NCBI GenBank assembly: GCA_026400395.1
Contig: JAPLPD010000129.1
Span: 1-45,217 of the forward strand
Length of the DNA stretch: 45,217 nt
Origin: Alphaproteobacteria bacterium
Lineage (GTDB): Bacteria; Pseudomonadota; Alphaproteobacteria; Rhizobiales; Xanthobacteraceae
Direction: 5' to 3'
Part shown: positions 1-45,217 of the stretch, piece after piece
Layout: each line of letters starts with the position of its first letter
Numbering within the stretch: the stretch's first letter is position 1
The notes under the pieces: model-generated
What the model was told of the DNA's origin: nothing
Database searches by the model: none
What the model saw: only the letters and a program-made list of their open reading frames with translations
Made by a program: the position numbers and the translations under genes

Positions 1-61
1 AACGCACGACGCCCGCCCGTTCGCGCTCCGACGCGCTCATCGTCAGTAATCCCCTGTCCAT
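1..61 (-). CDS. Transposase, N-terminal fragment (partial at window edge)
   Basis: Read leftward from ATG at 59-61 the frame gives MDRGLLTMSASERERAGVVR and continues out of the window. An internal ATG at 38-40 gives MSASERERAGVVR. This resembles the start of ISNCY-type transposases, where a short Ser/Glu/Arg-rich lead precedes a helix-turn-helix. A purine-rich stretch (AGGGG) lies ahead of the internal ATG, which may make that the real start. Only about 20 codons are visible, so neither intactness nor family can be judged from this window alone. Confidence 0.4.
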   Translation of the reverse strand, partial: MDRGLLTMSASERERAGVVR

Positions 62-86
62 CAATGCCCCGTCGAATCAAACTCGA

Positions 87-132
87 AAAGGGGACATTCT
101 CACTTTGCACAAAGGGGACATTCTCATTGTGC
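87..132. repeat. Pair of 22-bp direct repeats at the IS end
   Basis: Copies at 87-108 and 111-132 share AAAGGGGACATTCTCA and differ at only two positions in the last six bases (CTTTGC versus TTGTGC). They are probable transposase-binding repeats of the adjoining IS end. From 133 to 345 I see no gene. A weak TTGACC at 156-161 with a poor CATTGT 17 bases later could be a promoter for cysS, but the match is weak. Confidence 0.6.
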
Positions 133-345
133 GCTAACACCGCCGCGGGCGGCTCTTGACCCTGCGCGGAGCTTGGACCATTGTCCCGCCATGAACGGCC
201 TTAACGCAATCTGCTGCATTTGCTGCGAGATTATTAGCTAGCGCACACGCTGGCTGCGGCCGTCTTTTCTCCTGATCGAGACATCATAGACGCCCGGCCA
301 GCAGGCCCAGGGAACGTCTTTCGTAACGTCATTTTGCAACGGCAC

Positions 346-1698
346 ATGTCTATGGAATTGAAACTCTACGATACCTTGGCGCGAGAGAAGCGAGTGTTTG
401 CCCCGATCGATCCGCAGCGCGTGCGCATGTATGTGTGCGGGCCGACGGTGTACGACTTCGCCCACATCGGCAACGCCCGGCCGGTGATCGTGTTCGACGT
501 GCTGTTTCGGCTGCTGCGCCACCTCTATGGCGAAAGCCGCGTCACCTATGTGCGCAACATCACCGACGTCGATGACAAGATCAACGCGCGCGCGGCCGAG
601 CGAGGCGTCTCGATCCGCGATCTGACCGAGGAAACCTACCAGAATTTCAAGGCGGACGTGGCGGCGCTCGGCTGCCTGCCGCCGACCGTCGAACCGCGCG
701 CCACCGATCATATCGATGAAATGAAGACGCTGATCGAACGGCTGGTGGCCAACGGCAACGCCTATGTGGCCCAGGAGCACGTCATTTTCAGCGTACCGTC
801 CATGAAGGGCTACGGTAAGCTCGCCAACCGTCCGCTCGACGAGATGATGGCCGGCGCGCGGGTCGATGTGGCGCCGTACAAGCGCGACCCGCTGGACTTC
901 GTGCTGTGGAAGCCGTCGAACCGCGGCGATCCTTCTTGGGAATCGCCGTGCAACATCCGCACGCCAGGGCGCCCGGGTTGGCATATCGAATGCTCCGCCA
1001 TGTCGTGGAAGCATCTAGGCGAGAGCTTCGACATCCACGGCGGCGGCATCGATCTCGTGTTCCCGCATCACGAGAACGAGATCGCGCAGTCGTGCTGCGC
1101 CTTCCACACGAAAGTGATGGCGAACTTCTGGATGCACAACGGCTTCTTGCAGGTCGAAGGCGAGAAGATGAGCAAGAGCGTCGGCAACTTCGTCATCATC
1201 CGCGACGTCCTGGCCGACTGGCCGGGAGACGTGGTGCGGCTGGCGATGCTGTCGAGCCATTACCGGCAGCCGATCAACTGGACGGTGAAGGGGCTGGAGG
1301 AAGCCGAGAAAGCGCTGGCGGGGTTCTTCGACGCGGCGTCTGCCGACGCAGAACCGCGTCCTGCGCCTAGTGTACTCGAAGCTTTGCTCGACGACATCAA
1401 CACGCCGAAGGCGATTGCCGAGATGCACGCGCTGAAGAATGCCGCCGGCCGCCGTGCGCTCGCCGGCACGCTGGGCTTTTTCGGTTTTCGGCCGGAGGAA
1501 CTGAAGGCGTGGCAGGCCGATCATGTGCCCGAGCCGGCGCTTCCGGCCGTTGAAATCGAAAGCCGGATCGCCGCCCGCAACGCGGCGCGCAAAGCCAAGG
1601 ATTTCGCCGAATCCGATCGGATCCGCGACGAACTTGCGAAGCTGGGCGTGGTGCTGAAGGATTCCAAGGAGGGCACCACCTGGGAGGTCGCCCGATGA
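346..1698 (+). CDS. cysS: Cysteinyl-tRNA synthetase
   Basis: This is a cytoplasmic class I aminoacyl-tRNA synthetase that charges tRNA-Cys. The protein is 450 residues, close to the usual ~460. Visible motifs are the zinc-site cysteine in MYVCGPT (C31), the HIGH-type signature HIGN (40-43), the HHENE zinc/active-site block, and KMSKS at 274-278. The start was set at ATG 346 ([11 protein letters not shown]), since family members begin here; a second ATG lies at 352 and an in-frame TTG at 334. The stop overlaps the next gene in ATGA, so cysS heads a translationally coupled run. No strong ribosome-binding site is visible. Confidence 0.96.
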
Positions 1699-2201
1699 TG
1701 GCGCGCGCCCGCCCGACTTTCGCACTGCGTCCGTACTTGCCGCAGGACACCGAGATTCTGGCGGAAATCTTTCGCGCCAGCGTCGAGGAACTGACCGAGG
1801 ACGACTACACCCCGCCGCAGCAAGAAGCCTGGGCTTCCGCCGCCGGCGACACGGAGGAGTTTACGGCGCGGCTCGGAAAGCATCTGGCTCTGGTCGCCAC
1901 GATGGAGGGCTCGCCGGTGGGCTTCATATCGCTCGACGCGCCGACCGAGATCGGCCTGTTCTACGTGCATCCGGGTGCTGCTGGGCAGGGCGTCGGCCGG
2001 ATGCTCTATGACGCGGTCGAGAAGATATCGGCGGCGCGTGGCACACCGCACCTTTCGGTCGATGCGAGCGACACTGCGCGCGAGTTCTTCGTGCATCGCG
2101 GCTTCACGCCGGTGCAGCGCAACAGCATTTCGATCGGCAACGAATGGTTGAGCAACACCACCATGAAGAAGACGCTCGCAGCCAACGAGGACAATCCATG
2201 A
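1695..2201 (+). CDS. GNAT-family N-acetyltransferase
   Basis: A 168-residue protein with the GNAT fold. The acetyl-CoA-binding motif A is seen as [19 protein letters not shown] (residues 91-109, R/Q-x-x-G-x-G/A type), preceded by the beta-strand IGLFYVHP and followed by a FFVHRGF motif B-like block. It probably transfers acetyl from acetyl-CoA to a small molecule or protein amine, but the substrate cannot be read from sequence. Its start overlaps the cysS stop (ATGA at 1695-1698) and its own stop overlaps the next small gene, which indicates co-translation with cysS and cimA. Confidence 0.88.
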
Positions 2202-2311
2202 AACGCCCGGACACGCCTTTTCCGCGCCACTGGCGCTATTACATCGTGCTGAAATACCTGGTTCTCGCGGCCGCTGTCGCGCTGGCGCTGAAATACTTCG
2301 GAGTCTGGTGA
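2198..2311 (+). CDS. 37-residue single-pass membrane microprotein
   Basis: The frame reads [20 protein letters not shown] and then a hydrophobic segment (about residues 15-31, Ala/Leu/Val-rich), ending KYFGVW. It begins with a basic, proline-rich cytoplasmic-type lead and would span the membrane once. Its ATG overlaps the GNAT stop (ATGA at 2198-2201) and its TGA (2309-2311) shares a base with the cimA ATG at 2311. Overlaps on both sides argue strongly that it is translated. I do not recognise a function. It could tether or regulate a neighbour, or simply couple translation. Confidence 0.7.
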   Translation: MKRPDTPFPRHWRYYIVLKYLVLAAAVALALKYFGVW

Positions 2312-3936
2312 TGGCCGGCGAGCGCGAGCGCCTCTATCTGTTCGACACCACGCTGCGCGACGGCGCGCAGACCAATGGCGTCGACTTCACGCTGGTCGAC
2401 AAGGTTTCGATCATTCGTATGCTCGACGAACTCGGCATCGACTATGTCGAGGGGGGCTATCCCGGCGCCAACCCGACCGACACCCAGCTGTTCGCCGAGC
2501 CGCGCATGCTGCACACCACGTTCACCGCATTCGGCATGGTGCGTCGGCCGGGACGCTCTGCTTCGAACGATCCGGGTCTCAACGCCTTGCTCGATGCCAA
2601 GGCCGGCGCGATCTGCTTCGTCGCGAAATCGTGGGACTATCATGTGCGCGTCGCGCTCGAGACCACGCCGGAGGAAAATCTCGCCTCGATCCGCGACAGC
2701 GTAAAGGCCGCGCGGGCCAAGGGCCGCGAGGTGCTGCTCGATTGCGAGCACTTTTTCGATGGCTTTAAGGCCAATCCTTCGTTTGCGCTGGCCTGCGCCA
2801 AGGCGGCCTACGAGGAGGGCGCGAGTTGGGTCGTGCTGTGCGACACCAACGGCGGCACGCTGCCGCATGAGGTCGAAGCCATCGTCTCCGAAGTGGTCAA
2901 ACACATCCCCGGCGATCATGTCGGCATTCATGCCCACAACGACACCGAGCAGGCGGTGGCGAATTCGTTTGCGGCCGTGCGCGCGGGTGCCCGCCAGATT
3001 CAAGGCACGCTCAACGGGCTGGGCGAGCGCTGCGGCAACGCCAACTTGGTTTCCATCATTCCGACATTGAAGCTCAAGCGCGAATATGCCGATAAGTTCG
3101 AGATCGGCGTGTCCGACGAGCAGTTGAGAAATCTGGCGCGGGTGTCGCATGCTCTGGACGAGCGGCTCAACCGCTGGCCGAACCGTCATGCGCCTTATGT
3201 CGGCGAAAGCGCCTTCGCGACCAAGGCCGGCATCCATGCCTCGGCGATCCTCAAGGAGCCCGCGACTTACGAGCATGTGGCGCCCGAGGCGGTCGGCAAC
3301 CAACGCCGTCTTCTGGTGTCGGATCAGGCCGGCCGCTCCAACGTGATGTCAGAGCTCGAACGAATCGGCATCTCGGTCGACAAGAACGACCAGCGCGTCG
3401 CCCGCCTGCTCGACGAGGTCAAGGAGCGCGAGGCGATCGGCTATGCCTACGAGACGGCGGACGCCTCGTTCGAGTTGCTGGCGCGCCGCATGCTCGGCAC
3501 CGTTCCGAGGTTTTTCGACGTCAGCTACTTCGACGTGAAGGTCGAGCGGCGCGCCCATAACGGCCAAGGTTTGAAGGGCCAAGGCTTAAAGGGCGAAGAG
3601 GTGCTCACCACCGCTGTGGTCAAGGTCAAGATCGGCGACGACACGCTTATCTCCGCCGCCGAAGGCAATGGCCCGGTCAACGCGCTCGACGTGGCGTTAC
3701 GCAAGGATCTGGGCAAGTACCAGAAGTTCATCGAGGGGCTGAAGCTTACCGACTACCTCGTGCGCATCCTCAACTCCGGCACCGAGGCGGTGACACGTGT
3801 GTTGATCGAGAGCGAGGACGAGACCGGCAACCACTGGACTACGATCGGCGTGTCGGCCAATATCATTGACGCTTCGTTTCAGGCGCTGATGGATTCGATC
3901 ATCTACAAACTCGTGAAGGCCGGCGCTCCGGCCTGA
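2311..3936 (+). CDS. cimA: (R)-citramalate synthase
   Basis: A DRE-TIM metallolyase condensing acetyl-CoA with pyruvate to citramalate, the entry to the threonine-independent isoleucine route. The protein is 541 residues. The N-terminus shows LYLFDTTLRDGAQTNG, the metal-binding HAHND is in HIHAHNDTEQAVANS, and GERCGNANL follows. The C-terminal third is a LeuA-type regulatory domain, the usual site of isoleucine feedback. The start is ATG 2311, overlapping the microprotein stop; GTG at 2308 is the alternative. Near 3562-3591 a 15-base unit is duplicated in frame, giving GQGLKGQGLKG. Isopropylmalate or homocitrate synthase is less likely given the NGVDF form of the substrate loop. Confidence 0.88.
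   Translation: MAGERERLYLFDTTLRDGAQTNGVDFTLVDKVSIIRMLDELGIDYVEGGYPGANPTDTQLFAEPRMLHTTFTAFGMVRRPGRSASNDPGLNALLDAKAGAICFVAKSWDYHVRVALETTPEENLASIRDSVKAARAKGREVLLDCEHFFDGFKANPSFALACAKAAYEEGASWVVLCDTNGGTLPHEVEAIVSEVVKHIPGDHVGIHAHNDTEQAVANSFAAVRAGARQIQGTLNGLGERCGNANLVSIIPTLKLKREYADKFEIGVSDEQLRNLARVSHALDERLNRWPNRHAPYVGESAFATKAGIHASAILKEPATYEHVAPEAVGNQRRLLVSDQAGRSNVMSELERIGISVDKNDQRVARLLDEVKEREAIGYAYETADASFELLARRMLGTVPRFFDVSYFDVKVERRAHNGQGLKGQGLKGEEVLTTAVVKVKIGDDTLISAAEGNGPVNALDVALRKDLGKYQKFIEGLKLTDYLVRILNSGTEAVTRVLIESEDETGNHWTTIGVSANIIDASFQALMDSIIYKLVKAGAPA
3562..3591 (+). repeat. Tandem 15-bp in-frame duplication inside cimA
   Basis: Units at 3562-3576 (GGCCAAGGTTTGAAG) and 3577-3591 (GGCCAAGGCTTAAAG) differ at two positions. 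They encode a repeated GQGLK in the linker before the regulatory domain. The reading frame is kept. Confidence 0.8.
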
Positions 3937-3942
3937 GGGCCC

Positions 3943-4374
3943 ATGCTTGGCTGCTGCGCATGCACACGCCGCACAGCGCTTGCCTCTCTAGCGGCGGCAG
4001 GGGTTGCGCTGACGACGCGCGCCAAAGCCGCTCCCGCGGAGCATCGCGAATTCATCGACGCTGCGTTCCGTATGAAAGATGACGCGGTTCGCGCCGGAGA
4101 TCAGCCGTTCGGCGCGGTGCTTGTGATGGATGGTCGTGTCCTGGGATTCGGGCCGAGTCGGGTGGTCCAGAAGAGCGATCCGTATGCCCATGCCGAACGC
4201 GAGGCAATGCGCGAGGCGCAGGCGAGGCTCGGGCGCAGCGATCTTTCCGGCGCGATCCTTTATTCGACCTCGCGCGCCTGTCCGGCCTGCGAGGCCGGGG
4301 CGGCCGATGCGAACGTTGCACGGATGTTTTATGGCAGCACAGCGGTCGATGCCGGCCGCCCGAGGCGCTATTGA
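3943..4374 (+). CDS. Exported cytidine/deoxycytidylate deaminase-fold protein
   Basis: A 143-residue protein of the CMP/dCMP/guanine deaminase family, zinc-dependent hydrolytic deaminases. The zinc/catalytic motif is HAE (H83, E85) in PYAHAEREA, with the two cysteines in ACPAC (C113, C116). The substrate pocket block QPFGAVLV is present. Unusually it carries an N-terminal export signal: TRR at 8-10 followed by a hydrophobic Ala/Leu stretch, resembling a Tat signal, and a short Cys-rich lead (MLGCCAC). That would place it in the periplasm, where a folded zinc enzyme is typical Tat cargo. It sits 6 bases after cimA. The substrate is unknown, and the protein is slightly short for guanine deaminase. 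Confidence 0.8.
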   Translation: MLGCCACTRRTALASLAAAGVALTTRAKAAPAEHREFIDAAFRMKDDAVRAGDQPFGAVLVMDGRVLGFGPSRVVQKSDPYAHAEREAMREAQARLGRSDLSGAILYSTSRACPACEAGAADANVARMFYGSTAVDAGRPRRY

Positions 4375-4389
4375 GCCGGGTCAGGTGGG

Positions 4390-4773
4390 ATGATCGATCA
4401 TGTCTCGATCGGCGTGCGCAATCTTGACGTCTGCGCGCGCTTCTACGAGCCGGTGCTGGCGGCGCTCGGCTATGGCCGTCTGGTGTCCCGGCCCGGCGCC
4501 ATCGGCTTCGGCAAGAAATATCCAGAGTTCTGGCTGAACCAGCGGCGCGCCATGCCGGCGACTGAACTGGACAACGGCGCCCACGTTTGCTTGCGGGCGT
4601 CGAGCGTCGAGGCGGTGCAGGCGTTCCACACGGCGGCCTTGGCCGGGGGCGGGGAGTCCGACGGGGCGCCCGGGCCGCGTTCCGGACACATCGGCGGCTA
4701 CTACGCCGCTTTCATTCGCGACATCGAAGGCAACAAGATTGAGGCTGCGACGTTCGCCTCGCCACAGCCATAA
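4390..4773 (+). CDS. VOC (glyoxalase/bleomycin-resistance fold) protein
   Basis: A 127-residue single-domain vicinal-oxygen-chelate protein. The first repeat begins MIDHVSIGVRNLDVCARFYEPVLAALGY, with the metal-ligand His of the DHVSIGV strand. The second half ends with IRDIEGNKIEAATF, where a Glu serves as ligand in the family. Members include glyoxalases, dioxygenases and resistance proteins, and the substrate here cannot be assigned. It lies 15 bases after the deaminase gene and converges on the LOG gene with only 6 bases between stop codons. Confidence 0.85.
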   Translation: MIDHVSIGVRNLDVCARFYEPVLAALGYGRLVSRPGAIGFGKKYPEFWLNQRRAMPATELDNGAHVCLRASSVEAVQAFHTAALAGGGESDGAPGPRSGHIGGYYAAFIRDIEGNKIEAATFASPQP

Positions 4774-4779
4774 CCGCAA

Positions 4780-5379
4780 TCACATCTTGGCGTCGGCGGC
4801 CTTCATGGCCTTGTCCGACTCGGGCATCCGGCGCGCCGCGTCGATCAGCATCGGCAGCACCTCCTCCACCCGATCGGCGACAAGATAGTTGACGTTGAGG
4901 CCGGCGCGGATGAACTGCATCTGCTGCATGTGGTCGAGCAGCGAGCACAGCGGGTCCCAGAACTTCTTGATGTTGGCGAGCAGGATCGGCTTCTTGTGCT
5001 GACCGAGTTGGGCCCATGTCATCTGCTCGACGACCTCCGCCAGCGTGCCAATGCCACCGGGCAGGGCGACAAAAGCATCGGCCAGATCGAACATGCGCTG
5101 CTTGCGCTCGTGCATGTCGCGGGTCTCGATGATGTCGCCGCGGCCAAGGGCGATCTCTTTTTTGACCAGGAACGTCGGGATAACGCCGGTCGCCTGACCG
5201 CCGCGGTCGAGCACCGCGTTGGCCAGTTCACCCATCAGCCCGACCGAGCCGCCGCCGTAGACCAGGCCGATGTGATTGTCGGCAAAAATACGGCCGAGCG
5301 TCCGTGCCGCGGCGACGAACGCTGGGTCCGCGCCAGGCCCCGAGCCGCAATAGACGCAAATCTTTCGGATGGTGCTCAT
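4780..5379 (-). CDS. LOG-family protein (cytokinin riboside 5'-monophosphate phosphoribohydrolase)
   Basis: A 199-residue LOG/TIGR00730 protein that hydrolyses nucleoside 5'-monophosphates such as cytokinin ribotides or AMP to base plus ribose 5-phosphate. The nucleotide fold starts KICVYCGSGPGADPAF, followed by the YGGGSVGLMG loop and the diagnostic PGGIGTLAE (107-115). The start chosen is ATG 5377-5379 (MSTIRKICVYCG), the conserved beginning of the family; an upstream in-frame ATG adds 21 unrelated residues. It is divergent from the ABC exporter, with about 150 bases between them. Confidence 0.9.
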   Translation of the reverse strand: MSTIRKICVYCGSGPGADPAFVAAARTLGRIFADNHIGLVYGGGSVGLMGELANAVLDRGGQATGVIPTFLVKKEIALGRGDIIETRDMHERKQRMFDLADAFVALPGGIGTLAEVVEQMTWAQLGQHKKPILLANIKKFWDPLCSLLDHMQQMQFIRAGLNVNYLVADRVEEVLPMLIDAARRMPESDKAMKAADAKM

Positions 5380-5532
5380 GGTTTTCGGGTGGTCCGGGAG
5401 AGAAAGGGAGGCATATCCCCTGATATAGGACGGTGCGGGCACTCTGGCGAGGGCCGCATGTGCCTGGAAAACTCGCTGCCGTCGGTGTTTTCAGGTCAAG
5501 AATCCCCTATATGAGTTGCCGACCGGGTGCTC

Positions 5533-7485
5533 ATGAGTGAATCTCACATACGATCTGCGCAGACGATGAAGCGCGATGTCTCCGCCGACGGCGGCGGCAC
5601 GCTGCTCAAAACTTTGACTCGCCTGTGGCCCTACATCTGGCCGACCGATCGCCGCGATTTGCAGATGCGGGTGGTGTGGTCGACGGTGCTGTTGTTCGGC
5701 GCCAAGCTCGCCACCGTGGCTGTGCCGTTCACCTTTAAATGGGCGGTCGATGCGCTGAGCGGGCAGGGCAGCGCCCCCATTGCGCCCGACGACTGGCTGG
5801 TCTGGGTGTTTGCCGCGCCGATCGCCATGACGCTGGCTTACGGAGTCATGCGCATCCTGATGGCGCTGCTGACCCAGCTGCGGGACGGCGTGTTCGCCAA
5901 GGTGGCGATGCACGCGGTGCGCCGGCTGGCGATCCTGACCTTCAAGCACATGCATCTGTTGTCGTTGCGCTTCCATCTGGAGCGCAAGACCGGCGGCTTG
6001 ACCCGCGTGCTGGAGCGCGGCCGGAACGCGATCGAGACCATCGTTCGCATGGTGATCCTGCAACTCATCCCGACCATCGTCGAGGTCGTGCTGATCGCGG
6101 GCGTTCTGTTCTATCAATTCGATTGGCGCTACGTGGTCGCGGTGTTCGTCACCGTCGCGTTCTATATGTGGTTCACCTATGTCGCGACCGAATGGCGTAT
6201 ATCGATCCGCCGCCGCATGAACGACAGCGACAGCGACGCCAACACCAAGGCCATCGACTCGCTACTCAACTACGAGACGGTCAAGTATTTCGCGGCGGAG
6301 GAGCGCGAAACCAAGCGCTACGACCGCTCCATGGAGCGCTACGAGCGGGCAAGCGTCAGCTCTTATGTTTCGCTGAACGTCCTCAACGCGGGCCAGGCGG
6401 TGATCTTTACGATCGGGCTCGCGGTCACGATGGTGATGTGCGCCTACGGCGTCCGCAATGGAACCAACACGGTCGGCGATTTCGTCATGATCAACGCCAT
6501 GATGATCCAGCTTTACCAGCCGCTGAATTTCATGGGCATGGTCTATCGAGAGATCAAGCAGGCGACGATCGACATCGAGACGATGTTCAACATTCTGCAA
6601 CGCCCGGCCGAGATCGTCGACCGGCCGGACGCCAAGCCGCTCTCGGTGCGCGGCGGCAGCATCAAGTTCGAGGACGTCCGCTTCGCCTACGAGACCCAGC
6701 GGCCGATCCTCAAGGGCGTCAGCTTCGAGGTCCCGGTCGGCAAGACGGTGGCGATCGTCGGCCCCTCCGGCGCCGGCAAATCGACCATCTCCCGGCTGCT
6801 GTTTCGCTTCTACGAGGTCAGTTCCGGCCGCATCCTGATCGATGGGCAGGATGTGCGCGATGTGACGCAGACGTCTCTCCGTGCCGCCATCGGTATGGTC
6901 CCGCAGGACACGGTGCTGTTCAACGACACCATCCGTTACAACATCCGCTATGGCCGCTGGGAGGCGACCGACGCCGAGGTCGAAGAGGCCGCGCGGCTGG
7001 CACAGATCGACAAGTTCATCAGGATGTCGCCGCACGGCTACGAAACCGAGGTCGGCGAGCGCGGCCTGAAGCTGTCCGGCGGGGAGAAGCAGCGCGTTGC
7101 GATTGCGCGCACCATCCTGAAGGCGCCGCCGATTTTGCTGCTCGACGAAGCCACCTCCGCGCTCGATAGCCACACCGAGCGTGAAATCCAGGACGCGCTC
7201 GAGCTGGTGTCGCAGAACCGCACCACGCTGGTGATCGCGCATCGGCTTTCCACCATCGTCGGCGCCGACCAAATCATCGTGCTGGACAACGGAGTGATCG
7301 TCGAGCGTGGCACCCACAACGAACTGCTGGGGCAGGGCGGTCTCTATGCCAGCATGTGGAACCGGCAGCGCGAGGCCGCGGAGGCGCGGGAGAAACTCGC
7401 CCGGGTCGCCGAGGATCCGTCCGCGCCGAACCGCAACCCGCCGTCCATCGACGACGAACTCGCACCGGCCACCGCGGCGGAGTAA
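5533..7485 (+). CDS. Atm1/HMT-type ABC exporter (membrane plus ATPase)
   Basis: A half-size ABC exporter of about 650 residues. The N-terminal half has the six-helix transmembrane domain with the LNYETVKYF motif that marks the Atm1/HMT1 subfamily. The ATPase follows with Walker A GPSGAGKS (410-417), signature LSGGE (514-518), Walker B ILLLDE (534-539) and the H-loop IAHRLSTI. The family exports glutathione-linked sulphur or metal species across the inner membrane and supports metal tolerance. The start is ATG 5533; a GTG at 5527 and an ATG at 5566 are alternatives. A 9-base gap to psd suggests co-transcription. Confidence 0.9.
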   Translation: MSESHIRSAQTMKRDVSADGGGTLLKTLTRLWPYIWPTDRRDLQMRVVWSTVLLFGAKLATVAVPFTFKWAVDALSGQGSAPIAPDDWLVWVFAAPIAMTLAYGVMRILMALLTQLRDGVFAKVAMHAVRRLAILTFKHMHLLSLRFHLERKTGGLTRVLERGRNAIETIVRMVILQLIPTIVEVVLIAGVLFYQFDWRYVVAVFVTVAFYMWFTYVATEWRISIRRRMNDSDSDANTKAIDSLLNYETVKYFAAEERETKRYDRSMERYERASVSSYVSLNVLNAGQAVIFTIGLAVTMVMCAYGVRNGTNTVGDFVMINAMMIQLYQPLNFMGMVYREIKQATIDIETMFNILQRPAEIVDRPDAKPLSVRGGSIKFEDVRFAYETQRPILKGVSFEVPVGKTVAIVGPSGAGKSTISRLLFRFYEVSSGRILIDGQDVRDVTQTSLRAAIGMVPQDTVLFNDTIRYNIRYGRWEATDAEVEEAARLAQIDKFIRMSPHGYETEVGERGLKLSGGEKQRVAIARTILKAPPILLLDEATSALDSHTEREIQDALELVSQNRTTLVIAHRLSTIVGADQIIVLDNGVIVERGTHNELLGQGGLYASMWNRQREAAEAREKLARVAEDPSAPNRNPPSIDDELAPATAAE

Positions 7486-7494
7486 CATCGACCC

Positions 7495-8193
7495 ATGTCC
7501 GTTATCAACTCCATCCGCTCGCAACTTTCGCCGATCCATCCGCAGGGCTTTCCCTTCATCGGCGTGTTTGCGTTTCTCAGCCTGATCCTGTTCTGGGTCT
7601 GGTCGCCGCTCGGCTGGATCGGCACCATCGCCACCGCATGGTGCGTCTATTTCTTTCGCGACCCGGTCCGCGTCACTCCGGTGCGGGAAGGGCTCGTGGT
7701 GGCCCCCGCCGATGGCCGTGTCAGCTTGGTGGCGAACGCCGTGCCGCCGCCGGAACTGGGCTTGAGCGACCGGCCTCTGCCGCGCATCTCGATCTTCATG
7801 AGCGTGTTCGACTGTCACGTAAACCGCAGCCCGGTCTCGGGCCGGGTCGAGCGGATGGTCTACCGCGCCGGAAAATTCCTCAGCGCCGATCTGGACAAGG
7901 CCAGCGAAGATAACGAGCGCAACGCTTTCATCATCGCGGGTCCGCGGGTGCGGATCGGTGTGGTGCAGATCGCCGGTTTGGTGGCGCGGCGGATCGTGCC
8001 GTTCGTGCAGGAGGGCCAGGCCGTGGCCGCGGGCGACCGCATCGGCATGATCCGGTTTGGCTCGCGATTGGACGTCTATCTGCCCGAAGGCAGCAGGGCG
8101 CTGGTGGCGGAGGGCCAATCCTCCATTGCCGGCGAGACCGTTCTGGCCGATCTCGCCGCGTCCAGCGCCGGTCCGAGCTTTCGGGTTGGTTAA
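7495..8193 (+). CDS. psd: Phosphatidylserine decarboxylase proenzyme
   Basis: The enzyme decarboxylates phosphatidylserine to phosphatidylethanolamine at the inner membrane. The 232-residue length fits the short (type II/archaeal-like) PSD class. Two N-terminal hydrophobic segments are followed by the catalytic body with VVAPADGRV and [11 protein letters not shown]. The self-processing site is FGS in [15 protein letters not shown], giving cleavage between G189 and S190 to make the pyruvoyl group. It pairs with pssA 51 bases downstream, the two consecutive steps of the same pathway. Confidence 0.95.
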
Positions 8194-8214
8194 CGGGCCG
8201 ATTGCCGGCGTGGC

Positions 8215-8235
8215 ATAGCGCGCATAACGCGCTAT
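8215..8235. promoter_or_regulatory. Perfect inverted repeat between psd and pssA
   Basis: ATAGCGCG (8215-8222), a 5-base spacer CATAA, then CGCGCTAT (8228-8235). The repeat ends 9 bases before the pssA ATG. As RNA it forms an 8-bp GC-rich hairpin that would lie over the normal ribosome-binding position. As DNA it could be an operator. No run of T follows, so it is not a standard terminator. Confidence 0.45.
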
Positions 8236-8244
8236 ATTGGCCGC

Positions 8245-9120
8245 ATGCCTTATTCACCCTTCGATCCTGACCGACAGGCTGCCCGGCGCTGCCGTTTTCG
8301 CGCGATCCCGGTGCGCATCCTGGTGCCCAATCTCATCACGCTGCTGTCGCTGTGCGCGGGTCTGACTGGAATCCGGCTGGCGTTCGAGAGCAAGATCGAA
8401 TGGGCGCTCGCGGCGATCGTGTTCGCCGCCGCACTCGATGGCATCGACGGCCGCGTCGCGCGGCTGATCAAAGGACAGTCCCGCTTCGGCGCCGAACTCG
8501 ACAGCCTCGCCGACTTCGTCAACTTCGGCTGCGCGCCGGGGCTGATCATCTATCTTTGGACCCTGCACGACCTCGGCAACGTCGGCTGGATTGCTGCCAT
8601 GGTGTTTGCGATCGCGGGCGCGCTCCGCCTCGCGCGTTTCAACGTCATGATCGACGATCCGAACCGCCCGCCGTGGACCGGCAACTTCTTCACCGGCGTG
8701 CCGGCCCCGGCAGGCGCGCTGATTGCCATGCTGCCGATCTACGTGAGCCTGCTCGGCGGGCCGACGGTCGGTGCGACGGTCACGCTGGTCTACACGCTGG
8801 CGATCGCGTTCCTGATGGTTTCGCAACTGCCGGTGTTGTCCGGCAAGCGGGTCGGCAAGCGTGTCGAGCCGGAAATGGTGCTGCCGGTGTTCGTGGCGGT
8901 GGTGCTGTTTTTCGGGCTGCTGATTGCTTATCCGTGGTGGGTGCTGTCGATCGGCACGGTTTTCTATCTCGGCTGCCTGCCGCTCGGCTGGGTCACCTAT
9001 CAGGAATACCAGCGCAAGGATGCGATGCTGGCGGCGCAGCCCGCCGTCAACGCTGACGAAGACACGCCCGCCGTACCGCCGCCGGCGGAGGACGACGACC
9101 GTCCGGCCCGTCTCAACTGA
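8245..9120 (+). CDS. pssA: CDP-diacylglycerol-serine O-phosphatidyltransferase
   Basis: It makes phosphatidylserine from CDP-diacylglycerol and serine in the inner membrane, supplying the substrate of Psd. The 291-residue protein has the CDP-alcohol phosphotransferase motif D-x2-D-G-x2-A-R-x8-G-x3-D-x3-D, seen as D65, D68, G69, A72, R73, G82, D86 and D90. About eight hydrophobic segments follow and the tail is acidic and proline-rich. The basic N-terminus (RQAARRCRFRAIPVR) before the first helix is normal for the type II class. A perfect dyad sits just before the start codon. Confidence 0.95.
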   Translation: MPYSPFDPDRQAARRCRFRAIPVRILVPNLITLLSLCAGLTGIRLAFESKIEWALAAIVFAAALDGIDGRVARLIKGQSRFGAELDSLADFVNFGCAPGLIIYLWTLHDLGNVGWIAAMVFAIAGALRLARFNVMIDDPNRPPWTGNFFTGVPAPAGALIAMLPIYVSLLGGPTVGATVTLVYTLAIAFLMVSQLPVLSGKRVGKRVEPEMVLPVFVAVVLFFGLLIAYPWWVLSIGTVFYLGCLPLGWVTYQEYQRKDAMLAAQPAVNADEDTPAVPPPAEDDDRPARLN

Positions 9121-9145
9121 AACTCCAGGCTCGATCGGATCGAAC

Positions 9146-9712
9146 ATGCCCCGCGCCACCCGCGTTCTCCACGCTGCTGAACGGCAGAACACGCCCGTCA
9201 TCGACACTTTGATTCTGCCCCACGCGCAGCGTCTGGCGCAAAAGGGCTTCCTGTTTGGCGTTAAAGGCACCTGCGTTGAAGTTGATTTCGCGGAGCCTAT
9301 CCGGCTGCGCACCGACGATGCGCTTTTGCTCGACACCGGCGGATTGGTCGAGGTGGTGGCCGAGCCCGAGCCGCTGATCGAGGCGCGCGCCGCCGATCTG
9401 CCGGCGCTGGCGCGGCTTGCATGGCATCTCGGCGACCGTCATGTGCCGGTGCAGATTTTCGAGCGCAGGCTGCGCGTCAAGCGCGACCCGGCCATCGAGA
9501 CGTTGCTGCAAAGCCTGGGCGCGAAGCTAGCTACCATCGACGCGCCGTTCGACCCGGAGGGCGGTGCCTACGAGGCGGCCGCCGGCGGCCACGAGCATCA
9601 TGGTCATCAGCACCACGATCACGGTCATGATCATCACGGCCACGCGCATGGTCATCCGGATCACAAGCACGACGAAAATTGCATGCACCACGACCACAAG
9701 CACGAGGGATGA
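9146..9712 (+). CDS. ureE: Urease accessory protein UreE with His-rich tail (orphan)
   Basis: A nickel metallochaperone of 188 residues. The central part matches the UreE metal-binding domain: LARLAWHLGDRHVPVQIF, then LQSLGAKLATIDAPFDPEGGAYE. The last 42 residues contain 19 histidines (GHEHHGHQHHDHGHDHHGHA and on), a nickel-storing tail. No urease structural or other accessory gene lies in this window, so it either serves a urease or hydrogenase encoded elsewhere or has been separated from its cluster. The start is ATG 9146, 25 bases after pssA. Its TGA overlaps the next ATG. Confidence 0.9.
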   Translation: MPRATRVLHAAERQNTPVIDTLILPHAQRLAQKGFLFGVKGTCVEVDFAEPIRLRTDDALLLDTGGLVEVVAEPEPLIEARAADLPALARLAWHLGDRHVPVQIFERRLRVKRDPAIETLLQSLGAKLATIDAPFDPEGGAYEAAAGGHEHHGHQHHDHGHDHHGHAHGHPDHKHDENCMHHDHKHEG

Positions 9713-10434
9713 ACCGGCTCCGCGACAAGATTGTTCTGATCACCGGAGCGGCCGGCGCGATCGGTAAGGCCGCGGCCGATGCCGTCACCGCGGAGGGAGC
9801 ACGCGCCATCACCAGCGATCTGCCGGGCCGGGCCGGCGCCGCGCACCCTCTCGACGTTACCGAAGAACTCGATTGGCTGCGGGTGATCTCCGACATCGGC
9901 CGCACCCACGGCCGGCTTGATGGCCTCATCAATGCGGCTGGGATCGCCGCCCTCGGCCATATCGAGGAAACCGACTACGCCACCTGGCGCAAGGTCATGG
10001 CCGTTAACCTCGACGGCACCTTCCTCGGCTGCAAGCACGGCCTGGCGCTCCTGAAGCTGCACGGAGGGGCCATCGTCAACCTGTCGTCGGTCGCGGGGCT
10101 GGTCGGCGGGCACAATTTCGCGGCCTACAACGCCTCCAAGGGCGGCGTCCGGCTGCTGACCAAGTCGGTTGCGCTACATGGGGCCCGGCTCAATCCGCAG
10201 GTGCGCTGCAACTCCGTGCATCCGGCCTTCCTCGAAGGGCCGATGGTCGATTTGATGCTGAAGGAGACGAACTTCCCCGATGCCGCCCGCGCGCGGATCA
10301 CGCGCGACATTCCGCTCGGTCGGCTCGGCACAGCCGCGGAGGTGGCCGACCTGTGCGTCTATCTGCTGTCGGACGAATCCCGGTTCGTCACCGGCGCCGA
10401 GTTCGTCATCGACGGCGGTTTGACCGCGCGCTGA
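9709..10434 (+). CDS. Short-chain dehydrogenase/reductase (SDR)
   Basis: A 241-residue classical SDR. The cofactor motif TGAAGAIG is at 12-19, NAAG at 75-78, and the catalytic residues are S127, Y140 and K144 (YNASK). The segment SDLP after the second strand suggests NAD preference, since an acidic residue follows there. The substrate is unknown. The family includes hydroxysteroid, acetoacetyl and sugar-alcohol dehydrogenases. The start ATG 9709 overlaps the ureE stop (ATGA), so the two are co-translated even though no functional link is obvious. An upstream in-frame ATG at 9679 would run inside the ureE tail and is unlikely. Confidence 0.88.
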   Translation: MNRLRDKIVLITGAAGAIGKAAADAVTAEGARAITSDLPGRAGAAHPLDVTEELDWLRVISDIGRTHGRLDGLINAAGIAALGHIEETDYATWRKVMAVNLDGTFLGCKHGLALLKLHGGAIVNLSSVAGLVGGHNFAAYNASKGGVRLLTKSVALHGARLNPQVRCNSVHPAFLEGPMVDLMLKETNFPDAARARITRDIPLGRLGTAAEVADLCVYLLSDESRFVTGAEFVIDGGLTAR

Positions 10435-10440
10435 CGCGCG
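10425..10440. terminator. CG-rich hairpin over the SDR stop codon
   Basis: CGCGCG at 10425-10430 and 10435-10440 pair around a CTGA loop that contains the stop. It lies between convergent genes and may slow polymerase from both sides. It lacks a T-run, so it is only terminator-like. Confidence 0.25.
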
Positions 10441-10443
10441 CCC

Positions 10444-11112
10444 TCAGGGCCGCGGCGGAGAACTCGGCATCAATTCGTTCGGATGCCCCGGCATCAAGTC
10501 ATACGGATGCTTCCAGCCCGGGAGCGCCTTGATACGGCCGAGCCACGCGCCGATGTTCTGGTGCGTCTCGGCGATGTCAAAGCCGAACTCGTCCGCCGGA
10601 TAGTAGAGGTACGCGCAAAGCGAGATGTCGGCGATGGTAGGCTTGTCGCCGAGGATGAACGCGCGATCCGCCAGGCGCTTGTCGACAATGGCGAGGTTGC
10701 CGTCGATCCGCGCCTTGAGGAATGCCATCACCGCGGGATCGACCGGCGGTTTGGCGAAGTTCTTCAGGAAACGGTACGGCCCGATAAATCCGTTGAGCTT
10801 CTGATTGTCGAAGATGATCCAGCGCAACGCTTCGAGCCGTTCGTCCTCGCCCTCCGGCTTGAATCGGCCCGAGCGGTCGGACAGGTAGGTGAGGATCACG
10901 CCGGACTGGGTGAGCTTCTTGTCGCCGTGCACCAGCACGGGCACTTCGCCCATCTCGTTGACTTCGCTGCGGTACTTCGGCGTTCGCGTTTCGCCGCCCT
11001 TGAAAAAATCCACATAGATCGGCTTCCAGTCTGCGCCGATCAGATTGAGCATCAGCGCCGCGCGGTAGGCGTTGCCGGATTGGGCAAAGCAATAGAGTTG
11101 ATATTCAGGCAT
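10444..11112 (-). CDS. Glutathione S-transferase family protein
   Basis: A cytosolic GST-like protein of 222 residues. The N-terminal thioredoxin-fold domain runs to about residue 80 (YQLYCFAQSGNAYRAALML, then GEVPVLVHGDKKLTQSGVIL, which carries the cis-Pro and the glutathione-binding Gln-Ser). An all-helical C-terminal domain follows with the N-capping motif TIADISLCAYL. The catalytic residue is probably a Ser or Cys near CFAQSGN. It conjugates or reduces with glutathione, but the substrate is unknown. It reads leftward and converges on the SDR. Confidence 0.88.
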   Translation of the reverse strand: MPEYQLYCFAQSGNAYRAALMLNLIGADWKPIYVDFFKGGETRTPKYRSEVNEMGEVPVLVHGDKKLTQSGVILTYLSDRSGRFKPEGEDERLEALRWIIFDNQKLNGFIGPYRFLKNFAKPPVDPAVMAFLKARIDGNLAIVDKRLADRAFILGDKPTIADISLCAYLYYPADEFGFDIAETHQNIGAWLGRIKALPGWKHPYDLMPGHPNELMPSSPPRP

Positions 11113-11131
11113 TGTCGACCCCTCTTGGAAA

Positions 11132-11569
11132 TCAGCGCAACAGCGAGACCGGTTCGCCCCCCGTGGACTTGCCCTGGAAGGCGGGCCCGTCGTTGGCGAG
11201 TTGCGCCAGCGGCTGGCCGTTGTGGTCGCGCACCGTCAGGCCGCTCTGGTCGTAGGTCCATTTGCGGCTGGTGAAGAACTTGCCCGGACAGCCGCCTTCG
11301 GGGGCGATGGTGCCCTCGGTGGCGCTCGGCGAAGCCGATCCGAATGTCATGTGGCACTGGCCGCGGCCCGGCGAACTGAGCAGCCAGCGGCCGGCCACGC
11401 TGACCGGCGGCGGGCTCGGCACACCCGCAGCGCCGATCGCCGGCTCCATCTTCACCGGCTGCGAACTCGATCCCGAGAAGTCGAAGCTGCTCATGCCGCC
11501 GCAACCCGCAAGTCCCAGCAGGGCTGTGACCAGAAGAGACGTGCGGATCGCCGAGCGGATGTCCTGCAT
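11132..11569 (-). CDS. AprI/Inh-family protease-inhibitor lipoprotein
   Basis: A 145-residue outer-membrane or periplasmic lipoprotein. The signal peptide ends in the lipobox LAGC, with C23 as the lipidated residue, followed by a Ser/Pro-rich linker to about residue 55. The rest matches the AprI/Inh beta-barrel: VAGRWLLSS, a disulphide pair (C72-type in RGQCHMTF and GCPGKF), and LTVRDHNGQPLAQL ending in a GxPVSLLR strand. Known members inhibit serralysin-type metalloproteases, and Brucella Omp19 belongs to this group. It is 19 bases from the GST gene and 9 from mmsA, so all three leftward genes may be one unit. Confidence 0.75.
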   Translation of the reverse strand: MQDIRSAIRTSLLVTALLGLAGCGGMSSFDFSGSSSQPVKMEPAIGAAGVPSPPPVSVAGRWLLSSPGRGQCHMTFGSASPSATEGTIAPEGGCPGKFFTSRKWTYDQSGLTVRDHNGQPLAQLANDGPAFQGKSTGGEPVSLLR

Positions 11570-11578
11570 GCGTAACGG

Positions 11579-13075
11579 TTACTTCATCGTGGGAATGACG
11601 AACTCGGCGCCTTCCTTGGTGCCCGACGGCCAGCGCGCGGTCACCGTCTTGGTCTTGGTGTAGAAGCGGATCGAATCCGGGCCGTGCTGATTGAGGTCGC
11701 CGAAGCCGGAACGCTTCCACCCGCCGAATGTGAAGTACGACAGCGGTACGGGAATCGCGAAGTTCACCCCGACCATACCCACCTGGACGCGGCTCGTGAA
11801 GTCTCGAGCGGTGTCGCCGTCGCGGGTGAAGATCGCCACGCCGTTGCCGTATTCGCACTCGGAGGGGAGCCGCAGTGCCTCCTCGTAGTCCTTGGCGCGC
11901 ACCACCGAGAGGACCGGGCCGAAAATCTCCTCCTTGTAGATGCGCATGTCGGTGGTGACGTTGTCGAACAGGCAGCCGCCCATGAAGTTGCCGTTCTCGT
12001 AACCCTGGAGCTTGAAGTTGCGGCCATCGACCACGAGCTTGGCGCCTTCCTTGACGCCGATATCGACGTAGTCCTTCACCTTGTTGTAGTGCGCGCGCGT
12101 CACCATCGGGCCATAGTCGGCCTTGTCGTCGGTGGAGGGGCCGATCTTCAGACTCTCGACCCGCGGCACGAGTTTCTTCATCAGCGCGTCGGCGGTTTTC
12201 TCGCCGACCGGCACCGCGACGGAGATCGCCATGCAGCGTTCACCGGCCGAGCCGTACCCCGCGCCGATCAGCGCATCGACCGCCTGATCCATGTCGGCGT
12301 CCGGCATCACGATCATGTGGTTCTTGGCGCCGCCGAAGCACTGCACGCGTTTGCCGTGGGCGCAGCCGGTCGCATAGATGTACTCGGCGATCGACGACGA
12401 GCCGACGAACCCGATCGCCTGGATACGCGGATCGGTGAGCAGCGTATCGACCGCCTCTTTGTCGCCGTTGACGACATTGAGGATGCCTTCGGGCAGACCT
12501 GCCTTGAGGAACAGTTCGGCGATCCGCATCGGCACCGACGGATCGCGCTCGGATGGCTTGAGGATGAAGGCGTTGCCGCAGGCGATCGCCGGGGCGCACT
12601 TCCACAGCGGGATCATCGCCGGGAAGTTGAATGGCGTGATGCCGGCGACGACGCCGAGCGGTTGACGGAGCGAATAGAGGTCGATGCCGGGGCCGGCGTT
12701 GTCGCTGAATTCGCCCTTCATCAGGTTCGGAATGCCGCAGGCGAATTCCACGACCTCGAGGCCGCGCTGGATGTCGCCCTTGGCGTCGACGAAGGTCTTG
12801 CCGTGCTCGGACGACAGCAGCCGGGCGAGGTCGTCGTATTCGGCCTGCACCAGTTCGAGGAACTTGAACATCACGCGGGCGCGCCGTTGCGGGTTGGTCG
12901 CGGCCCACGCCGGCTGCGCGGCGGCGGCGTTGGCGATGAAGCCCTCGACCTCGGATTTGCTCGCGAACGCGACCTTGGCTTGGACCTCGCCGGTGTTCGG
13001 ATTGAACACGTCGCCGGACCGGCCGGAGCCGCCCTTGACCTGCTTGCCGCCGACAAAGTGGCCGATCTCGCGCAT
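11579..13075 (-). CDS. mmsA: Methylmalonate-semialdehyde dehydrogenase (CoA-acylating)
   Basis: A CoA-dependent aldehyde dehydrogenase that turns methylmalonate semialdehyde into propionyl-CoA, or malonate semialdehyde into acetyl-CoA, in valine and inositol breakdown. The 498-residue length is typical. The nucleophile is C281 in GERCMAIS. The usual ELGGK block is replaced by FGGAKNH, and the NFAIPVPLSYFTFGG loop is present; both mark the MmsA subclass. The start at ATG 13073-13075 has a near-perfect ribosome-binding site (GCAGGAGG, 6 bases upstream). An upstream in-frame ATG adds 27 low-complexity residues and is rejected. Confidence 0.94.
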   Translation of the reverse strand: MREIGHFVGGKQVKGGSGRSGDVFNPNTGEVQAKVAFASKSEVEGFIANAAAAQPAWAATNPQRRARVMFKFLELVQAEYDDLARLLSSEHGKTFVDAKGDIQRGLEVVEFACGIPNLMKGEFSDNAGPGIDLYSLRQPLGVVAGITPFNFPAMIPLWKCAPAIACGNAFILKPSERDPSVPMRIAELFLKAGLPEGILNVVNGDKEAVDTLLTDPRIQAIGFVGSSSIAEYIYATGCAHGKRVQCFGGAKNHMIVMPDADMDQAVDALIGAGYGSAGERCMAISVAVPVGEKTADALMKKLVPRVESLKIGPSTDDKADYGPMVTRAHYNKVKDYVDIGVKEGAKLVVDGRNFKLQGYENGNFMGGCLFDNVTTDMRIYKEEIFGPVLSVVRAKDYEEALRLPSECEYGNGVAIFTRDGDTARDFTSRVQVGMVGVNFAIPVPLSYFTFGGWKRSGFGDLNQHGPDSIRFYTKTKTVTARWPSGTKEGAEFVIPTMK

Positions 13076-13293
13076 CGTATTCCTCCTGCGGGCCCGGGCT
13101 TGCCCGGCTGTCGAAGCGCCAGCCGTCAACCCATCGTTAAGGATTGGATAGCGCAAGCGTCCGCTGGCGGGAAGCCCGCCGTCGGGGGCGGTGACGGACC
13201 GTTAGCCTTTACAGCTCCTTAAGCCGCCGCGGCTAGGGTGCCTCGGTGCGCGGTCCCTTGTGGCCGCGCGTTCAGTGCGTGTCGGAGTAGCCT

Positions 13294-14085
13294 ATGGATC
13301 TCGCAACAGGCGTCGGTCTTCTGTTCGGCGTGGTGGTGCTCTGCACCATGATCCTGATGGGCGGCGACCTGAAGATGTTCGTCGATCTTCACGCCTTCAT
13401 CGTTATTTTCGGCGGATCGACGGCGGCGACCATCATCCGCTTTCCATTCGCGGCCATGATCCACGGCTTCCCGATGGGGATGAAGTATGCCTTCAGCGTG
13501 CGCCGCTGGTCGCCGCGCGAACTGGTGGACGAGATCGCCCGTCTGGCCGAGGTCACCCGCAAGCCGGGGCCGATCGGCCTCGAGAAAGAGAACATCGAAG
13601 ATCCGTTCCTCGCCAAGGGCATGCGCTACGTGGCCGACGGCTACGATCTCAACTTCATTCGCGACAGCCTGGAGCGCGACCGCGACATCTTTCTCGGGCA
13701 TCTGGACGAGGGCCAGAAAATCTACCGGGCGATCGGCGACTGCGCCCCGGCGTTCGGCATGATCGGAACGCTGATCGGCATGGTGCAGATGTTCGCCAAC
13801 ATGACCGATCCGTCCAAGCTCGGCCCCTATATGGCCGCCGCGCTGCTGGCGACGTTCTACGGCGCCGCGCTCTCCAATCTGCTGTGTCTGCCGATCGCCG
13901 ACAAGCTGCAGCTCAAGCTGCACGACGAGGATCTCAACCGCACGCTCATCGTCGACGGCGTGCTGATGATCCGCGAATCCAAGAGCCCCACGTTGGTTCG
14001 TGAGATGCTGCTGGCTTATCTGCCGGAAAAGCATCGCCACGATGACCACGAAGAGGATGAATCCGCGGAGCCCGCGGCGGCCTGA
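13294..14085 (+). CDS. motA: Flagellar motor stator protein MotA/PomA-type
   Basis: An inner-membrane stator subunit of 263 residues that with MotB forms the ion channel driving the flagellar motor. Four membrane segments are visible: residues 1-20, 30-48, and two late ones beginning PAFGMIGTLIGMVQM and PYMAAALLATFYGAALSNLL. The large cytoplasmic loop holds charged residues for rotor contact (RRWSPRELVDEI, SLERDRDIF). The C-terminus is His/Asp/Glu-rich. The start has GGAG 8-11 bases upstream. No other flagellar gene is in the window apart from the broken motB that follows. Confidence 0.88.
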   Translation: MDLATGVGLLFGVVVLCTMILMGGDLKMFVDLHAFIVIFGGSTAATIIRFPFAAMIHGFPMGMKYAFSVRRWSPRELVDEIARLAEVTRKPGPIGLEKENIEDPFLAKGMRYVADGYDLNFIRDSLERDRDIFLGHLDEGQKIYRAIGDCAPAFGMIGTLIGMVQMFANMTDPSKLGPYMAAALLATFYGAALSNLLCLPIADKLQLKLHDEDLNRTLIVDGVLMIRESKSPTLVREMLLAYLPEKHRHDDHEEDESAEPAAA

Positions 14086-14115
14086 CACGGGCGCTGACCG
14101 GAATCAGGTACGGGC

Positions 14116-14949
14116 ATGGCAAAGAAAAAGAAACACGAAGCGCACGGCGGCGGCCACGGCTGGTTCGTGACGTTCGCGGACCTTATGGGTCTGCTGGTCG
14201 CGTTTTTCGTGATGCTCGTCGCGTCGTCCACCCAGGACAAGCAGAAGCTGCAGATCATCGCCGGTTCGATGCGGGAGGCGTTCGGCACGCAGAACGTCAC
14301 GCGCTACTCCGGCATCATCGAGATCGACGGCCTGCCGACCCGTCCGCGTCTGAAGAATGCCGACGACAAGATCAAGCCCGAAGATGCGTCGGCGACGCCA
14401 AGCCCCGATGAGAAGAGCCGCAAGACCAACTTCGGCGCCCGTGTCGACAACGACGGGGGATTCGCGCTGGCGTCGGCATCGCTGCGGCAGGCGATGCAGA
14501 GCATGCCCGAGATCGCCGAACTGTCGAAGCAGGTCATGCTGGAGGAGACCAAGCAGGGGCTCAACATCGAGCTTGTCGATCAGAACGGCAGTTCGATGTT
14601 CCCGGAAGGCTCCTAGGAACCCTACGAACGCACCCGACGGCTGGTGCAGCGGCTGGCAGTGCCGCTCAAGGCCCTGCCGTACCGGCTGACGATCGCCGGC
14701 CACACCGCCTCCACCAAGATGCCGTCCAAGCCGGGCTATGGCCCGTGGGAGCTTTCGGCTGACCGGGCCAATGCCATCCGCAAGGTGCTGGAGGAGGAGG
14801 GGGTGCCGGCGGCGAGCTTCTACATGGTCGCCGGACGGGCCGACACGCAGCCGCTATTCCCCGATGACACCTCCGTCGCGGCCAATCGCCGCGTCACAAT
14901 CACCCTGATGCGCGAGGCGCCGCCCATGCCCGCTAATCTAAGGCCTTGA
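14116..14949 (+). pseudogene. motB: Flagellar motor protein MotB, interrupted by an in-frame TAG
   Basis: The frame encodes a MotB stator subunit of 277 codons with an amber stop at codon 167 (14614-14616). Before it are the basic lead MAKKKKHEAH, the single membrane helix with the proton-carrying Asp (D22 in FADLMGLL) and the linker. After it, in the same frame, lies the whole peptidoglycan-binding OmpA-like domain (TIAGHTAS to VAANRRVTITLM). The flanking residues are PEGS-stop-EPYERTRRL, where a Lys (AAG) fits well, so one A-to-T change explains the break. A 166-residue product could not anchor to the wall. A sequencing error or amber suppression remains possible. Confidence 0.85.
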
Positions 14950-15012
14950 TTTAAAAAAATTTTTCCCGCGCAACAAAACGACCTGAGCGCTGTTATTTTT
15001 GGCGAGGCGGTG

Positions 15013-15043
15013 TATAACCCGCGCCTCTTTGTTGCGTTGCAAC
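15013..15043 (+). promoter_or_regulatory. Putative kup1 promoter end and dyad operator
   Basis: A TATAAC element (15013-15018) is followed by GTTGC-gtt-GCAAC at 15031-15043, a perfect 5-bp dyad, 12 bases before the kup1 ATG. The second kup gene has a related TATAAG plus TTGC-agt-GCAA arrangement. No convincing -35 is seen. The preceding AAAAAAATTTTT tract (14952-14964) is simply AT-rich. Confidence 0.35.
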
Positions 15044-15054
15044 GATAGCCAACC

Positions 15055-16968
15055 ATGACCGACATCGCAGGCGAAGCTAGGCGCCCGATCGATCCTCCGG
15101 CTGTCGCGCCGCATTCCAACGGAAATATCTGGGCCCTGACGCTCGGCAGCGTCGGCGTGGTCTATGGCGACATCGGCACCAGCCCGCTCTACGCCTTTCG
15201 TGTGGCGGTGAAGGCCGCGGCTGAGTCCGCTCCGGTGACCCGCGACCTGGTGCTTGGCGTGCTGTCGCTGATCCTGTGGGCGCTGGTGATCGTGGTCACC
15301 ATCAAATACGTGCTGGTTCTGCTGCGCTCCGACAACAACGGCGAGGGCGGTACGCTGTCGCTCACGGCGCTGGCCACGCGCGCGCTCGGGCGGCGTTCGT
15401 ATCTGCTGCTGCTCGGAGTCATCGGGGCGGCGATGTTTCTCGGCGATTCGGTGATCACGCCGGCCATCTCGGTGCTGTCCGCGGTCGAGGGTCTGGAACT
15501 GGCGACCCCGGCGCTCAAGCCCTACGTGCTGCCGCTGACGATCGTCATTCTCATCATGCTGTTCGCGGTTCAGCGCCGCGGCACCGCGAAGGTCGCTGCC
15601 TTTTTCGGTCCGGTGATGCTGGTCTGGTTTGCCACCATCGCGGTCGCCGGCGCCACCCACATTCTCGACGAGCCCGGCGTCTTCGCCGCGATCAATCCGG
15701 TCTATGCGATCACCTTCGTGGCCACACACGGTCATATCGGACTGATCGCGCTCGGCGCCGTGTTCCTCGCCGTCACCGGCGGCGAAGCGCTCTATGCCGA
15801 TCTTGGTCATTTCGGCCGTAAGCCGATCCAGCGCGCGTGGCTTGGCCTTGTGCTGCCGGCGTTGCTGATCAACTACTTCGGGCAGGGCGCTTTGGTGCTC
15901 GCCCATCCGGAGGCGATCGAGAATCCGTTCTATCGCTTGGTGCCCGAGGCGTTGCTGTTGCCGCTGGTGGTGCTCGCCACCGCCGCCACAGTGATCGCAA
16001 GCCAGGCCGTCATCACCGGCGCCTATTCGCTGGTGCGGCAGGCGATCCAGCTTGGCCTGCTGCCGCGGCTCGCCATCGTGCACACGTCGGCGGAGTATTC
16101 TGGGCAGATCTATCTGCCGCGCGTGAACACCGCGCTGCTGGTCGGCGTCATGCTGCTGGTCGGGCTGTTCCACACATCGAATGCGCTGGCCTCGGCCTAC
16201 GGCATCGCGGTCGCCACCACGATGGTTGTCGATGGTATCCTCGGCTTCATCGTGATCTGGAAAATCTGGAATTGGCCGGCTTGGCGGGCGGGCCTGCTGA
16301 TGGTGCCGCTCGTGGTGGTGGATGCCACATTCTTTTCAGCGAACCTGCTCAAGCTGCTGGAAGGCGCGTGGGTGCCGCTGCTATTCGGCATCTTCATGGT
16401 CATGCTGATCCTGACCTGGCGGCGCGGCACGCGGATCCTCGCCAACAAGACCCGCAAGACCGAGGTGCCGCTGGAAGCGCTGCTGCACAGCCTGGAGAAG
16501 AAGCCGCCGCACATTGTGCCTGGCACGGCGGTGTTCCTGACCAGCGACCCGGACTTCGCGCCGACCGCGCTGCTGCACAATCTCAAACACAACAAGGTGC
16601 TGCACGAGCAGAACGTGATCCTCACTATCATTACGGAGGACACGCCGCGCGTCCGCGAGGAGGACCGTGTCACCATCGCGCCGATATCGGAGCATTTCAT
16701 GCGCGTGGCGCTCCGGTTCGGTTACATGGAGACGCCAAACGTGCCGAAGGCGCTCGCCATCGCGCGCAAGCAAGGCTGGCACTTCGACATCATGTCGACA
16801 TCGTTTTTCTTGTCGCGGCGTGCGCTCAAACCCGCCGCCCATTCCGGAATGCCCCGCTGGCAGGACCGGCTGTTTATTGGCCTCGCCAAGAGCGCATCGG
16901 ACGCCACGGACTTCTTCCAGATCCCCACCGGCCGCGTGGTTGAGGTCGGCACCCAAGTGACTGTCTGA
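15055..16968 (+). CDS. kup: Low-affinity potassium transporter Kup (first copy)
   Basis: A 637-residue Kup/HAK/KT potassium-proton symporter. The family signature [12 protein letters not shown] is at 37-48. About twelve hydrophobic segments extend to roughly residue 450. The hydrophilic C-terminal domain begins [19 protein letters not shown] and contains [20 protein letters not shown]. It takes up K+ at the inner membrane, as rhizobial Kup proteins do at low pH or osmotic stress. The next gene is a clear paralogue in the same orientation, so this is a tandem duplication. A dyad near the start codon is shared with that copy. Confidence 0.95.
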
Positions 16969-17139
16969 GCCGTGATCGTCTGCCGTGGCCGGCTCGGGCG
17001 TCGCTCTTAAGTCGTTGATTATAAATGGTTTTATTGTCCGCGCGTCGGCGGATGATTGCCTGCGGCAACGTTTTTTCCCGCATGGCTGGGGTGCTTTGGC
17101 CGGGCCCTGAGGGCCTAGGCACGAGGCAGGCGGAGGCCA

Positions 17140-17176
17140 TATAAGCGCCAACCCGGAATTATTGCAGTGCAACAAT
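17140..17176 (+). promoter_or_regulatory. Putative kup2 promoter end and dyad operator
   Basis: TATAAG (17140-17145) is followed by TTGC-agt-GCAA at 17162-17172, inside ATTATTGCAGTGCAACAAT. Over 19 positions this matches the kup1 upstream dyad at 15. It lies 48 bases before the kup2 ATG. The rest of the 252-base spacer shows nothing else I can name. Confidence 0.35.
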
Positions 17177-17220
17177 ACTGACCTAATTCAACGGCCCACC
17201 AACCCTCAAAAGAGAACCCC

Positions 17221-19137
17221 ATGGCTCAGGTCGACGCCGCTTTGGCAGGCGAGGCGCTGCCGCACGACACCTCCGCGGTTCACCGCCGCTTCTGGCTGCT
17301 GACGCTCGGCAGCATCGGCGTGGTCTACGGCGACATCGGCACCAGCCCGCTGTACGCGTTCCGCGAGGCGGTCACCGCCGCGGTCGGCTCCGACGGCGCG
17401 CCGGCGCGCGAGGCGGTTCTCGGCGTGCTGTCGTTGATCCTGTGGGCGCTGTTCGTCGTCGTCACCCTGAAATACGTCATCATCCTGCTGCGCGCCGACA
17501 ACAACGGCGAGGGCGGCACGCTGGCGCTGATGGCGCTGGCGCAGCGCGCTATCGGCAAGAGCACCGGCGCCCTGGTGCTGCTCGGCATTATCAGCGGCGC
17601 GCTGTTTTACGGTGACGCTGTCAGCACGCCCGCGCTGTCGGTGCTCTCGGCGGTCGAAGGTCTTAAAATCGTGACGCCGGCGTTCGATCCCTATGTCGTG
17701 CCGTTGACGGTGGTCATTCTGGTCGTGCTATTCGCGGTGCAATCGCGCGGCACCGCGCAGGTCGCTACGTTTTTCGGCCCGATCACGCTGGTCTGGTTCT
17801 TCGCAATCGCGCTCGCCGGCATCTGGCACATCGCCGCCGATCCGAGCGTGCTCGCGGCGGTCAGCCCGGTGCCCGGCATCCGCTTTCTAGCAAATCACGG
17901 CCTGATCGGTCTGGTGACGCTCGGCGCGGTGTTTCTCGCCGTGACCGGAGCCGAGGCGCTCTACGCCGACCTCGGACATTTCGGCCGCGCGCCGATCCGC
18001 TTCGCCTGGATCGCTGTGGTGCTGCCGTCGCTCGCGCTGAACTATCTGGGCCAGGGCGCGCTCGTCCTCGCCAATCCCAAGGCGATCGAGAATCCGTTTT
18101 TTATGATGTACCCCGACTGGGCGCTGCTGCCGATGGTCGGCCTTGCCACCGCGGCGACCGTGATCGCAAGTCAGGCCGTCATCACCGGCGCCTATTCGCT
18201 GACCCAGCAAGCCATCCAACTCGGCCTGCTGCCGCGCTTGGAGATACGCCACACGTCGGCGACGCAGGTCGGCCAGATCTATATGCCGCGGGTGAACGCG
18301 CTTCTGCTCGCGGGTGTGTTGCTGCTGGTCATGCTGTTCCGTTCGTCCAGCGCGCTTGCCTCCGCTTACGGCATCGCCGTCACTGGCACGATGGTGGTGA
18401 CTGCGTTGATGGCGATCGTGGTGATCACGAAATGCTGGAAATGGCCGCTGTGGGCGGCGGTTGGGTTGATCGCGCCGTTCCTCGTCATCGACATGACTTT
18501 CCTTGGCGCCAATCTGCTCAAGGTATTCGAGGGCGGCTGGATGCCGCTCGCGCTTGGCGCTGCGATCATGGTGGCCATGTATACGTGGCGCCGGGGTAGC
18601 CGGCTGCTGTTCGAGAAGACCCGCAAGACCGAGGTGCCGCTCGATCCGCTGGTGGCCTCGTTGGAGCGAAAGCCGCCGACCCGCGTGCCGGGAACGGCGG
18701 TGTTCTTCACCAGCGATCCGACCTGCGCGCCGACAGCGATGATGCACAGCCTCAAGCACTACAAGGTGCTGCACGAGAAGAACGTCATCCTCACCATCGA
18801 ACATGTGGGGGTGCCGCGCGTCGATCCGGCCGAGCGCGTGCAGATCGAGCCGCTCGGCGAGACGTTCTCGCGCGTGCGGCTCCGCTTCGGTTTCATGGAG
18901 TCGCCCAATGTGCCGAAGGCGCTGGCCATCGCGCGCAAGCACGGCTGGCAGTTCGACATCATGAAGACGTCGTTCTTTCTGTCGCGGCGCTCGCTCAAGC
19001 CGGCGGCGCAGTCCGCCATGCCGCGATGGCAGGACCGGCTGTTCATCGCGCTGTCGCGCAGCGCCAACGATGCCTCCGATTATTTCCAGATCCCGACCGA
19101 GCGGGTGGTCGAAGTGGGTACGCAGGTTGCGATCTGA
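17221..19137 (+). CDS. kup: Low-affinity potassium transporter Kup (second copy)
   Basis: A 638-residue paralogue of the preceding gene, with [12 protein letters not shown] at 36-47, the same membrane layout, and the C-terminal block [30 protein letters not shown]. Long stretches match copy one nearly word for word (for instance the [15 protein letters not shown] region and the final RVVEVGTQV), but substitutions are spread throughout, so the duplication is not recent. It has its own 252-base upstream region and probably its own promoter. Different K+ affinity or pH dependence between the copies is an inference. A hairpin follows the stop. Confidence 0.95.
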
Positions 19138-19145
19138 CGGAACCG

Positions 19146-19184
19146 GTCGGACGCGTCGCTGCGGCGTGACGCGCCCGTCCGATC
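19146..19184 (+). terminator. Stem-loop after kup2
   Basis: GTCGGAC plus GCGTC on the left pair with GACGC and GTCCGAT on the right, with a small bulge and a 10-base loop. It starts 9 bases after the kup2 stop. It lacks a T-run, so it may be an imperfect terminator or an mRNA-stabilising hairpin. Confidence 0.35.
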
Positions 19185-19225
19185 AGGTGTAAGATTGGGC
19201 GGGTACATCAGTGGAGGTTTGCGTT

Positions 19226-19561
19226 ATGTCCGAAGCGAGAGAGCCGCAGGTCCACGATCTGACACCGGAGGACGTGGCGCGGGGCTTGGCGCAGGGCAAA
19301 ATTCTGCTGATCGACGTCCGCGAATTGAACGAAACCGCGGTCGAGCGCTATCCTGAGGCGGTGATCGTGCCGCTGTCGAGTTTCGATCCGGCGGAGCTTC
19401 CCGACCCGCAAGGCAAGCAGGTGGTGTTCGCCTGCCGCTCCGGCCGGCGCTCGGTCACCGCGTCGCAGGCGGCGCAGGCGCACGGGCTGGCGTACGACTC
19501 CCATCTGGCCGGTGGGATACTGGCCTGGAAGGCAGCGGGTCTGCCCACCGAAAACGATTAG
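19226..19561 (+). CDS. Rhodanese-like domain protein
   Basis: A single rhodanese domain of 111 residues, a sulphur carrier or transferase in the cytoplasm. It shows LLIDVRELNE after the first strand, the active-site cysteine C70 in FACRSGRRS, and the closing HLAGGILAWKAAGLPT typical of the fold. The start ATG 19226 has GTGGAGG 9-15 bases upstream. A GTG at 19211 would place that Shine-Dalgarno inside the gene and is rejected. It stands alone and ends convergent with the outer-membrane gene, with a strong hairpin between them. Confidence 0.93.
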   Translation: MSEAREPQVHDLTPEDVARGLAQGKILLIDVRELNETAVERYPEAVIVPLSSFDPAELPDPQGKQVVFACRSGRRSVTASQAAQAHGLAYDSHLAGGILAWKAAGLPTEND

Positions 19562-19588
19562 CGCGCGACCCCGTCCGGGATCGCGCGC
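19561..19588. terminator. Strong hairpin between convergent rhodanese and omp genes
   Basis: GCGCGCGA (19561-19568) pairs perfectly with TCGCGCGC (19581-19588). An inner CCC/GGG stem closes a GTCC loop after one mismatch. It lies between two converging stop codons and could end transcription from both sides, although a T-run is absent on either strand. Confidence 0.5.
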
Positions 19589-19611
19589 CAAACGTCAGAG
19601 CACCGAAATCG

Positions 19612-20325
19612 TTAGAAGCGGTAGTTGATGCCGGTTTTGACGAGATTGATCGTCGATGAAACGCTCGCGGCCGGAACAACCGGGAATGTTCCAGCGGCCA
19701 CGAGGGTCTCGTTTTTGTTGCCAAAGCTCAGATAATTGTATTCAGCGAACACCGACCAGTTGCCAGCGAAGGCCCACTCGATGCCCGCGCCTGCAACCCA
19801 TCCGGTCCGGCTGAAATTTCCGGTGCCGGTGCCGCCAGTCGCATTGGCCGCATTCCATTTGTCGCGCGTGAAGGCGACGCCGCCCTTGCCGTAAACCAGG
19901 ACGCGGTCGAACGCGTAGCCGATGCGGCCCGTGGCCGTGGCAACGTAGTCCTGCTTGACCGTGACGCTGGAGCCGGCACCGAGGACGGCCGCGCCGGTCA
20001 GTGTCTCTCTGATGTCGGCGTAGGAATAGTCGCCCTGGAGGCCGAACACCCAATCGCCAGCCTGCCAGTTGAAACCGATCTGGCCACCTGCCAGCCAGCC
20101 ATCAAGGTCGGCACTTCCTGATGCCACGGTGCCGTGGCCCTTGACCGTGCTCCAGGCGTAGCCGGCGTGTCCGCCGATATAGAAACCGGTCCAGGTGAAG
20201 CGTTCTTGCATCACCACGGCCGGTGCGCGGGCAGGCGGTGCCTGGGGCGGCAAATCGGCTGCGAAAGCGCCTGATGTGACCGCGAGCAACGAAACCAACC
20301 CAGAAAATACTGAGATACGACGCAT
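19612..20325 (-). CDS. Outer-membrane beta-barrel protein (Omp25/Omp31-type)
   Basis: A 237-residue outer-membrane protein. The signal peptide is cut after AFA (before ADLPPQAPP), a proline-rich linker follows, then an eight-stranded barrel beginning FTWTGFYIGGHAGYAWS, a hallmark of the rhizobial/Brucella porin-like family. Alternating strands such as VATATGRIGYAFDRVLVYGKGG and WSVFAEYNYLSFG follow, and the C-terminus ends in the aromatic NYRF needed for assembly. The start ATG 20323-20325 (MRRISVFSG) has GAGGGG 9-14 bases upstream; a GTG three codons earlier is less likely. Confidence 0.9.
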   Translation of the reverse strand: MRRISVFSGLVSLLAVTSGAFAADLPPQAPPARAPAVVMQERFTWTGFYIGGHAGYAWSTVKGHGTVASGSADLDGWLAGGQIGFNWQAGDWVFGLQGDYSYADIRETLTGAAVLGAGSSVTVKQDYVATATGRIGYAFDRVLVYGKGGVAFTRDKWNAANATGGTGTGNFSRTGWVAGAGIEWAFAGNWSVFAEYNYLSFGNKNETLVAAGTFPVVPAASVSSTINLVKTGINYRF

Positions 20326-20380
20326 ATCCACCACCCCTCGTTACAAATTCGAGCCCCGTTCGTTAACCTTATCTGAGGGG

Positions 20381-20400
20381 GGATGCATTTCTAAGCATCC
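20381..20400 (-). promoter_or_regulatory. Stem-loop in the leader of the omp gene
   Basis: GGATGC (20381-20386) and GCATCC (20395-20400) flank an 8-base AT-rich loop. On the minus strand it would lie about 55 bases ahead of the omp start codon, in a likely 5' untranslated leader. Porin leaders often carry stabilising or sRNA-target hairpins. Function here is inference. Confidence 0.3.
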
Positions 20401-20458
20401 AGTCTCATTTCTCCCGCTGGTCCACCGCTTCAAATCTGCTGCCGATCTCACAACCTAA

Positions 20459-20523
20459 GCGCGATCGTCGCACTCGCCGCACAACCGCGCGGGTGGTGCG
20501 AAGGCTTGCGGGGCTGATCGCGC
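20459..20523. other. Nested inverted repeats in the omp-potF divergent spacer
   Basis: The outer arms GCGCGATC (20459-20466) and GATCGCGC (20516-20523) enclose inner arms TCGCAC (20468-20473) and GTGCGA (20496-20501), with CCGCGCGG inside. Together they would fold into a long two-tier hairpin on either strand. It lies in a 293-base stretch without genes. It could be a small RNA, an operator pair or part of the potF leader. No T-run follows. Confidence 0.3.
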
Positions 20524-20618
20524 GCGCCCCGCCGCATCGCTTACAATCGGCCGTGGCACGGCGCTAAGATCATGCCGATTTGCCAGATCGATCGTTCGAG
20601 AAGGTGCCCGAAAGTCCC

Positions 20619-21761
20619 ATGCCGATTCGCATTTTCCTGTTTCGATCAACCGCGCTCGCCGCGGTGTTGGCGGCGATCGTGCCGGCGCCGGCCGGCGCGC
20701 AAAGCAAGGCCGAGCGGATCGTCAACGTCTTCAATTGGTCGGACTACGTCGAGCCGACAGTGATCGAGGCTTTCACCAAGGAGACCGGCATCAAGGTCCG
20801 TTACGACACCTTCGATGCCAACGAGACGCTGGAGACCAAGCTCCTGGCCGGCAAGTCGGGCTACGATGTCGTGGTGCCGACCGCCTATTTCCTGGAGCGC
20901 CAGATCAAGGCCGGCGTGTTTCAGAAGCTCGACAAGTCGAAGCTGCCGAACCTGAAGAATGTCTGGCCGGAAATTTCCGAACGGCTCGCCGTGTACGATC
21001 CCGGCGCCCAGTACGCGGTCAACTACATGTGGGGCACCACCGGCATCGGCTACAACGTCCGCAAGGCGCGTGAGGCTCTGAAGATCGACGGTCCGGTCGA
21101 TGCGGCGATGAGTTCCTGGGACATGGTGTTCAAGCCCGAGAACCTCGCCAGGTTCAAGGATTGCGGCGTGCACATGCTGGACTCCGCCAGCGACATCATG
21201 CCGGCGGCGCTGCAATATCTCGGACTCGACCCGAACACCACGCAGCAGGCCGATCTCGACAAGGCAGCGGACCTGCTGATCAAGATCCGCCCGAACGTGC
21301 GCAAGTTCAATTCGTCGGAGTATTTGAACGCGCTTGCGTCCGGTGAAATCTGCCTTGTCGTCGGCTGGTCCGGCGACATCAAGCAGGCGCAGAGGCGTGC
21401 CGCCGAAGCCAAGGCCGGCAAGGATGGCGGCGTTGAGGTCGGTTACGCGATCCCCAAGGGCGGCGCGCAGATGTTCTTCGACAACATCGCCATTCCGAAA
21501 GACGCCAGAAACGTCACCGAGGCGCACGCCTTTATCGACTACATGCTGCGGCCCGAGGTGGCGGCGAAGAACTCGAACTTCCTCGGCTATGCCAACGGCA
21601 ATCTCGCCAGTCAGGCGCTGCTCGACAAGGCGGTGTTCGATGACCGCACGGTCTATCCGGACGCCGAGACAATGAAGAGTCTGTACATCATCACCGCCCA
21701 CGACCAGAAGACGCAGCGGCTGATGAACCGGCTGTGGACCAAGATCAAGACCGGGCGCTAA
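20619..21761 (+). CDS. potF: Putrescine/polyamine ABC transporter substrate-binding protein
   Basis: A periplasmic solute-binding protein of 380 residues. The signal peptide is cut after AGA (residue 27). The mature start ERIVNVFNWSDYVEPTVIEAF is the PotF/PotD signature, with the Trp and Tyr that line the polyamine site, followed by GYDVVVPTAYFLERQI and a hinge WGTTGIGYNV. The late block GGAQMFFDNIAIPKDA also fits. No permease or ATPase gene is adjacent, so the other components must be elsewhere. The start is ATG 20619, preceded by GAAGG; a TTG at 20580 is an unlikely alternative. Confidence 0.9.
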   Translation: MPIRIFLFRSTALAAVLAAIVPAPAGAQSKAERIVNVFNWSDYVEPTVIEAFTKETGIKVRYDTFDANETLETKLLAGKSGYDVVVPTAYFLERQIKAGVFQKLDKSKLPNLKNVWPEISERLAVYDPGAQYAVNYMWGTTGIGYNVRKAREALKIDGPVDAAMSSWDMVFKPENLARFKDCGVHMLDSASDIMPAALQYLGLDPNTTQQADLDKAADLLIKIRPNVRKFNSSEYLNALASGEICLVVGWSGDIKQAQRRAAEAKAGKDGGVEVGYAIPKGGAQMFFDNIAIPKDARNVTEAHAFIDYMLRPEVAAKNSNFLGYANGNLASQALLDKAVFDDRTVYPDAETMKSLYIITAHDQKTQRLMNRLWTKIKTGR

Positions 21762-21766
21762 AGGCG

Positions 21767-22687
21767 TTACTCATCCCGCCAGCGGCGGTGCAGCCACAGC
21801 CATTGCTCCGGAGTGTCGCGGACCCAGCCTTCGACCACGTCGGTGATGACCTGCATGGTGCGCTCGACATCGACCTGGCCTTCGGCGTCGCGCGGCACGT
21901 CGATCGCCTCGGTGAGTTGCAACTGGAAGCGGTCGCCGGGATAGCGCACCACGCGGGCGCCGTGGATCGGACAATCCACATGGCGGGCGAGCCGCGCGAT
22001 CATCGCATTGGCGCGGGTGCGGCGGCCGAAGAACGTCACCGGGACGCCCTGGGTGGCGTACTGATCGACCAGCATCGCCACATGCGAGCCGCGATGAAGC
22101 GCCTCGATCAGCTTGAACGGCGCCTGCAGGCCGGTGGGGATCAGCGTTCCCATGCAGCCGGCGCGAAGGTTGATGATCTCGTCGGAGATGGCGCGGTTGT
22201 TCGGCCGCCGATAGACCACGGTGGAGTCGATGCCGTAGGCGTGGGCGCCGACCGCCGCGAGTTCCCAGTTGGCCAGATGCGCCGCGAAGATCAGCGCGGG
22301 CTTGCCGTCGTTGTGCAACTGGCGCGCGATCCGTTCGCTCTCGCTTGAATCGAGCACGCGTCCGCGGCCCTGTTCCCGGCTGTGGTCCCAAAGCCGGTCG
22401 ATGTGAGCGAACTCCGCGCCGACCCGGCCGAGATTGTCCCACACGCCGAGGAGAATGGTTTCGATCTCGGCGGGCGATTTGTCGGGAAACGCCGCGGCCA
22501 GATTGGCGCGCCCGATGCGATGCTCCGGCAGCCACGGCCCGACCCACCGCGTCAGGCGGCCGGCGAGATTGGCCGTGGTCGCGACATCGAACAGCCGGAT
22601 GATTCGCAGCGTTCGCACGGCGAGGAAGCCGAGCACCGTATCGCCGATGCGGCGCAGCGCCGCGTTCCTACGCCTGTTCCGAGCCAT
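21767..22687 (-). CDS. lpxXL: Lipid A very-long-chain acyltransferase LpxXL
   Basis: An inner-membrane lysophospholipid acyltransferase-fold enzyme of 306 residues. It transfers the very long 27-hydroxyoctacosanoyl-type chain from AcpXL to the lipid A precursor. The catalytic HX4E is H137-E142 in AAHLANWE. The N-terminus is basic with a hydrophobic anchor (DTVLGFLAVRTLRIIRLF). The later block YRRPNNRAISDEI fits the LpxL/HtrB family. It closes the six-gene leftward locus with acpXL, which separates LpxXL from the ordinary lauroyl transferase LpxL. It is 14 bases downstream of adh. Confidence 0.9.
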   Translation of the reverse strand: MARNRRRNAALRRIGDTVLGFLAVRTLRIIRLFDVATTANLAGRLTRWVGPWLPEHRIGRANLAAAFPDKSPAEIETILLGVWDNLGRVGAEFAHIDRLWDHSREQGRGRVLDSSESERIARQLHNDGKPALIFAAHLANWELAAVGAHAYGIDSTVVYRRPNNRAISDEIINLRAGCMGTLIPTGLQAPFKLIEALHRGSHVAMLVDQYATQGVPVTFFGRRTRANAMIARLARHVDCPIHGARVVRYPGDRFQLQLTEAIDVPRDAEGQVDVERTMQVITDVVEGWVRDTPEQWLWLHRRWRDE

Positions 22688-22701
22688 GAATGTCCTGTGG
22701 C

Positions 22702-23736
22702 CTAGAACCTGACCACGATCTTGCCGAACACCTGCCGGCTTTCCAGCCGTTCGATGCCCCGTTCGATGTCGGCCAATCCGATCTCGGTGTCGATCACGGG
22801 GGTGAGCCCGCCCGCTATCTTGGCGAGGCTGTCGCGGATGTTGCGCATCGAGGCGCCGAATGAACCGAGGATTTTGTACTGTTGCTGGAAAAGCTGCATC
22901 AGGTTGAAGGTGATGGTGGGACCGGCGGTTGATCCGCAGGTCACCAGCCGGCCGCCGCGCTTGAGCACCAGCAGCGAGCCGTTGAAGCCTTCGCCGCCGA
23001 CATGCTCGAACACCACATCGACGTCCTTCTTGTTGGTGAGCTTGCGCGTGATCGTCTCAAACCGCTCGGTGCGGTAGTTGATGACGTGATCGGCGCCGAG
23101 CGCCTTGGCCTTCGCAGCCTTGTCGTCGTCGCCGACGGTCGTGATGACGGTGCAGCCGAGGGCCTTCGCCATCTTAATCGCCGCCGTGCCGATGCCGGAG
23201 CCGCCGGCCTGCACAAGGATGGTCTCGCCCGGCTGCAGCTTGGCGTTGTCGAACAGCATGTGCTGGACCGTGGAAAATGCGATCGGGGCGCAGGCGGCGT
23301 CGCGCATGCTGACGCCGTCCGGCACCGGAATGACCAGCCGCGCCGGCATGTTCAGTCGGTCGCGGGCGAAGCCATCGACGTGGAAGCCCATGATGCCGGC
23401 GACATTTTCGCAAAGGTTGTCGCGGCCTTCGAGACAGGCTTTGCACTTCGCGCAGGTCAGCGCGCCGTACATCACCACCGGATCGCCCGGCTTGAATCCG
23501 GTTACGCCGTCGCCGACCGCGGCGATCTCGCCCGCGGCTTCCGCGCCGACCACAAGCGGCATCTTGCGCTTGGCGAACGCCATGCCGCGAAAGCCCCATA
23601 CGTCGATGTGATTGAGCGCCATCGCCTTGACGGCGACCTGAACCTCGCCCGCCGCCGGCGGCGGAGGGGCGGGCACCTCGGCCAGTTCAAGCTTGCGGTC
23701 GCCCAGCAGCGTGAGTGCGCGGATGGTGGCGGTCAC
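22702..23736 (-). CDS. Zinc-type medium-chain dehydrogenase of the VLCFA locus
   Basis: A medium-chain dehydrogenase/reductase of 344 residues. The structural zinc lobe is visible as CAKCKACLEGRDNLCEN and the cofactor motif as GGSGIGTAAIKMAKALG. In the conserved lipid A locus a dehydrogenase of this type sits between fabF1 and lpxXL and is thought to supply an enoyl- or keto-reducing step in chain elongation; that role is inferred from position. The start codon is GTG at 23734-23736, overlapping the fabF1 stop (GTGA), so the two are translationally coupled. Confidence 0.87.
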   Translation of the reverse strand: MTATIRALTLLGDRKLELAEVPAPPPPAAGEVQVAVKAMALNHIDVWGFRGMAFAKRKMPLVVGAEAAGEIAAVGDGVTGFKPGDPVVMYGALTCAKCKACLEGRDNLCENVAGIMGFHVDGFARDRLNMPARLVIPVPDGVSMRDAACAPIAFSTVQHMLFDNAKLQPGETILVQAGGSGIGTAAIKMAKALGCTVITTVGDDDKAAKAKALGADHVINYRTERFETITRKLTNKKDVDVVFEHVGGEGFNGSLLVLKRGGRLVTCGSTAGPTITFNLMQLFQQQYKILGSFGASMRNIRDSLAKIAGGLTPVIDTEIGLADIERGIERLESRQVFGKIVVRF

Positions 23737-25013
23737 GCCGGTTCGCGTCCCATCACCAGCGAGACATTCTGGCCGCCGAAGCCGAACGAATTGGAAATGA
23801 CGTGGCGGACCTTGGCGTCGCGCGCCGTGTTCGGCACCACGTCCATTGGAATGGCCGGGTCGGGCACCTGGTAGTTGATGGTCGGCGGGATGCGTTCGCG
23901 CGCCATGGTGAGCAGTGAGAACACCGCCTCGACAGCGCCTGCCGCCGACAGCGTGTGGCCGACCATCGACTTGTTGGAAGACATCGGCAGGGTCTTTGCC
24001 CGTTCGCCGAACACCGCCATCACGCCCATGGCTTCCATCTTGTCGTTTTCCGGCGTGCCGGTGCCGTGCGGATTGACGTAGTCGATATCGTCCGGCGTCA
24101 GTCCCGCATCGGCCAGCGCGTTGCGGATGCAGCCGATGATCGGCTTGCCGTCGGGGCTCGACCGCGTGCGGTGGAAGGCGTCGGCCATCTCGCCAAAGCC
24201 GTTAATGACGCCAAGAATGCGGGCGCCGCGCGCCCTGGCGGATTCCATGCTCTCCAGCACCAAGGCGCCGGCGCCTTCGGCCATCACGAAACCGTCGCGG
24301 TTCTTGGCGAACGGCTTGGCGGCCTGCGCTGGCGGGTCGGCCGAAGTGGACAACGCCGACAACAGCGAAAACCTGATCAGCGACTCCGGATTGATCGAGC
24401 CGTCCGAGCCGATGCACAGCGCGGCGTCGGTCTCGCCGCGGCGGATCGCCTCGACGCCGAGTTGGATAGCGGTGGCACCCGAGGCGCATGCGGTCGATAG
24501 CGAAATCGGCGAGCCTTTGGTGCCGAATTTGTCGGCCAGATGATTGGCGACGGAACCGAACATGAAGCGCTCGTGGAACGGCACGAACTGGCCCGCGGCA
24601 GCGGTGCGGATCAGGTCGTTGTAACTGACATCGGCGTTTGCACCGGAGGCGGTCGCGATCTTGCGGCGCTGCTCCCATTCGATTTCGATCGGCGGCACCG
24701 CGATGAACAATGGGCCCGGAAAGTCCCCACGGTGGCCGATGCCGGATTCGGCGACGGCCTCTTCGGCGGCGAGATCGGCCAGCCGCTCGGACAGTTCCGG
24801 GGACGACAGCGGATCGGCTGGAACGAAATCGACGGTGCCGGCGAAGCGGGTCTTCAACCCGTCGGTGGCAAAGCGGGTGATGTTCTTGATGCCGGACTTT
24901 CCGGCGGTCAGGTTCTTCCAGTTGTCATCCTTGCCGGCGCCGATCGACGTGACGACGCCAAGTCCGGTGACGACGACGACTGGGCGCCCCGCGCTGTCAT
25001 GGTTGGACGGCAT
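23733..25013 (-). CDS. Beta-ketoacyl-ACP synthase FabF1 of the VLCFA locus
   Basis: A KAS II-type condensing enzyme of 426 residues that extends acyl chains on AcpXL. The full catalytic set is present: C176 in STACASG, H316 in NPHGTGTPEND, and K348/H353 in NKSMVGHTLSAAG. The C-terminal NSFGFGGQNVSLV is normal. The start ATG 25011-25013 follows AAGGAGAGCTTGAG, a strong ribosome-binding site that begins inside the stop codon of fabF2. It is presumably the active partner of FabF2, which lacks the key residues. Confidence 0.93.
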   Translation of the reverse strand: MPSNHDSAGRPVVVVTGLGVVTSIGAGKDDNWKNLTAGKSGIKNITRFATDGLKTRFAGTVDFVPADPLSSPELSERLADLAAEEAVAESGIGHRGDFPGPLFIAVPPIEIEWEQRRKIATASGANADVSYNDLIRTAAAGQFVPFHERFMFGSVANHLADKFGTKGSPISLSTACASGATAIQLGVEAIRRGETDAALCIGSDGSINPESLIRFSLLSALSTSADPPAQAAKPFAKNRDGFVMAEGAGALVLESMESARARGARILGVINGFGEMADAFHRTRSSPDGKPIIGCIRNALADAGLTPDDIDYVNPHGTGTPENDKMEAMGVMAVFGERAKTLPMSSNKSMVGHTLSAAGAVEAVFSLLTMARERIPPTINYQVPDPAIPMDVVPNTARDAKVRHVISNSFGFGGQNVSLVMGREPA

Positions 25014-25026
25014 CTCAAGCTCTCCT

Positions 25027-26233
25027 TCAGGGCGCTTCGACCAGGGCCAGCCCTTCGCCGCGCCAGTGACCCACCGATGTCACCACGGCCTGGGTCAGCG
25101 GGCCTTGCATCGGACGCTCGACCCCCGGTTCGGCCGGCGTCCGGCGGATAGAGGTTACCACGGCTGACCGCGATCGCGGCCAGCGCCACGTTCATCGGAA
25201 ACTGCGGTTCGAACGCATGCCCGACATAAGTGCCGGTGGCGCGAACGGCAATGTCCTGGTGTTCGGCCAGGAAAACGCGCTCCTCGGCGGTGGCGGGCGC
25301 AGTGCCGCTGGCGCCGGAAATGACCGCGACCTTGCCGGGCTGCAGGCGGCTGGAAATCTTGCCCCAGAGACGGCGCAGTCCCGCGGTGACGTCGCCGGGC
25401 TGGCGCCGGCAGCGGTCCGACAACACGGCGGAGAGCCGGGCGATGCGTTTGGCGCCGCGGGCGTCGGCGTGAGCGCGCGACTCGATCACCAGGAATGCGC
25501 CCATGGCGGCGAGCGCGAAGCCAGGATGCGCCTCGCGCTGCCAGACCGGCGAGAACTTGTCTTTCAGGGCGAAGCCGCCGAACTCGTAGAGCATCAGCAG
25601 GTCCTGACGCTCGGAGTTATGGCTGCCGCCAACCAGCGCGATGTCGCTCTGGCCCGCGCCGATGCGCGCGACCGCGATGCGGATTGCATCGACGCCGGCG
25701 GATTCCTCGCCCATGAAGGTGCGCGACGAACCGGTGACGCCGTGAACGATCGAGATGTTGCCGGCCAGCAGGTTGGAGAGCTGCGATAGGAACAGCGTCG
25801 GGCGCAGATCGTTCATCAGCCGCTCGTTGAGGAATGCCTCGGGCTGCGCGGCCGCGGGCAGGCCCGCGAGGATGGCGGTGTCGGCTGCGATGTCGCGCTC
25901 GCCGCCGCCGGCTGCGACGATCATGTCGGTGCGCCCCAGCATTTCCGCCTTGCCCTTGAGGCCGGCGGAGTCGAGCGCCAGTCCCGCCGCGTAGGTGCCG
26001 ATGCGCTGCCACGCCTCCATCTGGCGCTGGTCGCCCTTCTTCGGAATTTGCTTGTCGAAGCCGAGCGGCGGGAGCTTGTGAATGATGTACGGCGGATAAG
26101 TCGCGGTGTCGGGCTTGGGCGGGCTCGTGTTGAGCGCAGCCCAATGGGCCTCCGGTCCTTCGCCGAGGCACGACACGATGCCGATGCCGGTGATCCAGGC
26201 TTCGCGAGCCGTGTCGTCCGCCGCGTCAGCCAT
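25027..26233 (-). pseudogene. KAS-like FabF2 of the VLCFA locus, frameshifted near the 3' end
   Basis: A condensing-enzyme homologue of about 400 residues. Up to GNLYPP the frame from ATG 26231-26233 is clean. Near 25131-25145 it shifts by one base: the expected ending EPGVERPMQGPLTQAVVTSV, then HWRGEGLALVEAP with TGA at 25027-25029, lies in the next frame. One extra G in GCCGG (25134-25135) explains it. Unshifted, translation would run to 24908, into fabF1. The active-site Cys position is Ser (S169 in TGSSRTF) and the first His block is GASGTAP, while VGHAF keeps the second His. It therefore resembles a KS-beta or chain-length factor. The lesion may be real or a base-call error. Confidence 0.82.
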
Positions 26234-26699
26234 GGGGCACGCTTTCGAGTGGGAAGGCGATGCGGCGTGCCACGTCGTTCATGTTGGCGCGGAAATCGCC
26301 GTCCGGGAAATCGACCACACGGAACGTAATCTCGGCGTTGCAGACTTTCTTGCCGTCCGCGCGTATCTCGGCTTCGGTCAATGCGAAGCCCGAGCCCTCG
26401 TGCAGGATCTTTGCTGTCACTTCGAGGCTCTGACCGGGGGTCACGAAGGTACGCAGCTTGACCTCTTTGAGCGCGGCGAGGAACGGCATCTTCTGAAATC
26501 CCGTGCGCCCGATGATCAGCCAGCCGGACGCCTGCGCCATCGCCTCGACCAGCAGCACGCCTGGCATCAGCGGGCGGCCGGGGAAATGTCCTTCGAAAAT
26601 GGTGCTCTCGGCGGGGACGTTGGCTTCGACGCGGATCGTCAGATCGTTGAGATTGAGGTCGATGATCCGATCGATGAGCTGGAAATACTCGAGCCGCAT
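26226..26699 (-). CDS. fabZ: 3-hydroxyacyl-ACP dehydratase FabZ-type of the VLCFA locus
   Basis: A hot-dog-fold dehydratase of 157 residues that removes water from 3-hydroxyacyl chains during elongation. The catalytic His is H38 in EGHFPGRPLMPGV and the acidic partner is E52 in LLVEAMAQASGW. The start is ATG 26697-26699. It overlaps the fabF2 start by 8 bases and sits 13 bases after acpXL, consistent with one polycistronic message. Housekeeping FabZ is normally near lpxA/lpxD, so this is the dedicated copy. Confidence 0.93.
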   Translation of the reverse strand: MRLEYFQLIDRIIDLNLNDLTIRVEANVPAESTIFEGHFPGRPLMPGVLLVEAMAQASGWLIIGRTGFQKMPFLAALKEVKLRTFVTPGQSLEVTAKILHEGSGFALTEAEIRADGKKVCNAEITFRVVDFPDGDFRANMNDVARRIAFPLESVPHG

Positions 26700-26712
26700 T
26701 TGTCCCCTGATA

Positions 26713-26994
26713 TTACTTCGCCTTGGCAGCGACCAAATCGTCGATGCGGGCGCAGAGGTTCTTCAGCACGAAGTACTGCTCGGTCGTCGCCTTGCCGTCG
26801 TTGACCACCTGGGTCCATTGCTCGAGCGGCAGCTTGATGCCGAACGCCTTGTCGATGGCGAAGGCGATATCGAGAAAGTCGAGGCTGTCGATCCCCAGAT
26901 CGTCGATGGCGTGGCTCTCCGCGGTGATCGTGTCGCGCGGAATGTCGCAGGTCTCTGAAATGATGTTGGCCACGGTCTCAAACGTCGAAGGCAT
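26713..26994 (-). CDS. acpXL: Acyl carrier protein AcpXL
   Basis: A specialised acyl carrier protein of 93 residues that holds the C28-type chain for lipid A. The phosphopantetheine Ser is S37 in [12 protein letters not shown]. It is longer than housekeeping AcpP and has the extended C-terminal stretch [20 protein letters not shown] seen in rhizobial AcpXL. It is the first gene of the leftward locus, so a promoter should lie in 26995-27130, but I see no clear -35/-10. Confidence 0.93.
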
Positions 26995-27332
26995 CGCTAA
27001 GTCCTTGAAATGATAAATGTTCTAGGTCCTCGCGTGAGCCCGCGCGCCCCCGGAAGCGACACAGGTTCCGCCCCGGTTCCCCGACATGAGCAGGGTGCCC
27101 GTATAGCGAAGAGGGCCGGGCAGTTCAATGGCGGCGCTGGGTTCTCCCAAAGCGCGAAAACCCGGCGGTTCGCCACCGGTGGGAGGCTGAAACCAATCCT
27201 GTCCTGCCGCGTTTAACAGCACAGGAACATGGGTTCCACGACGGGCGCGTTGAGGATCGAAGACCTCTCGGCCCGGCCGTGGCCGCGCAACAGGCGCGTG
27301 CCGGACATCAGCATATTCGCCGGAGATTGCGG
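26995..27332. other. Gene-free spacer between acpXL and rlpA
   Basis: These 338 bases hold the divergent promoters of acpXL and rlpA, but no strong consensus elements are visible. The only notable structure is CTCCCA (27144-27149) pairing with TGGGAG (27180-27185) around a GGCG-gtt-CGCC core, a possible two-tier hairpin. No tRNA-like or coding signal was found. Confidence 0.4.
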
Positions 27333-27667
27333 ATGATCGCGAGATCGTTGGTCGCTGCCTGTCTGGTTGCCTGCGTTGCGGCGACGCCCGGCCAGGCCGA
27401 ATCCGGAATCGCGTCGGTCTACGGCTATTCCGGTGGCCCGACCGCCAGTGGCGAGCGCGCCAACCCGCGCGGCCTGACGGCGCACACCGGACGCTCGCGT
27501 TCGGCACGATGGTCAAGGTCACCAACAAGCGGAACGGTCAGGTCTTCCAGGCCCGAATCAACGATCGCGGGCCATTCGTGAGAGGCCGCGTCATCGACCT
27601 GACGCCGGCGGCGGCGCAAAAGCTTGGCTTCAGCGGTCTCACCACCGTCTCGCTCGATTCTATGTAA
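27333..27667 (+). pseudogene. rlpA: RlpA-like septal-ring/DPBB lipoprotein, frameshifted
   Basis: The first 51 codons from ATG 27333 give a signal peptide (MIARSLVAACLVACVAATPGQA, with LVAC at 11-14 as a possible lipobox) and the double-psi beta-barrel start GIASVYGYSGGPTASGERA. At about 27484-27488 the frame shifts by minus one. The continuation TLAFGTMVKVTNKRNGQVFQ, the diagnostic NDRGPFVRGRVIDLTPAAA and the end SLDSM lie in the next frame and stop at TAA 27665-27667. One lost base in GCGCACACCGG accounts for it. RlpA proteins bind or cleave denuded glycan at the septum. The break may be real or a sequencing indel. Confidence 0.8.
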
Positions 27668-27672
27668 ACCGC

Positions 27673-28017
27673 TCAGCGCGTCCGCACCGGCGCATCGACG
27701 GGGGTGCAGCCGGGGCGACCGACCAGCACGCAGTCCTGATCCTTGCGCATGTGCGCCATCACGTCGGCAATCCACAGGCCGCCGCCGACCAGGGCCACGG
27801 TGAAGCCCAGCCCGAGCGCGTTCATCAGCATGCGATGCCGCCAGTCGTCCGGCTCGCCCGCCGTGCGCTCGTATTTTTCCAGATCGGGCACCGCCGGCGG
27901 ACGCGGCGCGTGGCGCACGGCAAACGGCGAACCGCGCCGGTGAAACGGCAGCACACGGCGCTCGGGCTGGTTCGGCGATGGACGGTTCACGGCGCGATCC
28001 GTTTGAATGTCCGCCAT
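27673..28017 (-). CDS. Hypothetical single-pass membrane protein
   Basis: A 114-residue protein that I do not recognise. The first ~60 residues are hydrophilic, proline- and arginine-rich (RPSPNQPERRVLPFHRRG), and end DDWRHRM. One hydrophobic helix follows (about 66-86, LGLGFTVALVGGGLWIADVM). A short tail holds two cysteines, C94 and C103, in DCVLVGRPGC, which could form a disulphide if it faces the periplasm. It converges on rlpA with only 5 bases between stops. Codon use matches its neighbours, so it is probably a genuine conserved protein. Confidence 0.65.
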   Translation of the reverse strand: MADIQTDRAVNRPSPNQPERRVLPFHRRGSPFAVRHAPRPPAVPDLEKYERTAGEPDDWRHRMLMNALGLGFTVALVGGGLWIADVMAHMRKDQDCVLVGRPGCTPVDAPVRTR

Positions 28018-28133
28018 ATTACCACGGGATTTTGCGGCCGGATCGGACTTCGGGGCCGAATATGCCGGGAACGCGAGGCTCAGCCATGCGCCGGCGTGTG
28101 GACGCTGTCAGGCGGCGAGCTTATAGAAGCACC

Positions 28134-28493
28134 ATGAATTCGGGCCGCTTCCGCCGCCGGACCATTGCGCTTGTCGCCGCTTATGCGGTGGCGTTGCAGG
28201 CGCTCCTGCTGATGTTCGTGCCGATGGCTCCGGCTGGTCCAATCGGGGCGTTCGCCGTTCTGTGTTCCCACGACAGCGCTGATGGAACCGGCCAGCCGGC
28301 CCAGCACGATCTACCCTGTGCGGCGCTCTGCGCCGCCTTGGGGCACGGCGTATCCGGTTCGCTCCCACCCGGCCTCGCCGTCGCGCCGGCCCAGCCGCTG
28401 GTTTTCATGGCGGCGGTTTCGATGGACGAATGGACGCTGCCGCGGCTTGATCGCGCCGACCCGCATGCGCCGCGCGGCCCGCCGCCCGTCTGA
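28134..28493 (+). CDS. DUF2946-like membrane-associated protein
   Basis: A 119-residue protein with an N-terminal basic lead (NSGRFRRR) and one hydrophobic segment (IALVAAYAVALQALLLMFVPMA), then a Cys/His-bearing domain with CSHDSADG and HDLPCAALCAALGHG. The end DPHAPRGPPPV matches the RxPP tail of DUF2946 proteins. These are commonly found beside PCu(A)C copper chaperones and TonB receptors, as here, suggesting a role in copper handling; that is inference. The start is ATG 28134, and the longer upstream frame is unlikely. Confidence 0.65.
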   Translation: MNSGRFRRRTIALVAAYAVALQALLLMFVPMAPAGPIGAFAVLCSHDSADGTGQPAQHDLPCAALCAALGHGVSGSLPPGLAVAPAQPLVFMAAVSMDEWTLPRLDRADPHAPRGPPPV

Positions 28494-28593
28494 TTCTCCG
28501 TTGGTTTCAGTCACAGGCAGCGCGCCCGGCTTTCAAGTCACGGGCCGCGCCGAGAATCCGCACAACGCACGTCGATGCTTTTGGAGCAATGCC

Positions 28594-29076
28594 ATGAAGC
28601 CCATTCTGTTTGCCGCCATCTTTGCCATCGCCGCCGGTTCGGCGTCCGCCCACGAGTTCAAGGCCGGTTCGATTGAGATCAAGCATCCCTGGTCCCGCGC
28701 CACGCCGAAGGGGTCGGAGGTGGCCGGCGGCTATCTGAAACTGATCAACACCGGAACCGAGTCCGATCGGCTGATCGGCGGCTCCTCGCAGAACGCCGGA
28801 AAATTTGAGATCCACGAGATGTCGATGGACGGTGGCGTGATGAAAATGCGGCCGCTGCCGAACGGCATCGAGATCAAGCCCGGCCAGACCGTCGAGTTGA
28901 AGCCCGGCTCCTATCACCTCATGTTCATCGGGCTGAAGGAGCCCTTCGTGCAGGGCAAGAATGTGAAGGGCACGCTGCAATTCGAGAAGGCTGGCGCGGT
29001 CGACGTCGAATATGCAATCGAGCCGGTCGGCGGCACGCCCAAGGGCCATGAAGGTATGGACCACAAGGGGCACTGA
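28594..29076 (+). CDS. Periplasmic copper chaperone PCu(A)C
   Basis: A 160-residue periplasmic Cu(I) chaperone that delivers copper to the Cu-A site of cytochrome oxidase, usually with Sco. The signal peptide is cut after ASA (residue 19). The cupredoxin-like domain shows HPWSRATPKGSEVAGGYLKL and the copper ligands of the H-M...H-x-M motif: H74 and M76 in IHEMSMDGGVM, H108 and M110 in SYHLMFIGL. The tail HEGMDHKGH adds extra Met/His ligands. The start ATG 28594 has GGAG 7-10 bases upstream. It is about 100 bases after the DUF2946-like gene, probably one module. Confidence 0.92.
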   Translation: MKPILFAAIFAIAAGSASAHEFKAGSIEIKHPWSRATPKGSEVAGGYLKLINTGTESDRLIGGSSQNAGKFEIHEMSMDGGVMKMRPLPNGIEIKPGQTVELKPGSYHLMFIGLKEPFVQGKNVKGTLQFEKAGAVDVEYAIEPVGGTPKGHEGMDHKGH

Positions 29077-29100
29077 AGGTCACGTCAGGCCGCTGAGTTT

Positions 29101-29141
29101 GTCATTCCAGGTTCGCGCCTTTCGGCGCGCGCCGGAACGAC
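29101..29141. repeat. REP-like palindromic element
   Basis: GTCATTCCAG at the left and CCGGAACGAC at the right form an imperfect inverted repeat around a GCGCC-tttc-GGCGC hairpin. The form GTCATTCC...GGAAYGAC is a common dispersed palindrome in Bradyrhizobium-type genomes. It lies between the convergent PCu(A)C and ubiD-family genes and may also stop transcription from both sides. Confidence 0.5.
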
Positions 29142-29151
29142 AAGTTGAGGC

Positions 29152-30561
29152 TCAAGACCCCCGGTATCCCGGAATGAAGTCGGCCATGTTGATCGCTTCG
29201 TATCCGGGCACCGAAATCTCGTCCGGATAATTCTTCTTCCGGGTGGCGTCGATACCCATCTTGGTCACGAGGTTCGAGCCGCCGGCCGGATCGTACGACG
29301 CCGGGTCGAGCGGCGAGCCCTTGGCGTAGGGCACCATGAACGTGTCGGTGTCGGCGCGCACGCGCGTGGCGATGGCGTGCAGCACGTCGGTGTCGCTGTT
29401 GATGTCCACGTCGTGATCGACCACCACCACGAACTTCAGGAACGGATCGGCGACGAACGCCGCCATCGCGGCGAGCTTGGCCTCGCCCTCCTGCATCTTC
29501 TCCAGCGCGACGTAGCAGATAAAGCGGAAGCGCCCGGAGCGCGGCACGTTGACGCCACGCACGGTGGGGCAGGCGATCTTCACCGTCTCCTCGATGAACG
29601 TTGTGCGGATCAGCCCGGACAGCAGGAGGTTGTCGGAGTGGCCGACGAACGCGTTCTGATAGATCGGATTTTTGCGGCGGGTGATCGCCTTGATCTCCAG
29701 CACTGGATTCATCCGCCGCGGGCCGTAGGTTCCCGGGTACTCGCCGAACGGCGCTTCGGCACGGCGCTCGACCGGACGGATTTCACACTCCAGCACGATC
29801 TCGGCGTCGGCCGGAACGTCGAGCGGTATGGTCTTGCAGCGGACCAGCGGCACCGGCCGCTGCAGCATCCCGCCGGCGATCTTGATCTCGTCGGAATCGA
29901 GGGTCGAAAAGCACAGGCTGCCGACGAAGAACGCCGGGTGGTGGCCGATGACGATGGCGACCGGGCAGGGCAGGCCGCGCTTCTCGTATTTTTGCCAGAT
30001 GATGTTGCCGTCGGCGGTCTCCGAGAGTTGCACGCCGAGCAGGTTCTTCTCGTGGACCATGTGCCGGTAGATGCCGACGTTGTTGATGCCGGTCTCCGGA
30101 TCGCGCATCACCGCGAGGCCCGCGGTGATGTACTTCCCCGCGTCCAACTCGTGATAGGTGCAGATCGGCAGATCGTCGACGCTGACCTGATCGCCGATGA
30201 ACACCTCTTCCTGCACCGGCGCATCCGTCACCATCACCGGGTCGATCGGGTTGGCCTGGCGCGCGGCGCATTCCGCCACGAACGCCTTGACGTCGCCGTG
30301 CTCCATGCCGAGCCCGAGGCGAAGCCGCTCGAAGCTCGCGTGCATGTTGGCGACCAGCGGAATCTTCGAGCCTTTGACGTTCTCGAAAATCACCAGCGGA
30401 AATTTTCCGTCGCGCTCCAGCCGTTCGAGAATGCCGGACACGCCGAACTTCGGATCGACCTCGCGGCTGATGCGGACGACGTGTTCCGGATGCTCCTTCT
30501 CCAGGAATTCGATGAATCCGCGCAGGTCCGGTGTGTAGGCCGAGTTGGACGGTGTGGTCAT
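29152..30561 (-). CDS. UbiD-family (prenylated-FMN) decarboxylase
   Basis: A 469-residue cytoplasmic (de)carboxylase of the UbiD superfamily, which uses prenylated FMN made by UbiX. The prFMN/metal region is seen as NNVGIYRHMVHEKN, and the acidic loop with the catalytic Glu as EAPFGEYPGTYGPRR. The late block VVVVDHDVDINSDTDVLHAIATR is typical. Substrates vary: 4-hydroxybenzoates, cinnamates, pyrroles, phthalates. No ubiX or other ubiquinone gene is nearby, so an aromatic-acid catabolic role is as likely as ubiquinone synthesis. It is 16 bases downstream of the AhpD-like gene. Confidence 0.87.
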   Translation of the reverse strand: MTTPSNSAYTPDLRGFIEFLEKEHPEHVVRISREVDPKFGVSGILERLERDGKFPLVIFENVKGSKIPLVANMHASFERLRLGLGMEHGDVKAFVAECAARQANPIDPVMVTDAPVQEEVFIGDQVSVDDLPICTYHELDAGKYITAGLAVMRDPETGINNVGIYRHMVHEKNLLGVQLSETADGNIIWQKYEKRGLPCPVAIVIGHHPAFFVGSLCFSTLDSDEIKIAGGMLQRPVPLVRCKTIPLDVPADAEIVLECEIRPVERRAEAPFGEYPGTYGPRRMNPVLEIKAITRRKNPIYQNAFVGHSDNLLLSGLIRTTFIEETVKIACPTVRGVNVPRSGRFRFICYVALEKMQEGEAKLAAMAAFVADPFLKFVVVVDHDVDINSDTDVLHAIATRVRADTDTFMVPYAKGSPLDPASYDPAGGSNLVTKMGIDATRKKNYPDEISVPGYEAINMADFIPGYRGS

Positions 30562-30577
30562 CGGTGCTGGATATGTC

Positions 30578-31195
30578 CTACTTCGGCTCGGCGAACGGCA
30601 GCGCCGCGTCTTCCGGGATCTGCGCCCGGAACACGTTGAGTGTCATTGAGATCATGGCGTAGTAGCCGCAAATGCCGACCAGTTCGACCATGCCGGCATC
30701 GCCGAGGAAGGCGTGCACGCGCTTGTAGTTTTTATCGCTGACCCGCCGGGTCTTGTACATTTCCTTGACGAAATCGATGATCGCGGCCTCGTCTTTCGCC
30801 GCGGTCTTTGGGGTGCGTCCGGCCTGGATGTCCTTGATGGTCTGTGGCTTCACGCCGCCCTTTTCCGCCATCGGAGCGTGCGCGAACCACTCGTAATGCG
30901 CCTTCCAGATTTGCGCGGTGACCAGGATCGCGGTCTCCGACCGGCGCGGCGACAGCGAGGTCTTGTAGCGGACGTGGGCGCCCAGCGCCTGCGCCAGATG
31001 GCCGAGTTCCGGCGCGTTGAGCCAGATTTGGAACGGCCCAGTCAACTTCTTGCGGATGCCGCGCGGCCCCGAGTAGATCGCGTCGCGCAACGCTCGCTGC
31101 AGCGCGCTCATCTGCTCGTCGCCAAGGTCCCGGAGACGATAGGGCAGGCGTTTGGCGGGCTTCTTGGCAGACTTCTTCGCGACTTTTTTGGCCAT
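30578..31195 (-). CDS. Carboxymuconolactone-decarboxylase/AhpD-like protein
   Basis: A 205-residue protein. It starts MAKKVAKKSAKKPAKRLPYR, a Lys/Ala-rich lead of 15 residues. The helical CMD-like domain follows, with GPFQIWLNAPELGHLAQALGAHVRYKTSL, RRSETAILVTAQIWKAHYEWFAHAP and the closing LVGICGYYAMISMTLNVF. The Cys pair of AhpD is absent, so it is not a peroxidase partner; the family without Cys includes decarboxylases of lactones. The start is ATG 31193-31195. An upstream frame adds 34 residues that overlap the divergent promoter. It probably forms an operon with the UbiD-family gene. Confidence 0.8.
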   Translation of the reverse strand: MAKKVAKKSAKKPAKRLPYRLRDLGDEQMSALQRALRDAIYSGPRGIRKKLTGPFQIWLNAPELGHLAQALGAHVRYKTSLSPRRSETAILVTAQIWKAHYEWFAHAPMAEKGGVKPQTIKDIQAGRTPKTAAKDEAAIIDFVKEMYKTRRVSDKNYKRVHAFLGDAGMVELVGICGYYAMISMTLNVFRAQIPEDAALPFAEPK

Positions 31196-31299
31196 CGGTG
31201 TGCTCGGCTGTGTTGGAAATATCGGAAGGCGGGATGCTCTTGTATCACGGCGTCCGCGGGGTTTGACAGGGTTCCAAGGGTCGTGCATCCCCTGCATGC

Positions 31300-32475
31300 A
31301 TGTCAGCGGGCGTTCTCATCGTCGGCGCGGGTCAGGCGGCCGCGCAGCTTGCCATCAGCCTGCGCCAGTCAGGCCACGATGGCGTCATCCGCATGATCGG
31401 CGACGAGCCGTATGCGCCGTATCAGCGCCCGCCGTTGTCGAAGGCTTATCTCAAGGAAAAGGCGTCGATCGAGACCCTGCTGCTGCGCCGCGACAGCTAC
31501 TGGACCGACCACAAGGTTCAGCTTGAGTTGGGCGCGCCGGTCGCGGCCGTCGATCTGGCGCGCAAGCAGGTCGGCCTGCGGGATGGCCGCAGCGTCGGCT
31601 ACGGCACGCTGGTTTTCGCCACCGGCACCCGCGCGCGCGATCTGCCGCTGCCCGGGATCGCGCTCCCCGGCGTGTTCTCACTGCGCAAGATCGACGATGT
31701 CCGGCGGCTCCGCCCGGCGCTGGACGACGCGCGGCGCATCGTCATCGTCGGCGGCGGCTATATCGGACTCGAGGTCGCGGCGGTGATGCGCCAGGAGGGC
31801 CGCGAGGCCGTTGTGGTGGAGGCCGAGGACCGGGTGATGAAGCGCGTCGCCGGCGAGGTGGTGTCCGGATTCTTCGATACGCTGCATCGTTCGCGCGGCG
31901 CAGACATTCGGCTCCGTTGCCGGCTCGCCTCGATCGATGGCGATGGCCGGGCAACCGGCATCACATTGGCCTCGGGCGAGCGCATTGCCGCCGATGTGGT
32001 GCTGGTGGCGACCGGCGCCCGCGCCAATGACGATCTCGCCGTTGCCGCGGGGCTTCAATGCGAGGACGGCGTCGTGGTCGACGATTTGGCGCGCTCGGCG
32101 CCGGATGTTTACGCGATCGGGGACTGCGCGCGGTTCTTCTCGCATCGCTACGGCCGCAAGATCAGGCTTGAATGTGTGCAAAACGCCATCGATCAGGCCA
32201 AGACGGCGGCGGATGCGATCATGGGTCAGGCCAAGCCCTACGACCCGGTGCCGTGGTTCTGGTCCGACCAGTACGAGATCAAGCTGCAGATCACCGGCCT
32301 GCTCGACGGCTTCGACGCCTGCGAGACGATCGGCGATCCCGCCGGCGGAAAGTTCTCCGTCGAATATCGGAAGGCCGGCAAGCTGATTGCGGTCGATGCC
32401 ATCAACGATGGCCGCGCGCACATGATGGGGCGGCGGCGCATCGCGGCGGAGTTGCCGGAGATCGGCGCGGCGTAG
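31300..32475 (+). CDS. FAD-dependent ferredoxin reductase (rubredoxin/putidaredoxin reductase type)
   Basis: A 391-residue flavoprotein moving electrons from NAD(P)H to a [2Fe-2S] ferredoxin that feeds P450 or ring-hydroxylating oxygenases. The FAD motif is GAGQAAAQLAISLR near the start, the PYQRPPLSKAYL block contacts FAD, the second nucleotide motif is VGGGYIGLEVAAVM, and the second FAD motif is DVYAIGDCARF. The C-terminal domain contains WFWSDQYEIKLQ. No ferredoxin or oxygenase gene is adjacent. It is divergent from the AhpD-like gene, with 104 bases between starts. Confidence 0.9.
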   Translation: MSAGVLIVGAGQAAAQLAISLRQSGHDGVIRMIGDEPYAPYQRPPLSKAYLKEKASIETLLLRRDSYWTDHKVQLELGAPVAAVDLARKQVGLRDGRSVGYGTLVFATGTRARDLPLPGIALPGVFSLRKIDDVRRLRPALDDARRIVIVGGGYIGLEVAAVMRQEGREAVVVEAEDRVMKRVAGEVVSGFFDTLHRSRGADIRLRCRLASIDGDGRATGITLASGERIAADVVLVATGARANDDLAVAAGLQCEDGVVVDDLARSAPDVYAIGDCARFFSHRYGRKIRLECVQNAIDQAKTAADAIMGQAKPYDPVPWFWSDQYEIKLQITGLLDGFDACETIGDPAGGKFSVEYRKAGKLIAVDAINDGRAHMMGRRRIAAELPEIGAA

Positions 32476-32505
32476 CTGCTTTCGGCGGCCTGACATTAAA
32501 ACGGG

Positions 32506-32537
32506 CGTCATGCCCGGGCTTGACCAGGGCATCCATC
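32506..32537. repeat. REP-like palindrome downstream of the ferredoxin reductase
   Basis: TGCCC at 32511-32515 and GGGCA at 32527-32531 sit in the string CGTCATGCCCGGGCTTGACC and its continuation AGGGCATCCATC. This form is a widespread dispersed repeat of Bradyrhizobium-related genomes. It lies between convergent genes and can form a hairpin. Confidence 0.55.
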
Positions 32538-32604
32538 CTCTTGGTGAAGGAGGACGCCCCCGCGTTTCAAACGACAGGGGCGGTGGAGCGTTGGCTAAAG
32601 GCTG

Positions 32605-33411
32605 TCATGTCCCGACGGCGAGCGGCGCGTGCATCTTGCGAAGTGCGGCGATCACCGACAGCGCGACGTTCTTGCCGGTCTTGGGATTTTCCGACGGGAT
32701 GTTCTCGATCGACAACGTGAAGCGCGCCGAGTCGGAATCAACCTCGATCGAGTGGCAATTCCGGGTCACCGCCGGATCGGCCCAGATGTCGATCGTGGTC
32801 CGGTCCGGCCCGATGCCGGCGAGCGACAGCGCCGCGGCGACGTTGACGTTGGCCGGAAACCCCGCTGCCGCCTCGCGAGCGGTGCCGCTGAACACCAGCT
32901 TGGCGGTGTTGAGCCCTTCAACCGAGATACCGTGCTTGACGAGGTGGGGCGCACCGACGAGGCCGATCGGCGGTTTCCGCGTCGTCATCTTTACCGAATG
33001 GATGGTGCCCTCGGCGGCGGCGGCGACAGCGTCGAGCCCGAGCAGTGCGCCCGTCGGCACCAGGATGCGGCCGCCGTGCGCCTTGGCCAGATCGATCAGG
33101 TCCGGCCGCGGCAGCAGCGCGCCGCACGACAGCACCATGACCTGCTTGCCGGCCTCCAGCATCGGCCTGCAGATGCTCTCCAGCAGCGAGGCCGGCGCGC
33201 ACTCGATCGCGAGGTCGGCGAGCTTGGGAAATTCATTCAGTTCGACGACCGGGCAGTCGATCTTCTGCTGCGCCAGCCACTCGCGCGCGCGGCCGGCATT
33301 GCCGGTCGCGATGGCGGCGAGTTGCAGTCCTGGCAGGCCGTCGGTCAGCCGCCGCGCCACCGCGCGGCCAATGGCGCCCAATCCTGCAATTGCGATCCGT
33401 GTGGTTTCCAT
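32605..33411 (-). CDS. nadX: L-aspartate dehydrogenase
   Basis: A 268-residue NAD(P)-dependent enzyme that oxidises aspartate to iminoaspartate/oxaloacetate and can feed NAD synthesis. The Rossmann motif GLGAIGRAVARRL is at the start, the nicotinamide-side Cys in LSCGALLP and GALLGLDAVAAA follow, then the conserved PANVNVAAALSLAGIG and the catalytic-type His in the NCHSIEVDSDS strand. Length fits NadX. No nadA/nadC is nearby, so a catabolic role is possible. It is divergent from a Bug/TctC binding-protein gene, with 110 bases shared between the starts. Confidence 0.87.
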   Translation of the reverse strand: METTRIAIAGLGAIGRAVARRLTDGLPGLQLAAIATGNAGRAREWLAQQKIDCPVVELNEFPKLADLAIECAPASLLESICRPMLEAGKQVMVLSCGALLPRPDLIDLAKAHGGRILVPTGALLGLDAVAAAAEGTIHSVKMTTRKPPIGLVGAPHLVKHGISVEGLNTAKLVFSGTAREAAAGFPANVNVAAALSLAGIGPDRTTIDIWADPAVTRNCHSIEVDSDSARFTLSIENIPSENPKTGKNVALSVIAALRKMHAPLAVGT

Positions 33412-33521
33412 AAGGGCCTCCAGCGTCCGTCATACGTGGCGCGGCGCGGCACGACAAGTCGCGGCTTGACCGTCGCGGCAGGTCCGGGCCAGTGTCCGGC
33501 CAACAACTGGAGGAAATTCCC

Positions 33522-34496
33522 ATGATGAAAGTCATCACCGGCGTGTTGGCGGGCCTTGTCGGCCTCACCGCGAGCGCGGCCGCGCAGAACTACCCGACCC
33601 GCCCGATCACCATGATCATCCCGTTCGCCGCCGGCGGCCCGACCGACGTGCTCGGCCGCATCGTCGGCCAGCGCATGAGCGAAATCCTCGGCCAGCAGGT
33701 CGTCATCGAGAACGTCGGCGGGGCGGGCGGCATGACCGGCTCCAAGCGCGTCGCCGATGCCCAGCCCGACGGCTACGTGATGGGGATCGGAACGGTGGGC
33801 ACCCACGCCCAGGGCCAGACCCTGTACAAGAAGCCGCTCTACAACTCGCAGACCGACTTCACCCCTGTGGCGCTGCTGGCCCAGGTTCCGATCGTGCTGA
33901 CCGCGCGCAAGGACTTGCCGGTGAAGGACTTCAAGGAGTTCGTCACCTACGCCCAGGCCAACCACTCCAAGATGCAGTACGGCTCGGCCGGCGCGGGCTC
34001 CGCCACCCATCTGGGCTGCGTGCTGCTCAACTACATCATCAAGGCCGACGTCACGCACATCCCGTTCCGCGGCACCGGACCGGCGATGACCGAGTTGCAG
34101 GCCGGCCGCATCGACTACCTGTGCGAAATCTCATCGACCGCCAAGCCGCACATCGACGGCGGCAGCGTCAAGGCGCTGGCGATCTTCCAGAGCAAGCGTT
34201 CGCCGGCGCTGCCCGATCTCGCCACCGCGGAAGAACAAGGCACCAAGGACCTGATCGCCTACACCTGGAACGCGATCTTCCTGCCGAAGGGCACCCCCGC
34301 CGCCATCGTCGAGCGGCTCAACAAGGCCGCGGTCGAGGCGATCAACACGCCGGCGGTGAAGGAGAAACTCGCGGGCCTCGGCGCCGAAGTCGCCACCGGC
34401 AACGAGACGACGCCGGCTTACCTTGGCAAGCTTGTGACCACGGAGACCGAGAAGTGGGCGGTTCCGATCAAGGCGAGCGGCGTGTCGGTGGAGTAG
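33522..34496 (+). CDS. Bug/TctC-family tripartite tricarboxylate-type binding protein
   Basis: A 324-residue periplasmic solute-binding protein. The signal peptide is cut after SAAA (before QNYPTRP). The family signature YPTRPITMIIPFAAGGPTD follows, then IENVGGAGGMTGSKRVADAQPDG and HIPFRGTGPAMTELQAGRID. Such proteins feed TctAB permeases or act as sensors. Known ligands include citrate, aspartate, glutamate and nicotinate-type compounds. No tctA/tctB is present here. The start ATG 33522 has CTGGAGGAAA upstream, a strong ribosome-binding site; a GTG 30 bases earlier is rejected. Divergence from nadX suggests co-regulation. Confidence 0.9.
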   Translation: MMKVITGVLAGLVGLTASAAAQNYPTRPITMIIPFAAGGPTDVLGRIVGQRMSEILGQQVVIENVGGAGGMTGSKRVADAQPDGYVMGIGTVGTHAQGQTLYKKPLYNSQTDFTPVALLAQVPIVLTARKDLPVKDFKEFVTYAQANHSKMQYGSAGAGSATHLGCVLLNYIIKADVTHIPFRGTGPAMTELQAGRIDYLCEISSTAKPHIDGGSVKALAIFQSKRSPALPDLATAEEQGTKDLIAYTWNAIFLPKGTPAAIVERLNKAAVEAINTPAVKEKLAGLGAEVATGNETTPAYLGKLVTTETEKWAVPIKASGVSVE

Positions 34497-34511
34497 GACT
34501 GCGAGGCGTGG

Positions 34512-35819
34512 TTACGCCTTGCCGAACACGCGCTTGAAGATCGTGTCGACGTGCTTGAAGTGATGGCCGAGGTCGAAGTTCACTTCGATCTCGGCGGGCT
34601 TCAGCTTCGCGCGCACAGCGCTGTCGCCCTTCAGCAGCGTCAGGAAATCGCCCTTGCCCTGCCAGACCTGCATGGCGTGCTTCTGCACGAGCTTGTAGGC
34701 ATCCTCGCGCGACACGCCTGCCTTGGTCAGTGCGATCAGCACGCGCTGGGAGTGAACGAGACCGCCGAGCCGGTCGAGGTTCTTCTGCATGTTGCCGGGA
34801 TAGACCACGAGCTTCTCGATCACGCCGGCGAGGCGGTTGAGCGCGAAGTCGAGGGTCACCGTCGAGTCCGGTCCGATCATACGTTCGACCGATGAGTGCG
34901 AAATGTCGCGCTCGTGCCACAGCGCGACGTTCTCCATCGCCGGCACGGCGTAGGAGCGCACCATGCGGGCGAGGCCGGTGATGTTCTCGGTCAGCACCGG
35001 GTTGCGCTTGTGCGGCATTGCCGACGAACCCTTCTGGCCTTCGGAGAAAAACTCCTCGGCTTCGAGCACCTCGGTGCGCTGCAGATGGCGGATTTCGATC
35101 GCCAGCCGTTCCATCGAGGAGGCCACGACGCCCAAGGTCGCAAAGAACATGGCGTGGCGGTCGCGCGGGATGATCTGGGTCGACACCGGCTCGACGGCCA
35201 GTCCCATCGCCTTGGCGACATGCGCCTCCACGCGGGGATCGATCTGCGCGAAGGTGCCTACCGCGCCGGAGATCGCGCAGGTCGCGACCTCCTTGCGAGC
35301 CGCGATCAGCCGTTGTTTTGCCCGCGAGAACTCCGCGTAGGCGACCGCGAGCTTGACGCCGAACGTGGTCGGCTCGGCATGGATGCCATGCGAGCGGCCG
35401 ATGGTCGGCGTTTTCTTGTGCTCGAAGGCGCGCTTCTTCAGCGCGGCAAGCAGCCGGTCCACGTCGGCCACCAGAATGTCGGCCGCGCGGACCAGTTGCA
35501 CATTGAAGCAAGTGTCGAGCACGTCCGACGACGTCATGCCGGAATGCACGAACCGCGCCTCGGGTCCGACGATCTCGGCCAGATGGGTCAGGAAGGCGAT
35601 GACATCGTGCTTGGTCTCGCGCTCGATCTCGTCGATCCGCGCCACGTCAAACGTGGCTTTGCTGCCCTTGTCCCAGATTTTCTTCGCCGCAGACTTCGGC
35701 ACGATGCCCAGTTTGGCCATCGCATCGGCGGCGTGCGCCTCGATCTCGAACCAGATGCGAAAGCGGGTTTCCGGCGACCAGATCGCCGCCATTTCGGGAC
35801 GGGAGTAACGTGGGATCAT
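34512..35819 (-). CDS. purB: Adenylosuccinate lyase
   Basis: A fumarase-superfamily enzyme of 435 residues acting twice in purine synthesis, cleaving SAICAR and adenylosuccinate to release fumarate. The superfamily signature GSSAMPHKRNPVL is present, with the catalytic Ser loop. HSGMTSSDVLDTC and GRSHGIHAEPTTFG carry the other active-site residues. The start ATG 35817-35819 directly abuts the stop codon of the upstream gene with no spacer. It is separated by 15 bases from the convergent binding-protein gene. Confidence 0.96.
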   Translation of the reverse strand: MIPRYSRPEMAAIWSPETRFRIWFEIEAHAADAMAKLGIVPKSAAKKIWDKGSKATFDVARIDEIERETKHDVIAFLTHLAEIVGPEARFVHSGMTSSDVLDTCFNVQLVRAADILVADVDRLLAALKKRAFEHKKTPTIGRSHGIHAEPTTFGVKLAVAYAEFSRAKQRLIAARKEVATCAISGAVGTFAQIDPRVEAHVAKAMGLAVEPVSTQIIPRDRHAMFFATLGVVASSMERLAIEIRHLQRTEVLEAEEFFSEGQKGSSAMPHKRNPVLTENITGLARMVRSYAVPAMENVALWHERDISHSSVERMIGPDSTVTLDFALNRLAGVIEKLVVYPGNMQKNLDRLGGLVHSQRVLIALTKAGVSREDAYKLVQKHAMQVWQGKGDFLTLLKGDSAVRAKLKPAEIEVNFDLGHHFKHVDTIFKRVFGKA

Positions 35820-36767
35820 CTAGGCCGCCAGTCTTGCGCGATCGTGCGGTTGACCGAGGCCGGTCGGGTTCACTTTGGGGATCGAGTAATAGTTGATGAC
35901 GTAGTAGCGCGGCGTCACGGTGCCGGCGACGCCGGGCACCTGGTAGAGCTCGCGCATGTAGTTCGACAGGTTCGGATAATCGGCGACGCGCTGACGGTTG
36001 CACTTGAAAATCGAGAAATAGGCGACGTCGAAGCGCACCAGCGTCGGGAACAGCCGCCAGTCGGCTTCGGTGATCTGGTTGCCAACGAGATAGCGCTGCC
36101 GCGACAGCCGCTCCTCCAGCCAGTCGAGCGTGGAAAACAGACCGTCGTAAGCCTCCTCGTAGGCGGCCTGCGACTTGGCGAAGCCCGCGCGATACACGCC
36201 GTTGTTGATGTTGTGATAGGTGCGCTCGTTCATCGCGTCGATCTCGGCGCGGAGCGCGACCGGGTAATAATCGGTCCGGTCGCCGGTGATGGCGTTGAAC
36301 TCGGTGTTGAGCATCCGGATGATCTCGGACGACTCGTTGTTGACGATCTTTTTGGTCTTCTTGTCCCATAGCGTCGGCACCGTGACCTTACCGGTGTAGG
36401 TCGGGTTGCTGGCCACATAGGCCTCGTGGAGATATTTGAATCCGTTGACCGTGTCGGGGATGCAGTCCGGATAGCGCGGGTCGTCGCCGAAGGTCCAACC
36501 CTCTTGCTTCAGGCCGGGGATCGAGTAGGCGACGGTGATGAGGCCGTCGAGTTTCTTCAGAGCGCGGTAGATCAGGGTGCGGTGCGCCCAAGGACAGCCG
36601 TGCGCCACGTAGAGATGGTAGCGGCCGGGTTCGGCCTTGAAGCCCGACGAGCCGTCGGCGGTGATGCGTCCGCGGAACACGCTGTCGGCGCGTTTGAACT
36701 GGCCGGTCTCGCCAGTTTCCTGCGGCAACTCGCCGTCCGACCACTTGCCGTCGATCAACACGCCCAT
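35820..36767 (-). CDS. Glutathionyl-hydroquinone reductase (Xi-class GST, YqjG/ECM4)
   Basis: A 315-residue Xi-class glutathione transferase that reduces glutathionyl-hydroquinones. The catalytic Cys is in AHGCPWAHRTLIYRALKKL, the thioredoxin-like domain continues to VPTLWDKKTKKIVNNESSEIIRML, and the helical domain contains FAKSQAAYEEAYDGLFSTLDWLE and the conserved ITEADWRLFPTLVRFD. The C-terminal YYVINYYSIPKVNPTGLGQP is diagnostic. The stop TAG abuts the purB start, suggesting translational coupling to a purine gene, an arrangement without an obvious biochemical link. Confidence 0.93.
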   Translation of the reverse strand: MGVLIDGKWSDGELPQETGETGQFKRADSVFRGRITADGSSGFKAEPGRYHLYVAHGCPWAHRTLIYRALKKLDGLITVAYSIPGLKQEGWTFGDDPRYPDCIPDTVNGFKYLHEAYVASNPTYTGKVTVPTLWDKKTKKIVNNESSEIIRMLNTEFNAITGDRTDYYPVALRAEIDAMNERTYHNINNGVYRAGFAKSQAAYEEAYDGLFSTLDWLEERLSRQRYLVGNQITEADWRLFPTLVRFDVAYFSIFKCNRQRVADYPNLSNYMRELYQVPGVAGTVTPRYYVINYYSIPKVNPTGLGQPHDRARLAA

Positions 36768-36831
36768 GAGCGACTCCAGAACTTGTCCCCGCGCGCCGCG
36801 GTTGCCCTATACATACCGAATTTAATCGCGA

Positions 36832-37515
36832 TCACGCCGCTTCGCCACGGGCGAGAGCGGCTGCGCTCCGGATCGCATCGATGTTGGCGCGATAAGCGCC
36901 AGGTCCGCCCTTGAACACCGCGGAGCCCGCGACCAGCGCGTTGGCCCCAGCCCGGGTGACCCGTTCGGTGTTCTCCGGCGTGACGCCGCCATCGATCTCG
37001 ATGTCGATCGGCCGGCCGCCGACCAGCGCGGCCACCCGGCGAATTTTCTCCTCGGCGGCCGGAATGAATTTCTGGCCACCCCAGCCCGGGTTGACCGACA
37101 TGACGAGCACCAGATCGACCATGTCGATGACATGCTCGATCGACTCGACGGGGGTGCCCGGGTTCATCGTCACGCCCGCCTTCTTGCCGAGCGCGCGGAT
37201 GATCTGCAGCGAGCGGTGCAGATGCGGACCGGCCTCCACGTGAACGGTGATGATATCGGCGCCGGCCTTGGCGAACGCCTCCAGGTGCGGCTCGACGGGC
37301 GAGATCATCAGATGCACGTCGAGTGTCTTCTGCGTGACCGGGCGGATCGCTTTCACTACGTCTGGCCCGAAGGTGATGACCGGCACGAAATGGCCGTCCA
37401 TCACGTCGAGGTGGATCCAGTCGGCGCCGGCGGCTTCGACCGCGCGCACCTCTTCGGCAAGCCGGGAAAAGTCGGACGCAAGGATCGAGGGTGCGATGCG
37501 GAGCGGGCGGGGCAT
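36832..37515 (-). CDS. rpe: Ribulose-phosphate 3-epimerase
   Basis: A TIM-barrel epimerase of 227 residues interconverting ribulose 5-phosphate and xylulose 5-phosphate in the pentose phosphate and Calvin cycles. It shows [12 protein letters not shown], the metal/catalytic [25 protein letters not shown], the loop [12 protein letters not shown] and the phosphate-binding DGGVTPEN...[11 protein letters not shown]. The start ATG 37513-37515 ([10 protein letters not shown]) matches the family; a longer frame adds 19 residues with no support. The gene lies 64 bases upstream of the glutathionyl-hydroquinone reductase gene. Confidence 0.96.
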
Positions 37516-37574
37516 GTTGCTTCCCTGGTTGCCTGTCGGGGTAACACGAGCGGGAAGGGTGGGCAACGCCAACT

Positions 37575-38543
37575 CTAAGCGCCGGTGGAAAGCCTGCGCG
37601 CCAGCGGTTTGACGATCAGCGGCAGCGCGTAGATCGGGATTTGAATGAGCGCCACGTAGAGCCAGACCAGTTCAGGCACGGAGCCTGCGGCTGCGGCCAA
37701 CATCAGTCCGGTGTTGCGGGAGCTTGCCGCGTGTGCGAGCGGCAATGCGTTATGGCTTCCGGAGCCGGAAAACAGGAGCGCGGTCACCCCGGCCATTCCG
37801 AATGTCACCGCGGTACCGAGTGCCAATAGTCCAAGCACGAAGAGCGGGCGCGCAATGGTGTTAGCGGCAATGTCGCCCATCAGTGCCACAGCGAACAGGA
37901 ACAGCACGACCACGTTCAGACCGTCGATGCGTTCGGCCTGACGATCGATCCACGGCTTCCCGGCGTACGCCCGAACGGCCAGGCCAACACAGGCCGCTCC
38001 TGCCAGCATCAGCACAAGGCGGACGCCAAGCGCCATTGGAGAGAACGTGACGGCCGGACCGACAAAGATCGCGACAAGTGCCGGAGCCAGAAACGGCGTT
38101 GCCGCGATGCAGGTCAGCAGCAGTGCCAGCGTCACGGCGGCGTTGAGCCCCATCAGCGCGGCGAGAGCGGGGGAGGCGAAGATCGGCGGCGCCACCACGT
38201 TGAGCATCAGCGCCAGCAGCAATCCCGTCGAGCGGTCGTACAGATCGAACCAGGTCAGGCCCACGCCGACCAGCACCGGTACGATCAGCATGGTCCATAT
38301 GGCGGCGACCAGGAGCAGCCGCGGTTTGTGGAATTGCGCACGCAACGCGCCCGGATCGACACGCAGGAAGGCGAGGCAGAGCAGCAGAAACACCGTCTCG
38401 GGAAAGATCGGCCGGATCAGCGCACCGAGCGGCGGCAGCGCGATCCCGAGCAGGATCGAAATGGCGACGGCATTGGTGCCGTGTCGTCCAAGCCAAGCGA
38501 GCCCGGCCGCGGGCCGATCGAGAAATCCCCATCCATTTGCCAT
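37575..38543 (-). CDS. BASS-like (bile acid:sodium symporter fold) membrane transporter
   Basis: A 322-residue polytopic inner-membrane protein with about nine to ten hydrophobic segments from residue 22 to 312. The pattern of two inverted halves, with [20 protein letters not shown] in the first and [20 protein letters not shown] in the second, resembles the crossover motifs of BASS-family sodium-coupled carriers. The substrate is unknown; bile-acid-like anions, pantoate or other organic acids are transported by relatives. It reads leftward ahead of rpe and is divergent from the flavoprotein gene. Confidence 0.7.
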
Positions 38544-38644
38544 CAGCGGTGCGCCATCCGGGTTTGCGGCATAACAGTCACGCTGGCGGCAGTCGATAGT
38601 GTCGCCTACATAGAAATGCGAACCTCATTGCAAGGAAACGTCTC

Positions 38645-39892
38645 ATGGCTCGTACCGATGCGATCGTTCTGGGCGCCGGCATCGTCGGCGTTTCGGCGGC
38701 GCTGCATCTCGCCAAGCGCGGGCTCGCGGTTGCGCTGGTGGATCGCCGCCCCCCGGGAGAGGAAACGTCCTACGGCAATGCCGGTATCATCGAAGGCAAT
38801 ACGTTGTTTCCGCATGCGTTCCCGTCGGGGTTTGGTGCGCTGATCCGGATAGCGCTCAAGCAGGCGCCGGAGGCCAATTATCATCTGTCGTTTCTGCCGA
38901 AGGTCGCTTCGTGGCTCATGGCCTATCGGCACAACACGCGAGCCGAAGGCAGCCTTGCGTTTGCCGAGGCGATGCGGCCGTTGTTTTCGCGCGCGGTGAG
39001 CGAGCACGAAGCGTTGATGGCGGAGTCCGGCGCCGCGCGCTATCTGCGCAAGGACGGCTGGATCAAGCTCTATCGCTCCGACGAGGCGTTCGCGGCGTCC
39101 GCGCGCGAGCGCGAACTGGCTGAGACACTCGGCCTCCAGCAGCGCGCTTTGAACGTGGACGAAACGCGGGCGCTGGAGCCATCGCTTAATCCGGTGTTTC
39201 GCCACGGTGTGCACTGGCCTGAAGCGGCCAGCGTCTCCAATCCCCTCGCGGTGACCAAAGCCTACGTGGCGCGCTTTACTTCGCTGGGTGGTGTCGTGCT
39301 CAACGGCGATGCGGGGAAACTGCACCGCGCGGATGGGCATTGGCGCGTCGAAACCAATGAGGGCCCGGTCGATGCCAACGACGTCGTGGTGGCGCTTGGC
39401 CCGTGGGCGCCGGATCTGCTCGCCCGCTTCGGTATCGATCTGCCGATCATGTTCAAGCGCGGTTATCACCGGCATTTTCGGCCGGCGGGCAACGCTGGCC
39501 TGACCCGGCCGATCGTCGATACCGCCAACGGCTATTGTCTGGCTCCGATGGAGCAGGGCATCCGGCTCACCACCGGTGCGGAATTCGCCGATCGCGACGC
39601 GCCGCCCACGCCCGAACAATTCGGCCGGCTGATGCCCGCGGCGCGCGCGCTGATGCCGCTCGGCGATGCGGTCGAAACGCAGCCGTGGATGGGATCGCGG
39701 CCATGCTTTCCCGATTCAATGCCGGTGATCGGACGCGCGCCGGGGCAGCCGGGTCTGTGGCTCGACTACGGCCATGCGCATTGGGGGCTGACGCTCGGAC
39801 CGGTCAGCGGCCGGCTTATCGCGGATATGGTGACCGGGACGACGCCGGTTTGCGATCCCAAGCCCTACGCAGCGGAACGCTTCAAGGCTTAA
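38645..39892 (+). CDS. FAD-dependent D-amino-acid dehydrogenase-like oxidoreductase
   Basis: A 415-residue DAO/DadA-superfamily flavoenzyme. The dinucleotide motif GAGIVGVSAALHLAKRG is at the start and ETSYGNAGIIEG is the loop over the flavin seen in DadA. The middle strand DVVVALGPWAPDLL and the C-terminal motif QPWMGSRPCFPDSMPVIGRAPGQPGLWLDYGHAHWGLTLGP close the FAD domain. It probably oxidises a D-amino acid or N-methyl amino acid and passes electrons to quinone; the substrate is inferred. The start has AAGGAAA upstream. Its TAA overlaps the stop of the convergent peptidase in a shared TTAA. Confidence 0.88.
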   Translation: MARTDAIVLGAGIVGVSAALHLAKRGLAVALVDRRPPGEETSYGNAGIIEGNTLFPHAFPSGFGALIRIALKQAPEANYHLSFLPKVASWLMAYRHNTRAEGSLAFAEAMRPLFSRAVSEHEALMAESGAARYLRKDGWIKLYRSDEAFAASARERELAETLGLQQRALNVDETRALEPSLNPVFRHGVHWPEAASVSNPLAVTKAYVARFTSLGGVVLNGDAGKLHRADGHWRVETNEGPVDANDVVVALGPWAPDLLARFGIDLPIMFKRGYHRHFRPAGNAGLTRPIVDTANGYCLAPMEQGIRLTTGAEFADRDAPPTPEQFGRLMPAARALMPLGDAVETQPWMGSRPCFPDSMPVIGRAPGQPGLWLDYGHAHWGLTLGPVSGRLIADMVTGTTPVCDPKPYAAERFKA

Positions 39893-40881
39893 CCGCCGAA
39901 CTTGTCGCGCCAACTCGGCAGTGCGCCGGCAAACGGCAATGCCCGCGCCTCGTACACGCCACGGGCAATGGCGCGGGCGACCACGTCGGCGGCGAGCGAG
40001 CCCAACTCGGCCAGCGCGATGACCGGATCGGCGAGGGGGGTCGCGCCGGTTGCTGCTGCGAACACCAGGTCGCCGTCGAGCGGAGTGTGGACCGGCCGCA
40101 GCGCTCTCGCCATGCCGTCTTGCGCCATCATCGCGAGCCGCCGCGTTTGGGCCTTGGTCAGGGCCGCGTCGGTTGCGACCACCACCAGCGTTGTGTTCTC
40201 GCCGGCCTGACCTTTGGCGCGGAAGGCGAGCGCCTCCGGCGGTACGGAGGCGGGGAAACCGCGCCCGCCGAATTCGCCGCCGCGCTCAAATGGCGCGGCC
40301 CAGAAATGCGGCCCGCCGCCAATGACCGCAGATCCCACGGCATTGACCACGGCCAACGCGCCGACGGTGACGCCGCTGCGTGTCTGCGCCGATGCGGAGC
40401 CAAGCCCGCCTTTGAGATCGGCGGTGGTGACGCCGCACCCAGCGCCGGTGCTTCCCAGATTGAAGTCGGACGTTGCGCTGGCCGTTGCGGCGTAGCCGAG
40501 TTCTCGATACGGCGGATAGAGGCCCCAATCCTTGTCGCCGCCGTTCAGCAGGTCGAACATCACCGCCGCCGGCACGATCGGCACCAGCGCCGTGCGCACG
40601 GCGTAGCCGCGCCCATGCGCGCGCAGCCAAGCCTGGGTGCCGGATGCGGCATCGAGGCCGAATGCCGAGCCGCCGGAGAGCGTGATGGCGTCGATGCGCT
40701 CGACCGTCATGGCTGGATCGAGCAACGCGCTCTCCCGTGTGCCGGGCCCACCGCCGCGCACGTCCACCGCCGCGACCGCCGGCTCGTCGAACAGCACGAC
40801 GGTTGCACCCGAGCCTAGCTGGCGGTCGTCGGCATGGCCGACGCGGACGCCTGCGACATCGGTGATGAGGTTTCTCGCCAA
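39889..40881 (-). CDS. P1-family (S58, DmpA/NylC-type) peptidase
   Basis: A 330-residue self-processing N-terminal-nucleophile hydrolase. The N-terminal domain has ITDVAGVRVGHADD and LSGGSAFGLDAASG. The central TTADLKGGLGSAS is diagnostic. The cleavage site is N229-T230 in GENTTLVVVATDAALTK, freeing Thr as nucleophile, as in the nylon-oligomer hydrolase NylC and the aminopeptidase DmpA. Substrates may be beta-peptides or omega-amino acid oligomers; the true one is unknown. It reads leftward and is divergent from ccdA. Confidence 0.9.
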   Translation of the reverse strand: MARNLITDVAGVRVGHADDRQLGSGATVVLFDEPAVAAVDVRGGGPGTRESALLDPAMTVERIDAITLSGGSAFGLDAASGTQAWLRAHGRGYAVRTALVPIVPAAVMFDLLNGGDKDWGLYPPYRELGYAATASATSDFNLGSTGAGCGVTTADLKGGLGSASAQTRSGVTVGALAVVNAVGSAVIGGGPHFWAAPFERGGEFGGRGFPASVPPEALAFRAKGQAGENTTLVVVATDAALTKAQTRRLAMMAQDGMARALRPVHTPLDGDLVFAAATGATPLADPVIALAELGSLAADVVARAIARGVYEARALPFAGALPSWRDKFGG

Positions 40882-40896
40882 AATTCAAAGACTCCA

Positions 40897-40953
40897 ACGG
40901 GCGTGAACCATACCAGATCAAGCGCCGATCACATCAGCGCCAGCCACGCCCGT
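40897..40953. promoter_or_regulatory. Long-spaced 9-bp inverted repeat between divergent peptidase and ccdA
   Basis: ACGGGCGTG (40897-40905) and CACGCCCGT (40945-40953) are perfect complements separated by 39 bases in the 113-base divergent spacer. This could be a paired operator for both genes or an accident of GC-rich sequence. Confidence 0.25.
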
Positions 40954-40994
40954 TCCGCTTGCGCCCGTCCGCCGGTCCATGCATCTAGGGCACG

Positions 40995-41729
40995 ATGACA
41001 CCCGACGTGACCCTTCTCGCCGCGCTGCTTGCCGGGCTGGTTAGCTTCCTCAGCCCATGCGTGCTGCCGCTGGTGCCGCCGTATCTCGTCTACCTTGCCG
41101 GCACCTCGCTGGAGCGGCTTGCCGATGGGGAGGCCGTGTCCCAGACCCGTCGCGAGACGGTGCTGGCGGCATTGCTGTTCGTTTGCGGTTTCTCAACGGT
41201 GTTCGTCGCGCTGGGAGCAAGCGCCAGCGTCTTTGGCGCGCTGATCCGAGTCTATTCGGCCGAACTTTCCATCGTTGCTGGCATCGCCATTATCCTCATG
41301 GGGCTGCACTTTCTGGGCGTGCTACGGATCAACGTGCTGCTGCGTGAAAAGCGGCTGGAAATGGCCAAGCCTGTCGGGCTGTGGGGCGCCTACGCGATGG
41401 GGTTGGCTTTCGCGTTCGGCTGGACACCCTGTATCGGTCCGATCCTCGCCGCGATCCTTGCGGTTGCCGCCTCCGAGCAAACGGTGGCAAAGGGCGCGGG
41501 ACTGCTCGCGGTCTATTCGATGGGCCTTGGCATTCCGTTTCTGCTGGCGGCGTTTGCGGTCGAGCCGTTCGCCGAGTTCCTGTCGCGTTTCCGCCGCCAT
41601 CTTGCCCAGGTCGAGCGCGTCATGGGCGGGCTGCTGGTGTTGACTGGCATCGCTTTTCTGACCGGCTTCGTGTCGCGGGCAAGCTTCTGGCTGCTTGAAG
41701 CATTTCCGGCGCTCGGCAGCATCGGTTAA
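40995..41729 (+). CDS. ccdA: Cytochrome c biogenesis protein CcdA
   Basis: A six-helix inner-membrane thiol-disulphide transporter of 244 residues that passes reducing power to periplasmic thioredoxin-like proteins for cytochrome c maturation. The paired reactive cysteines are C22 in SPCVLPLVPPY and that in GWTPCIGPIL, on the two pseudo-symmetric halves. The ATG at 40995 is a GC-flanked start without a strong ribosome-binding site. It is followed by a small two-helix membrane protein 39 bases later. Confidence 0.93.
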   Translation: MTPDVTLLAALLAGLVSFLSPCVLPLVPPYLVYLAGTSLERLADGEAVSQTRRETVLAALLFVCGFSTVFVALGASASVFGALIRVYSAELSIVAGIAIILMGLHFLGVLRINVLLREKRLEMAKPVGLWGAYAMGLAFAFGWTPCIGPILAAILAVAASEQTVAKGAGLLAVYSMGLGIPFLLAAFAVEPFAEFLSRFRRHLAQVERVMGGLLVLTGIAFLTGFVSRASFWLLEAFPALGSIG

Positions 41730-41768
41730 ACCGCATCCTGATCTGCCGGCGCGATTCGGATTGCTGCG

Positions 41769-42365
41769 ATGGTTCCACTCTGGGAAATCCTGTGGGTGCT
41801 GGCGGCGCTGGTGACCGGCATCGTCATGTTTGGCGCGTGGACGGGGCCGCACCGCGTCATTTCGAACCTGTCGCGGTGGGCGATTTGGATGCGCATCCGC
41901 CCAGTTCCGGCGTGGCTGAGCGCCCGATCCGCCGACCGCTGGGCGTTTCGCGGCGGTCTTCTGTTGTTGGTGTTGCTGCTCGCAATCGCTTGGTTCGTTC
42001 CGTCGCTGTCGCCGCCGGAGACGCCGGCGGCTGTGCCTGATAGCAGCGCGGCTCCTACCAAGCCCGCGGATCGCCCCACGCGTCCGGACCGGCATATCGA
42101 TGTCGATCTGCAGAATGCCATCCGGGTGCATGTCCCGAAAGCCAAGCGGGTTAGGATCGTGGTGTTGAAAGACGATCCGGAGGCCGATCAGTTCGCCTGG
42201 GAGATCGATGCGTTCCTCCGGGCCGAGGGGTACACGGTCGTCTCGCCGAGGCTATTTTTTGCGATGACCGAAGGGGCAATGACGCCGGTCGGCACGGCCA
42301 TTTACCCAGAGGAAAAAGACCTGAACATCGTCAATATCCGCATAGGTTTGAACGACCGACCTTAG
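41769..42365 (+). CDS. Hypothetical two-helix membrane protein
   Basis: A 198-residue protein that I do not recognise. There are two hydrophobic segments (about 6-25, WEILWVLAALVTGIVMFGAW; and 62-78, GLLLLVLLLAIAWFVPS). A Pro/Ala/Thr-rich linker (about 82-110) leads to a soluble C-terminal domain starting IDVDLQNAIRVHVPKAKRVR, with alternating strands such as RIVVLKDDPEADQFAWEIDAF and VNIRIGLNDRP. It resembles a nucleotide- or toprim-like small alpha/beta unit, but no motif settles that. It follows ccdA in the same direction and may be in its operon. A promoter for the next genes begins right after it. Confidence 0.7.
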   Translation: MVPLWEILWVLAALVTGIVMFGAWTGPHRVISNLSRWAIWMRIRPVPAWLSARSADRWAFRGGLLLLVLLLAIAWFVPSLSPPETPAAVPDSSAAPTKPADRPTRPDRHIDVDLQNAIRVHVPKAKRVRIVVLKDDPEADQFAWEIDAFLRAEGYTVVSPRLFFAMTEGAMTPVGTAIYPEEKDLNIVNIRIGLNDRP

Positions 42366-42383
42366 CGCGCATTCTTTCCGCTC

Positions 42384-42414
42384 TTGACCAATTGTTCATG
42401 TTTTGTTCTATAAA
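42384..42414 (+). promoter_or_regulatory. Promoter with an alphaproteobacterial LexA (SOS) box
   Basis: TTGACC (42384-42389) and TATAAA (42409-42414) are 19 bases apart. Between them, and ending directly against the -10, is GTTC-ATGTTTT-GTTC at 42394-42408, the GTTC-N7-GTTC LexA site known from alphaproteobacteria such as Rhodobacter recA. A repressor here would block polymerase. The eight fixed bases alone would be met about once by chance in a window this size, so the position is what makes it convincing. The target genes are the leader and Cys-rich frames just downstream. Confidence 0.65.
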
Positions 42415-42447
42415 CTCCCTTCGAGATTCGAGAGCGGGAGTTCGAAC

Positions 42448-42510
42448 ATGCGAGCTTATCTTGTGGTCTGGGCGGCCAGACGAAAGCTGATCTGGGCGAG
42501 GCGGCCATGA
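42448..42510 (+). CDS. 20-residue leader peptide ahead of the Cys-rich protein
   Basis: ATG 42448 opens MRAYLVVWAARRKLIWARRP, ending in TGA at 42508-42510, which overlaps the next ATG (ATGA at 42507). The peptide is basic and Trp-rich. An AGAGCGGGAG stretch lies 8-17 bases upstream. Stop-start coupling to the following gene and the promoter immediately upstream suggest it is a real translated leader. It could be regulatory, or a small membrane-active peptide. Nothing like it is known to me. Confidence 0.45.
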   Translation: MRAYLVVWAARRKLIWARRP

Positions 42511-42692
42511 CCTCGCGTTATCTCGAAGTCGGCTCGCCAATCTGCTGTTTCCTGCCGTCGTGCCGGAAGCCGTTTCTGAGCACCTGCATCCACGGCAACG
42601 ACGGACATTTTTACTGCTCGCAATCGTGCGCGGAGGAGGGGTCCAAGAACGACCTCACCCGTGTCGAACCATTGCGTGCGGCGCGAAAATAG
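42507..42692 (+). CDS. Cys-rich 61-residue protein, putative zinc-binding, SOS-controlled
   Basis: The sequence begins MTSRYLEVGSPICCFLPSCR and continues to a Cys/His-rich core (C13, C14, C19, C27, H29, H34, C37, C41) with C-x3-C at 37-41 and CIHGNDGHFYC at 27-37. Spacing suggests one small zinc site, but it fits no named finger family that I know. It is too small to be an enzyme and could bind DNA, RNA or a protein. Its ATG overlaps the leader stop, and the pair lies behind a LexA-type box, so it may be damage-inducible. A strong terminator follows 79 bases later. Confidence 0.7.
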   Translation: MTSRYLEVGSPICCFLPSCRKPFLSTCIHGNDGHFYCSQSCAEEGSKNDLTRVEPLRAARK

Positions 42693-42770
42693 CAATCTGC
42701 CCTCCTGGCTTTTCCCCGAAGCCACGACTGGCGGACCGTGTGGAGGACTTGGACAAGTCCCACCACGCAC

Positions 42771-42798
42771 AAAGGCCCGGCCGCACCGCCGGGCCTTT
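42771..42798. terminator. Rho-independent-type terminator
   Basis: AAAGGCCCGGC (42771-42781) pairs perfectly with GCCGGGCCTTT (42788-42798) over a 6-base loop, with CTATTTT after it on the plus strand. It ends the Cys-rich gene message rightward. Because the stem carries A/T pairs at its foot it probably also ends the convergent leftward livK-type gene. Confidence 0.85.
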
Positions 42799-42832
42799 GC
42801 TATTTTGGATCGCCACAACGCGATCAGAAACG

Positions 42833-43954
<1,122 letters not shown>

Positions 43955-44041
43955 GCCGTTCTCCTCAAGTTGCGGACCTCAGTGGTCGCCCCGACCGCGA
44001 TCTCTGGGCAAGCATCATTCTGGCGGGTTTTTGCAGCGCGG

Positions 44042-44428
44042 TCACCGGGGCGAATTGGCGCTGGCGACAGGATTTTCATTGTCCGCCCCGCGATCGCGCC
44101 AGGTGAGCGGGCTGGTTCGCTCATAGAGCCAGTAGTATTGCGTCGCCATCTGGGTGGCCCGCGTCATCCGCCAGGCCAGGGCGCCGACGATGATCAGGTA
44201 TAGCGTGTCGGCGGCGTAGGAGGCGGGCGACAGCAGCGTTCCCTCGAACAGCGCGAAATGCACGAACCGCACCGCGGCGCCGAGCATCGCCATATAAACC
44301 AGGACGTTCCAGAACGGCCGCCAGGTCTGGGCGATGGCGCGTCCGGCGAGGAACGCCGCGCCGCCGCCGAGCACGCCGGTTACCAGCAGGATTTGGAGCG
44401 GCGATTCCAAGGCGTAGAGTTCGTCCAT
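44042..44428 (-). CDS. DUF6867-type small membrane protein
   Basis: A 128-residue membrane protein with about three hydrophobic segments: residues 12-32 (ILLVTGVLGGGAAFLAGRAI), 39-58 (NVLVYMAMLGAAVRFVHFAL) and 68-85 (YAADTLYLIIVGALAWRM). The pattern GRAIAQTWRPFWNVLVYMAMLG, then TRATQMATQYYWLYERTSPLTWR, matches my recollection of DUF6867 proteins, which sit inside liv-type ABC transporter clusters in Hyphomicrobiales. Here it lies 87 bases upstream of the LivK-type gene, in the same direction. Its function is unknown. Confidence 0.75.
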   Translation of the reverse strand: MDELYALESPLQILLVTGVLGGGAAFLAGRAIAQTWRPFWNVLVYMAMLGAAVRFVHFALFEGTLLSPASYAADTLYLIIVGALAWRMTRATQMATQYYWLYERTSPLTWRDRGADNENPVASANSPR

Positions 44429-44500
44429 CGTCGCGCCTTTACGGGCCGGCTGCCGATTCAGCTAGGATGCTAGCACATCGTCTCGAACCGGGGCCGGCGT

Positions 44501-45217
44501 ATGTCCAATTCATCCAGTGCAAAGCGTCCAAACTTTCTTCTGTTCATCACCGATCAGCACCGTGCTGATTTTCTGGGCTGCTACGGGCATCCGGTGCTGC
44601 GGACGCCAAACATCGATTCGATCGCCGAGCGCGGCACGGCCTTCGACAAATTCCATGTGGCGAGTCCCGTCTGTCAGCCGAACCGCGCGAGCCTGATGAC
44701 CGGGCGCATGCCCTCGGTACACGACGTGCGCAGCAACGGCATTCCGCTGTCGATGAACGCGGTGACCTTTGTCGAACTGCTGTCCGACGCCGGCTACCGC
44801 ACCGCGCTGGTCGGCAAGAGCCATCTGCAGAACTTCACCCAGCACGATCCGATCATCAAACGGCCGCCGCCGCGCGAAGGCTTCCACGAGCCGTCGCCGG
44901 GGCTGCGGCAGGCGCTGCGCAACGATCTCGCGGACGCCAAATACGAGCAGGAGACGCCGGCCTATTGGACCAAGCCGAACGCCCACGTGCAGACGCCGTT
45001 CTACGGCTTCGAGCATGTCACGCTGGTGCGCAATCACGGCGACGAGGCCGGCGCGGATTACGAGAGTTGGCTCGACGCGCGTGACCCGAAGGCGAGGGCA
45101 ACGCTGCTTGGGCCGAAGAACAGCCTTCCTCACGAATACACGGTGCCCCAAGCCTACCGCACGGCGATTCCGGAGGAGCTTTACGCCACCGCGTTCCTCG
45201 GCGAGCGCGCCTGCGCC
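44501..45217 (+). CDS. Sulfatase (alkaline-phosphatase superfamily), partial at window edge
   Basis: The frame is open from ATG 44501 to the window end, 239 codons without a stop. The N-terminus NFLLFITDQHRADFLGCYGH supplies metal ligands (D18, Q19). The sulfatase signature C-x-P-x-R is C58-R62 in SPVCQPNRASLMTGR, where the Cys would be turned into formylglycine by a sulfatase-modifying enzyme. VGKSHLQNF adds the Lys/His pair. Arylsulfatases, choline sulfatase and phosphonate monoester hydrolases share this layout, and the missing C-terminal half would decide between them. No signal peptide is visible, so a cytoplasmic location is likely. Confidence 0.9.
   Translation, partial: MSNSSSAKRPNFLLFITDQHRADFLGCYGHPVLRTPNIDSIAERGTAFDKFHVASPVCQPNRASLMTGRMPSVHDVRSNGIPLSMNAVTFVELLSDAGYRTALVGKSHLQNFTQHDPIIKRPPPREGFHEPSPGLRQALRNDLADAKYEQETPAYWTKPNAHVQTPFYGFEHVTLVRNHGDEAGADYESWLDARDPKARATLLGPKNSLPHEYTVPQAYRTAIPEELYATAFLGERACA

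Follow-up and report, generated by a model that had tools for sequence, protein, structure and literature searches.

A small transcription unit in the window (the whole stretch of DNA analysed, 45,217 nucleotides) encodes a 20-aa basic leader and a 61-aa Cys protein, here called module B, behind a LexA-type box. As far as sequence and comparison go, the pair of SOS-regulated microproteins is real, and SOS regulation of the unit, as judged from its relatives, is very probable. The explanation that we favour, to which we give about an even chance, is a LexA-repressed SOS unit whose product would be a one-zinc accessory factor of SRAP and/or Ku/LigD repair.

Layout of the unit and strength of its LexA box

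The region 42384-42799 contains, in order, TTGACC, a GTTC-N7-GTTC box, TATAAA, GGGAG, a 20-aa ORF, a 61-aa ORF and a stem-loop (Table 1), and every element listed in an earlier note on this DNA (the box between the two hexamers, the basic leader, the overlap, the Cys protein and the terminator) is present. The leader stop and the B start share four bases (ATGA, 42507-42510), and therefore translation of the two is probably coupled. The unit is compact, since the preceding 198-aa ORF stops at 42365, 18 bases 5′ of the -35-like hexamer, and the next gene downstream, which carries a periplasmic binding protein domain, is convergent; read-through into the unit from the 198-aa ORF is possible. A promoter scan of 40000-45217 that allowed hexamer spacings of 16-18 found none, being blind to the promoter of the unit because its spacing of 19 lies outside that range. 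The position equivalent to TATAAA is TATAAG in genomes G007 and G005 (locus G005a) and on contig C122 of the window's own genome, and TTGAC was found 2-7 bases 5′ of a box 24 times in seven genomes, compared with three times for a reversed control pattern. The terminator region (42755-42815) folds with -27.4 kcal/mol (z -3.86). A sub-threshold Rfam match to the Caulobacter sRNA CC0196 (22.2 bits, gathering score 35) lies over the terminator at 42747-42798.

Table 1 Features of the unit in the window, modules of the related cassette, and module order at other loci
Feature	Position	Strand	Basis or description
TTGACC, -35-like hexamer	42384..42389	+	sequence
LexA box GTTCATGTTTTGTTC, GTTC-N7-GTTC	42394..42408	+	pattern, matrix, alignment with five other sites
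TATAAA, -10-like hexamer	42409..42414	+	sequence; spacing to -35-like hexamer 19 bases
GGGAG, likely ribosome-binding site of leader	42436..42440	+	sequence; inference
Leader ORF, 20 aa, MRAYLVVWAARRKLIWARRP	42448..42510	+	LVVWAARRK core common to G007
Cys protein (module B), 61 aa	42507..42692	+	homologues; dN/dS
Intrinsic terminator-like stem-loop	42770..42799	+	fold energy; GC-rich, 12 pairs, T-rich tail
Module A			about 93-103 aa; Cys pairs
Module C			about 27-33 aa; hydrophobic
Module D			81 aa; MSVTYYVALPF...
Module E			about 70-98 aa
Module F			about 100 aa; divergent
Locus G207			SRAP-F, box, A-B-D, then Ku
Locus G088			SRAP-zinc-type gene-E, box, D-B
Locus G005a			F, box, A-like DNA-B-C-D
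Locus G007			F, box, leader-B-C
Own-genome C122			box, E-C-D; D shortened to 46 aa

The bare 8-base GTTC-N7-GTTC pattern is no more than chance would give in the window (3 found, 1.65 expected; genome-wide 150, against 95 for a reversed control), while the full site is above chance, scoring 30.4 bits on the box matrix compared with 7.7 for the runner-up site of the window. The training set of this matrix was 25 boxes that precede gene D (module D in Table 1), all from other genomes and including one outlier, L119 (-3.3). When the genome was searched with GTTCWNGTTWTGTTC, allowing up to one mismatch, nine matches were obtained as against two for the reversed control pattern. The earlier note had expected such a box about once by chance, and this is true of the bare 8-base pattern alone, failing once the flanks and middle are counted.

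The placement of the box fits a site that blocks its promoter and, as in a LexA regulon, the same genome encodes LexA (domain match at C43:20117-20308) with a box in front of its own gene (C43:20039-20053, starting 78 bases before the domain match). Six exact GTTCWNGTTWTGTTC matches occur in the genome. Besides the window site, they lie ahead of a small-protein operon on C122, next to ssb (with uvrA on the far side, separated from the box by a 226-aa ORF), next to a radical-SAM gene, next to a gene resembling imuA by eye (no Pfam match), and near a dnaE-like gene, assigned by eye. The arrangement corresponds to the alphaproteobacterial LexA regulon described in Caulobacter, in which the same GTTCN7GTTC box sits between promoter hexamers; the window genome likewise has lexA and repair genes with boxes. 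Two early Caulobacter SOS genes are described as having the common box GTTCttgttatGTTC (PMC12700426), and no regulon member of the present sequence was recognised in literature listings.

Other boxed loci were noted in passing. In the own genome, one box precedes a gene encoding a SocA/Panacea antitoxin-like domain (L023, G000:C171), and a weaker box (15.3 bits; L029, G000:C227) lies just 5′ of a gene that is radA-like by eye and for which Pfam gives AAA and zinc-ribbon matches. Genome G007 has TTGAC-box promoters in multiple copies, at 13 places, four of which carry TTGACATGTTCTCTTTTTGTTC or a one-base variant of it, a repeated SOS promoter.

Retention of the box, the leader and the Cys protein

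The search for B homologues gave 17 matches outside the own genome. Nine were clear (E 3.5e-12 or better; one in G007, two in G005, four in G004, and G088 and G207), five were weak (G023, G189, G175, G324 and G161), and three (G064, G230 and G360) matched only a piece of the profile and were excluded from the box count. With the own genome and the weak matches included, B was found in 14/391 family genomes; in the order it was found in 1/397 genomes, the own genome being the one.

An exact same-strand box lies within 600 bp of B at 5/9 clear homologues and 0/5 weak ones (5/14 in all), and a TTGAC-box promoter stands in front of B at five of the nine clear homologues, from three genera. With starts placed by eye, the box-to-B distances are -113 in the own genome, -107 in G007, -337 and -313 at the two G005 loci (G005a and G005b), -335 in G088 and -313 in G207. 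The four clear homologues that have no exact box within 600 bp all belong to genome G004. At G004a a box lies about 680 bp from B and faces a divergent gene; G004b retains a degenerate half site, seen by eye; and neither G004c, where B looks intact, nor G004d, where the cysteines of B are lost, has a box in the 11-12 kb fetched. The earlier note had stated that homologous loci keeping the small genes and lacking the box would refute its proposal: loci with no exact box within 600 bp do exist (4/9 clear and 5/5 weak homologues), and the box is kept at the other five clear ones.

These counts bear on a reading in which the box is a chance match and the unit is transcribed from the upstream operon or constitutively. 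The expected frequency of the bare pattern in the window and the four clear homologues with no exact box speak for such a reading; the 30.4 bits of the site against 7.7 for the runner-up, and retention at 5/9 loci against a chance rate of about 0.0085 per locus derived from genome-wide counts (the loci not being independent), make it scarcely probable. SOS control as put forward in the earlier note gains support, through sequence comparison, from lexA and repair genes with boxes of their own in this genome and from the box at five of the nine clear homologues.

By inspection, the leader consists of a short hydrophobic run followed by basic residues. The earlier note had suggested searching relatives for the pair of leader and Cys protein, and the leader core was found to be kept in one of them, G007, which has the same arrangement with the leader MFSAFLVVWAARRKVRRG. 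The nine codons shared by the two leaders differ at five bases, all in third position and all synonymous (5/5; the probability that five random changes are all synonymous is 0.0006), and because these differences are all synonymous the leader is probably translated and constrained, if rare. The core occurs with no mismatch in 2/296 genomes (the window genome and G007) and with one mismatch in two more, G030 and G111, where no B was seen near it in the fetched loci. The idea that the leader is a relic of module A was dropped, as DNA alignment gave no clear match.

The window copy of B has six cysteines, with the conserved ones kept, in the spacing C-x4-C ... C-x3-C with YCSxxCA, which we take to resemble a single treble-clef zinc site. 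In four pairs that include the window copy dN/dS is 0.16-0.27, and B looks to be under purifying selection on this comparison. B reached the cut-off of no Pfam family and had no NCBIfam match. The best matches among solved structures, the metallothioneins (PDB 6gv7), were not significant (E 0.04): the weak alignment with bacterial metallothionein (PF02069) covers the Cys region, DGxxYCSxxCA, and the profile score of 14.5 bits is below the Pfam cut-off of 33, placing B outside the family. Unlike metallothionein, the window B with its six cysteines is more like a single zinc finger. An AlphaFold model of four sequences had a mean pLDDT of 52, too poor for a fold search, and was not used as evidence. 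PADLOC anti-phage defence profiles matched B, D and A in 0 families at E up to 1.

A modular cassette beside SRAP, Ku and LigD genes

In relatives, other small ORFs surround B in varying order behind a box of this kind (Table 1); none of the module examples scanned reached a Pfam cut-off. The window itself showed none of modules A, D, E and F. B therefore appears, from the compared loci, to be one exchangeable member of a cassette of which the window unit would be a cut-down form. The description of the unit as self-contained stands for the window locus; in the wider view the unit resembles a reduced form of a modular cassette.

Module D, present in 131/296 family genomes, allowed the association with the box to be counted independently of B. 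Thirty D loci, among the best-scoring of a longer list, were examined and all were counted; in 25 of these 30 an exact box lies no more than 600 bp upstream of D, on the same strand in eight cases and on the opposite strand only in 17. In the controls, 1/30 had a box in an equal downstream stretch, and 4/30 had a match to four other spacings taken together. One boxed locus (L119) scores like chance, and one D locus had only 95 bp upstream. The box is also found on plasmids, at 5/6 D loci (H2, H3, H4, H6, H8 and H9, chosen by hand from 12 records) and 4/5 A loci (H13, H20, H23, H33 and H34, chosen by hand); for E, one of two records (H53) was chosen by hand.

SRAP genes adjoin three of the nine clear B loci (G004a, G088 and G207), and a Ku gene adjoins one (G207, where SRAP is present too); at the other 6/9 neither was found in the fetched stretch of 8-16 kb. 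Ku stands head to head with D at four of the 30 best-scoring D loci (loci of about 3 kb) and adjoins 1/6 of the plasmid D loci examined. A further plasmid E-D locus has both a box and a Ku neighbour, with ligD in the same stretch, and ligD follows one plasmid A locus. Pfam confirmed the SRAP genes of G004 and G207 and the Ku gene of G207; the remaining SRAP and Ku genes were assigned by tblastn or annotation. A 46-kb IMG/VR contig classed as viral (L146) has, at 1783-3243, an SRAP gene 66% identical to that of G004, a box near 2957 and then a D gene.

Neighbourhoods of SRAP and Ku have been described, in the passages of the paper used here, as encoding two uncharacterised Zn-chelating, Zn-ribbon-like domains (Aravind 2013, PMC3765255). 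Modules A and B may be these two domains, and as small Cys-pair proteins in such neighbourhoods they would fit; those passages describe neither a LexA box at these genes nor a shuffling of modules. Among open-licence PMC papers, screened by titles and abstract openings, no description of the cassette or its LexA control was found. In contrast to the Zn-chelating domains of Aravind 2013, the window copy of B lies away from both SRAP and Ku. The only SRAP gene found in the own genome is on another contig, with no box in its 3.6-kb locus, and both Ku genes are on other contigs. Because neither SRAP nor Ku is near the window locus, a repair role there would follow from the homology of B by itself.

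The lack of A, D, E and F in the window, together with decay at other loci (the lost cysteines of G004d, and no intact A frame listed at G005a), could mean that the box is functional and B a degenerating remnant that has lost its cassette partners. The kept cysteines and the low dN/dS of the window copy argue against decay, and we give this reading a slim chance.

The plasmid loci raise a different reading, in which SOS control is genuine and B and its partners are cargo of mobile elements, helping integrating elements or plasmids during SOS and not the repair of host DNA. At G004a the cassette adjoins a tyrosine integrase; Bradyrhizobium and Sinorhizobium plasmids, many of them classed as conjugative, carry D, E and A (module A gave 23 records on Sinorhizobium and Rhizobium plasmids); and B is patchily distributed. 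The window copy, however, adjoins DsbD-type and periplasmic-binding domain genes and others that look metabolic by eye, and D is present in 131/296 genomes of the family, a spread that speaks against cargo. B itself had no match in phage records (E 1) or plasmids (E 0.01), no PHROGs match was better than E 0.1, and no relative was confirmed among viral contigs (24 pattern stretches checked); a phage origin of B was therefore set aside, and the mobile-cargo reading is considered unlikely, though not negligible.

Predicted function of the unit

The accessory repair factor that we favour would operate as follows. In an undamaged cell LexA, bound to the box, would block transcription from the promoter whose hexamers flank it. 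Upon DNA damage, RecA-stimulated cleavage of LexA would free the box, and a short mRNA would be made on which the basic leader is read first, its stop overlapping the B start, so that leader and B would be produced together after derepression. B is predicted to be a one-zinc, treble-clef-like protein (C-x4-C ... YCSxxCA) that most likely binds nucleic acid or protein as an auxiliary factor of SRAP repair (at abasic sites), of Ku/LigD repair, or of both. We infer this repair role from the neighbours of B at other loci, and it is a reasoned guess.

The earlier note had suggested that a small zinc-type protein induced by damage might inhibit division, replication or repair, and a product acting as a checkpoint or stress factor on division or replication would also be compatible with SOS control. 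Small SOS-induced inhibitors exist, such as the 29-aa SidA of Caulobacter (PMC4211646), and at G005a and G007 B is followed by a tiny hydrophobic peptide ORF of the MWxxxFxV type. In the window no such ORF follows B. By inspection B contains no long hydrophobic run or membrane segment and neither B nor the leader has a transmembrane segment of the SidA/DidA type, the likeness to SidA-type division inhibitors being limited to small size and (for SidA) SOS control. The known neighbours at other loci are repair genes, and the informative ones point to SRAP and Ku repair. Nothing found supports inhibition of division or replication by the unit; a role as division inhibitor was set aside, and the checkpoint reading as a whole is quite unlikely. 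A likelier candidate in this genome is a membrane-type ORF of 32 aa, which two boxes precede and a DnaE-like gene follows.

That ORF (L022, G000:C102, from 1796), which follows its two LexA boxes and is flanked by genes resembling lolD and dnaE by eye, is a candidate SidA-like division inhibitor. In Caulobacter, sidA presumably adjoins dnaE.

Returning to the repair factor, a wider proposal is that the Hyphomicrobiales carry an undescribed branch of the SOS response. Unnamed small proteins (A and B with Cys pairs, C a membrane peptide, and D, E and F of no family) would be exchanged behind a single LexA box and would serve SRAP or Ku/LigD as attached adaptors, through which abasic-site repair and end joining are tuned. 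The unit in the window would then be the most stripped-down form of this branch, with the leader peptide replacing A. We offer this tentatively, as having somewhat less than an even chance of being correct. Given the presence of D in 131/296 genomes and a box at 25 of the 30 best-scoring D loci, a sizeable share of the SOS response may rest on unnamed proteins, and the position of some cassette members beside SRAP and Ku/LigD hints at a way in which damaged cells could route abasic sites and broken ends.
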